A stretch of DNA of 64,000 nucleotides from Halichondria panicea (lineage: Eukaryota > Porifera > Demospongiae > Suberitida > Halichondriidae), in the NCBI RefSeq assembly GCF_963675165.1, contig NC_087379.1:3290201-3354200 (forward strand). The letters run 5' to 3'. Shown one piece after another: positions 1 through 64,000 of the stretch. A program made the position numbers and the translations under genes. The notes under the pieces are model-generated. The model was not told where the DNA came from, searched no databases, and worked only from the letters and a program-made list of their open reading frames with translations. Position 1 is the stretch's first letter. The number at the start of each line of letters is the position of its first letter.

Positions 1-378
1 TCTTCTAATTTATCGGACAGGAAAAAATAATTATTTTGGAAATTGTCCGGGTATAATTGGAATAGAGCATGCGAAGTGTCCGGAATAATTAGAACAAGCA
101 AGCAGCTGCATGCGAGCTACCTAAGTTTAATAGAACAGGGTACGACTGAATAGTTGCACTAGCTATCTAAAACTAGCTACTCAAAGCTATCTAACTGCAG
201 CACTCTAAGTCTTACTTGCCGTCTGTGAATGATAACTCAACTTTTCAAGGTATTGTCCGGATATTTAGAACAAATGTAATATTAAAGTACTGGAGTGTCC
301 GTTGTATTAGAACAACGAAAATTGCCCAAAAGAGTGTCCGGGTAATTAGAAGTGTCCGATAAATTAGAAGATATACGG
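1..378. mobile_element. TIR element, family A, copy 1 (left end cut off)
   Basis: The right end reads GTCCGATAAATTAGAAGATA followed by TACGG and then TA. The left end starts inside the matching inverted repeat (TCTTCTAATTTATCGGAC), so only about 7 bp are missing. A nearly full copy in the opposite orientation lies at 20279-20674. Inside, a motif of the form GTGTCCG-spacer-ATTAGAAC is repeated at least five times. No coding capacity is seen, so this is a non-autonomous element; the TA target and TIRs suggest a Tc1/mariner-like origin (inference). Confidence 0.8.
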
Positions 379-1347
379 TAATATAATTATGCTTGTAAAA
401 ATCAGTTACATGTACAGAATTAAAATGTGGGGTGTTTTTGGTTCACAGATTTGCGAAGAGCAGTGCGGTCCAGTCTGATAAAGCCGTCCTCCTCCAGTCA
501 CACTCACACCTTCCCATCTGGTCAAGAAGTTCACAATCCTGACGATGATACATGGACTAAAACGTGTTCTGATTGTGGTTACCAAGTAATTTTTGAGAAA
601 ATGTGACAATATAATTGCCTTTGTGTCTACACTAGTCCCTCTGTTATTAGATCAGGATCATTTCCTTCATTATTTTGTTCTATCCTTCACAACTAACTCG
701 AGTTTCCTTTGAACATTCATACAGTAAAACTAATGTACAGTATAACGCCAAATTTTCACTGATTGATCTGAATCTCAAAATTATGCGCCTTGAAATTTTA
801 TATTTCCTACTTCCGGCAGTGTAAGGGGGATATCTCAAAAATAATAAATGTTTATTTTAAACAATCTGCAAAATATATGGTCCTTGAAAATATTGACCGT
901 GCTGTTTTTTTATGCACAATATTTTACCTACTGATATGCATAGGCAATGCAGTTTGTGGCCATTATTTACTAACTTTTGGATCAGTAGTGTCATCAGTGT
1001 TTATACATAATTATGCATGTAGTGATATCATGTGTACTGTACTACTTACTGTAAGCTAGAGCTGAACCTTAATTGGGCAATTAAAACGCAGTTAGTACAT
1101 TAATTGCCACCCTTGCTAAATAAAGGTGCCATAACTACAATTTATAGTCAGCGTAAACTTCGATCATGGTTATGAGCACAACGAATACCCTCTATACAGT
1201 TTCTAACTAAAATGCCATTATGATTTGTTATTAATTGCTAATTGCTAATTCTCCCTATTAAATAAGTGGTTTTTCCAGACAGGTTTCGTTTTACCACTAA
1301 TAGACGTACCATCAAAGTGGCATTCCCAGCATCCCCACCTGATGGAT

Positions 1348-1376
1348 GTGCGCACTCATCCATCAGGTACCTACCT
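1348..1376. repeat. Hairpin-forming inverted repeat
   Basis: The arms ACCTGATGGATG and CATCCATCAGGT are perfect reverse complements separated by a short GC-containing loop. It lies about 750 bp upstream of the forkhead start. It could be a transposon remnant or a regulatory palindrome; the sequence does not decide. Confidence 0.55.
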
Positions 1377-1836
1377 TTGACTTGAATAGGACCCAATTTT
1401 ACGGTTCAAGGAAAGCTGTTTAATCCAACCAAAGGAACGCAACTTTAGTCTGCTTTAATATCACCCCACTTTTTTCCCATACAAAGATCTGTGGACACAC
1501 AACGACAAAAATTCAAATTACCGCTCTCCCTGACGGGCAGTTACAGCTCAATAGCTTTGTTATCTGTTACCGTTCCTCAAGAGAAAGCAATAGTACACCA
1601 CACAATATTGCGTAATTTCCTGGTCACTAAATGATGCGATCTAGTTCATACTTAAAGCTAAAGATCAACAGTTATGTGATATATTAGTTGGTTCTGATTA
1701 GGAAGAAATGAGTGGTATGACTTACTCCTTTGCACTCAATGAGAGAATAATTTACGCTGGTTTTACCCTATATATAGGCACTTAACAGAATACATGTACT
1801 ACTTGTTGTTCAATATGAAGATATGTCTTCCAGCAC

Positions 1837-1845
1837 TATATAAAA
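1837..1845 (+). promoter_or_regulatory. Possible TATA box of the forkhead gene
   Basis: TATATAAAA lies about 275 bp upstream of the first in-frame ATG (2119), on the coding strand. AT-rich sequence is common here, so this is a position-based suggestion only. Confidence 0.25.
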
Positions 1846-2118
1846 CTGAGCTTTAATTTCAAGCAAGCAGCCCCGCCCCTACTGGAGTCATTTACCACAT
1901 TCCAATAAGCTTCTTATAACAATATTCATTAGATCTACTTGCCCATCCCACCTTTTAGCTTATAGAGAGCTAACTAGCTAGCTCTAGTTTCAGCTAGTAC
2001 ACAGTATTGGAAAAGAATGGTAGATACAGTGAACGTGAAAGTCCAGTCACATTCTTCCCTAGTATAAAAGAGAAGTTTTTATCATTAAGATTTGTCAAAG
2101 AGAAAAGAGAGGGACTCA

Positions 2119-5100
2119 ATGACTACCCAGAGTACCAAAAGGATGGACCTAGGGAACAGCCTAACTGCCATAGACTGGCTACCCAGGCTCACCTCAGCAA
2201 GGCCGGCAGGGAAGATGGAAGCACCCTCAGAACCCCACAGGATTTTGAAAACTCCCACAAGAAAGCCTCCACCTAGTCCCATTGACCTGACAGCTAGACT
2301 AGACCCCAATGAAGCTCAGGCCTACATGTGCCAGGATGCTAAACCACCTTACTCATATGCTGCCCTTATAACATTTTCTATCAACAGTTCTCCAAGGCGG
2401 CGAATGACACTGAATGAGATATACACTTGGATCTCAAGCAACTTTCCCTACTACAGAGATGCCGGTACTGGGTGGAAGGTATGTTAAGATGTCAACCACT
2501 CAGCTGTTCATAATTTATAGCTTGCATGACAAATAACATTATGGCTGGGTGTAGGTAGATCTATGTATATGCGAATCAATAATAAGGGTGTGTGTATAAG
2601 TACTATTTCATGTTGGCAGAGATATTGAATGGAAGTGGGTGTAGCTGCATGTGTGGTGGGGTGTGTCTGGGTGCCCACTTTGAGCTGTGTTGTATGCCCT
2701 AATACTAATCAACTTACACTAACTGTCACTTCCCTGGTTACCCTGCATATGGTTACCCTGCATTTGAAGTGGTTAGGATTTTAAGTATTCAGTTTGCCAA
2801 ACCGTGCAATAACAAAACCACAGAATCCGTAATAACACAACATACTTTATTTCACGGACTCTTCATATACGGGGTACAAATTTTAAGAAACCATCACTTG
2901 TGTCATAATATAATATGTCCAAGGCAAGCTGTCTTAAAACTGTGGAGTGCCTATGCAGACTGGTAATTGCTATACTACTGTAACCTTCTTTAAATGAAAC
3001 TTAATATGGGAGCCATAACATGAGAAGTATGTAGTGATCACCCAAGACAGTTGCTACTGTATACTGTTGTTGTAGGCAGACCAGGTGCCCAGCTGCCTAA
3101 TGCTTTCACTTCCTTGCATATGAAAAGGACTTGATTTCTGACAGGATTCTAGTGTTGGTATAGAGATTAGTGTGAATATCAGGTTGGGTGAGCTACTTAC
3201 TGAAAGGTATTTCTCAGACCATTTACCTGGCTCCAATCAACCATGACAACTATCAGCTGTTCTGACTAGTCATTTGTTTCTCCTTCTACAGAACTCAATC
3301 AGACATAACCTCTCCCTGAACAAGTGCTTCCGTAAAGTGCCTCGGCCAAAGGATGACCCAGGAAAAGTGAGCTCACCCATACATGTAATGTACACACTGA
3401 ATATTAATTTTGTTAATGTATTTCCCTGTATAAACTACATAAACTGGTGTGTACACAATGTGAGGATCCTCTAATGTTTACTATGAGTTGCTGTTGTGAT
3501 TTTGTAACTGTGTCACACATAGCAATGTAAACCATGGTATTCCAGACTTGGCTTCACGATAATTATTGTGCTGTGTCAGCTTGTGTGGTATGCTTATTGA
3601 AGCCCTCAAAACCAGAACCACAACATTTTTGTGACCAGAATTCAAAGCACTGTGTTAGGGTAGAGCCATCTCCTATTCTGATGTGCCACTTTGTCTGTTA
3701 TCAGTTGCCTCTATAGTAACTTCTTAAAAACGAGTTATAACGGTCGTCACTTGTTAACACCCATGGCAACAATTCCCACCTTGATGTGGCCTAAGTTGTC
3801 ACTCAATCACACCAGCTATGGTGGCACCTCAAAGAATGCAGGGGTGTGGTGGTAGAAATCATCTTCAAAATGTGTAGGATATAATTTTAATTTGAAGGAA
3901 ATTCAACGCTATCTGTTGATACTCCTGAAATTATTTTGTCTTATTTCATCCCTATTGTGTATGTGGTTCTATCTACAGTGTAATGTAGTGTAAGCAGCTC
4001 TTAACAATTACCAGTAATTATCACCACGACAAAGTAGTTTACAGTTACACAACGTGGATCTGTTAATTTCTTGTGTGCAGGGCTCGTACTGGGAGATTGA
4101 CCCCACTCCTCTGGAAGAGAGCGGAGATTCCATCTCACTATCAGGGTTCCCACGCAAGAGGAAGATCAGTGAAAGAGTGAGTGCTGAAGATCTGTACAGC
4201 CATCTTAGTTTAAATATTCTGTTACATACTTTTGTGTAGGATGGAAAGGTGCACGATAATTGCTTTCCTGCGGTACATTTCAACATCTGTTGTAGACATG
4301 CAAGGGTGTACATGGTTCTGCTGCTGTGTTCATAGCAATAAAATGGCCATATGCTTCTTCATCATGCAATGTATTCTTGAATAGTTTTGTAACAGTATAT
4401 ACACATGTAGGTCACATGAGAAACTCCCACTCTTGTCAGCACTTGGTGTACATAGGCAATGTTGTTTCCAAGTCCAGTGCACTAGTTACGTGCAGACATG
4501 TGAACAATTTCCTGTCCTAAGTACGGCGTAATTAATAATCAGATCACATTTCTTGCCTTGCTGATTCGAAATGTATACTTTTACAGTTGCATCATTGTTC
4601 ATAATATACCCTTGTAACAACATTCCATTAAAGCCCCATAGCAATGCCCCACTGTTTTGCTTATCACTTTTGTAACATTTTGAGCCTCGTGTGGTTCTTC
4701 TCGAATTGACACAATTAAGAAGGGTATACGTTGGTATGGAGTTAAACAGTATTCAGATAGAATAGCACTACTGTCGATGTAAACTCGTAGTTATACCCAC
4801 CAATGAAATTACACTGCCATAGTGGATACGAATCAATTTGATTCTGCACATTGGTCGGTAATTGTGTGATTCTAGAAGGCATGACTTTAGTAAGCTATTG
4901 TACATGTTTCCAATATCTCGTATACATTAATTTTGCACTAAAAATTGGGGGGTGTTCAGTTCGTCTTGATTTGTCTAGTGGCCCCAGGCTGATTACTGAC
5001 ATGTGTGGACTTATACATGTTATGTAAATTCATGAATGTGAGAGTGTGTGGGTGAAGTGTCAAGCATTGCAAGGTTGGCTTGCATACACAGTGAGATTCA

Positions 5101-6307
5101 TTTCATACCTGGATACTGCAACAAACATATGATTATGTGTCGGTTAGTTATTCATTGCAGCTCCATTGGATGTTCTAGACTTACTGCAAGCTTCCTGTGA
5201 ATACTGAATATGTTTATTGCATTCACAAAATTGACATATTAATTATATATACCGTACTCACTGACAGTTACTGTACCGTATAGGTGTGAAAACTGTCTAA
5301 TATAATCCACCATCCTGTAGCTCTCCTCTTCTGAAGATGCCAAACAAGAGCCAAAAGATTACAAGACCAAAACCACTCCAATTAAATGGAACGAGTCTCA
5401 TCTGAGACAAAGCTCATCTCCGACTCTAGCAGAGCTAAACACTGACCCCCCACGAGCCAAGCGACCAGCTTTTTCAGCCGCCTACAGCCCTCCATCCCAC
5501 CACACACACCCATACTCTACCACAGTATCGGACAGCTCAGCTACCACTCTATCTCTGCCAACTATGGCCTTCAATGACAAAGAAGGTCTTGACGAGCTCA
5601 GCTCATCTTTCAGAAGTTTATACAAGTCCCTGTATAGTCAATCAATGGCGGAAGGTGCATACCTCAACGCAGATATCTTACCGCACATACCAACCCAGGA
5701 GTTGGGTGTCTCTTCTGATTCTAGTAGCATCCCTCTTGGCGCTTCAGCCACTACTCTATTAGGTGGCAACGAAGGAAACCATACGGAATTTTTGGGTCTC
5801 ATGGATAGCTTTCGTGATATTGCTGATGCCAAAACATGGGATAAACTTGACCCTGCACATATTCAAGGTTTACTTGATTCCTTCAAAACTGGACAGCATG
5901 ACAAGTTCGGATTGGACGCAAAGACATATGCAGATGTGCACGCTTCATTCAACCAGTTTGTATCACAGCTGAGCAATCGATTCGTAACTATCGGCAACAC
6001 ATCAAGCCTCAACAATTACAGCCACCATCCACTGGGAGGAGCACCACCCATGGGCCATCACAATGGTGGTGGACACCACAGCTACCAAATAGACACTGGA
6101 ATATTATCTCCGGTTCAACTAGGGGGTATTAATCATAACTCTCCGCCAGAGTTCAATCCATCCCCAATGTACCCTGGAGCCGGGGCCTATGGAGCCTACA
6201 ACACAGCCACTCTCAGCTCACTAGCACAACAACCAAACCATCACAGAACTGGCCTAGAGATGTTTGAAGATGTCGAAGATGATTTTGATTGGTCAAAGCT
6301 CATGTAA
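2119..6307 (+). CDS. foxJ2/3-like: Forkhead transcription factor, FoxJ2/3-like
   Basis: Four exons are read: 2119-2478, 3292-3366, 4081-4176 and 5321-6307, all joining in phase 0, giving 505 residues. The forkhead DNA-binding domain spans about residues 75-165 and starts [10 protein letters not shown]. It continues with [10 protein letters not shown], the join [16 protein letters not shown], and [17 protein letters not shown]. The [12 protein letters not shown] form is typical of FoxJ2/3 rather than FoxA or FoxO. A basic stretch PRKRK after the domain is a likely nuclear signal. The long last exon is Ser/Thr/His-rich and ends in an acidic segment [13 protein letters not shown], which resembles the acidic C-termini of FoxJ2/3 (from memory). 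The start was chosen as the first in-frame ATG after a stop at 2086; a further 5' exon is possible. Family role: nuclear transcriptional regulator. Subfamily assignment is strong, orthology inferred. Confidence 0.9.
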
Positions 6308-6623
6308 TTTCTGTTGTATTTTACAATCACATTTTAAGCCATGTACATTATACATTTGATTTTAACACAGGCATGCTGGTCTTTACTGGTATAATGCACT
6401 ATAGTTTTCCAAGATATTTTTTATTTCAAAAGTAGATTTTTTAACCCTTAATTTATTTATGTATTATATGTCAACTGGTGCAACCATCTTCACTTATAGT
6501 ATAATGATGATATATATAGTCAAGTAGACATTATGATATTTTTCCATTCTCGTCACATTTTGTTTCACATGATCCATGATTATTTACTATAGTACATGTA
6601 CAGGTATAGAATGACCTCTTGAT

Positions 6624-6817
6624 CGTATAGCGTGTAATTTTCGTGGTTTTCGTGGTTGGAGGTCTGCATGACCACAAATATTTTACCCACAAATGAAGCG
6701 ACCTTGCCTACCTTTACCTGCAGTGCAAGCTCCAACCACAAAAATATTACCCACAAAATGTCTCAATATTGCTGAACCACGAATATTTTATCCCCCGAAA
6801 ATTACCCGCTATATGGT
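6624..6817. mobile_element. MITE, family B (CGTATAGCGTG ends)
   Basis: The left end CGTATAGCGTGTAATTTTCG is matched by the right end CGAAAATTACCCGCTATATG. Internal arms contain repeated CGTGG / CCACGAATATTTT blocks. A related copy with the same core (AAGCGACC..GCCTACCTTTACC) lies at 63174-63360. There is no coding capacity. Confidence 0.7.
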
Positions 6818-6951
6818 ACATGACTGTAAATTAAACTATGGCTGTACCCTGCATGTATATACAATGTGATGACTTCGTAATTATATACACACATGCGCTA
6901 TATATATTATAGGGGTTGCTTACAAGTACCATGCAGTATAATAATTATATA

Positions 6952-7235
6952 CCGTATAGCGGGTATCCATTACAAAGGATTTCGCGGATTTTATTTTCGT
7001 GGTCTGAGTTCCAGCCTTTTGGCGCATACGCACATCAACATGCAGCTGTACCTCCACACCGTTAGCCTCGAATCCAGGCCTAGCCTATAACGGTGAGGCA
7101 CCTCTTATTGTCGATAGGTGTGGTCAATAATACTGAACACGCCTACTATTCAATAAAGATATAAATTTTCGCGGTACAGTCTCAATCCGCGAAAACCGCG
7201 AACATTTATACCCTTGAAATATACCCGCTATACGG
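6952..7235. mobile_element. MITE with CCGTATAGCGGGTAT TIRs at a TA target
   Basis: The left end CCGTATAGCGGGTAT and right end ATACCCGCTATACGG are perfect reverse complements, flanked on both sides by TA. Subterminal CGCGGATT / AATCCGCG blocks are also inverted. The first seven bases (CCGTATA) match the termini of family A, suggesting a shared transposase. Confidence 0.8.
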
Positions 7236-7742
7236 TAGCAGAAAAACCAATTACTTGGTGACAAGTGCCAGCAAATTTGCTGCACAGTATATACAATGCC
7301 GCATAAAATTATACCAACAAAAAGAGAATTCATTATAATTGACAGATCAAAACAGAGTCAGTCAGACACAAATTAACAATCAGGTCATATAATCATCATG
7401 CGCATGGTGGTCACATTGTGTCCCTGACTGATTGTATTTCACCCATGTTAGGTCTCTCCGCAGCATTCACTGTGAACCCGAGCAGGGCAGCAGCATTCAC
7501 CTGCGCCAGTAAACATGTACATGTACATGACATTGTGCCGTGAGTTAAAATAAAGGGTGGCTAATATTGATTCTGTACTGCAAGTAAAGTATACTTGGTT
7601 GTCAAGAAACAAAGTACAATGTAGATATAATTATGTTATTGCACGTCAGTATTACTAAGACACCATAACGCTGACCTGAATCAATATGACAGCCCAGGTA
7701 TAGTACGTAGAGCTACACAGAATCACTACTATCTCAACTATA

Positions 7743-10700
7743 TTACAGTTGTACCTTCTGCATCTTCTTTTTCTTCTTTTGTTTGGCTTTCCCTGCTCCT
7801 GTTCCACCCCCCTCTTCCTGATCACATGACTTGGTGGGCACACCTCCACTAGATGGTGCTCCACCAGAGGAGGTACGAGTAAGTGAGTCATCTCCACTGT
7901 GACTGGATGTCCGATCACGTGACCTTGACTTCCTTGTCTAGACACAATGATGCAGGTGTACAGTATAACCACTATAGAGCACTGAAGTGCTAAAAGGTAG
8001 CTGAGATAACGTGTCTCATAACTAGAGGAGCGTTGTAAGGATGTCACTAGCAACTAATAATTATATACCAATGTATAAAAAGCAGCAACCTAGAAAGAAG
8101 GGTGCTGCAATCACGACCGAGACAGCAACAAATTACGCATTTTGGTCAATTTTTAATGCTTATTTTATCAAATAAACGCTGAGATTTCAACGGGGATTGT
8201 ATAGGTGGCGAGTTAATTGTGTAATATGCGGCATGATCCATGTAGCTGCTCGCATTAACTACAGTAGATAGTACTACATGTGTCTAGCCAACGTGCAAGC
8301 TTAGCTTTTGCTACTAGTAGCTGACAAAGATTTGTTGATAAAGTTATGATTATATAATCATAACACAGATTTTGTCAACAAATGTATACATAAATTATGT
8401 CTCAATGTTTATACGCAGCATTTTAGCAGCTAGGTTAGCAGACCCAGAATACACAAACAGACTAACACACTGACAGGCTACTTACATGTACAACCTGCAG
8501 TTACATTAAAGGTCCTAAGATTGCTAGATATTTTCATGGCAGCATGCACTGCATACATGTACAATGTATGTATACAGATGGCAGTTTTTTAAACCTTCTG
8601 ACCACGAGGGCGTAGCCCGAGGGAGAGGTGTGGTTTACTGTCAGGTACAGATATACATGTACACTGTATACACCATATCCACTTTCATCATACAGTACAA
8701 TACATACAGAATGATGGTTTGTAATTCACATGCACCTTGCCTGCTCAGGCAATACATGTACCCGGAGGAGGTCCGACATGCATGCACGAATCACTACAAG
8801 TTCAGTGCATTGATGTAATTGCGGTCACGTGATAATGTCCAGGCCAATGAATGTAGTGATTTGTGCACGCATCTCGGACCTTCTGACATGTACCTAGTCT
8901 GGGGGCCATACCTAACATCTCGGGGTCAGTGATAATGTCTAAGCCACAGTGCACTGACCCACTGACTGAACTTGTAGTGATTCGTGCACGCATTTCGGAC
9001 CTCTTCTGACATGTACCTAGTCTTTTTAATCCAGTATTGCCACTGTGGAATTTGGATAGTGCCAATGAAATGAGAGTATTTCTACATCTACTCCTTCTTT
9101 AAATCTCCAATGCCGCAAGTCACTAACTAATCAAGAGCACACGGAAATGCTGCAAGAGTCTCCAGACCTTTTCTCCCCCCCCCCCCCCCCTGAGAAAAAG
9201 TCTACCCAATCCGTTAATAGAAGAGGATAGTCAGGGTCAAAATTCTTAATTAAAATCTGCTTCCGGAGGACTTAATACCATTCCAATCATCTACTCTTTC
9301 TTTGTTACCTCCAACCACAGTGCAGTTTACAAGGGTTGGAGGTACTAAAGGAAGATTAGACGATCGGAAATGCAATTAAAATGTCCTCCGGAAGCAGATT
9401 TAATTGATCTTGACTAGCCTCCTCTGGCCGGTTAATATATGTTTCTCGCTTTATTAAACATATCCACCTACTTGGCTATGTTGTTGCGGCTGTGACAATG
9501 GTTTGACTTTCTGTCTTTTGTCAAGGAACTGTTTGGCAAAGTCATGTGCATCCTTAGTCTCCCCCAGGTATGATTTGATGTAGTCATGAACTTCATACAC
9601 GGAGTCCACCTCCAGTAAGAAGCTGATAAAGGTGGCCGCTGAAAGTGAAAAAAATTGCAGAAACAGATGATGTGAGAAAAACACACACAGTTTGTGCGCA
9701 ACTGTACATGTATTATACAGTGCAAACATGAAACTAACTACTTACAGTACATGTGGCCACACTGCTAACAGTTACAATAGAAACAGATGTGTCAGCATGA
9801 ACGTACTGATACTGCAAGCAGTCGCCATATAATTATTGCATTACGTGTACAGTGTATGTTACTCTACAGTAATACTGCATGGAAAACGTTTTAAATTTAC
9901 AAATGTTACTGACTTGAGTTGAGTATCCAAACTCACCATCGACATCTGTGTTGAATTTCCTTAACTCCACTTCACACCAAGAGTTGAATTCTGAGCTGGC
10001 ATCGTTAGAGGACAACAGTCGACGAAGGTTCTCCTATATACAACAAGGAAGCATTGTGCAAAATAATGCAGATAAGCCACTCACATACTCAAAATCTAAT
10101 TAACTACAATGTAATTTTATACACAATGATACAGTGAGTTTCACCTCTTCTTTATTGCCTGGCTTCTTTTTTTTACTGCCCTTTTGCCTTCCACCCTCAC
10201 TGGAAGGAGCAGGGTTGTTCTTGGCCTCCAGAGCACACTCCTCCCAGAATGACATATCGTCTTCATCATCATCATCATCGTCTAGCTCAGCAGTGAATGA
10301 AGGTAGCTTCTCTCTCTTTGCCTGTGAGTGGGACGGAGGAGTGTGGGGTGGAGGCCATGTCTGCTTGCTCTTGGTGGCACTGCTCCAAATACCCTATAAG
10401 CGTGTGGAAGGCAAAAACTTAACTACAACACTAGCCAGCTCATGTACGATGCAAGACTAACCGCAGTATTGTTGAAAATAATGTGCTTTGAAATAGAAAA
10501 GCAGTTATAACCACCACCAAAACGTCATCAGACCCACCTACTCCACCTACTACACATAGTTTAAGAAACACAATAGTATTCTATGCAGAAAGAACGGAGT
10601 GTGAATAAAGTAATTACACATGGTATATAAAGCCCCACTGTGGATAAACTGATGATCTACATATGCAGCATCTGAACTAATCACAAAGCCAGATAAGAGC

Positions 10701-13700
10701 TGGAGTTACAGCAAGCCTTATGTTGCGAGACATTGAAGGTGATTGACAGACAGTTATTCAGAACGATTCAACTGCTATCAACATGACAGCCATTGATAAA
10801 GCAAGGGCTTTTGATAAAGATTAGCTGGAAGAACACGTGCAGTATGAGATAAACGCATTTTGTAGAAAATGATTTATAATTTTTTGCTTTGCGTAGAGCA
10901 GTCTGGCAAAAGTAAATATTATTTGGGGTACAGGGTGTCACACAGGATTTTGAAGTAGAGGGGGGAAACAAGAAAAGTAACTAGAAAATGTTGCTAAAAA
11001 AAGGTCAACTGTTATTTCAATACCCTTGTTAGTACGTAAAATTGCCAACTATGGACCCCAACTACTGTAGTACCTGAATGCAAATTTTAGGGGGGGGGGT
11101 TGGAGCTAGAGGGGAGATATCCCCCATTTCCCCTCCCCTGTATAACACCTTGGGGAACCTTTTAGAAGTATAACGTACAGTCGTACAGTACCTTAGGTTT
11201 TTGAGTAGCCTTGCCAGAGAGGGAAGCAGTCATGGCACTGACGGTTGCCTGCTTGTATATGTCAACCTCTTGCTCTTGTTGGATCTCCAAAAATGACTTT
11301 GGCTTACTCACCGCCTTCTTCCCACCACTGGCCCTTCTACATTGGGGATAATCAGAAACAATTGCTGATTTTACCACTTGTATACACATTCAGTGTTAAA
11401 ATACATTGCACATGGGTTGAGACTCACACACGATTGAGAGTACCTCACTCACCCTTGTCCAATGGGAGCAACTGCTCCGACAGCACTGCTCCAGCCAGAC
11501 TGCTGGACCCTGACCTGCTGGGACTGGTACTGCCCCCTTAGCAAATCCTCACGTTGACGCTGCAAAATGAAGTCCATGTACATGTGTAGTGTATCAAAGG
11601 TTAAGTAAAACTGCAATGTGATACTGTAGATAGTAGAACAACAACAGTATACCACTCACTCTATCAAACAACCATACACCTCACAACATGTTCTAGAAAC
11701 ACATGTACAGCATACTGTGGTATATGTACATATTTAATATAACACGTACACATAAATGTAAGGAGCGGCTTTGCTAATAATTATAATAAGTGGCTACCTG
11801 CTCCATGGCTTGAGCCTCCTCTTCCTGCTGTATCTGCAGTAACGATGGACCAGACTGTCTACCCTGGGCCAACACTTGATGGGAGGCAACACTGTGCTGT
11901 TGCTGCTGCTGCTGCTGCTGCTGCTGTAGCCAGGCTTGCTGCTGTCTGAGAAGAGCTTGCTGTCTATCTCTTTCTCTCTGAACTAGCTTCTCTTGCTCGA
12001 GTCTTTGTTGCTCGTTGGCCTGCTGTTGTAGAGCCAACCGAGTCTCTTCTGGTATGAGGGGCGTAAGGACAGCATCACATTTACATGCAAACATAGAAAA
12101 TAGTTGCATTCTACACACAGTGTACATGCATGTGCTACTACAAGATTGCATCACTATGATGAAACTTCATTTACCAACAGTAAGTTAAACATCACTCACC
12201 ATCTCTCTGTCGCTGTCTCTCCTGCTCCTCCCTGAGTCTTGCCAGTTGCATCTCTTCAGCTGCTCTCCGCTGAGCCTCCATTTTGGCCTTAGTCTCAGCT
12301 TCTTTACGTCGAGCCTCTTCAATCATTTGCCGTTGTCTCTCCTCAGCAAGCTGCCTCTGACGCTCTTCTTCCAACTGACGTTGTCTTTCTTCAAGTAGCT
12401 TCCGCTGGTGCTCTTCAGCAAGCTGTCGCTGTCTCTCCTTTTCAACACGGCACCTGAATTTATATGTAGCTATAAATAAATTTGTTATGCACACATAATT
12501 ATACAATTATACGTGTACATAGATTATATGATGGGACTGCATCAGTACACCATAAAATTATGACAGTCAAATAATAAATGACCGACACACAAGGTAAAAT
12601 TCCCTCTTAGGCTCATGGGAAAATCACCCTACTACATGTACGTTTAAGTTTAAACCCACAATGCAAAAACAATTCACATGAACGTACAGTACGGCAAACA
12701 ACACTATACACTTGTAAGCTCACATGAAAATTTCTATACACTACAATACTGTAAATGTACACACACGCACACACACTCACAGCGTAAATACGTTATAGTT
12801 ATTGACTGGTTGCCTAGTAATTATACCAACCTAAGCCTCGGGCTACACCCTCAGCACTGGTTGGTTAACTTACAAACCAGTCAAAATAACATATTTTATG
12901 TACAATTTCATCTGGGCAATGCACAATACAACGACACTGTATACTAATGTGCCCACCTTTCCTCGTCTTCCTTCTTCTTCATCTCCAACTCCGCCTGTCT
13001 TCTCTGCTTCTCTCGAGCCTGTTCCTCTGCCGCAACACGTCGTGCCTCCTCGTTACGGTCATGTCCTGAGGGTATGCGATCCCAGACAACCTTATCTGCA
13101 CCCGTAATGTCAGGCCACTGGTCCTCAGGAGACTCCGCTGAAAAACAGTTATAGTATGTGCTTGGGTTGTTTCATGGGTCAAAGCATACGTTGTAGGACA
13201 CCTCAATCATGTATATGGGACAATTACCATGCAGTACACCTAGTACTTGACCGTGCATTGAGCAGGATGGCATTGAGTGTCCCCGTGTCATGTATATGGG
13301 ACAATTACCATGCAGTACACCTAGTACTTGACCGTGCATTGAGCAGGATGGCATTGAGTGTCCCCGTGTCATGTATATGGGACAATTACCATGCAGAACA
13401 CCTAGTACTTGACCGTGCATTGAGCAGGATGGCATTGAGTGTCCCCGTGTCATGTATATGGGACAATTACCATGCAGTACACCTAGTACTTGACCGTGCA
13501 TTGAGCAGGATGGCATTGAGTGTCCCCGTGTCATGTATATGGGACAATTACCATGCAGTACACCTAGTACTTGACCGTGCATTGAGCAGGATGGCATTGA
13601 GTGTCCCCGTGTCAGTTTCAACTGATAATTACATGTACAATGTACATGCTGATGCATTCCAGGCTTATATTATATTGCCACAGCAGACATCACAACTGTT

Positions 13701-16700
13701 CTGTTTACTTGATTTGCTTTGGTTGCTACGTACGTAACAGAGTACAGTACATACAATGTACACTGGTGAAAAGCAGTACATGCACTGCACAAACCTTTAC
13801 TGTTGGAGTCCCCCCATATGGAGACTGGCTCTGAGCTTGTGGTTGTGGACGGGGCAGTCTGAGTCACATGACTAGACTGCTGAGTTGGCAATTTTGACCC
13901 TGGCTGAGTGGGTGTGACTTGTTGCTGTGCTTTCATCATCTGCTGAATCATCATCTGTTGCTGCATAAGGAGCTGCGCGTGGAAAGGAAACATAATTCCG
14001 CACAAAAAATACAAGTAAATTCAGGACAAACAAATGCATCTAGCGAAATAAATTAAAGAGTTTTACAAAAATGCAAACGCACACTACGGCTACAATTACA
14101 GACTCTGTAGTTGTACAATGAACCTGTTGTGGCTGCTGTGGCTGCTTGAAGAGAGCCTGCCAAAACAGCTCCCCTGGTCTGAGGGGAGGGGGTACTTGAC
14201 CACCTGGGGCAAATGGTGGACGGCCCCAAATACGAATGATCTGACCTGAGCAAGTACAGACAACAAATCAGCTGTTAATTCAAAAATACAAGTAGATTTG
14301 TAGACACATAACCTGGTTTATGTGACGTTTGTACACCGTACATGTACATGCAGCAGTTGCTTCTAAAGCAAACACACACAAAATGAAAGAACCAAAGGTG
14401 CTAGTGAAAGCTTTACGACTACATGTAACAAAGGGGTAAAGCTTAGCTAGCTGAATCTACTTAATTAATTTTGCAGGAAATTATGCAAAAGAGTAGAAAT
14501 TATCGACCATGATTATCGACCATACATTGTAATAATGGCTGCTAAACCTTTTGACAGTGCAGCTTTGTAGGTCGATTTTTTCTGCTTTTTTTCACTGGTG
14601 CAACTACCAATAACTAGCGCTCTAATGCAGAGCTACATGCAACTAATAAGCAACGTTCTCTAAACAGATGCTATTGCTATGCACGATTCTGAAGTGACAG
14701 CAATGGCCTTCAATGTGAGCCAAACTAGGTACAACTCGAAAACGAAGCTTAAATCTACAAATTAAAATCTAAAAATCTATCTATACAGAAGCTCTTACAC
14801 TCGTTTCACATTACATGTACATGTACAACCAGGAGTGCTGGTACAGCCATTGAGCAGTCATACACACACACACACACACGATTATACTAAGTACTGTATG
14901 CCTCTGGTGTATGTGCACCGAGGGATAAAATGTGTTATAACATATGTAAATGTATGCAGTGACTGTAATGTATAACGAAGCTCACCAAGAGGTAAGAAAC
15001 TGACATCACAGACTCGTCGCACCATAAGGTCCATAGTGAAGTAGCCAGCATCAAACCACTTTTTCATGTCAGAGGAGCTGAATGGACCTATACAGTGGGA
15101 AATTGCAGAGTCCAGTACATGTAAACACATACTCTTGTGCTATTAGGCGTGGCAACAATATTGGATACGATACACATGCATGCACAAGTGTAGTGTACAG
15201 AGTGTACATACATGTACTACATGTACATGTATACCGAGATTACGCCCACCCAAATTTTGATAGCAAACTTTGAAGCAAATTAGCCTATGCAGGAACTTTC
15301 ACTTAAAAGCGGGGGCGGGCACAATCTCGGTAGAATAGGGTATAGACATTGTATATACATCTTCTTTCATTCCCATGAGCAATTAGTAATTAACCTTGAA
15401 GTTCTCTCTGTGGGTCCTGATAGAGCCATTTGTCCATGTCTTCAGGATTCACAGGAGGGGGAGGGGCTGTTGTAGTGGGTGGAGCCATGTGGAGGGTGTG
15501 GGGGTGGGTAGCTGTGGAGGTAGTGGAAGTAGTGACAGGGTCTCGTGTGAGGGGGGCGGGGCTGGGGACAGGTGTTTCCTCCTCCTCAGTGGATAGGAGA
15601 GCCTCAGCAGCCTGGAGGGGATGACTTACTTGTATCATTTGTACATGGATGTACACATTGTATACTATATATATTATATATTATATATATATTGTATATA
15701 ATATTATAGTATACTATAATTAGTCTTTTCTGAAGCTGATACAGTTGCCTGGGTTTGCTAAAAAACGTATAAACGTATAAACGTGTACATACAATAGATT
15801 TATACAGTGCAGTACCTTTTCAATCTGCTTCATGCGTTCATCCTCCACGCTGGAGGGGGAGGTCACATCGTGTAGACTGCCCTCCTCTGGCCTTGATGTC
15901 TCAAATGAGCTCACCGTCGCGCTATCTGCCGACGTTGCTTGCTCAATAGGAGAGTGATCACCACCAATCAGAGTATCACTCGGACTTTCTTCTCCAGTTT
16001 GTGAATCCATTTTCTCCATCACCTTGCGTCTAAACTCTTCTCTCACCACATGTGAAGTGTTTGGTAAAGGCTGTTTGTCATTGCTACTTGCTACAGAAGA
16101 GTAGCTCATATTAGTTCTGGTTGAATCCTTCTTTTGAGCTTTTGGAGGATTCTGCAACTGCAGCTTCTGCTCCTACATGCACACGTAGTACCATGAGCTT
16201 CAATGAATATATGTATATGTACATGTACATGTACATTGTATATGTCATGCCTTAGATTACACTGGATGCATAGTGTGCACGTTTACATGTGCTGTACAAT
16301 ACCTTTGACTCAGACGAGCTGTCCTTGTTTGGAGGTTTACCATGCTTTCCCTCCTGTACATGTATATCAGTAGCAATATCAACTACATGTACATGTACAA
16401 TACAATGCACGTATAGCCATGGCTATAACCTATTTCACAAGAAATTCTTCACAGGTTATCTGAATATCATGCAAGAGCACGAGTGACAACCCACGTGTAG
16501 TGACTAGACAACTTGCACTCCCAAAACTGTCACTTTGTACAGAAAGCAAACATCACACTTCACCTTGTACACTACATGTACGCTAACATGTACACAACGT
16601 ACATGTAGAAGCCACCCACATGCATTTCTACAGTGTACAGTACACGTTCAATTATTTGTACGAGATTAAGAAATATATCACAGTGATAATTTACATATAC

Positions 16701-19001
16701 ATGTACTGTAGTGCACCTTGTGAGTGCTGAATTTTCCTGAAGAATCGAAAGTGCCTACAGAAGAGATGGTAACTGCATCGTCACTGGCCCACTCTGGCAA
16801 AGCTTGCCATTTCTTCTCGCCCTGGCCATCCTTGTCCTTCCAACCTGCTGACGGTGGCTTGCCTGCAGTCGGGATGGGGATGGGGTAGACACACTATACA
16901 GATGCATAGAAAAATCATCTTTAATGACAGGCTTCACAATGTGACGACTCAGCATTACATAAACTCATTGCTAAATAGGAGTGGGCGATAATAGAAGGAC
17001 GCACACATACACATGCCCATCAGTGCACAATGTGGCTATAAAGTATCATGTGAACCATGCAAAGCAATACAATAAGTGACATGTTAATTCAGTGCACTGA
17101 AAGCACACTTTGAGATAGCCAATACAATACTTTGTGTGCATGTTTAGACTTATCTTAACTTGTGCCACAAACCCGCAATGTAAGCAGTCGTACGTACCAA
17201 AGTGGGCATGTTCATCACAGAAACAATATACATGCCGTACAGGTAAACTAGAGTACTGAGTGCAGACTCTCAGCATTAATTTGGGGTTTAGCATAATCTA
17301 ACGAGCAGACGTCTTTTCGGGAGTACTCGTTTAGTAGATCTAAATGTGGTAATCCCGTATGGTGTAATGATTTACTAACAAAACCTGGTAACACTATGAC
17401 AGTCAGGTGAGCAGACTCAGAATACACAGACAGAACGATAGACAGACTGACCGACAACAATAACCAGTGGCGCTGCAGTGCGCCTCGAGTTATTACAATA
17501 CCTCGAGTTATTACAAGCAATCAACATGCCTAACCTGGGCTTGGAGGGGGGTGCCAGTGATTGCCCCATTCCTCTTCCTCTGACGTGCTCGGATTACGCC
17601 AGTTCCCATCACGAGAGGCCCTAGACATGCCAGCACGCCCACCACCAGCAAACCCACCACCACGACCTTCTGACCACTCCCCTGAAGCACGGTTTCCATA
17701 GTAAGCAGCTGAGTGGTCTTCGGGGTAACTAGTACTGCGATGGTAGTCTCCACGACCTCTACCTGTATAGCGGGGTTTCAAAAATTGAGCATGTCATCCA
17801 TGGATACATAATTATGCATTGTGTGTGAAGTTCAGACAAGTGTGACAGTGAGGAGGTTCAATGTCACAATCGGCCAGTGTACAGTGTACAACAAAGAGTT
17901 TTCAATATACATTACACATTCTAACAACAGTGCAGTAAGCTTATTGCATGTGCAGATCGTACAGTATAAAATACGTCTTGTACTAAATACAGTACATGTA
18001 CATGCATTTTTAACTGCTCTATAATGCAGCCTATGACTCACCCCTGCCCCTGCCTCCTCTGTTGGGGTAGTAACCTCTTGCTGATCTGATTCCATACACA
18101 GTCCCACTGTTCACACCACCGGATATAGCGATCTACATGTAACATGTACAAGAAGAGAACACAGTGCTACAGGACATTCTCAGGTATGCACACTGCGTCG
18201 GTGGTGGTTGGTACTAACTACATGTATTTCCAGACAAAAAAATAATCACCTCTTAGGCCTAGTTTACCACATGTTAGGCTGCATAAGGAACACAATTGGC
18301 TAAATTTCCCCACTACGATACATTGTACATTGTATCTATCTAATGATAAATCTGGTATCTGAACACAATAGTCGTACCTGTTCCTCCTCTGCGAGAGGGA
18401 TGAATGCAAGTGGAGTGACCACTTCAATGCGGGTGATTGTGCTGATTGTGGGCAGGTCATTGGGAGGGGAGAATTCATTACTGTACAGCTGCAGCAACTC
18501 CTCTTTGCCATAGCGATACTCGGCCAACTTGAAGTGTAATTTTTTTCCAAGAGGAGTGGTGGGAGTAGTGGTGGACGGAAGTTTGGTGGGGGAGGGGGGA
18601 CCAGCCGGGTTACCACTGGACAGGGACCTCACCCTGCAAGGAATAAACATTGATTTTGAAACACAGCAGCACAAAGTGAAGGCAGGCGGTGGTCTGCCTA
18701 GGCGAGAGTCTCCTCGTGGGACGCATTGCCGACTGATCCCAGGTCACACTAGTGTTTACATGCACATAGAATACACGTGCATGCACGACAATAATGATAT
18801 TATGCTTAATTATAAGTACATGACATGTTTGCCCCGATAATCACACTACTATATTGGTGCTCCCATATCTACCCAGCAGCATGCACTTCTTGCCATAAAA
18901 CTAATTAGGTGCTCCTTATTTGGAAGCAAAACAGTACAGCTGCAATCTGGGAGCAATTTATGGACTCACCATTCAGGACCGAAGTTCATTGTATCAGCCA
19001 T
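7743..19001 (-). CDS. gigyf: GIGYF (GRB10-interacting GYF domain protein)
   Basis: Twenty exons (minus strand): 19001-18970, 18633-18378, 18132-18042, 17762-17535, 16862-16717, 16353-16303, 16172-15816, 15611-15395, 15087-14986, 14245-14124, 13972-13795, 13137-12957, 12453-12200, 12048-11798, 11559-11453, 11336-11192, 10393-10145, 10033-9937, 9638-9472, 7937-7743. All phases match, giving 1,141 residues (vertebrate GIGYF2 is about 1,300). The N-terminus MADTMNFGPEW is family-typical. YRYGKEELL (residues 50-58) fits the 4EHP-binding motif YxYxxxxL-phi. A PEW..GTFDSSG segment (about 225-245) matches the conserved region linked to DDX6 binding. The GYF domain is at about 445-497 (WLYQDP..LQGPFSSSDMKKWF..GYF), followed by long Glu/Arg/Gln coiled coil, a poly-Gln tract, SFLEIQQEQE, and a C-terminal block SFLLEVDSVYEVHDYIKSYL. 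Family role: cytoplasmic scaffold binding PPGF-type ligands and repressing translation with 4EHP. The extreme C-terminus (KKKKKMQKVQL) may continue into an unseen exon. It is divergent from the CCDC50 gene. Confidence 0.93.
8330..8400. repeat. AT-rich palindrome in last GIGYF intron
   Basis: A perfect 20-bp palindrome TTATGATTATATAATCATAA lies between outer inverted arms (GATTTGTTGA and TCAACAAATG). It is probably a foldback or MITE remnant. Confidence 0.55.
8769..9030. repeat. Inverted repeat cluster in GIGYF intron
   Basis: The block GGTCCGACATGCATGCACGA..ACTACAAGTTCAGTGCA at about 8769-8811 recurs inverted at about 8964-9004 (TGAACTTGTAGTGATTCGTG). A third partial copy is at about 8852-8900, where GACATGTACCTAGTC is also shared. 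This is a nested or foldback non-coding element. Confidence 0.6.
9236..9412. mobile_element. MITE with roughly 32-bp TIRs
   Basis: The ends carry AATCTGCTTCCGGAGGAC and its reverse complement GTCCTCCGGAAGCAGATT, with outer GTCAAAATT / GATCTTGAC also nearly inverted. The interior has another inverted pair around CCTCCAACC / GGTTGGAGG. It lies in the intron before the last GIGYF exon, immediately 3' of exon 19. Confidence 0.75.
10927..11153. mobile_element. MITE, CAGGGTGTCA family, copy 1
   Basis: It starts CAGGGTGTCACACAGGATTT and ends CCCCTGTATAACACCTTGG. The core AAAGGTCAACTGTTATTTCA and poly-G/poly-C stretches are shared with the copy at 42378-42567. Fragments similar to its right half occur at 55913-55985. 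It lies in an intron and has no coding capacity. Confidence 0.75.
13207..13611. repeat. 81-bp minisatellite, five copies
   Basis: Five tandem units start at 13207, 13288, 13369, 13450 and 13531, each beginning TCATGTATATGGGACAATTA. The copies are almost identical; unit 3 has a visible T-to-A change. The unit is 27 codons long and open on both strands, so it makes repetitive ORFs (13156-13737 + and 13172-13657 -). It sits in the GIGYF intron between exons 13972-13795 and 13137-12957, and skipping it preserves the alignment to GIGYF. Confidence 0.95.
15660..15722. repeat. AT palindromic low-complexity tract
   Basis: About 60 bp of alternating TA/AT runs (TATATATTATATATTATATA) can fold on themselves. 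It lies in the GIGYF intron upstream of the GYF-domain exons. Confidence 0.7.
17390..17515. repeat. Dispersed repeat fragment
   Basis: It contains CAGGTGAGCAGACTCAGAAT followed by ACACAGACAG and ends GCGCCTCGAGTTATTAC. Similar ends occur at 26847-27499 (TATTCTGAGTCTCACTCGCC, and GCGCCTCGGGTTATG) and around 8437-8470. It is one end of a dispersed element family. Confidence 0.5.
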
Positions 19002-19325
19002 AATAACCTTCAACACACAGGTGAAAAGGATATTTTGCTTGACGTTTTGAAGAGAAAACCAAAGTTCAGTAGTGCAGACTCGACAATGTACATGTGCATT
19101 CACTGTCAATTACTCTATTTATCCGAAACAAGATTTCCGTTCACAATAATTTCCATTAATTTTATGAATTTACACGCCCATACAGATAATGGCTTCTGCA
19201 CACAGCTAATTAACTAGCTAGCATATTTAAGTGTTGGCTCATACATCTTATATACATGTAGATAAAGTAAAACTGAACTCTGAGATCGAGAGAATTATAT
19301 TGTCGGAGCTACTTCTATACACAGC
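19002..19325. promoter_or_regulatory. Bidirectional promoter region of GIGYF and CCDC50-like gene
   Basis: Only 324 bp separate the GIGYF ATG (minus strand, 19001) and the CCDC50-like ATG (19326), so both 5' UTRs and core promoters must share this interval unless upstream non-coding exons exist. No individual binding site can be named. Confidence 0.6.
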
Positions 19326-22300
19326 ATGGCTCTAGTAGAAGAAGACTTGCCTGGAGTAAACAAAGGTAATCAAAACTAGCTAAAAATTTGTTCTATTGGC
19401 TCATATCTCATGATGCTCCTTATACATGTAGGCCACAAGTTAAGTAAGTACACTGTATAGCTATTATAAATCATGTAGATCTATGTGCTGTATTGGAGCT
19501 TGTTCTATCCATGTGCAGTGAGGTCAGACTTCCAAGTGCGTGAGGATGAGTCCTTGGCCCATCGTCTCCAGGAGGAGGAATGTGAGCAGCCAATTACACA
19601 CTTCATTACATATTATTATCTACATTGTACAATGCAGGCTGCTATTTATGTATCTGTGTGCAGGGACCCTGTATCATAATTATTGTAGTCTCGTTACCAT
19701 ATTTGTGTGTGTGGCCTCAGGTCTAAACAGTAGTTGTAGCTGCCAAAAAAACAAGGTAGTTCCACCATGTCCACTTCTTGTTTTGATTTGATTCGACTTA
19801 TCATAATTATGCTATACACACCGCCATTTTCAATTTGTAGGTGTTTTTTTTGCTGTTTGCAGGGATTTCGTGTAAATACAGCTGCTTAAATATGGCATTG
19901 TTCATGATGTATATGTTAAACAAGTTTTACCTCTAGAGCAAGAGTGCCATATTATGTATTACTGTTGTGTCAGAAATAGGCAACTTTGCATTACAGTCTG
20001 TTTGGGTCTAAAATAAAGTATTGTGTGATGTTTAGCTGTGTGTACATGTACACGCAGTTTTTCACTTTACACGTCTGTAGTTTGTACCGTATTATTGCAA
20101 TTTTGATATTTTTGCACGCTTTGTAACAATAAAATCACAAATACCTACATGTATATCATTACTTATATGACATCACGATCCTCGCCAGAACGCAAAGGTT
20201 AGATCGCAAAGTCTGCTGATTTAGCTCATTCTGATTTAGCTCATTCGCAAAAATGTTCACCTGCAAAATATTCTAGTACCGTATATCTTCTAATTTATCG
20301 GACACTTCTAATTACCCCGGACACTCTTTTGGGCAATTTTCGTTGTTCTAATACAACGGACACTCCAGTACTTTAATATTACATTTGTTCTAAATATCCG
20401 GACAATACCTTGAAAAGTTGAGTTATCATTCATAGACGGCAAGTAAGACTTACAGTACTGCAGTTAGATAGCTTTGATTAGCTAGTTTTAGATAGCTAGT
20501 GCAACTATTCAGTCGTACCCTGTTCTATTAAACTTAGCTAGCTCGCATGCAGCTGCTTGCTTGTTCTAATTATTCCGGACACTTCGCATGCTCTATAAAA
20601 ATCTGTTCCAATTATACCCGGACAATTTCCAAAATAATTATTTTTTGCTGTCCGATAAATTAGAAGATATACGGTAATACTTATTCGGTACATGTACATT
20701 GTATATAGGTGGTATTTATTGTACTTATATATAGGGTAATTTTTGCAGTTGCAACTACATGATTGTATAGACATTGTAAGGGGAATAACGAGCGTTGAGT
20801 TGAGCTACATCTTTGAGCTCTGCCTCTGAAACGCAAATATTCACCTACCATGTCCATGTCTCATAGACTCTGGCAAATTGTACATGGAAGCAATAATTAT
20901 GCTAACCCCCACGTTTCGCACCCACCCATCCACACACACAGTTGACGACCACTACAACTCAAATGTGCAGGTGCGTCGCACTGCGAGGGTGGATGCCAAT
21001 GTAGCCATTGGCATGCAAAAGGCAGAAGTGGACCGGTTTAAAGCTGAGGAGCAGATCAGGAGGAGAGAGCTTGAGGAAAAGTGGGTATAGGGGTAATTTC
21101 TAAGTTAAAGATCAAACAACGTTTTGTCCTAGATGCATGAATTTATACTGTAGATGGAAACTACTTTGAGTCTATGCACTCCTGATGTTAGCAGTGAATG
21201 TAATACCGGGTACATTGTAGAATGATCAGATCCTCTGTACTCAGTTTTCATTGTGTACACGTATACCCCACGTGATTTATGCATTACCCTGTCACCTATA
21301 GAGAAGAGCGAGACAAGGAGCACGCTGCACAGCTGGCACGAAAGATAAAGGAGGTAATTGATGATAATCTGATAGTGTATCTGCGTATCAATTACCCCTT
21401 AACCATGATTGGAAATCCTACCATTGTAAGTGTCTCTAATGTTGTGTTACGTACTTTTTAGGAGGAAGAGGTACACAGAGCCATGAAGATGCAAGATGAA
21501 ATTATGGCCAAGAAACTTTTCGAACAGGAACAAGAAACGTATGCTGTTATAGATGCACACCCCAGTTTGTACTACCCCAGTTTGTACTCACACATAACAA
21601 TTTCCCTTTGGTTTCCCCTAAACTCCATAGTATTTTGTCGTTGCCAGTATGCAGGTCTCTTTATAAGCACATAAAATGTAGTCTCAGCATGTACACGTGC
21701 ATGTAAGTACATGGTGAAAATGAACTTCATTCATACATAACATTATTAATTTTGTGTAGGGTTATTAAGCGCAAACGTCAGGAACAAGAAGACAGTCGAT
21801 TTGCCAGACAGTCGTCTCTCCATGAGGAGCAGTCGATCCGAGAGCGTCGCCAAAAGGAGCTTCAACTCTCTGAACAAGAGGCCCGACGATTGGAAATGGA
21901 AGAAGGACATAAGTTGGAGAGGAAGCGACGTGACCAGAGTCTCTCAGAGACAGAAGCACGAAGACTGTATGAGCTGCAGAAACAAGCTCTTGAGCGCAAG
22001 AAGAGAGAGCAGTCACTGTCAGAGGATGAAGTTAGGAGGATGAGGCAACTGGAGCTGGGAGCTAAGGGAGCAAGCAGCCCTCACCGTGGAAGGTGGGTCA
22101 TCAGCATTGCACAGGCAATGTATAGTACGTGTGTGTGAACTGTATGTCATTGTACGTGCATCTCAATCAATATTAATTAACCATGCGTGTGTGCATATAC
22201 TCGTGTACATATCAGCTTCACTAGTGTTGTTAGTCCGGTGACCTTTGGCCGCAATAGCAAGGTGGCATTTCAGATAAGAACCGCAGCTAATTCGCGGGTC

Positions 22301-25300
22301 CTATCTCAAGTCCAATAGCTGGATAATTAATTGGCATTGTATGCTCTCTCTCTCTCGTGTGTAATCCAGTTTTCATTTGCCAAATCAAACTCAAAACGAC
22401 ATATCCGGTAGTATTGTACGTACATTAAACATCTGGTTTGGGGGCAGCCAGAACTGACCAGTATACGGAATAGCGAGGTGGCCGCATTTCAGGGCGTGTT
22501 TTGTGCACTTTTGATCTAGCTACCAATCCGTGCCAAACGAAACGGCCAGTATATCGAGGTTACCGTAATTCAGAGAGCCGGATTAGCGAGAGTCTACTGT
22601 ATCTACATACAACCTACATTTGTTTAGTTTAGGCTAGTGTTTTGTCAACATTTGTGGGTCATTGATCAATGCCATTCTGTATGGCATGATCTAATTTCAC
22701 CTCCCCTTGATGCATATGCTCATGAAGTCATAATACTGTTGATGCATCCTTTAATTGCATGACTCATCCAAACACAGACTACTTCTCCTGCTGTTAAATG
22801 TACGTTACACCATGCATATAATGTTTGTGTTTTCTGTGCAGCCCATCTCAAGGTGGACCAGCATCCCTCCCTCCTGGAGGTAGCCAACGTGCTTCCCAGA
22901 GAGGAAATCCCTCAGCATCACTGCCTCCCGGAGCTTTGTCCAATGCTACTAGGCATCACAAAGAATCAGGTACAGTACAATCATGAATGAACACTACCGT
23001 TTCCTTCAAAAGTCTGTACTATCGACGCTGTAAAGATGTACCTAGCCTCGATTCCAGGCCGCTCTCAATTGAGAAAGACAGCCTGGTATACACTGTCTGC
23101 GCATGCGTCAATTGCCCCAAGAATCTTGGGGATCGAGATATCTTAGTTAGTATAATTATATTGTATGTTTTACAATGATGTCATTGCACAAATCATAGCA
23201 GTTTTTAATAAATAACACATACTTACAACATTTAAGGCCTAGAATAGTGACTAGTTTTGCTTCTACTTCTCTTCTGCTCTTGCTCACGCTCTCTCCAGTG
23301 TTGAAAAGTCAGGTTTTGTCTTCTTTTATACTGTGGTAGAGTGGTGGGCGTTTTTCTGTCAGTACCGACCGGCTCTGGCAAGTCTACTTGCTTCCAGACG
23401 CTTGTTTGATGCCATCTCAGTAAGATCAGTGGTCCTCGTATGAGTCTAGAATTGTGATGGCGATTTCTCTCGCTTAACGTGACACTAACAACCACGTGGG
23501 TGACCATATTACAAAAGGTTAATTGATAAATTACAAAGAACAAATTTATTATTGAATCCACCCACGCGCAAACAGTGGTTACCAGGCCCTCTAGTGAGAG
23601 GGGCTGAGATCGAGGCTAAAATGTGCCTTAACATTTATAGCGTGTACATGTACATGGTTGGCTGTTGACGAGAATTTTACGTACATGTATGTAGCTGCTG
23701 GTGCCACGTTATCTCTGCATGTGCCCGGTACATGTATACATTGTTTTATATAATTGATGGTCACCATACATGTGTATGTTGTGCAGTTGACTATGTTGGA
23801 TCTCCTAGTTCAAGTATCGGAGCCTCCTCTGTTCCTGGTGGGGAGGACTTTCAATTGCCGTCCTATGATGATCTCGTTGGAGGCAATCACGATGATGAAG
23901 AAGAAGAGCATGTAATGGATGAGAATGAGCGAATAGCCTTGCAAGAGGCAGAGGATGAAAGAATGGCTCGTCAGCTGGCACATGGAGTCGATGGTGCAGA
24001 GGTAGTGTGTGTGTGTGGGGGGGGGGGGGGAGTAGTAGAGATAGTCATGTGATAATATAATGAGTTGGTCTGCAAATGCTGGTGTATGTGTTGATTCAGT
24101 GGGGGAGGGTGTCATGTAGCCTGTGAACATTATAATAATAATAATAAGTGAGTGTCATTGTAATTGTGTTTCTCCTACTGCAGCGGGAGAGAAGGGAGCG
24201 TGAAGATATGGTACGTGAGAAACTGTCAGTTTATAATTTCCTCAAGTCATTACATGATAGTCAGTCCTAACATAATTATTATGCTCTAACTCCTAAGGGA
24301 TATAGAATGTCCCTTACACAATGTTTGCATATAATGTATGTAATAATCAATAGTTTATAAGTACTAGGACTAGGTCATTGTGCGTGATGCTGTACCATTC
24401 ACCACCGCACAGGAGTTTGCCAGGAAGTTGCTTGAACAGGAATCCAAGGGGAAACAAAAGACGCAGTCTCCACATCACCAGGATGATGTGGTGAGCTACA
24501 ACTTCGACTTTAATTTGGGGACTCCACAGTATTTACATAATTATTGCTTGACTGGCACGAACAATAGGGAGCTTTAGTCAACTTTAATGGTTTGCTGTGA
24601 ATCAGTCACTGAAACCAAAACAACAAGCTGGTACAATTAAACTGTCATAAATGGCATGCTGAAACACATGCTACATACATGTATGTGCAGGAGCTGGCTC
24701 GGCGGTTGCAGCAACAGGAGGTGGCATCCAGACAAAAGATGAAGCAGCAGAGGGCACAGTCATTGGACCAACCAGCACCCACCTTGCCTGGAGAGGATGC
24801 TGCCAGTCTGGTTAGTTCAACCCTTACATACATGTACGTGTACATGTACTGTTTTTGTGTTATCACAGGAGCTGGCCAGACGTCTACAGAGAGAAGAAGT
24901 TATGAGACACCGTCAGTTGAAGCAACAGAAGCTAGCCCAACAGAGAGTGATGAGTGAAGCTGAGGCTCAAAAGAGACATACACCTCCTATGGAGCCCACA
25001 AGACAGCAGCAGACATTCCCGCAGCCGTCCAGATCCCAGCAACCTAAAGAGACCAAACCACCCCCTAAACAAGTCCAGTACTCCTCACAGACTGCTCGGT
25101 CATCAGCTACCCAGTCACCTGTGCACACACAAGGGCCACCTCAAGCTGGGAACCCAGAACAGGTATTAAGTTATTGACTGTACGTAGCGATTCTACCTCT
25201 CATACGGTGTTCCCCACCCATTTAGAGTGTGCTGACTGCATACCAGCCGGCCATGACAGGCTATCAGGTTCCTCTGGCCTCTCATACAGGATCAGTAATA

Positions 25301-25357
25301 CCTCAAGCAAGACCCTCTTACAAGAGAGATCCTGGCAAGAAGAAGGGAAAAAAGTAA
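19326..25357 (+). CDS. ccdc50-like: CCDC50-like coiled-coil protein (Ymer family)
   Basis: Thirteen exons: 19326-19365, 19519-19581, 20942-21080, 21302-21353, 21462-21538, 21760-22092, 22842-22969, 23787-24001, 24184-24210, 24413-24490, 24691-24810, 24869-25162, 25226-25357, with consistent phases and 565 residues. The N-terminal block LPGVNKVRSDFQVREDESLA, then HRLQEEE and DDHYNSNVQ, matches the CCDC50 N-terminal domain. That family is a ubiquitin-binding, phosphorylated regulator of EGFR trafficking and NF-kB signalling in vertebrates (family knowledge). Residues about 60-235 are strongly charged coiled coil with repeats of SLSE(T/D)EARR type. Three short exons each encode an ELARRLQQ(E)E-type heptad segment. 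The tail is Gln/Pro-rich and ends basic (DPGKKKGKK). Human CCDC50 is shorter (about 306-482 residues). The intron after exon 2 holds the family A element at 20279-20674. Confidence 0.85.
20279..20674. mobile_element. TIR element, family A, copy 2 (complete)
   Basis: A 396-bp element whose ends CCGTATATCTTCTAATTTAT and ATAAATTAGAAGATATACGG are reverse complements, flanked by TA on both sides. It is inverted relative to the copy at 1-378 and very similar along its whole length. It carries the same iterated CGGACA/TTCTAAT motif. It lies in intron 2 of the CCDC50-like gene. Confidence 0.88.
22205..22602. mobile_element. MITE, family C (TCTACTGTA end), copy 1
   Basis: It ends GGATTAGCGAGAGTCTACTG and contains AAACGACATATCCGG, GGGGCAGCCAGAACTGACCA and GCCAAACGAAACGGCCAGTA. 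The same ordered blocks occur at 34876-35237 and, inverted, at 59806-60165. The left boundary is uncertain. It lies in an intron of the CCDC50-like gene. Confidence 0.65.
23036..23622. mobile_element. Element with CTAGCCTCGAT / ATCGAGGCTA ends
   Basis: The left end is CCTAGCCTCGATTCCAGGCC and the right end GAGATCGAGGCTAAA, about 585 bp in all, within an intron of the CCDC50-like gene. The terminal GCCTCGAATCCAGGCCTAG also occurs alone near 7067. A minus-strand ORF at 23561-23232 is present but not recognisable. It is probably a non-autonomous transposon. Confidence 0.5.
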
Positions 25358-25804
25358 TTGACAAACTAATTGTGCATGGCTGCTCGTTTTCCCTGTCTTC
25401 CCCAAAACTCTTATTTTTATGACAATAAGTAAAAAAGAGTTTTAGTAATGCTCTGCTTCTGTACATAAAGTACTTGTATGTTTATATATACTGTGTGAAT
25501 GTCAAGCATGCATAATTGTTTGGCTGTATTTCCAGGAGTACACTCCTGGTATTCGTAAATTGGTTTGTATGAATAACGCTCATTGTATTCTTCACATAAC
25601 TTCTCCACGTGCACTGTGATCGGCAAACTCTGCATGTATATAATTATAATTATGAGTAGTAGCACCATTAAAACGCATTGCATGCATGGTAATGAAAAGT
25701 TATAGCTACATGTATCACTATGTTTGTTACAAAACACCTCAAAGCTATTGGTTATTTATATAGTAAGTCTTTTGTACGTATGTATAGACTCAAAGCAATT
25801 TAGT

Positions 25805-26024
25805 ACTGTATAGCGGGTATTAATTTGAGGCACTATATTGTCACAGATTGCTTAAACTAAACATTTTGTAGATTTTATTTTCGAGGAAAGACGTTCAAAT
25901 GATGACCACCTCCAACAGTAGAGGTATTTTGATACCGGAAAAGTAACCCTATTTTCGAAGTTCAATCCTCGAAAACCTTGAAAATTTTAATGCCTCAAAA
26001 ATTGGTTGGTATCTTTGCTGTAGG
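25805..26024. mobile_element. Degenerate MITE related to the 6952-7235 element
   Basis: It starts CTGTATAGCGGGTATTAA and contains the inverted pairs ATTTTCGAGG / CCTCGAAAA and GAGGCACTA / TGCCTCAAAA. The right end is degraded. The block TTTTGATACCGGAA is shared with 58458-58594. Confidence 0.5.
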
Positions 26025-26236
26025 GGTGTGGTCATTTTAACCTCTATCAGGTTGGTGAAAACCAGCTCACATTGTGCCGAAGAGAGTACACCAGCCCCTA
26101 ATGCTGACAGCTCTTCCCTGTATCCAATCCGCAAGATGCATAATGATATATTATATGTATAGTTTGAGTAATAGATAACTATCTGTGAACATTTAGTGCG
26201 CCTAATAACCAAAGGAGTGATCTATCTGCATGGGCG

Positions 26237-26276
26237 CGGCCCGGCCAATCACCCCTCAGAACGGTTGGCCGGGGCC
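26237..26276. repeat. GC-rich hairpin
   Basis: GGCCCGGCCAA and TTGGCCGGGGCC are near-perfect reverse complements around a short loop. The GC content contrasts sharply with the AT-rich surroundings. Confidence 0.55.
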
Positions 26277-26846
26277 ACATTATTAGAACCTTATTAGCAC
26301 CTGTTACACATATATATTATATATATTAACCATGATATGATGTTGATGTTGCTCTTTTCCAAGAGCGCATAAAAGAGAGTGGTTTTGGATTCTGCCCGTA
26401 CTGTAGCAGACGTAAATTACACTCTCTCTGCGCTCTTGTCTTTTCTCATTATTAATGCTCCACTTCCTCCCTTTGTTGTTGTGCGAGCCTCTGGGACCTC
26501 GCTCCACATATTTAAGCATGCACCATTATTACCTCACTTCGCTTTACCTTCACTTTACCTGTATTGTCAGTTGATGTTTTGCTCCTCGATCTAAGAATTT
26601 AAATTTGCTAGCCTGTCTAGAATCCCTCTACACCAAGATAATTAAGCTAGAGCTTAACAATTATAAACGGTGCATGCATGTAGACTATGCATACATTTAG
26701 GTTTGATCGTCGGGTTGATATCATCTGTATTAAACATACAGAGTGGGAGTCACACCTTATATACACATACACAGTAAGCATCATTTGGGACACATTTTGC
26801 GCAATAGGCACTATTTAGGGTATCTACACTCGAATGCACCCCAATT

Positions 26847-27499
26847 ATTAACCCGATCGAGGCGCCACGGGTTGTAGTAGTCGGTCTGTCTGTCTGTGTA
26901 TTCTGAGTCTCACTCGCCTGGATGCGATAGCACTTTGTTTGTACCATGAATAGCCTCAACACAATTACAAGGTAGTAGTTTTGATGTTAAATCTTTGTTG
27001 TCAAGTAAAAACGAGCAAAAGCTAAGAAGCTAAGAAGCTTGAACCTACGTTGGCCTAGATGTACACGCGGCTGTAGACTCACTAAACCTCAAGGAGGGTT
27101 CAGTGCTCTATAGTTATAATTATGGCACGGTTTTGGAAAACGGCATTTAGTACGTGGATCGACTGGTGTATGGTCAGACATGCACTGCATGGGACGTACA
27201 AGGATCACAGCTGAGTCAGCGAAGAAGCCTGCATGCATGGAGCTTTCCCCCCATGAAAACAAATAGGGCTCCACGTAATATGGATGTATTGCACATGTGT
27301 CGTCAAATTAAAGTTGCGTTTAGCTATAGCAACTTGCACTTCAAGCCTTCTTACCTTTTTGCTCACTTTTATTTGACACGAAAAGCTTTATGTGAAAAAT
27401 CTGCCACACTTAGTTACTTGTGTTGAGGCTATAATCCAATCTGTAACTTTTGACATTCAGGTGAGCAGATTCATCTGAGGCCTGCGCGCCTCGGGTTAT
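26847..27499. mobile_element. Inverted-ended element of about 650 bp
   Basis: The left end ATTAACCCGATCGAGGCGC pairs with the right end GCGCGCCTCGGGTTAT. Subterminal TATTCTGAGTCTCACTCGCC pairs with CAGGTGAGCAGATTCAT. The interior has no recognisable ORF. Related ends occur at 17390-17515. Confidence 0.5.
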
Positions 27500-27850
27500 G
27501 ATGTTAGAAGGTTGATACTTCAACCCAAATAACTAACTAGTTATGGTTAAAACAAAGTGTTGCATTGCAGGCTATATTGTCTGTCATCAATTTGCCCCCA
27601 ACAGGTGCATCAAGCATGCAGCAAATAGCAGGTCAGACAAACCATAATGTAGGTCCAGTTACGTTTTAACATACAATATACATCATGACTATGTATAAAT
27701 TATAATGACAAAAGTCATATATACATTTTGGCTAAAAACAACTATAGTGCATTAAATTTGAAAAACTATGGTATGTACTGTAAAAGAGTGTAGATCACAG
27801 AAAATGACAACAATAATAATTATAGCAACTCCTAGCTCTAAAAAAAAGTC

Positions 27851-30800
27851 TCACATTGTGTGCAAGTAGTTCTCCACTGGCAGTTGTGTCTTTTGCTCTA
27901 AAGAGTCCCAAATCCAATCAGACTTGAGGCACTTGATGTCCCCAGAATCCTACACCAGCATATCACGAATCAAACAATGACGTAGACACACACACACACA
28001 CAGCGCAGTACATCACCTTAGGTGTTTCATTGCCAATGATGTAGGTAGCCAGTGACTTTTGATGCTCGTCTAACACCTCACCGTCATACCTGTACAGAGA
28101 TAGGACTTTACTCGCTACTACAGGTCTGCAAAATAATACTGCATGTTTGTATGCATGCAAATACCATAATCGTGAAAGAAATGTCTTTATAGATCGATGC
28201 ATGTGCACAACAATCTGCCTAATGAAACAGATCGAATCACATACAATGTACATGTACATGCAACTGCTTCAGATAAACGACGTACGCCGTGAAATATCTT
28301 TCAAGTTGCAGTGAATTCAGAGTATTTGGTAGAATGTAAACTTTGACCCCAGTGAAGATGTCCAATAGAGGCTGCATGGAGTGACACAACAAGTCAATTA
28401 TGGTTCAGTCAATGTCTTCTGTCACACATACCTTCTCAATCTTTAACCCAGCACTCTCAAGCTTATGAGTCGTCAGAACATCCTGTAGATATAATTATAG
28501 AGGTGATTGGACACAATCTCCACAGTCTATGGAGTCAGTTCGAATTTCAAGGAATGAATTGAACCACAAAGAACAGCTCATCAACACCCTATGGCTATTT
28601 ATTATGTACCGGCCTGTGTACCTGTGTATTTTGTACCGAATCACTATAGCAATAGGAAATATCCCATTTGGCTAACTGACACTTTCTGCTTAGGAAACAG
28701 ACTTCCCTAACTGCATGGAGTACTAGGTCCTACCTACATGTACACACCCCCACAAATTCAGTACTGTATATATACACAAGGTTGGGGGCACATTTCTTTT
28801 CTGTTACATAGTTATGCATAGTGAGGCATTGTTTTGTACACATATTGTACACGTCTATTCCAACTGCAGACGTATCACACACATTGCTACTTGCCCATGG
28901 GTGTTCAAACTCCTCCATGTGTTTAGGGTTTGCCTGGTAGCACTTTGGGCCATACTTGCAGACTGGTTTTGACCTCTTAGGTGATGGTTTGGGGTTACCC
29001 TCTAGTTTCCTCTTAGTGGGTGTTTTCTTGGGGCTAGCCATTGTATCGCAGTCACTGCCTCCACCAGAACCACTGGCCTGGGCTACGGACGTCATCAAAT
29101 CAGGAATGTCTGCAGATGGATTTACAGTACAAACTAATGAACATAATAGCTAGGTAAAATTGGGGGCTAAAATGACTGTATGTTCATAAATAATTGTGTG
29201 TATTAAAGTTGGTTTCCAAGTTTCAACAAAGAAGAATCTCACAAGAAGCTTAATTTGCATTGCATACATGTATATGTTACTGTGCATCACATTCTGCATG
29301 CACTTACCGATAAATTCTTTCGACTTTTCGTATAAGACCTATAGATAAGCAAAAACATTATTAGGATATCTAAGAAGTGGTTACAATTAGTAAACCTTCA
29401 GCCTGGCCAGATCAGTGGCAGTTGACCAGTTCTTGTCGTCCCTGATTCGTGTGACTCGTGGGAAGCGGATGGAGATACCTCCTGCGGTATGAATGTTGGA
29501 GCTGGAGAATTCGGCACCAGTGATCTCCCACACAGGGGCAATCTGAGAACAGAGGAAGAACATAGAGTGCATTATATCACTAGAAAATGATCGCTCAGTT
29601 GGTAAGATTGATAGCAAAAGGCATTTACACTGTATATATACTGTATTAATTTTGTCTGAAACAACCCTTACAAGATCTGAAGCAGATTTAAAAGTCAACA
29701 AAGCTTTCTTATTGACAAGCTAAGATGCACACAGAAACGGCAGCTTTAATTCAAGACCTCCAGGTATGTACTGAGTGGAGCTATTCACAAGTTGTTTTGT
29801 TCAGCTGTGCGGGTGTCTGTACCAGCAAACTGGACTGCCCATCATGTACAGTTCTACACACATTTAACTATAGATCTGTAAAAATCCAATGTAGGATGTA
29901 CATAGAGCACGGGTTATCAACATAATACATAATTATATCACTACTTTTGTGAACGCGTACTGCAAATCCATAAATGGAAGTCTGCATGTAGAAGCTATGA
30001 CTAGGATGGATGAAGACCCAAAGAAAGCTTATACAGCACACTGTGTTAAAGAAGCCAACAAATTCTAGTGCTATTCAGATCTGTACTACAATGTATTTGA
30101 GTATCCTCATTCAGTAACTTGCCTTTGGGTCCCTGATGACTAAATCTGGAACAACACTTTTATTCACCAATAACCAGGAAGGAACCTTGGAAGAATCCTG
30201 AAAACAAAACAAAAAAGATGAAAGTATTGCAGTGTGTTTACATTACGTCTGTTAAAACGATACATTTAAACACCTCCATGTAAATAAAATTTACAACCTT
30301 GCTGATCTTGACCATATCCAACTCGTCTTGCAGTTTGGCAATCGTAGCATCATCATGACCATTACCACACTTGGCCACAGTACAGAACTTCCCAGTGGAG
30401 GAATCATAAAGCCCCATTAGAAATACTGACATCATTCCCCCTGTGCGAAGAAACAGTGGCAGTGTACTACATAGGTTAGTCCTTAAATATAATAATGTAC
30501 AAATAAATGCACATTATAATTATACATCTGCATGTTCCACAAACCAGCCTATAATTATGGAAACATACTTTTTTTTTTATAAGTAATACACTGCTGTGCC
30601 ATGCATAAAATTAGGACTGAAAAAGCTCGAGATACATTATGTACCTTTGTTTCCTGTTCCATAGTAGGCTCCCAGCACGATTAGGTCGGCAGTGTCTGCC
30701 ATAGCCCCGCCTTCTAGGTAGTCCTTCTTCACCTTGAGCCAGTGACGCTTCCCGGGCTCATACACACTCTGGAACAATATCATCTTACACAACATACATA

Positions 30801-33800
30801 ATTATGATGTACAATGAACTATGGTCACATGTCCGTATAGTTAAGTACAAGAGACGCACAATGTATTTGATCAACAATGAAATCACTGGACGGTGTTGGT
30901 TACACTCTGTCGACATAATTTAATCCCACACTCAGGTTCTGTGTGTGCATGTGCGGTGATTACAGACACACCAACCTTAGTGTCCTTGAGCACGAGTCCC
31001 TCCAGCCCCTGCTTGATCACCTTCATGATCAGGTCAGACAAGTCCTCTTCTTGCTGCAAGACATACATAACATGTACACAATGTATATGCCTTGAGCAAC
31101 AATGTATATGCCTTCAGCAACAAGCTACATACGTTACAGTGAACTGGGTGTGTAGTATACGTACTCTAATAAGCTTTTGCTCTGACAGCATTATCCGGTT
31201 TTTGACTTCCTTGATATTCTGCTCCAAAATCTTCCTTCTCTCCATCAGAGGTCTGGTATGGCAATAATAGTGTGAGCAGTGTTCCGTGGATAATAATACT
31301 TACTTGTCCATAAGTGTTTCACCATTGAAATATACAATATCAAAGATGAATAAGCAGCAGCAAGCATCTTTAAAAGCCGATTTCTGAAAAGGGAATAAAT
31401 GTCTGCATATGAAACATGGAAAGGAGGAGATGCATTTTCATTCAAACCTTATGAATCCCCAGAGTGCCAAATGGAAGTGGTTTGCCTGTGTTGGTGTCCA
31501 CCATGAGTACCTGCACAAAGGAGAGTTTTAAATATATATCAATTGCTTACAGTACTCACCTCAGCATCCAGAATCATATTGTCACCATGGGGACAAGCTT
31601 TAGAGAGGTAGTCCTTTATATGCTCGACCTACAGACAGAACACATAATTATGGCATGCACAAGTTTAGCGAAGAGTAAAAGTGCAAAGTCCTAGGCGGAT
31701 GACGTTTCTATTACTAGCAAAGTTTCTACCGTTCAAAAAATGGAAATTTGTTTGTCTGCTTGAACTTCATGTATGCCAGCCTATATTCAATATTTTTTCG
31801 TATACATGCACAGCTGACCTTGTGAGGCTGCACTGCCTTTAGACTCCTACTGAAGTACTCGAACTTGTTACCCTGTTTGTGCACCTGCACTCTCTCTCCA
31901 TCGTACTTGATCTCAGCATACATCCCATTAGGGCACTTCTTCATTGCCATGGCAACAGCACGGCATGCCTCAGCCTATTATAGCCAAAAGTACATAATGC
32001 GTGAAAACTATAGATTGTAATTATACACAAATAATTATATAAACCATATACATGTAACACGTAGCAAACAATTATTTCAGGACTTTAACCAAAGTTCATC
32101 ATTGATCATGTGTTTTGCTGTGCCACTAATGCATACACACCATGCAGCACCTAGTGTAACATGCTCTACTTACCAGCATTGGTTTAACTGGCGTCATTAG
32201 GCTGGCTCTCACACTTATCCCCCTCTTCAGTGACGGTCGACCATCACCACCCTCACTACTCTCACCCCCTCCACCTAGCACACGCTCCACAACGTCTTGC
32301 AGGTCATTGGATGCTTGAAACGCCTTGTATGCTTTCGGGTCTAGAGCATCCAAACTGAAGACGGGTGAAACTATATTAACATGGTGGCATAACATTTTTC
32401 CATGCTTAGTGTGTATATAATTATTATATATACATATACTCACACATGCTTAGGCCCAGCAAAGATACGGAGGTCGTGCTTTAGCAGACGTACATAATAT
32501 TTGAGGTCTTCTTCGGAGCACCTGAGGTACAAGAAAGACAAGACAAGAATGTACCAACTGAAAACAGACTATTAGGGATTGGGTGATGTCAATGAATACC
32601 ATGGCAAGGTTGTTACATAGATAATCACTACTGATGAGTACAATTTAATGCGCAACAATCTTTTAATGTACACTTATAATGACAGAGTACGACTATGTAC
32701 AGTGTACATGTACGTACCGTTCGACAACTTGTTTGAGTTGTGCCCTCTGGTCGTCCTCCTTGGTTACCTTGGTTAACTCATCAAGATAAAAGTCCACCTG
32801 CAAGTGGATAGAGGCATTGAATGATGATTGAAGAACACTGCACCAAGTAGTGTATAATAGAAGGTGGCACAACATATTAAATTACAAGTGCATTTAAGTA
32901 TATTATAATTATGCACATAATCTTTCATAGTTCATAGCTGAGACAGTCTGAGATGGGTAAAATAATATGCATACAGAGTATTTCAGGGCTGCATTAATTT
33001 GCACACAACATAACTGTATCCATGGTGACGTACCTCGGCTAGAGTGAGGGCGCTCTTGCTTTGAGGAGGAGTGCAGCTGCTGGTCAGGAAAAATGTCTTG
33101 GCAGTTTCCGCCACATCTCCCTGTGGGGTAGTGAAGTACATCTATTAATACAAGGACAAACCTCCAGGGCACAAGAAAACTGTACCTTCTCCAGATCTTC
33201 AACCATGTCTTCTAAGCTGGTCCCAAAGATCTGGAGAGAAAGTAATTACATTAGCACAGTAAACACACTGCCAGTGCAAAGCTTTTGAGAGAAAATGTGA
33301 ATGTCTTTCTAGCTGCTACCTGTGCATGGCACAGGTCAATGAATTACCTGACTGAGAAGCTTGACAATTTGCTTGCTTTGCAAGTTGTACACCCTTTTCT
33401 TCCCAGCTGTCGGTAGCAACAGCTTTACCAATAAGTACACATCTCCATTATAGCCATCTACATGTAGGATTGGGAAATAATTGAAGCTGGAGACACAAAC
33501 AGAAGTAAGTACTAAGCAATTTACATTCACCTGTATGCTCATATACTGTACATGTACGTTCATCCATTTGTGGTCCACATCTATTATACGTATATCAACT
33601 TTCAGATTGAACACAGGCTGCATTTTAATTGTACACTAGCTATTTGAGAGCCTTACATGTAATAAAAACTGGTAATAATGATGCAGCCACAAACCTCCAC
33701 TGCTGCCACGCTTGATGAAATCAGATACTAGCTTTGTTTTCCCATTGTACTTGGGCTCCTTCTCCAGGCGTCCACAAAGAGCCCTAAACTCACTGAACAA

Positions 33801-35689
33801 GTTATCCTGGTTGGAAGGATCAGCTGGGATGGGTGGGGTACTTGGTGTGATGGTTGATGGTCCTGCACTACTTGCAGATGGCTTGCTCGGAGATTTTCCT
33901 GTGCAAAAGAAAAAATATGTGATGCTACCGATGCCAGTACAGTGATGTAAGTTGTAAAGAAGCGTCATTCAGCATGCATATTACCTGCAAGCACGCTGTG
34001 GTAGATTAGATTAGCTATATAATATTTTTAGACAGAAACTTCCTGGAGATTCTTATTGACCTAGGGACTTTGAGGTATCCCCAGTGAGAGTGGTTCGAAC
34101 AGCCTTTTTTGTCTTAGGCGGAGGCTTGCTTGTGACACACTCCTTGATCAGGTCCTTGATTTCCTGTTTTTCAGGGTCGTTGAGCTCAGGGAACCCATCC
34201 ACATCAGCAGGTGTCTCAATCTTCTTGGTTGTGGCTCGGGCACGCTGCAGGGTGTCATACAGGATTTGAAAGTATGGGGAGAATTTGTTATTATGATCTG
34301 AAGTGATTTCTGGTGGCTTATAGGTTGCCTTTGCATAATATTTTTGTCCATTCATACGAACATTGTCCCTTTCTCTCTGAATAAAAGGGGGGGGGGTAGT
34401 ATCATATCAGGGGGCAAAAAAATTTGGATTTTGTTGTGTATAGCTCTTAGACATTGCGTACTATAGCAACACACGAAACTTTAATATGTATGTCGCTCAT
34501 AATTATATGGCACCCAATTCGACTTTGTGCAGTCTCGCAAACAAAAATTATTGCTGACGCTCACAATAATTTTTTTTATATAACTGTCTAGATGCAGCTG
34601 TTACAGAGAACAAAAACCAAACATGCTGTCAGTACTACATACATCCACCTGAGTACTAAGAGACTGCACTAGACACTACACTACATTGTAGCTGTAGAGC
34701 ATAAGCGCCACTTGGGCTGAACGCAATTTTTGGGGGTTCTAAAAGATGCGCCACTCAGAAGAAGAATTAAATTTTTCTGGCGCTGGAATTAGGATAACCA
34801 AGACAAACCACAGGTTGAAACCAGCTTGGCTATATAATTTATTTCAACCTCGGAATAAGTATAATTAAGAAGTGAATACAGTATACTCTTGTTAATCCTG
34901 TCACCCTTGGGACAGTGCAGCTTAGCCGGAATAGTGAGGTGGCTGCATTTCAGACAATAGCCGTGGCTAAAAAATGTCTTAACCTCGAATCTAATGACTA
35001 ATTTTGCGATTTTGTCTCGAGGAAAATGAATCATTTTGCTCCAATTTTATCTGCCAAAATCATACCCAAAACGTCATATCTGGCCGTATAAAATCACATT
35101 AAAAACCTACATTTGGGGCAGCCAGTATACTGGCCAGTATACGGAATAGCGAGTGGCCGCAATCCGTGCCAAACCAAATGGCCGGTATATTTAGGTGGCC
35201 GTACTTTAGAGAACCGGAATAGCGAGAGTCTACTGTACTTGGTTTCAGCTCCACCACCCAATTTGCATATTTCCCTGGTTGCTTCAGCGTATGCACAGTA
35301 ACATAAATGCCTTTTTTTTCAAGATGTCGTTTGTTCTGAAGCCACACAAGCTAATTTTATATTACGACGTCATAATCATAATTATTATCCCCTATGAGCT
35401 GAAAACTTGAGGTGACCTAATATAATGTACACGTCTAGCCTCCGGCATATTTATAAGTACGAACACTTGTATAAACAGCTACTGGAGATCAACACCACAC
35501 GCTCACCTTAAATGTTTCGAATATACACCTCGTGTGATACCACACTTTCATGTCCCCACCATCATCACTGAAGGGGTTTGGAGTCATCTTACCAATGCGA
35601 CACACACCCTTCTCAATCTGGCTCTTGCACTTCTTGCATGAGCTACGACCAGTCTTGGCATACTCCACACAATACCGAGCATCAGCCAT
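27851..35689 (-). CDS. lig3: DNA ligase III with zf-PARP, PBZ and BRCT domains
   Basis: Twenty-five exons (minus): 35689-35507, 34376-34061, 33898-33695, 33457-33348, 33230-33186, 33120-33034, 32797-32718, 32521-32444, 32354-32174, 31974-31819, 31628-31560, 31510-31448, 31383-31304, 31252-31165, 31053-30976, 30768-30645, 30440-30298, 30197-30123, 29542-29396, 29338-29308, 29109-28883, 28482-28432, 28371-28286, 28125-28017, 27949-27851; 969 residues, in phase. It seals nicks in base-excision, single-strand-break and alternative end-joining repair, usually with XRCC1 (family knowledge). The N-terminal PARP-type zinc finger starts MADARYCVEYAKTGRSSCKK. The DNA-binding domain spans about 210-430. 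Nucleotidyltransferase motif I is EIKYDGER with the adenylated lysine at about 451; EGLVLKD (motif IV) and HWLKVKKDY (motif V) follow. Unusually, a PAR-binding zinc finger (Cys830, Cys836, His843, His849) precedes the C-terminal BRCT (about 870-969). The intron after 30123 uses a GC donor (AAAG/GCAAGT). No mitochondrial leader is visible. Confidence 0.95.
34876..35237. mobile_element. MITE, family C, copy 2
   Basis: It starts TACAGTATACTCTTGTTAATCC-like sequence and ends GGAATAGCGAGAGTCTACTG. It shares TGGGACAGTGCAG, CATACCCAAAACGTCATATC, GGGGCAGCCAGTA and CCAAACCAAATGGCCGGTAT with the copies at 22205 and 59806. It lies in LIG3 intron 1. Confidence 0.75.
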
Positions 35690-35900
35690 ATTTAAATGTA
35701 CATGTATATACTATTATTGACCAAAATTTGCTCAGTGCAGTTTTCCACGACCCTAAACTCACTGTGCCATACCTTTTCCTGTCATGCCCACATTCATGTG
35801 ACTTGTGTCATGTGGCTCCATTGTAATATAAAATCAAGACCGTACGTACATAGATCTACTTGCAAACTAGCTGCTAGTTTAAGGTTAGACCTCTCGCAAG
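35690..35900. promoter_or_regulatory. Bidirectional promoter region of LIG3 and the membrane-protein gene
   Basis: A 211-bp interval separates the divergent start codons at 35689 (LIG3, minus) and 35901 (plus). CATTCATGTGACTTGTGTCATGTGGC contains two CATGTG E-box-like sites, but no factor can be assigned. Confidence 0.5.
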
Positions 35901-37540
35901 ATGCCCTCCACAAGTTGTGCAGCAGCTGCAGTAGGCCTATGTAGAGTCCTGCTGGCCCTCCTCTGCGTTGGAGCTTTCGTACTCATAGCATGTCTTGGAG
36001 GATTTCTCAACCGAGGAAGAGGTGGCTTTGTCACATTTGGCCCGCAAAATACCTCTGATCCAGATATGGAGCGATGGTACTGGTCTGCACATATCCTGAG
36101 TAGGCTGCTGTTTGCTGCTCCAACTGGCTTGCTTGTGGTGAGCTATAGCTAGCTAGCTCTTGGGATCATCTAGCTCTTGTATGGGTTGGGTTGTAAGGCA
36201 TTGTTCTCCTCCATGGTCATTAAAATGAAAATGTAATTTTTATGTCCCCTCTGCAGTTGCTGTGTGGCCTTCACTTCCGTGCGTCAGTTTTAGTCACAAT
36301 AATGACCTGGTTCAGTCTGTACGTTGGGTGGGGCTGCTACATGGACATTGGAATGGTGGACAATGTCGCCAGTCGTTCTGGTGTATTTGACTGGATTGTA
36401 GGCCGTCAAGGAGCCAATTGGACTATGGGCCATCGATTTGTTCGTGAATATGCGGGTATGTCCCTGAGGGGATTGATATGGACAGCACCTCATGGCTATG
36501 TCCTAGAGCGACTTGGCTTTGGTTGGGAATACAGTCTTAGCGGCAGTTTGATGGGACTAGTTTATTATGTCGGCTCGAACACAGATACAAGCGGCTTGCC
36601 TAATCAGGCATTCTTCAATCACGGCACGGCTGCTGCTGAAGTTTACTGGGGATGGTGGATGTGGTTTATGCTAAGCATGGTGAGCTTGTCACAGCTTGTA
36701 CGAAGAGGACAAGTATGGGTGTATAAGAAAAATCCTTACCTCGGAACAAGGCCGTATTCTTCTTGGGAGAACATTAAGTACCTATCACTAAATCGACCTA
36801 TTTTTCGGCTCAGTTATGAATTCTTCATGTTTGTCTTCAACTTTATTTTGTGCAGCTCCCTTATATTTTATTCTTTGATCGAGCAGACAGACATACGAAA
36901 TAAAGCCCAGACGTTCTTTGGCTTATTCACTGGAGTATTAATGTTGTGCTTCTCACAAGGCTGGGTTTGGAGTCTGTTGTTTCTAAATATTCAACTGAAG
37001 CGATTAGCAAAGAAGGCCAGAAATTCTCCTGAACAAGAACATTTGCAAAATGGTAACAGTCAGACTTACGATATAAGAAAGTCCCTCAGTCCTTCTTTAA
37101 GTACTGGGTATCAAAGAAACCCCAGTCACGGAAACAACCTGGACAGATATGATACTGCAGCTGCTGTCATAAGTGGAGAGACCCAGCCACTTCTATCATG
37201 GCCCTACTCCCACCCGGATCGAGTTTCCCCTACTGGTGAACGGATTAACACACTCAAGCTGCCCGAAGGCAATCCAAGTGTTTCTAGGCATGCCCATCAT
37301 GTGATACAGTCACCTTCTATCGCTACTGCATTCTTGATCCTATGGCCCTCCGTTAACAAATGGTTGTGGTTGGATGTATTTGTGTTGATGCGTAGGCTGA
37401 TTGGACTAGCGTCGTTTCTGAGCACCCTTTTGACTATCGTGTTGACAGCGATTGCGATAGTATGGGATATCGAGTCACCTCGGTTCATGCATGTTCCTTC
37501 GTCTATTTTTGTTGTAAACTTAACTTCCCCTGAGTTGTAA
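35901..37540 (+). CDS. Multipass membrane protein, family not recognised
   Basis: Two exons (35901-36137 and 36257-37540) give 506 residues. I do not recognise the family. About eight hydrophobic segments are visible. The first is VLLALLCVGAFVLIACLGGF near residue 15. Others are around SRLLFAAPTGLLVV, TIMTWFSLYVGWGCYM, VYWGWWMWFMLSMVSL, FFMFVFNFILCSSLIFYS and FFGLFTGVLMLCF. The last is near the C-terminus (LIGLASFLSTLLTIVLTAIA). Notable are a Trp-rich WGWWMWF and a conserved-looking NPYLGTRPYSSWENIKYLSL loop. A polar loop of about 110 residues before the last helix is probably cytoplasmic. It shares its 211-bp upstream region with LIG3. It could be a transporter or an uncharacterised sponge membrane family; no function is claimed. 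Confidence 0.75.
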
Positions 37541-38040
37541 TAATTATACTAGGTGAATATTTATTTGTCTTCTCGTTTTACGTTCTCGTATTATTATTAT
37601 TTTTGACTACATGCATTGATTTAAGACTTAAATTAATATGGTCAGGCCATGCATGCATCACTCCATATCGCATGTATAGTCATAAGTCACTTAATTACTG
37701 TCATACTAATTAAAGCATGCAATTAAGTGCGCGATAACAACATTTTTAGCCAGCCAGTGCCATTTTTATGGAATGTCTTCAAGATCCCAAAAAGAGAATG
37801 AAATTCGGGATTTGTGAAATATCTGGTGATGGGTGCATGGATAAATTAATACCTAAGGTAATGGGCTGTATGCTATAATTATTGTGCAATAATCAGCTAT
37901 ACTTGCAGTCCATTTCGATATAGTCACGTAGTAATAAATATAACATGTTCAGTTAGTGAGTGTTGCATAAAATAATATAAAATTGCTATTATACAAGTAA
38001 ATTGCTTCATCTACAATACAAAATTAATGCAAAACCTGCC

Positions 38041-40245
38041 TTATAAGGAACCAATATAAACCGACAAATACCCATCAGTCTTTCTTCCTGTCATCAACAA
38101 CTTAGTTGGTGAAAACGAGGTTATAGTTACAGTGTTAACTTGAATTTCTTCAGGGAGCACACTTATCCAAGACCACGTCTTTTGTGAGAATGAATACATT
38201 CTCACGTCTTTGTTCGACGATTGCCCACGCATGCCCACAGTTATTAGGTTACTAGCTAACACTGTTCCAACTAAGCTGTTTGCTTGCGCATTAAAACCAC
38301 CTTCTAATTCTTTCCACCTGTAGCTGGGGTATATCAGCTCATTTCGGTTCTTTAAAGCATTTCCTGGAGTAACCTTATTCCTATCATAGAGGATATCGTC
38401 GATAGCAATATATTGAGAGAGTGGAAACCAGTCAGACTGAAGAAGTTCTTTGGAATAGTTTCCTGCTAGAAGATAGCACCTGTTACCAGCCACTGCCAAA
38501 GTCACATCAGTACAAGGAGACATAAGAGGTTGGTTACTCCAATACCACCCTGTGTCACTAGTATAAATTCCAATGGAATTCTCCCCTCCAGCAACAATCA
38601 GAGCTGATGGAAGGCTTAAAACTGCAGGAAATGTTCTTGCGATAGGCATATCTGGAATCACTGAATGCACCCAATGTCCATCAGACGTCTCGTCATATAT
38701 TAAAGTATACAATTTCGTGCTTTCTTCACCATCCATCGTTATTCCTCCGATGGCCACAAGGCTTCCACTGAACACTCCTAGTCCAAATGATTTAACAGGT
38801 AGATGAGGCAACATGTTCCATTTATTTTTTCCTGGATGATAACAGTACACAAGGTATTTATGTATTTCGTTTTCTCCAACTCCGCCACCAAAACACATAA
38901 AATCTTCGAATATCACAGTCTGGCCCTTATGCAATGTTGTTTGGAGATCTTGACCACTTATCCAGGACAAATTACCAACAAGACCATGAAACATAGCTGG
39001 GACTAATTCATCACAAAAAATAGTCTCCCTGGCTGCACAAATGCTCATCGTGGAATTCATGAAATCTTGGGTTTGTACTCCAACCAATCTTGTTGGTGAG
39101 GTATGGTCAAGATTTAGAGAGACAAATACTGCAATAAATATAACCAGAATCGCCATCGAAACACATAAAGGTGGTATAAATGCTTTAAGTCTCTTTTGTG
39201 ACAGCTGCTTAGTTAGTTGCACATTTGTTTTCTGCTCTTCTTTTAATTTGGTTTGGATGTTTTCTTGTTCTCTTTTCAGGTTGATGTTTCTTTTCGCTTC
39301 CTTTTCAGCGACATACTTCATCATCTTCAATCTGTCTTGGAAAGCAGGAGTGTTTGTGTTAGCCTTTTGTCTTAGATCCTCTACTAGTTCTTTGGCTGAA
39401 GGTCTCTTCTTGGGATCATTATCAATGCATCTGTGAATAAGACTCATGAGAGGGTGATCATTGCCAACTTCCTCGAGGTAGTTTTTTCGGCGTTCAGCTT
39501 CTGAAACAGCAACCAATCCATGTGCCTCAGATCGATTTTGACCTATGTGTGGCATGGGCAGCTTACCACAGAAGATTTGCATCATTAAGATTCCATACGA
39601 GAATATGTCGATGCTTGTATTGTAACGAGGTTCCTTCACCATCACTTCAGGAGGCATGTACGCCTCAGTGCCTGGTTTTTTCGTCATGGCACTCACTTGC
39701 AAGGGGCTCATATTAATTATCCTAGCCACACCAAGATCAGCGATTTTTGCAGAGAGTATAGGAGTAACAAGTATGTTGTGAGATGAAAGATCTCTGTGAA
39801 TGATTGGTTTTTTTCGATCGTGGAGGAACAGTAAACCTTGCGATATATCAAGAAGAATGGAGAAGCCGATATCTTTCGGAAGAATACCATTATGCTCAAT
39901 ACAACCCGTAAGATTCGTTGGTAAGTATTCCATCACTAAAATCGGCACAGTTTCGTCTGGCTCCTGAAAGTAGACACCAAGAAACTGCACAATGTTAGGG
40001 TGCTGTATCCTGCTCAAGAAGTGACACTCTTTACTAAAGCTTCGACTGCTGCTTCGATAATCACTGCCTCCACTCTTGAGAAGAAAGTCATGAATCTTTT
40101 TGCCTGCACACTTGTGTCCCATGTAATCTAGCTCGACCACAACAGCAGCAGAGCCCACTCCTAGCTGATGATCTGTCACTATAACACCAATTAGCTTATA
40201 AGACTCTAGACTGACAAAGGCAGCGCTGGTGCCGGTGACCGCCAT
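38041..40245 (-). CDS. Kinase-transmembrane-kelch protein
   Basis: A single uninterrupted exon gives 734 residues from the ATG at 40245; an in-frame GTG exists at 40329, but MAVTGTSAAF is the first Met. The protein kinase domain spans about residues 15-293. It has a glycine loop LGVGSAAVV (28-36), lysine in CAGKK (49), helix-C Glu in SKECHFL, the HRDLSSHN catalytic loop (150-157), DLG in place of DFG (170-172) and MPPE as the APE motif. It resembles the tyrosine-kinase-like (TKL) group and probably is active, since Lys, Asp and Asn are kept. A charged coiled coil (300-352) precedes one transmembrane helix (about 356-378). The remaining 355 residues hold at least five kelch-type blades (VAIGG, LIVAGG, YLLAG, LITVG, LLMTG ends) and N-glycosylation sequons. 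With no signal peptide the predicted topology is kinase inside, kelch propeller outside. Intronless structure suggests retroposition. It is divergent from the antiporter gene. Confidence 0.88.
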   Translation of the reverse strand: MAVTGTSAAFVSLESYKLIGVIVTDHQLGVGSAAVVVELDYMGHKCAGKKIHDFLLKSGGSDYRSSSRSFSKECHFLSRIQHPNIVQFLGVYFQEPDETVPILVMEYLPTNLTGCIEHNGILPKDIGFSILLDISQGLLFLHDRKKPIIHRDLSSHNILVTPILSAKIADLGVARIINMSPLQVSAMTKKPGTEAYMPPEVMVKEPRYNTSIDIFSYGILMMQIFCGKLPMPHIGQNRSEAHGLVAVSEAERRKNYLEEVGNDHPLMSLIHRCIDNDPKKRPSAKELVEDLRQKANTNTPAFQDRLKMMKYVAEKEAKRNINLKREQENIQTKLKEEQKTNVQLTKQLSQKRLKAFIPPLCVSMAILVIFIAVFVSLNLDHTSPTRLVGVQTQDFMNSTMSICAARETIFCDELVPAMFHGLVGNLSWISGQDLQTTLHKGQTVIFEDFMCFGGGVGENEIHKYLVYCYHPGKNKWNMLPHLPVKSFGLGVFSGSLVAIGGITMDGEESTKLYTLIYDETSDGHWVHSVIPDMPIARTFPAVLSLPSALIVAGGENSIGIYTSDTGWYWSNQPLMSPCTDVTLAVAGNRCYLLAGNYSKELLQSDWFPLSQYIAIDDILYDRNKVTPGNALKNRNELIYPSYRWKELEGGFNAQANSLVGTVLASNLITVGMRGQSSNKDVRMYSFSQKTWSWISVLPEEIQVNTVTITSFSPTKLLMTGRKTDGYLSVYIGSL

Positions 40246-40405
40246 GTCTAGCAAATCAAAAGTGTGTTCACATGAAATCACTCCCTTTTCTTCCCAAGTG
40301 GTTTGAGGAGTGGTTTCTAGTCTAGCCACACCTACCTAAAGGTGAATGACTTTGACTTGTCAGCATAGATCTGGCTTCTTTAATATTAGTTTTGGAATCT
40401 GCAAT
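40246..40405. promoter_or_regulatory. Bidirectional promoter region of kelch kinase and NhaC-type antiporter
   Basis: Only 160 bp separate the two start codons. A CACCTTTAG acceptor-like site (minus strand, ending near 40337) could mark a 5'-UTR intron of the kinase. No TATA box is clear. Confidence 0.45.
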
Positions 40406-43400
40406 ATGGGTCTAGCAGTGCTGATGTTTCTGCTGCTGCTGCTGCCTGCACTAATCAGGAGCAGCCATGAGTTCGAGTGTGGCATAGCAGTGTCTCTACC
40501 TCGTGTTGTCCTCACTAAGTAAATATATCTGTGCATGCTCTGTTGATCTAAATTAATCATGTACTGCACATGCACACTGTACCTGTGTACCTGTACGTGT
40601 ATATAGAGCCCAACACATGACTATTTATTAACTACATGTATATCTGTATAATTATGAGCGAAGCGTTAATTTTTGTACCTTGCTTAGTAGATATAAAAAT
40701 AGATCTAGATCTTTAATTTCATAACAAATTTTCTCTGCAGTGTGCCTTTCACGTTGAACATCACCCTTCCCCCGTTTCTCCCTGACAACGAGGCGATTCC
40801 TGAGAAGGTGTGGTTTACAGTGGATGGAGCGACGTATGAGGACCTCAACTACACCGCCACTAGGGACAGCAACGGCACAGCACACCTTACACTACTGCTC
40901 AAAAACTCTCTAGTTGGCTACAATGTGAGTGGACTTTATTAATCAACGATTTTTACCACCAAAATCAATTATAATTGTACATTGTATGTGTATGTGTGTG
41001 CATCTGTGGTACTCTTGTCAGGAAGTGTGTATTTGACCTTGACTCTATGTAATTATACTGATCTCAATTCTCAACCAGAAATGTGAGGGGAAAGGCTTAC
41101 ATAGAATTATACTGGCTGAAGCTAAAATTACTGCCATTGCACACACACACACACCTCAGGGTTACCACACTCTGGAGTTCAATATCAGTCGAATCTCTGA
41201 CACTAGTGATCCCGAGCAGCTCATTTGCCCACCAATTAGTCAAGTAAGAGAATTGTTATAATTATACTAGTCTAAGCAACTATCTGGTATTCACGTACAT
41301 GCATACTTTCTGTAGACACTATTGGCCATCCCTGGGATTCTGACATTGTTAGCTCCGATAGTGACTGCAGTGCTGGCCATAGTATTCAGGTAAGGGGTAT
41401 ATAGTCTAGCAGTATATTTGTTGTAGTCACCTTGCCCTTACATAACTAGACAGGTGATACTGGCCTTGCTTGTTGGAATTTGGATATGTGCTTCGTTTGG
41501 TGAGTTAGATTACTGTTGTGTATAAAACAGTTTTGAAATCTCTTGTACACAGCTAATGAGTACAATCCACTTGCTGGTATTGTGAGAACTTTAGGTAAGT
41601 ATCTACCTCAACTACATGCACTATGTACGTGTAAGCTATGTACCCCTGGTACGTACACATACTATACTACTTTCTGAGGTCATGTGCATACAATGTACTT
41701 TGTTATGGCATCATTTTTTTGTTGTAGATTTGTACATAGTGGATTCCTTAGCATCCCCAAGCCATGCAGCAGTGAGTAGAATCGTTCTGTATTGTGCATG
41801 TATAATAGATATGTGGCAATGTGATATACATTGTTATATTTACTGCTGTCTTCTACAGATCATTGTCTTCTCATTCTTCCTGGGGGGTCTCATTGGAGTA
41901 GTACAGGTGAGATACTTGGTCTAGTACACAGCAGTACCGGTCAGCTTTTTAATTTCGTTTTGGTGTTTGTAGAAATCTGGTGGGGGTATTGGCTTGGCAC
42001 GACTACTGTATCGATTCACCAACTCCAGGAGAAAGTGAGTGCCGCTTGTGTTAAAAAATCTTTGACTTCATAGCAACCTACAGAGCCACAGTGGTTTGCG
42101 TCACTCTATGCCTGCTCATTTTCTTTGATGACTATTCTGCTGTGCTCATACCAGGGAACAGCCTCAGATCAGTAAGCATGCGCACACTTACTTATACATT
42201 AATGCTTCTGTCCATTGGATTGGTGTGCGGGATGTATGTACATGCTCCAATCACTGAAGTTAACTAGCTACATACTATAATAATTATTATAGCTACATAC
42301 ATAGCAAAGGTATAGACCTTTGAATATAATAACTAATCTAGAGCAACCAATTACAAAATATACATGTACATGTACTTCAGGGTGTCATACAGGATTTTGA
42401 AGTAGAGGGGGGAAATGATCGAGAAAAGTAACCAGAAAATGTTGCTAGAAAAAGGTCAACTGTTATTTCAATACCCAGCTATGGACACTCGATCAGTTAT
42501 AGTTGAAAGGGGGGGGGGAATTGGAGCTAGGGGGGATATCCCCCTCCCCCCTGTATGACACCCTGTACTTAGTGATCTCTACCCCACATACATGATAATT
42601 AATGAGAAGTGTCTACCCTCCTCCACCGAAGCTATTATTGTCACTGTGTACTTATTCTATTAGCCCATGGTAATTCGTCCCTCTCGATGCTCGTCGTTTC
42701 TCTGCATACATGTACAGTAAATTATTTACTCTGCTGGTGCATGTTAATTATGCATAATTATATTCTTGCGTAGGTAATGAGCAGTGCTGGTGTGAGCCAA
42801 GAGAAGTTTGCCTTCATTCTGCAGAGTGTGGGTCCTGCTATGGCCAGTATGGTGCCAGTGTCAAGGTGAGATGCACCTATATTTCAATTATGGTTTTGTT
42901 ACCCTTCTATCCAGCTGGATTGGTGTGGAGGTTGGGTATGTACACAGTGCATTTGACAATGCGATGTGCAAAGCACAGTGTAGTAACAGCAGCAACTCTT
43001 ATGTGCCTGATGCCTTCATACTGGTTGTTGAGACAATACGTAAGTTAGCTGCATTAATTACATGTATAATGTGTTAACTGCCTCTCTGACATTATTCCTC
43101 GAGGAATAATATGGTTAAATTAAGCTGACAGTGTGTATGTATTCCAGCTGTAACTTAACTGCTCAATGTAATGTGTGTACAACTAACAGCGTCTATATGC
43201 TTTTAGCTTCAGACTAAAACTTGATTTGTTCTCCAGTTTTTCTTTCGTTATAAAGGCTGCATGTTTGTATAGTGTCTTCAAACTCTTGCATAACAATAAT
43301 TATCTGCTAATATGAAGTTGATATTTGACTTACTATTTAGCCTCACACTAGAGTTTTAGCTAATTCGATAGCTACACAAGTGAGAAAAGAGCTGCACTAA

Positions 43401-46400
43401 CAAGAAGCGACAACCATTGTACTTTGATCCGTATAGTGATATGTATCACATTAAATCCAGCGTATCGCTTCTTCCCACTGATGATGCTGTTCTGTGTGGT
43501 GTTGGTGAGTGTGCTTGGTCGGGACTTTGGGCCCATGCTTACTGCTGAGAGAAATGCCACCCCTGCTCCCCCTCATGAAGGACGTGTTGACGAGGAGCAA
43601 CCTACTGTGATGAAGGCGAACTCCCTTAATGACACCGGAGAGTCATCAGAAGATTCATACTCTGGTGAGTACAATACTCACTTACTTAGGTCTGGTTGCC
43701 ATGTGGTATATTCTTTCAGAGGCAGTACGACAGCCCTGGTCAATTTATTTTTTCTCAGCTGCATTCTTGACCATTGGGTATTTTCTTTTTCGCCTGCGTG
43801 CGAGAGAGCTTGCTACCTAGATCCATGCACCCAGTGCTGTAGTCCAGTAATGCAATAAACAGTCAAAAGTTGTCTCTCAACTGAGTGCGTCAAAGAGAGT
43901 CAGATAGCTCAATCCGTTTCTGTTAATTGTTATATTTTAAAGCAGAATAAGCTAATGGTGGTGCAGACCCCCATCAGGGGCTGGTGCGATGAGAACTCCG
44001 TTTCTTATGTAATAATAATTTATAAGCCCACAAGCGATGCTTTAATTACCTTTTGATTATGTTTTGCAGCAACAGCCTGTTTCGCCATACGTACTAAAAT
44101 GCATGTATGATTCGTTTAATAATAATACTCAGTGGCGTAGCCAGGGGGTGGCAAAGGGGGAAAATGCCCCCCTTTTTTCTAGATATCTACTACTCAGCTT
44201 AGTGTACCTGATTATCTAGCTGAGCACCCCCTTTTCTTCAGAATCTTGCTGCTAGTTAGCTAGCTAGTGGCAAGCAAAACAATTTAGTCTCTAAACTGTG
44301 GTCTAAATCTATAGACAGTTCTTGTGCTTTGCTAATTTAAACTAGCTTCGATCTTCTATGCAAATAGAACATCAGGCCACACCCAACTGAGGTAGAGAAG
44401 TGAATTATGACGTCATTATTAAGAAGCGTGGCTTCCGGCCAAAATTTTGGGTCTACGCAGCTGACAAGCAATTGCTAATTTTACCCCCTCTTCCACTCCT
44501 GATACTGATACTTTCAATTGAAACTCTGATAACATGTACGTATTTCAAGGCCTTACGTGTTTAACATGCACATACCACTCTTTTAAGGCCCTCTGGCTCC
44601 CAAAAAAGGTGTTCCAAAGAGATGGTAAGGCCTGCAATGTAACCTGACTACATGTACGTGTATATATCGTTATGTTTACGATTCCCAGGTACAATGCAGC
44701 GGTACCGTTTTTGATAGTAGTCATAACAACACTTGTGGGCATGATAATGGGAGGCAGACAGGCAATCCTGGACCAGCCAGAGGAGAGAAGGATTGACATG
44801 ACTATAGTTAACATCTTCACGATGGCCGACTCGGTTTCTGCCCTTATCTGGGCATCTTGTCTAGCCAGTGCTGTCCTGTTTGTCATGCTACGCCTACAGA
44901 AGATACTCAAACTCTCTGAGTTCATGGAGGTATTTTTTCATTTTTTTGTCCCTTAAAACCTATAGTGATACTCAGTGTTCTTGTTCCTATGTGTTACTTA
45001 TTACTTAATCCATCACTGTTTGTTACTGCTACAATATAACTTTTATTAAAGATTGTACGTTTTTTATAACCCACCCTTGTACTATACTTACAGGCATGGA
45101 TTGAGGGGATCAAAGACATAATGGAGCCACTGTTAATACTCTTGCTGGCCTGGGCACTTGGTGCCGCTATTCAAGTAAGTGCATGACAGCATTTTACGTA
45201 CACTCATTGTCTACAACATAATTATGACACAAATCTTCAATTGCAGGACACCCATACCAACAACTATATTGCTCAGGTGCTAAAAGGTGGTGGAGTGTCG
45301 ATGAAGTACATCCCTGTCATTGTCACCATCATTGGGTTCACACTCTCCTTTGCTACTGGCTCGGTCAGTAACATAAAGATCGATCCATAATCTTTGACTA
45401 TAGACCCGTACTTAGCTTAAGTGTTAGGCGCCTGTATGTAGCTATCCACTGTTTATTGCCTCGTTATAGGAGATCTGTATTACATTGTACCTAGACAAAT
45501 AGGTTATGTTGACAAAAGTTGTACTCGCTGCAGGCGTTCGGGACAATGGGTCTGTTGTTTCCCTTGGTGATTCCAACAGTTTGTCAGCTGTCTCGTTGTC
45601 AGAGGGGTCCTGCTCTCCAGGCAACAGCTGCCATTCTCAGCTCTTCAATTTTCGGAAATGGTGAGCCCAACTCCCTTCTACATAATAAAAGAGAGATTAT
45701 GTGTACCTGTATGTATTGCTTATAGCTGTTTTTCACTTGCTGTTTGATTACTTGGTATCTACTGTTATAAAATAGTAGTTCTCTACATAAGCATTGTACT
45801 TTATATACTCTTATAGCAATATCTCCGATTGCTGACATCACTATACTTACAACAGTAGCCAGCAAATGCAAGCTAGTCCCACACATCAAAACCAGTCTGG
45901 TAAGTGTGCAAGAAACTTTCATGTGAAACATATCGCGAGAGCAGTGAGTAGCTTTGAGGGTGATGACAGAACTGTCTTTCCTTTTGGGACTGCATGCAGT
46001 GCTTCTGAAGAATCACGGTCATAACTTTGTTTACACTGTGGTACCAATTGTTAGCCTAATGCTTATAGGTTCACTGAATCCTACATACATGTTTGGCAAA
46101 TGAATGGTTTATTTCCATTCTCAGCCATATATATTCCTAATTGGATTCATCTCGCTGGTGTTTGGTTCGCTACCGGTGGGTGCAGGGTGGTATCCATGGT
46201 ATGGAGCCTGGATCATCATGCCTTCCGTCCTCTGTGTCATTTTTCTCATGTTCTCTTCTAACTTCATCGTAGAGGACTCAAGATCTCTTTTTCGGATCGC
46301 GTAAGTCATACTCTGAGCATAAGTATGTCTAGGCTACTGTATATCTGTGAAAATTAATAAGAGATTAGTATACACGTGCATGTACACTTAACTTGGACTG

Positions 46401-47953
46401 CTGGTATTATTATGCCCCGGTGCGCATGCGCAAGTGAGGTAGTGTGTTCGTGTGCCTGTCTGTGTAGACTGCTACAGCTGCTCAAGGATCAATGAAGTGC
46501 AAATAGGAGTTTCTATAGGCTTAATTCTAGTGACGTTTTCTTGGAATTTCGTGGATTTGCAAAATAATGCTTGGTTCTCGAGTTATGCCTAGTTATATAC
46601 TTACTTGGAATGCCATTGCAGCCTTCAGAAGAGTGCGTAGCAAAACTTGTCCAAGGAGTGTTGCTACTCCACTTAGTAGTTAGCTCTGCACTAGAACGCT
46701 ATAGCTATTGGTAGCTGCAAGAGTGAGGAGAGATCTGCAAGGCTCTGCTGATGCAGCCACTAATTTTAGACTTGGACGACGGACATCGATCCTTTTTAAT
46801 AAAAATCATGTCAATCATCCACTCTTGGAGTTTCTCTGTGTTTCTGGATTTTGCCTGCATGATCATGATATAATGTTTGGAAAATGCTAACTTTATGTTA
46901 TGTAGCTTTTTACCCGCGGTGCTTTCATTATAACTCAGAGGACGTTAGACACGATCACATTCACTAACTGTTTGCTGAGCTGGCATAGCCTCATTTCCAG
47001 GCTGATTTTTAATAGAACGAAGTTAGCGTTACAGCTTATTGACAACTATTCTCTATATGCATGTGCAATTCTAGTTGGTTTTGCATGGTTATTTGAGACT
47101 GAAATCAACATTTCTGTGACTCCCTGGCTACTAATAAAGCTTCCAGACAACTTGATCATTGCATAGAGTGTTATATTCTTGTTAGCCCCAGCCCAGTTCA
47201 AGCCTCATACAGCACCGCTGAACTATTGTCTCTTACTCGATCTAGTTTATGGTCTATAGCTAATACTGGTCCAACCAGACAACAGACACAGCTACATGTA
47301 GTCAAGTGTTATACACTCAGTAAGGCCATGTATACATTGTAGGTATATAGCCATAGCTTTTTTTTTACAGCTGTATGGCTATGTGAGCAATAAATGTTAG
47401 ATGTGAATTAATGATGACGTGTGTCTAACCTCCTCTGACTACATCCATATTATGTACATGTAGCTGATCTGTTATTCCACAGTTGCCCCTGTATGTACAC
47501 TGTTCCCGGGAGATGGTTTGCGCTTCTGAAAGTGAAGTACCATAGAATAATGAAGAAGTGTCCTCACAAGCTCAAAAGGTCCAGGAAACTTCAAGTAAGT
47601 TAATCAATGAACAAAAGTCTGTACGTGTATGTCTCATATGGTGCTGGTAATCCATAGACTAAGTTTCTAATGGTTGCTGCAGCAATTTCTGTTACCCTGA
47701 CTCGTACGTGAAGCTTGGCTCCACTTCTACAGCCTAGCCCCATGCATGCATGTATATATAATACTACTCATATAAGTTAACCATGTGTTGTTTGGTCAGT
47801 ACAAATGTGTTCACTCCATATTTCAACCCCTGCTAGCAACTTGATGAGTCGCCTAGTGATGCTGAGAGTGCCGCTACTGAAACCGCTCCTCTTCTTCTCC
47901 CTCAGCTTGAAAAGAGGGAGCAAAGAGAGGTATCAAGAACTCCAGTTGTGTGA
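40406..47953 (+). CDS. NhaC-family Na+/H+ antiporter-like protein with signal peptide
   Basis: Twenty-two exons: 40406-40518, 40741-40924, 41079-41243, 41316-41389, 41450-41499, 41553-41594, 41728-41771, 41859-41906, 41973-42034, 42084-42171, 42774-42865, 42915-43039, 43461-43664, 43720-43738, 44689-44929, 45094-45174, 45247-45363, 45534-45660, 45817-45899, 46125-46300, 47483-47594, 47837-47953; 787 residues, in phase. A signal peptide (MGLAVLMFLLLLLPALI) and an ectodomain of about 130 residues with N-glycosylation sites precede the transporter. Family motifs are clear: FFDDYSAVLIPGNSLRS, a serine-tryptophan SSWIGVEVGY, PWYNAAVP (bacterial RWWNALLP), SFATGSAFGTMGLLFPLVIP and FGNAISPIADITIL. 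In bacterial NhaC the last reads roughly FGDHCSPISDTTIL, so the Asp and His are changed, which may alter ion coupling (inference). Exon 14 is a 19-nt microexon. The C-terminus is a basic, then acidic, cytoplasmic tail. It probably exchanges Na+ for H+ across a membrane, but the substrate is unproven. Confidence 0.88.
42378..42567. mobile_element. MITE, CAGGGTGTCA family, copy 2
   Basis: The ends CAGGGTGTCATACAGG and CCTGTATGACACCCTG are perfect inverted repeats. The interior matches the copy at 10927-11153 (AGTAGAGGGGGGAAA, AAAGGTCAACTGTTATTTCA). It lies in an intron of the antiporter gene. Confidence 0.85.
43720..43859 (+). other. Possible alternative last exon of the antiporter gene
   Basis: If the weak donor GTCAAT after 43738 is not used, reading continues in frame for 27 more residues, including a hydrophobic stretch SIYFFSAAFLTIGYFLF, to TAG at 43818-43820. 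An AATAAA lies at 43854-43859. This would give a short isoform with only the N-terminal half of the transporter. Inferred from sequence only. Confidence 0.45.
44130..44232. repeat. Transposon fragment starting CAGTGGCGTAGCCAGG
   Basis: CAGTGGCGTAGCCAGGGGGT followed by GGGGGAAAATGCCCCCC is a terminus commonly seen on DNA transposons of animals (from memory). The other end is not evident. It lies in an antiporter intron. Confidence 0.4.
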
Positions 47954-48984
47954 TCCAAAGTGTACATGCGTGTGTTAGTTGTTGTGTAGCTGTAGCTGTT
48001 TAGGTATGATTTAAGTTATTGAAATATGGTACTAGTACGTATCAGATGGAATTTCTTATTGACAGCTATCACTATCATGTGTTTTGGGTTTTCACTTTCT
48101 CTTTATGCACTCAATAATTAATGAGCCAGGCGTTTTACCTGCATGTTTATGATCTTGTTTTATTTGTACATGTAATTATGCTCTTGCAGTATCAGGCTAT
48201 GTTTTTAATTTATGAATATAGTTTAAAAGGAGGAAGAAAGGAGGAAGTACATGTAACACTGTCAAGAATGTTATGTTAGGAGATCTAGATACACAGGTTG
48301 TGTGATGACATAAACCTAGAGTAAAAAAGAGAAGAGTGTTGAACTTGCATGCAGATGCAGTTCTGTTGTTACGCCAAAAATTACGCTAGAGCTACATGCA
48401 TGGTTTGCATGCATGGAGATCCCACGAAGCAGAAAAAGCGGCTATTTTTTACACATTTATTTCTACAGTGTTTCTGCAAGTTCAACATTTTCTCTTCTTC
48501 TTTATGTACGTACTGTTATATTATTAAATTAAGGTATTATACACTCTGTATACGTACATGCATTTGATGGCCTTCAACAGAACATTGTGAGTAGTTACGA
48601 GGCTTGGAGTAGTTACGAGGCTTGTCGTTATTTGCATGGCCATTTGTTAGTACATGTGTATATGTGTGCTCCACCAGTGCTAACTTAAATTTACATGGAT
48701 TTTAAAAAGTAATCTGTGCTTGCTTTTTTGTACCTACATGTAGTATTCACTCTTATTTACCTTTTATGTTGATTGTTAGTGTTCTGTGAATGTAATAATT
48801 TGTGGTGGGAGTGTAGACTTGATGTACTGTATGTCTACCATAGCATGTACGCAAGTGTGAACGTTTGTGAATGCAATAAGTTCATTCACAACATAGTGGG
48901 AGGATCCGGTACGATGAGAATGGTTTAATACATGTACACCATAGTATCTACGTGCAAGCAGGGGAGTAAACAAGAAGCAATAAC
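47954..48984. other. Intergenic region before the adhesion GPCR
   Basis: It holds the antiporter 3' UTR and the GPCR promoter. The only ORFs are short and unlike proteins. A short direct repeat GTAGTTACGAGGCTTG occurs twice near 48590-48627. Confidence 0.5.
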
Positions 48985-51900
48985 ATGGTGTTCAAGTTTT
49001 GGATAACCTTCCTTGTCCTCTTCAAAGGTAGATTCTATACTAAGTGTATCAGAATATTGGATTATAATTATAATCAGTGTTTTGTTAATTGTTTGCAGTG
49101 GAGGCTCTAGGATCAACAGACATGTGTACGCAAGTTATTGTTCGTAGATCTATATAATTTTTTATAAGTTTCTATAGTAATGTATACTATAGCTAACATG
49201 CCCACTTGAGTGTTTTTGCTTATTGTTGCTATGTGCTCTATTTCTAATAGAGCACTTGGCAAGGTGCTCTATTAAATGTTTCAGGCTATGTACATTGTAT
49301 TGGGAGATGCACATGTAATAACATAGCCTGGAGACCACGCCGATTAAAATACGTATTTTAATCGGCGTGGTCTCCAGGCTAGTAATAACATGACTGTAGC
49401 TTCTAGTAACACAATAACGTAAGTACAGTTTGTAGAATGGAAGAGGGAAGCTCTATAGTTTTCTTTTGGCTTTGTTCGAGAATAGTAAGAGCCGCTCGTT
49501 TCTTGGGCAGTGTGCTGTACTTGTTTACTGCAAGGCTGCATGGGGGAGGAGCTGGATGTAGCTGGAAGTGCTGGGATTCTAGCTTTGGCTTCTTCCTTTC
49601 GCTTTGTTCGAGAGTAGTACGAACCTATGGCATACTACCAAAAGTATATGCTAGGCTTGTTTGCTGCAAAAGCGGGGAGGAGCTGGACGGTTCCGTTTTG
49701 TGGGTGAAGCTAGGACTATAATTTTGCCCATTAAAATGAGGTAGAACAGAGTTGACTTGCACAGATTTAGTAGAGCCACAGAGATGCCAATTTCAGATAG
49801 TAATTTTCGTAGCCAATAGGTTTCGGGATCTAGATCATGTGCATTTGGTATCTATGGTTATAGTGTCCCTCATCCCTCAGGCTACGCCCTCGAGCTTTGG
49901 GACACTATAACACATAGATACCTCATGCATAATTATGATCTAACCATTATTGAATGAAACTTAAAAAACTTAAACACGTTATCATAGTGTGGATCCTGCT
50001 CCTATCATGGCGAGCTGCTATATACTCACCATATGCGGGTACATTATATCGAGGGTATAATATTTCGCGGAAAGACCGTTAGTTCTCGAATTTAATTTTC
50101 ATGGACTACCAACCTTTTGGCACATGCCAGAAGAGGTTGGCCACGTGTCATAATTTATCATCGAAGTTTTACGGAGTGCACTGAAAAAAAGAGAATATAT
50201 GCGGAAGCATATCACCAAGCCTTGCTCTCCTAGCTAAGCTAAAAGACTACAAACGATCACAGCACTCCACAATATAAATGCCTATATAGCCATAATAATG
50301 GAAAGTAAATACCTGTAACATAATTATAGTCGAGTCAATACTAGTCCATGCAAGTAATAAGCCAGAAACTTACAAGTGTTCACCTAGATCTATAGTTGAC
50401 TTCAAGGATCTTGTCTTCACAACAGCATAAAATACCTGCTGAGTCAACACAATAATTATACTGGATTTTAGTTACGTGGAATGACGCGTGGCCAACCTCC
50501 TCTGGCGCATTGCATGCGATATTAATATTCGTGGGTATAAATGTTTGCGGTATAAATATACATGCTTGTAATCAGCAAAAAGTTTATACCCTCAATATAG
50601 GCCGGGCCGGCTGTAAACATACAAATGAATAATTATACCAGTTTGTAACGTGGCCATTAATTAGTAACGAGTGATGACTGACATATTATATCCATTATGC
50701 AATTTTTGCTCTTTCTTAGCCTCATCACTTGGCCAAGAGTTTTATCTAGGCTTTATGCAAAATATTGGTGGTGGACAATTCTCTTCATTAAGGCTCCTGA
50801 TAGGAACAGATACTCAATTTGCTAGCTATGTCGTAGAGACAGTGGACCAAATTGTTCAACAAGGAAGTGTATCATCTGGAACTCCTGTTTCTGTCCATAT
50901 TTCAGGGCTAGATCTAGAGGTATTTACTTCCAATTATGATAACAGGTGGAAAGGCATTCGTGTGGCTAGTAATGAAGATATTTTCGTAGTTGCCGAAAAC
51001 TTCATTCTTGCTATTAACCATGGTGTGTTTCTAGCATACCCACGCTTCACTTTTGAGCAAGAAGTTGACTATGAATACTACATTGTTTCTATCGAAGATA
51101 TAACAGATTTTGCCCATAGCCAACTCCTTCTAGTTGGTTGCGAAAATGAGACCACTATTACAATATTGCCTTCTCAGAATGTGATTCTACCAACAAATCT
51201 CCAGGAAAGTAGTACTTCTATTCTTGTGAATGCAGGCACCACAAGTCACACAATGGTGTTGAACCAATTGCAAACCCTCCTTGTGTCTAGTTTTGATGAC
51301 CTGACTGGTACAAAGATTGTCTCAGACAAACCACTCACGGTGATCGGTGGTCATGAGTGTGCTGTTAATCCGGCTTCTTCTTCTGCATGTGAGCCACTTG
51401 CCGTACAGATTCCTTCTTCTCTTTTGTGGGGTAGGCAGTTCCTTTTAGCACCATTTACTGGCAGAGGTAGTGAACAATATTTCAAACTTTTTTCCTCGAT
51501 TCCGACCACAGTTAATTACACATGCGGAAACTCTTCTTTTAGTTTCAATAACGTTACAAATCGCATATTTGGTACTTATGAGTATTGCTATCTCGAATCT
51601 ATTAATCCATTGCTGGTAGCTCAAGTGTCCACTGGCAGTAGTATCGACTTTAGTGGAGACCTAGCTATAGCTTTGATTTCTCCAATTGATAACTATGTAC
51701 GCGAAACGTCATTTGTCTCTCTGCCTTCATACTTGTTTTCTCTGAACTATATCAGTGTCACCGTAGCAATAGAGAATTTTAATAGTTCCTGTATCATGTT
51801 TGATGATCAAGTAATTGATTGTGATTGGAATGAAATCTTAAATACTGAAATGCAAGTTGTTGGATATGGATGCAGTAAGGCTGTAAACTCCGGCAGCACA

Positions 51901-54900
51901 GTGGGCACACAACACACAGTGTACCATGATAATGGCACACTCTCAGTTCTTGTGTATGGTTTCAATGGAGGACCTTCACTTGGCTATGCTTACCTGACTG
52001 GTCAGACATTAACAGGTAAATGTATAGTAAAGTTTGTTTCAAAATAATGTGTACATGGATTTATAATTATGTTGTGCTCATTCACATTCTACATCGTGCA
52101 GAAAAGCAAGTGACTCCTATCAGTCCACCTGAAAACGTAACAGCTATCGTATCGTCTTCCACTGAGATTTGTGTGACTTGGGCTGAAGTTCCTGTGATTG
52201 GCCGGATTGGAGTTATCACATCGTACGAGGTTATGTACGAGCCCCTGATGACCCTTGATGGTCAACTTGTTTCGGTATCACTCGACACAACCGGCTTTTT
52301 CCTCTCTCTGAATAGCCTACAAGAATATATAGAGTACAACATCTCAGTGAGAGCATACACCAGCGTTGGGCCAGGACCTTACAGTTTGGGAATTGTCAGG
52401 AGGACACTGGAAGACGGTAGATAATGAGCTGTACTCCAGTTAGTATTATGGTTATGTTGATTTCTTGTTACCTGTATAGTGCCTTATTCATCACCAAGAA
52501 ATATCGATGCAATATCGACTTCCTCCACTGTAATCCACGTTTCTTGGATTAAAGTCAACGAGATCGACCAGAATGGTGTCATCACCATGTATGAGGTCGT
52601 GTACTTGGGTGAGTTTGATCTCACAAATAGAAGTGTTTTCACCTTGGATGGTGACACGCTCACTGTCAACATCACTGGAGTGGAAGAGTTTGCAGAATAC
52701 AATATCTCAGTGAGAGCATACACCAGTGTGGGACCAGGACCTTACAGCCAGGTACAGATGGAATTGACTATGGAAGATGGTGAGTTGGTTTAATGATGTA
52801 TATATATGTGACATCATAATAATTCCTGCTCAGTCCCAGTCAGTCCACCTCAAAATATTAGGACTACTGCCTTATCCTCGACTGAAATAGAAGTATCTTG
52901 GGACAGCATTCCTGAGATAGACCGGAATGGAGTAATCAATATGTACGAGGTTTTGTACGAACCACTGATGACATTAGGTGGTCTGCTCACCACAGCAACA
53001 CTTAATACAACAGACTTGTTTCTAATTCTGAATAGCCTGCAAGAATATGTAGAGTACAACATCTCAGTGAGAGCATACACCAGCGTTGGGCCAGGACCTT
53101 ACAGTTTGGGAATTGTCAGGAGGACACTGGAAGACGGTAGATAATGAGCTGTACTCCTGTTAGTATTATGGTTATGTTTGATTTCTTATTACCTGTATAG
53201 TGCCTTATTCATCACCAAGAAATGTCGATGCAATATCGACTTCCTCCACTGTAATCCACGTTTCTTGGATTAAAGTCAACGAGATCGACCAGAATGGTGT
53301 CATCACCATGTATGAGGTCGTGTACTTGGGTGAGTTTGATCTCACAAATAGAAGTGTTTTCACCTTGGATGGTGACACGGTCACTGTCAACATCACTGGA
53401 GTGGAGGAGTTTGCAGAGTACAATATCTCAGTGAGAGCATACACCAGTGTGGGACCAGGACCTTACAGCCAGGTGCAGACGGATTTAACTATGGAAGATG
53501 GTGAGTTGGTTTGATGATGTTTCAATGACATAATAATAATTCCTGCTCAGTCCCAGTCAGTCCACCTCAAAATATTAGGACTACTGCCTTATCCTCGACT
53601 GAAATAGAAATCTCTTGGGACAAAATTCCTGAGATAGACCAGAATGGAGTCATCAGCATGTACGAGGTTATGTATGTGATGACTTTTGGCGGTTTGATCA
53701 CTACCAGAACAATCATCACAATCGACTTGACATTGACTATAAATCTCAGTAACTTGGAAGAGTTTGTGGAGTACAACATTTCAGTAAGAGCTTACACAAG
53801 CATTGGGTCTGGTCCTTACAGTGTGTGGACGGTCAGGAGAACTCTGGAAGATGGTATGAGTCAAACAAAACTGGCATTGGCACATAATTAATGCTTTATT
53901 TTTCTTTAGTTCCTAGCTCTGCTCCTAGGAATATTTTGGTCAGTGCAGTGGAACCCAGCTCTCTCTATGTGTCCTGGGAACGACCATTAGAGATTGATGT
54001 CAATGGAATTCTCACTAACTATACGATTGAGCACCGTACACTTAATCACACAGGGGATCCTCTTGTTGTTCCCTCTACAACGCTGAATGTGCTATTGGAA
54101 GGACTGAGGTTCTTCACAGTCTATAATGTATCTATATCAGCAAACACAGCTGTTGGCAAAGGTCCAAGCGTTCAAATGAGCCAACGTACTCTTGGTTAGT
54201 TCATTCTTATGTGTGTTAATGTGCGCATGGATGCTGCACAGCTTAACAGTTGCACATGCACTAGATCTACTATCCCTACAATAAAGTTGAATTATGTTAG
54301 CTGCATTTGTTATTGCAGTGCGAACTTGTCCCCAAGATTCCAGCAGTGGCTTTTTATGGGCCAGTATAACCGAAGGGAGTGTATTGTCTCTCCCTTGTAC
54401 ACAAGCAAGTTCACAGTTTAGACCAGGTTATATCTGCATGAGCAGTCAGTGTGTAAAAGTAAATGTGAACATCTTACAATGTATGTAGGTACATATGCAA
54501 CACGAATGTGTCTATTGGGAGGTACTTGGAGTGAAGTAGATTTGACCTCGTGTACCCTTGATAGTATGGATTCCAATCCTTTCATGCTGGTCTATCTCGA
54601 TTTACAAGAACCAAGCAGAAGAAAAAAGCGTTCAATTGAAAATTTACTATTGGAGCCAATGGAACTGCGCAGAAAGGTGCGGGCAGCAACTAGCAACAAC
54701 AGTCAGTTGCTACTGATGGAGGTATATATATAAGTGTGCACTTTTAGGCCAGATAAGATATCTCTCTTACTACAGTTAGAGACAATTTTCAGTAGTCTTA
54801 ACATTACCACTGAAGCTATTCGTGTCCTCCATCTCGCCCAAACTGCTGAAGGATTGTCAATAGCGTTTGAAATAGTTCTTCCTAAGGAAAGTGAAAGTCT

Positions 54901-57900
54901 TCCTCCTGTTTTTGTTGACTATTTCAACAATGAGATCCAAACTAATGGACTTGCTGGATACTCGGTTTCTTCTGGTGGACTCAGTGGTATCATAGGTGTA
55001 GGCCCTACAGGTAAAGTATTTATAATTTAATATGCATTGTATCTATGCATTTGTCATAGAAACATGCGAATGCGGTACAACTGCTGGAGGGAATACTAGT
55101 ATTATCACGTCTCTTCAACTCTGTACTGGATTGAGTTTAAGTCCTTGCAGCTGTGAGACAGGAGGCTGTGAGGTTAGTTTTCAGTTCCTTAATCATACAT
55201 GTGTCATAGAACCTTCTAGTGTCAAGAACCATACGTTGGTGATGGGAGGCATTGCACATTAGATTCTGATGGAGACCTCTTTCCTGATGTTGCCTTAAAC
55301 ATATCTAGCTGCACAGAAGAAAACTCGTATTGTGTACAGGCAAGTATGTGTCTCTAATTATAGTGGATTTTAACTCTTCCAACGCTCACAGGATGTTTGT
55401 CCTTCAGTGTCCAATGTTAATCAAGATCCATCTGATTGTACATCAACCATGGATCCCGGTAAATCCTTGCACATTACACGCAACATCCTCTTTTTGTTGA
55501 ATGTCACAATGATACTTCTCGCAGTTTATAAACAGCTAGTGTTGTTATTATCATTTATTAGCACTAGCAGGTCCACATGGTGCCTTCACTCACAATAATG
55601 ATTGGCTCATTCACAAAGTTGCGAATCAGCCTAATCAGCAGAAAATTTTACTCTGCGATCTAACTTGCGTTCTGGCCTGGCAAGGATCGTAGGTTTTGCG
55701 ATGTTTTTTGTGAAATGATCAACACTTGCAAAGTTCGATGCTGGCAAATAGTACGGTACGGGAGGAAATAGGGGAAGAGAGTGTTTTGCATGACCTCCAG
55801 AAATGTGTTTGTTAATAGGTGGTCTGAGGTGAATTCTGGTTAGATTTTGAGGTTTAATTGCTTTTGCATATTAATTTTGTCCATGCATACACACATGTTA
55901 TTTGTTCTCTAGTAACTGAATGTAAATTTTATGGGGGGGGGGAATTGAGCCAGGGAAATTATTATCCCCCTTTCCCCCTGTACATGTATGATCAGCTTTA
56001 TCCGTATACTGTATGCCTCCTGCGGAAATGATGTGGTTATGTGAATTAGGGTTTGATGGGTGTCCCTTCGAAGAAGATCCCGTGTGGAGTATTGAATGGC
56101 CTAATACTGAGAGAAACACCATTAGCACACAAAGATGTCCTGGAGATTTGGACAATGTTATAGGTAATTCATACCACCGTAGATCTATGTGTGTACTAGC
56201 CTATAACTACTAAGTATGTACATGATCTTATCTATCGTACATGTGTAAGGAAACGCAACCCGGTTATGTGATGATAATGGAGTGTGGCTCAGTACTATTG
56301 TCGAAACATGTGAAGATGAACGATTTGTGGAAGTCGTCAATCAGGTATTTAGTTTAGTTATACCATAGATATAAGAAGGAGAGGGATGGGAAACACTACG
56401 TAAATAGCATTGACGATCCGCGTTTCGGTCAATGTTTTCTTCTTTATTTCCTCCAACCCATGCTTTTAGCTAGTATTAGGCTATAAACTAGCTACTGAGC
56501 TCCATGTATTAGCAATGGCTAGTGGAACAGTCACAACAAGGTAGCAGAAATAGTTAGTGAGACCCTCCAAGCAGTAAAAAGCAGCTTGGACAGGCAAATT
56601 CTTGAGAGGAGCTCTGTCTGTACCGTTGAGTATTCCAGTGCAGTCACAGACATGATAGAGAATTATGGAAATGTAGCAAAGTTCTGTCGTAAATTACTGT
56701 GCCGATACGATGAACCAACTATCAATGAATACAAAGAGACATTTACCTACATTCAATCATTGATGTAACTTTCTAAATGGGTACACAAAAAGTCTGCTTT
56801 TAAAAAACAGCTTACTAAGACAAAAATGAACATTACTTACCAACCTAAAGCCAAGTGGCTTTGATTTTACTTGCATACAATGCCCAGCTACTTAAGAAAG
56901 AGGGAATCATTAATATTTTGGGCTGTAGTCACAGCCTCTCCTTGTAGAAGGTACACAAAGCCACTAGATAGAGCCGAAACGATAATACAACACTCAAAAA
57001 ACTGCCTTTGAAAGTTTTCAAGCTCTTGGTGAGATACACAACGCTTCTATATGATGCACAGTAGGTGTGGATGCTCAGCACAGTACTAAGAGTCCCAGTG
57101 GGGAGCTGTGAATGATAGTAATAACATTTCCCGCTGGGTTGGCGGTGTCTTGAGCCGAAACGCAGATCAACCTTTGGCATTACACAGAAGTGATTGTGCG
57201 CACGTGCTCCGTTTCCCATCCCTCTCCTCTTATATCTATGGTTATACAACACTGTAACAATTTTAATGCTATAACTTGCAGGCTGAAGAGTTATTTTCCT
57301 CTGATGCTAATATGACAGAACTTGTTGAAGAAGCAATTGTGATTACACAGACATTAGTAATAATTACTGACCAGACATCAATTCTTCTTCCTAGCTCACT
57401 TTCCAGTACTACCACGATTGTAACAAATATTCTGGATGTTTTCGAGGAAGCTCAAAATATTAGCACTATTGCCTCAAATACTGTCATTCGTGAAGGAATG
57501 GTGAGTGCATATGCGTTCCTCTCAATCGTGTGAAGTTCACGGTTGACACTCACAGTATTTAGATCTACATGTATTAATTATGCATGCATAATAATTTGTA
57601 TAGGACGGAGTGCACAGTTTCAACAAGAAATTGCTAGTGGTGGTGTAATCATTGTAATTCCTTTTATGTGATTTTGGTACATGCAGCTTCTTGTGGAAAT
57701 TATTAACAATGTTCTAGAGGTCAATAATACGGCTGGGTGGACAGAGCTTTCCGAGGTAAGACGTCTTCAATATCTGTTTAGTATGCCAGGGTTAATTTGA
57801 CAGACTGACTCAAGCAGTGAAGTTCTTCTTGACAATGCTGAAAGGCTTGGTGTACTTTTAGCCAATTCGCAGAACAACACTGGAAGCAATGAACCTCTAA

Positions 57901-60900
57901 GGATATCTAGACCCAATATTGGTGAGTGATTATACGTAACGCTGTGATAGAGGAAGAATTATGTACGTATCATGAGTCATGCTTTATAATTATAGCTATA
58001 ACAGCTAGCACATTTGATACTTCACGAGAAGCGACAATAGAAGAGCTTACGCTACCTAAACAGGAAGATGTGGTTAATCTTTCTTTAACTATACAACCTG
58101 CACAAATACAAATTCCACCAAATCTCCTGCTTGAGCGATTGTCAGAGGAGGGAAATCGAAGTGAGATCCTATCCATTTCAATAATATTATTTTCATTGTT
58201 GTTTCCAGGTATACCTGTTGTATTCATATGGTTTCAAAACTTGGAAGATTTCCTTTCAACGTCTGTGGATAATCTGGGCAACAATACACGTGGTGCTTCC
58301 AGTGTAGTTTCTATCCAAGTTGGGAGGGCAAGATCTACAACAACGTCAGCGGTGTTGTTAAACTCTCCTGTACAGTTAAACTTCAGTTTTGAAAATGTGA
58401 GTGTCTAAATTTTCAAGAATTTTATTTTCTAGTTCAAACGACCACACTCTTACAGTATAGAGGGTTTTCGATACCGGAAGTATAATATAAACGATGATTC
58501 CCAGATTTTCGAGGCACAACACTTTTGAGGTTCGAGGTCAATCCTCCACGAAAACATGCGTAGTGCCTCGAAAAAATAACCAACTATACGGAAGTTTTCG
58601 TTTATGACTCTTTAAACTGTAGGCAGCTAATGCACGACGTAACCTAACGCTAACCCATGTAAATATATCGATTCATAGATAAACAAAAGCCAGGAGTATA
58701 GGTGTGCTTTCTGGAACTTTTCACAAAGGTAAGTCAGTTTTAGTTTAAAGAATAATTATAGTGGTGGGCTTAATGGGTTAATGTTATTTTCTCACAGTGG
58801 TGAAGGCCAATGGAGTAGTCAGAATGTGTTCACTATTGGAAATATCTCAGCGAATCTTACAACTACTGTCCAATGTGTGAGCACTCACCTAACAAGTTTT
58901 GCAGTGCTAGTGGATGTAGCTGGAGGGCTAAAGGTGCGTGTGCTCGTAATTATTATAGCGGGGTATCATTCTCACAATTTTGAAGTTTCAGTACTGTACG
59001 TTGTAGATGAACTGTGCATACATTTCTCTTTCCCAGTTGAAAGCAAGCTACTTCTTCAGTGTTTGTTTACTGCAATCTCTTTAATACGTATATAGAATAT
59101 CCACCTCGACGAGTCTATTGGTCTGGACGTGGTATCCTATATTGGCTGTGTGTTTTCAATCCTCTGCCTCAGTGTAACAGTTGTTTTCTATCTCTATCAA
59201 GGGTAAGTTGATAGATAGCTGATAATTATATTAATTGACATTCATCTATTTACAGAAAGAAGCTGTTTAAAGCGGTTCATTTCTTCGTTCATCTAAATCT
59301 CTCAATTTCTCTGCTACTTGCTTACACAATTTTCATTATTGGAATCCAAACTGCAGCAGCTAGTACCGTAAAGTTGTTAATTTTTTATTTGCGTAATGTA
59401 TTAACAATGTATGTTACAGGTTGGATGCATATTTATAGCTGCCATCTTGCATTACCTGTTTCTGAGTGCATTTTGCTGGATGATGTGTGAGGGAGTGATG
59501 CTCTACCTTATGCTGGTTACTGTGTTTAGCCAGGTTTCCAAAGCATGGTGGTTCTTTCTGTTACTGGGCTATGGTGAGGATTCAGTAAACTGTTCAATGC
59601 AATTGTAGCGAATTTGGTGAATATAAATTTTTTTTTAACAGCTACACCGCTTCCATTTGTTGTCATTACTATATCTGTGAGATGGGAGCAATATGGTGTC
59701 AGAAATGATGATGGAGATTTGGAATTGTGAGTACAATAATTATGTGTAGTACTTGATAATTATCGTTACGTTTTAGTTTTATTGCTTGGCTTTAAGTGGT
59801 ATTACATACAGTAACGGCTCTCTGAAGATCGGTCACCTCGATATACCGGTCGTTTCGTTTGGCACGGATGCTAGCTTAATCTTTACTGCACAAAACTCAC
59901 CCTGAAATGCGCACTCGCTATTCCGTATATATACTGGTCAGTTCTGTCTGCCCTAGGTTTAAATTTAATGCAATTTTATTACGGCCGGATATGACGTTTT
60001 GGGTATAGTTTGGCAAATAGAATTGAATTACACCGCACAATTATATATTAGATTCGAGGTAGGGTCGATTTTTAGCCGCAGCTATTTTCTGAAATGCAGC
60101 CACCTCGCTATGCGGCCAAACTGCACTGTCCCAAGGGTGACCAGATTAACAAAAGTCTACTGTATTGTATCTTCACGTGCAAGAACAGAATTAGTAATTT
60201 CATTTTATTTCATACATCATACAGTTGCTGGCTTTCAACTGACAATGGAACTATATTCGGTTTTGTTGCTCCCATGATGCTAATAATCGTTGTAAGTATT
60301 TATAATAATTATAGAATGCATTGTAGTGATGTCAATTCCATCAATGTTCTATATGAGTAACAGTTTAGACGTGGAAAACTGTCTCATGTTCAGATTAATG
60401 TGCTATTCCTCATCCTCACCTTACGTGCTTTGTGGAAAAGCCAGAAAAATAAACTGGAAAGACAATTACATGGCAATGTAAAAGATTCTAAGATCAGGAT
60501 ATCCATCATTAAGTAAGTTTTCAGTATAGATATAAAGTAAAATTTGCATTTTACATGCACATTATTATACATAGGTCTGTGCTATTCGCAGTGGTGATTT
60601 TGCTTCCACTGCTTGGTCTAACATGGGTGTTTGGACTTTTGACTATTAACTCCAATACATCTGTCTTTGCTTGGATATTCACTATCTTGAATTCCCTACA
60701 GGTAATATATGTGAAATTTAGCAAGTATAGTATTATTATACTTGTTGATCGATCGATGATTCCACCATGCATACTGACATAGCAGCGTTGCGTGTTGTGA
60801 ACAATCCATAAAATGCACATATAATTATTGTGTAGTGCCTGCTGACTGTTGAATGAAATACTTTTATAGGGCTTGGGTGTATTGTTCTTTCACGTTATTC

Positions 60901-61792
60901 GAAGTGATGCGGTGAGTACAAAGAAAGCACGATGCTGTAATTGTTTGTATGTAATCGTTTGTAAGGCCAGTGTTCGTCAATGTCTTGTTTCTGGTTTGGA
61001 AATCACCTTACCACTAGTGAGGGAGGGAGGTTATCATTATTCATTATTGTGACATCACTTCCTGTAAAACCCCATTTCCTATTAATTAAAATAACCACAC
61101 TGGATATACAATAAAACCACAAATATGAAAAAGGAAAATCTTACCTAATCTATGCTGCAATCTATGCTATTTATCATGTGACACACCCACAAGTAGGTGT
61201 GGCTAATGAAAATAATGGAGTGATGTCATAATAATGAGTTTTTTGATGAGGCAGTGAAATTTGAGGAGGGAGGTAACCAGAAACAAGACATTGATTAACA
61301 TTGGCCTAAACTCCAATCGCAGGTTTGGAGTCGAATAATGTCTACTCTAAATAATTGTAGAGGAAAAATAACTACTACTTCTGACCCAAAGCTGACAACA
61401 GATACAGCCAAAACTCCCAAAGTAAGCTCAGCATCAAGAATGTGCATGAATTAACTGCATTGTGTTTGTAGTCATCTTGGACAGACTCTAAAAACGTTGG
61501 CAGACAAACATCGCAGGTCAAATTGACAAAAAACAAGCTCTTAGGTACATATAATTATACCACACAATTTACATCATCTACAATGTACACCTGACAATTT
61601 ACACTTGCATATGCAGAAGATGTTGGCCCCATATTTGAAAGCAAATCTGAAGAGGGTCATCTGTTTGCTGTCAAAAATGCATATGGAGTTGATGAAGCGT
61701 TTAACCCATTCGAACTAGAAGATTTGATGGCATTTGAAGAGAGAAGTAATTTGGACCTTGACCATATTTCTTTTAACAATGAACAGTTTTAG
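48985..61792 (+). CDS. Adhesion G-protein-coupled receptor with FCGBP-N, FN3, HRM and GAIN domains
   Basis: Thirty-five exons, 2,120 residues: 48985-49027, 49099-49125, 50720-52015, 52102-52416, 52480-52779, 52834-53136, 53201-53500, 53551-53853, 53910-54194, 54319-54426, 54489-54721, 54776-55010, 55060-55172, 55220-55339, 55392-55458, 56050-56163, 56250-56344, 57282-57500, 57687-57755, 57804-57921, 57996-58160, 58209-58396, 58679-58728, 58798-58933, 59096-59202, 59256-59367, 59420-59573, 59642-59726, 60225-60291, 60394-60512, 60575-60701, 60870-60911, 61323-61421, 61472-61544, 61617-61792. Order: signal peptide (MVFKFWITFLVLF); IgGFc-binding-type N-terminal domain (about 24-455); six fibronectin III domains (455-1057), one per phase-1 exon; hormone-receptor motif; a furin-like RRKKRS site; Cys-rich EGF/TSP3-like segment (GDGRHCTLDSDGDLFPD); second HRM; GAIN with GPS (CAFW..THLTSFAVL, cleavage expected at L/T near residue 1720); seven-helix domain with the signature LLPLLGLTWVFGLL; cytoplasmic tail of about 115 residues. 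The intron after 55339 seems to use a GC donor. A surface adhesion/signalling receptor; ligand unknown. Confidence 0.9.
49246..49276. repeat. Short perfect hairpin in GPCR intron 2
   Basis: AATAGAGCAC and GTGCTCTATT are perfect inverted arms around TTGGCAAG. Confidence 0.7.
49324..49381. mobile_element. 58-bp perfect palindrome with 9-bp flanking direct repeats
   Basis: The sequence from TAGCCTGGAGACCACGCC to GGCGTGGTCTCCAGGCTA is a perfect palindrome centred between 49352 and 49353 (TACGTA). Both sides carry GTAATAACA (49315-49323 and 49382-49390), which looks like a 9-bp target-site duplication of the kind made by Mutator-like transposases. It is a spacer-less foldback element in GPCR intron 2. 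Confidence 0.85.
49465..49700. repeat. Diverged tandem duplication, unit about 130 bp
   Basis: GGCTTTGTTCGAGAATAGTA..CTTGTTTACTGCAA..GGGGAGGAGCTGGA recurs as CGCTTTGTTCGAGAGTAGTA..CTTGTTTGCTGCAA..GGGGAGGAGCTGGA. It is non-coding, in a GPCR intron. Confidence 0.65.
49848..49924. mobile_element. Small inverted-repeat element
   Basis: GGTATCTATGGTTATAGTGT and its partner ACACTATAACACATAGATACC form an almost perfect stem with a CCCTCATCCCTC-containing loop of about 30 bp. A foldback element in GPCR intron 2. Confidence 0.7.
50045..50601. mobile_element. TIR element with TATATCGAGGGTATAA ends
   Basis: The left end TATATCGAGGGTATAATATT, then TCGCGG, is matched by the right end TTTATACCCTCAATATA. 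Internal CCAACCTTTTGGCACATGCC resembles CCAGCCTTTTGGCGCATACG in the 6952-7235 element. It occupies GPCR intron 2 shortly before the FCGBP-N exon. Confidence 0.55.
52480..53853 (+). repeat. Tandem duplication of FN3 exon pairs
   Basis: Exons 52480-52779 and 53201-53500 are nearly identical, and the flanking introns match as well. Exon 52834-53136 shares its start with 53551-53853 and its end with 52102-52416. The offsets are about 721 and 717 bp, consistent with a recent unequal crossover of a two-exon module. Confidence 0.9.
55600..55760. repeat. Dispersed repeat fragment
   Basis: ATCAGCAGAAAATTTTACTC and GCGATCTAACTTGCGTTCTG..GGATCG match, inverted, the sequence at about 20165-20275 (CGATCCTCGCCAGAACGCAA, GGTTAGATCGCAAAGTCTGC). 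It lies in GPCR intron 55459-56049. Confidence 0.55.
55913..55985. repeat. Fragment of the CAGGGTGTCA MITE family
   Basis: CTGAATGTAAATTTTATGGG, a poly-G run, GAATTGAGCCAGGG and CCCCCTTTCCCCCTGTACATG match the right half of the copy at 10927-11153. Confidence 0.55.
56363..57241. mobile_element. 879-bp TIR transposon inside a GPCR intron
   Basis: The left end CCATAGATATAAGAAGGAGA followed by GGGATGGGAAAC matches the right end GTTTCCCATCCCTCTCCTCT followed by TATATCTATGG, flanked by TTATA on both sides. A second inner pair AACGCAGATC / GATCCGCGTTTCGG is also inverted. Plus-strand reading from about 56533 is open for some 77 codons to a stop near 56767; no transposase match is recognised. Exons 56250-56344 and 57282-57500 join in phase across it, so it is intronic. 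Confidence 0.8.
58458..58594. mobile_element. Small MITE with GTATAG / CTATAC ends
   Basis: AGTATAGAGGGTTTTCGATA at the left and AACCAACTATACGG at the right, with inner inverted CGAGGCACA / TGCCTCGAAAA. Related to 25805-26024. It lies in a GPCR intron. Confidence 0.55.
59806..60165. mobile_element. MITE, family C, copy 3
   Basis: It contains ACCTCGATATACCGGTCGTT, GCGCACTCGCTATTCCGTAT, CCGGATATGACGTTTTGGGT, CTGCACTGTCCCAAGGGTGA and ends AAAAGTCTACTGTA. The blocks match copies 1 and 2 (partly inverted). It lies in the GPCR intron between exons 59642-59726 and 60225-60291. Confidence 0.75.
60962..61309. mobile_element. MITE with about 33-bp TIRs
   Basis: The left end TAAGGCCAGTGTTCGTCAAT then GTCTTGTTTCTGGTT is matched by AACCAGAAACAAGACATTGA then TTAACATTGGCCTAA. 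It lies in the GPCR intron after the last transmembrane exon and is 348 bp long. Confidence 0.8.
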
Positions 61793-62048
61793 GACTATTA
61801 ATTTTGTTTGTATAGTGCAATTTCTATGCAGCTGCTCGATTTAGTCATTTGAGTACACATTAAATTTGAGTATACATCGTATTCAATATACAAAACTAGC
61901 ATAAATTTATGGGACAAAAGTTGTATACTCCGCTGCTATGGTAATAGTTAACCTTAACTACATAAAACGGTAATAACTGAGTAAGCTATAGCAACAACAG
62001 GTCATGACCATTTATTTACCAGTGCTAAAAACTAATAATTATACAGCT

Positions 62049-62054
62049 AATAAA
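62049..62054 (+). terminator. Possible polyadenylation signal of the adhesion GPCR
   Basis: AATAAA lies 257 bp downstream of the GPCR stop codon. It falls close to the 3' end of the convergent gene at 62117, so the two transcripts may overlap. Confidence 0.35.
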
Positions 62055-62116
62055 AATGACAGCTAATATAAAAACTACTTTAATTTAATTTGCAGTGCAA
62101 GCTTAATTAATTACAG

Positions 62117-64000
62117 TCAGAGCTGGTTGTCTTCGAATTCATAATCAGAGTCTTCATACCTGAAAAGCTTGCTAGGAATAGATTCCACATCATCCTGTGA
62201 AGAGATCGAGATTACTGATTAAATACACAGCAACAAAACAATGAACATCCTTCTGTTATAATGAGTGCTGCAAGCTGTACTGTGCTATATAATGCCTCTC
62301 GCCATGTTTTGCTTTCGCTCAAGAACTATTGAGAGTGTTATAGAAGAGGAAAATATGTATTGTAATGTTACGTTATTATTGTTGATTGCAATTTTTGACA
62401 ACGAATGATTATAGGAGAGCAGCTTAATGGACTATAAGTAATCGAATGATTATAGGAGAGCAGCTTAATGGACTATAAGTAATCAGTCGCCCTTCCTGAG
62501 AGAGAGAGACCGTCTGAACACTCTTTACATGAACTCACGGGCCACGGTGGAATTGAAACGTGACCAATGAGATTCTTCACAAGCATCAGGTCATTTGAAT
62601 AGGAGGCAGCAACTTTACATGCGGTTGAGCAGTAAGCAGTGATGTGGCATTGTGGCTAAGCTGAGATAGCGGATGTGACACATTTTTATGGTTTTGTTAG
62701 CTGGTATAATTAATTATACATAATACATTCCATTGTGCCATGATGACTTCCCGTAACGAGTTTAGACATACGTTCCTCCCTGAGAGGTGCATGTGCTAAT
62801 TATAATTTTTATCCCCCCAAACACCTACACGCTCATTAATACTAACTTAAAATGATAACCAGGAGCACATGAGGAGATGGAGCATTTTACTACGCATAGT
62901 ATTGCGGATTCACTATCGTCTAAATTGTAAATTAATGTGCTAAAATTAATGCTCTGTAAATGTGTGCTGATAACGAATATCATAGTACAATGAATAATGT
63001 TAGCAGCACTTAGCGGTTTGACACAATTTTGCCATACTATATGCTCCATCTCCTCATGTGTGCTCCTTGGTATGACACACTCACTAAACCGTAGTTTGAA
63101 TTGTACTACTCCATCTGGTATTATATTAGAGTCACGTATAGCCTTGAGGCAATGCTTTGTAAGGGTTGTCATACCGTACAGCTGATAATTTCCAGGGGGT
63201 AAAATATTCGTGGTTTTTGTGTTGATCGAAGCTCTGACGAATATGTTACTCATGAATGAAGCGACCATGCCTACCTTTACCTGCAGTGCAAGCAGCAGCC
63301 ACGAAAGTATTATCCACGAAGAAGTAACTATGCCCCCGAAAATTACCGGCTATACGCCGTAACGGTGATATGATATAAAACACAGAATTGTATATGAGAA
63401 ATACAGGAAGCTCGCCCTTAGGCTTGTGCCCGATCTCATGCATGCCTGTATATAAAAATATACCCCCCCTTAAGGGAAGTTTCGAATACCTAAGTGGCTT
63501 TGATTGACAGTCTGCATGTGACATCCCTGCTTAGAAAAATGAGTACTGGCTCACCTCAATATGTCCTTTGTCAACATAGAGTGGATTCGTCACAACCCCC
63601 AGTGATGAATCAAATAGAGGATTTGAAAAGAAAAGGGGGTTGTCCTTAAATCCAAGGGCGGAGTGCCTCGTTCGCTCTGCAGTCTTTCCATTATTCACAT
63701 ATCTATTTTAAAAGAAAGCAACAAAATTAGTTATGTAATAATGGGCCCATCAGAGTGCACTCACTTTTTTGGAGTCTTTTTTGGTGCTTTCTTCCTATAA
63801 AGTATTACCACAATAATTGCACTGAGAACAACTAAAAGAATGCCCATCACGATACAGAGAGCAATAATGAGCGCCAGCCCAAAAGCAGGAAGTTCAGTTG
63901 TAGGTATTGTGATGGAAACGTCTGGTGTAGGTAGTGCACTGGGGATTGGAATTTCACTAGGTAGAGACGATGTGACAAGAACATTCGATGTTGTCTGTGC
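62117..64000 (-). CDS. C-terminal part of a single-pass membrane protein with NPLF/NPLY tail (partial)
   Basis: Three exons are visible (minus): beyond 64000 to 63765, 63702-63555 and 62194-62117, in phase, about 153 residues, with the 5' part outside the window. The first visible part is a Ser/Thr/Pro-rich stalk (SSLPSEIPIPSALPTPDVS), then one hydrophobic helix (FGLALIIALCIVMGILLVVL), then a basic stop-transfer RKKAPKKTPKK. The cytoplasmic tail carries DNPLFFSNPLFDSS and TNPLYVDKG, three NPLF/NPLY motifs of the kind bound by PTB or endocytic adaptor domains (NPxY family knowledge), and an acidic C-terminus ending EDSDYEFEDNQL. It looks like a type I receptor or adhesion protein; the ectodomain is unseen and the family is not identified. 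It converges on the adhesion GPCR. Confidence 0.8.
62403..62484. repeat. Perfect tandem duplication, 41-bp unit
   Basis: GAATGATTATAGGAGAGCAG..GGACTATAAGTAATC occurs twice in direct succession. It lies in the last intron of the partial membrane-protein gene. Confidence 0.85.
62859..63073. mobile_element. Palindromic MITE of about 215 bp
   Basis: CCAGGAGCACATGAGGAGAT then GGAGCA pairs with TGCTCC then ATCTCCTCATGTGTGCTCCTTGG. The interior continues the inverted structure weakly. Intronic. Confidence 0.7.
63174..63360. mobile_element. MITE, family B, copy 2
   Basis: It contains GGGGGTAAAATATTCGTGGT, GAATGAAGCGACCATGCCTA, CCTTTACCTGCAGTGCAAGC and CCCCCGAAAATTACCGGCTA, then TACGCCGTA. It matches 6624-6817 block by block. 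Confidence 0.7.

Follow-up and report, generated by a model that had tools for sequence, protein, structure and literature searches.

The DNA ligase III (LIG3) gene of Halichondria panicea encodes a PBZ zinc finger in the linker ahead of the C-terminal BRCT domain. In the reading that we favour with moderate confidence, this finger most likely binds poly(ADP-ribose) (PAR) at single-strand breaks, and would thereby add a second PAR contact to the XRCC1-LIG3 complex. The gene lies on the minus strand of a 64,000-nucleotide stretch of DNA (hereafter the window), which belongs to a 131-Mb genome whose genes carry introns.

Structure and identity of the LIG3 gene

We modeled the gene as 25 spliced coding exons, with the following features in window coordinates (basis in brackets).

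27851..35689, minus strand: LIG3 gene, 25 coding exons, 957 amino acids (splice model; Pfam domains; 3l2p core match)
35507..35689, minus strand: exon 1, most of the PARP-type zinc finger, amino acids 9-68, with the last residues in exon 2 (zf-PARP; 1uw0)
29396..33898, minus strand: exons 3-19, ligase core with DNA-binding, adenylation and OB domains, amino acids 201-757 (Pfam)
29308..29338, minus strand: exon 20, end of the ligase core, exiting in phase 1 (splice model)
28883..29109, minus strand: exon 21, 227 nt, Ser/Lys-rich linker and PBZ (splice model, skip test, coding and splice scores; 3' end possibly 28748)
28895..28969, minus strand: PBZ zinc finger, amino acids 827-851, ligands C830, C836, H843 and H849 (PF10283; alignment)
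28432..28482, minus strand: exon 22, short PBZ-BRCT linker (splice model)
27851..28371, minus strand: exons 23-25, LIG3-type BRCT, amino acids 873-944 (Pfam; structure matches)

The model contains no stop through its 25 exons and yields a complete protein, and a pseudogene was rejected on this ground. Its 24 introns all end in AG, and begin with GT in 23 cases and with GC in one; intron 1 holds one short pair of inverted repeats. Pfam domains on the spliced protein followed the order PARP-type finger, three ligase-core domains, PBZ, and LIG3-type BRCT, all above their cut-offs, while the general models BRCT_2 and RNA_ligase overlapped these specific matches. Both this order and the frame of exon 21 bear out the initial annotation, which had proposed a PBZ before the BRCT of a DNA ligase III.

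Each of the three diagnostic parts points to LIG3. The N-terminal finger scored 71 bits against zf-PARP (Pfam; cut-off 39.3) and 105.3 bits against the DNA ligase III finger 1uw0. The core matched DNA_ligase_A_N, A_M, and A_C at 122.5, 216.2, and 51.2 bits, respectively, and its best solved structure was DNA ligase 3 (3l2p, 831.6 bits), followed by a thermostable ligase (2hiv, 196.4 bits), LIG1 (173.3 bits), and LIG4 (139.9 bits). The C-terminal BRCT scored 58.3 bits against LIG3_BRCT (PF16759; cut-off 27) and 45–46 bits against DNA ligase 3 BRCT chains. Structure chains such as 3l2p, and 2kqb and 2kuo below, are human. Judged by these matches, the minus-strand gene is a genuine DNA ligase III, with a PARP-type finger, a LIG3-like core, and a LIG3-type BRCT.

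LIG3 also appears to be single copy, since the other ligase matches of the genome are LIG1-like and LIG4-like: among the best candidates, which were the ones scored, PF01068 gave five matches at three places, namely the window, a gene resembling LIG1 on C17, and one resembling LIG4 on C14, and a second LIG3 copy was rejected on this basis. Searches with the C-terminal 529 of the 957 residues returned 35 pattern matches in bacterial and archaeal genomes and 14 in viral contigs, and confirmed no relative in either set.

Coding evidence for exon 21 and sequence of the finger

Exon 21 is entered in phase 1 and left in phase 0, and skipping it whole would bring in a stop after six codons and remove the BRCT. 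Under a codon model trained on the gene's remaining 24 exons, it scored +0.34 bits per codon in frame, compared to −0.18 and −0.36 in the two alternative frames, and exceeded all 149 overlapping windows taken from the five introns of sufficient length (mean −0.48, maximum 0.03). Its GC content (0.502) is likewise close to that of the other exons (0.473) and unlike that of the introns (0.374), so that the exon looks coding and would be expected in the transcript.

The splice sites are less even: the acceptor ranks 8th of 24, and the donor (AAT|GTGTGT) 16th of 24. An alternative donor lies 135 bases 3' of the modeled one, would likewise keep both finger and BRCT in frame, and has the higher score (7.3; the modeled donor reaches 6.4 on a matrix that includes it, and 5.2 on one that leaves it out). 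Because of this higher score and the preserved frame, the 3' end of the exon is uncertain and may lie at 28748. Two other in-frame donors, whose use would delete or truncate the finger, reach −4.2 and 0.5 (6.4 for the modeled donor), and six of six in-frame acceptors keep the finger core. As a separate observation, intron 21 (28882-28733, minus strand) stays open for 50 codons past the PBZ and holds no BRCT; its retention would give a BRCT-less LIG3, an outcome similar to vertebrate LIG3 beta as described in PMC4488670.

In the spliced frame, exon 29109-28883 (minus strand) encodes KPVCKYGPKCYQANPKHMEEFEH, with Cys830, Cys836, His843, and His849 as the predicted zinc ligands. The profile search that the initial annotation had proposed as a check gave a clear PBZ: PF10283 (zf-CCHH/PBZ; cut-off 22.7) scored 41.0 bits on the spliced protein, and 46.3 bits with an E of 9e-10 for the same finger (28969-28895) when the entire 131-Mb genome was searched in six frames; on this E value, a chance match was rejected. 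The best solved structures for the isolated piece were two APLF PBZ entries, 2kqb and 2kuo (49 bits, E about 1e-12).

The arrangement Cys-x5-Cys-x6-His-x5-His, with Phe/Tyr-Gly after the first Cys and Phe/Tyr before the last His, is present in the finger, which would be expected to fold around zinc. We aligned it with two further PBZs from the same genome and two of APLF, and nine columns were invariant across the five, namely the four zinc ligands, both Tyr (Tyr832 and Tyr837 in LIG3), Gly, and Asn-Pro. After the second Cys, the LIG3 finger carries Gln838-Ala839, whereas the other four PBZs all carry Arg-Lys. The published consensus includes two basic residues at this point (PMC4030884), and the LIG3 finger lacks them. 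The position-by-position consensus fit reported in the initial annotation thus held for the four ligands, including their numbering, but the consensus it had quoted left out the basic pair. In APLF, Arg387 and Arg429 are described as contacting phosphates and the two Tyr as contacting adenine rings (PMC6264785); by alignment, the phosphate-contacting Arg is a Gln in LIG3. Since the Pfam cut-off is passed despite Gln-Ala, we class the finger with the PBZ family, as a member whose binding position deviates, rather than as a proven PAR binder.

XRCC1, PAR enzymes, and other PBZ domains in the genome

XRCC1 is present in the genome: its N-terminal domain scored 112.3 bits, a BRCT1-like piece best matched XRCC1 2d8m (40.4 bits), and a 42-aa BRCT2-like piece had XRCC1 3qvg as its best match, with a modest score of 22.8 bits, while Pfam LIG3_BRCT gave 19.8, below the cut-off of 27. 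By these matches, the partner of LIG3 is encoded with a BRCT2-like exon, and we rejected the idea that the LIG3 finger is explained by XRCC1 loss, given the BRCT1- and BRCT2-like exons of XRCC1. PARP-domain sequences gave 56 matches, counted exon by exon rather than by gene and none of them assigned to PARP1, and PARG sequences gave 10.

Three side observations were made elsewhere in the genome. PARP-catalytic-domain exons are clustered at G000:C15:692184-770253, in about six similar copies within 78 kb, which suggests a local tandem expansion. An XRCC1 N-terminal domain also occurs in a second gene (L025, G000:C8; 74.5 bits), possibly XNDC1. At another locus (L049, G000:C8; ~500-5250, reverse-complement numbering), some 4 kb separate a Helicase_C exon (69.7 bits) from a LIG3-type BRCT exon (43.4 bits) downstream of it; by eye, this resembles a single gene of the ALC1/CHD1L type, and its macrodomain-like pieces had no Pfam match.

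Across the genome, PF10283 returned 12 first-look candidates, three above 40 bits, one at 25.7 bits, and eight below the cut-off. Besides the LIG3 finger, two are strong. One lies in an exon that opens with a PBZ (L023, G000:C13, plus strand, from 205; 43.7 bits). An HPF1-matching exon (58.1 bits) follows ~440 bases on, and the two exons are linked mainly by closeness, because the in-frame joins between them exist but are not unique. The other (L022, G000:C15, 291-369 on the reverse complement; 55.5 bits) lies in a first exon, with TDP1-like exons ~1.7 kb on (from 2077); here the join is in frame and the splice phases fit. This gene is probably a TDP1 with a PBZ; its identity comes from one modest match (22.5 bits against TDP1 structures; Pfam TDP1 15.6, below the cut-off of 22), and two further TDP1-like pieces gave no match. 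The 25.7-bit match and three weaker candidates fall in one APLF-like gene, where the PBZ halves are split between exons; we assigned an FHA region in this gene by visual inspection, and Pfam gave no FHA on that piece. In the second-best weak candidate (L038), nothing was recognised. A recent copy of an APLF exon into LIG3 was rejected, as the APLF-like PBZ halves lie, by eye, in separate exons and the LIG3 PBZ in one.

Proposed function and possible origin of the finger

According to PMC11952658, vertebrate XRCC1 is recruited by PAR, to which it binds through its central BRCT, and it holds LIG3 through its BRCT2. The same source describes mammalian LIG3 as arriving at breaks together with XRCC1, and the N-terminal finger of the ligase as an apparent break sensor. 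Vertebrate DNA ligase III alpha and the H. panicea protein are alike in the PARP-type finger, the DNA-binding, adenylation, and OB domains, and the C-terminal LIG3 BRCT, and differ in the PBZ that H. panicea LIG3 carries before the BRCT. The view in the initial annotation that vertebrate LIG3 has no PBZ agrees with an account giving APLF, CHFR, and SNM1A as the only three known PBZ proteins of mammals (PMC4030884).

For H. panicea, we propose that PARP activity at single-strand breaks would produce PAR to be bound by the PBZ of LIG3, while the LIG3 BRCT is predicted to pair with the BRCT2 of XRCC1. Through the central BRCT of XRCC1 and the PBZ of LIG3, the complex would then hold PAR at two points, which would raise avidity and keep the ligase near PARP-marked breaks. 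Given an XRCC1 gene that includes BRCT1- and BRCT2-like exons, the finger is more likely an addition to recruitment through XRCC1 than a bypass or a replacement of it. A PBZ is also dispensable for LIG3 function as such, since mammalian LIG3, as described, reaches breaks with XRCC1 and without one.

Direct PAR binding by the finger is plausible, and is supported by its closest solved relatives, the APLF PBZs, which bind PAR (PMC4030884), although the replacement of Arg-Lys by Gln-Ala suggests a modest affinity for the finger alone. Even a weak single finger could matter when linked to another PAR reader, by analogy with the tandem PBZs of APLF, where PAR affinity is reported to rise over 1000-fold (PMC4030884). 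The same substitution would argue for a different outcome, in which the PBZ fold was kept while PAR binding became weak or was lost, leaving the finger as a relic or with another partner (protein, DNA, RNA, or XRCC1). The position affected is the one where APLF contacts phosphates and where all four aligned PBZs keep Arg-Lys; however, the finger retains the two Tyr that contact adenine in APLF, along with Gly and Asn-Pro, and the HMM scores are well above the cut-off, and we regard this outcome as rather unlikely. Far more improbable is that exon 21 is mis-modeled or limited to some isoforms, with most LIG3 protein made without the finger: its middling donor, the rival donor downstream, and the two in-frame donors situated ahead of or within the finger would leave some room for this, but skipping would cost the BRCT, the finger-losing donors are poor, every in-frame acceptor spares the finger core, and the exon has a coding signal.

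Compatible with two-point PAR binding, and bearing instead on novelty, is the view that the LIG3 PBZ is an old and widespread feature of non-vertebrate animals that was lost in vertebrates, to which we give an even chance. The gene would then be typical of its group and simply unfamiliar. The same genome has PBZ exons ahead of HPF1 and probably TDP1, PBZ use is described as wider outside mammals (PMC4030884), and LIG3 homologs, spotty outside vertebrates, are reported to occur, again spottily, before the origin of animals (PMC4488670). On the other hand, such a feature is stated nowhere in the literature searched, the Dictyostelium account names PBZ proteins other than LIG3, and the bacterial, archaeal, and viral searches confirmed no relative. 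A PBZ may be common in invertebrate LIG3, and no statement of a PBZ in LIG3 was found in the literature searched, a scope that did not include the founding PBZ paper (Ahel et al. 2008). A broader scenario, which we consider possible but doubtful, is that direct PAR reading by the ligase was an early animal trait, with three single-strand-break proteins, HPF1, TDP1, and LIG3, each carrying its own PBZ here, and that vertebrates shifted the job to XRCC1 and APLF.

Several known systems resemble this arrangement in part. Dictyostelium LIG3 also carries an ADP-ribose reader missing from vertebrate LIG3, but that reader is a macrodomain and not a PBZ (PMC5087659). Ligase E/Ligase K of bdelloid rotifers and some other animals and fungi is likewise an ATP-dependent DNA ligase with PBZ domains, yet it is assigned to a lineage of its own, apart from Lig1 and Lig3/4 (PMC6264785, PMC10665377), and its rotifer copies have one or two PBZs, often at other positions. 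APLF, SNM1A, and Dictyostelium Ku70 are repair proteins with a PBZ, although not LIG3, and APLF has Arg-Lys in place of the Gln-Ala of the sponge finger; the PBZ of Dictyostelium Ku70 is reported as required for enrichment on damaged chromatin (PMC8529158, PMC5087659), and that of human SNM1A as implicated in recruitment (PMC11199599).

If LIG3 does read PAR directly in H. panicea, the protein would be one more example of a ligase fitted with an ADP-ribose reader, beside the macrodomain-bearing LIG3 of Dictyostelium and the PBZ-bearing Ligase E/K. How far LIG3 depends on XRCC1 could then be tested through comparisons and through insertion or deletion of the finger in laboratory cells, and the final enzyme of single-strand break repair could carry its own PAR reader and may find the break signal itself.
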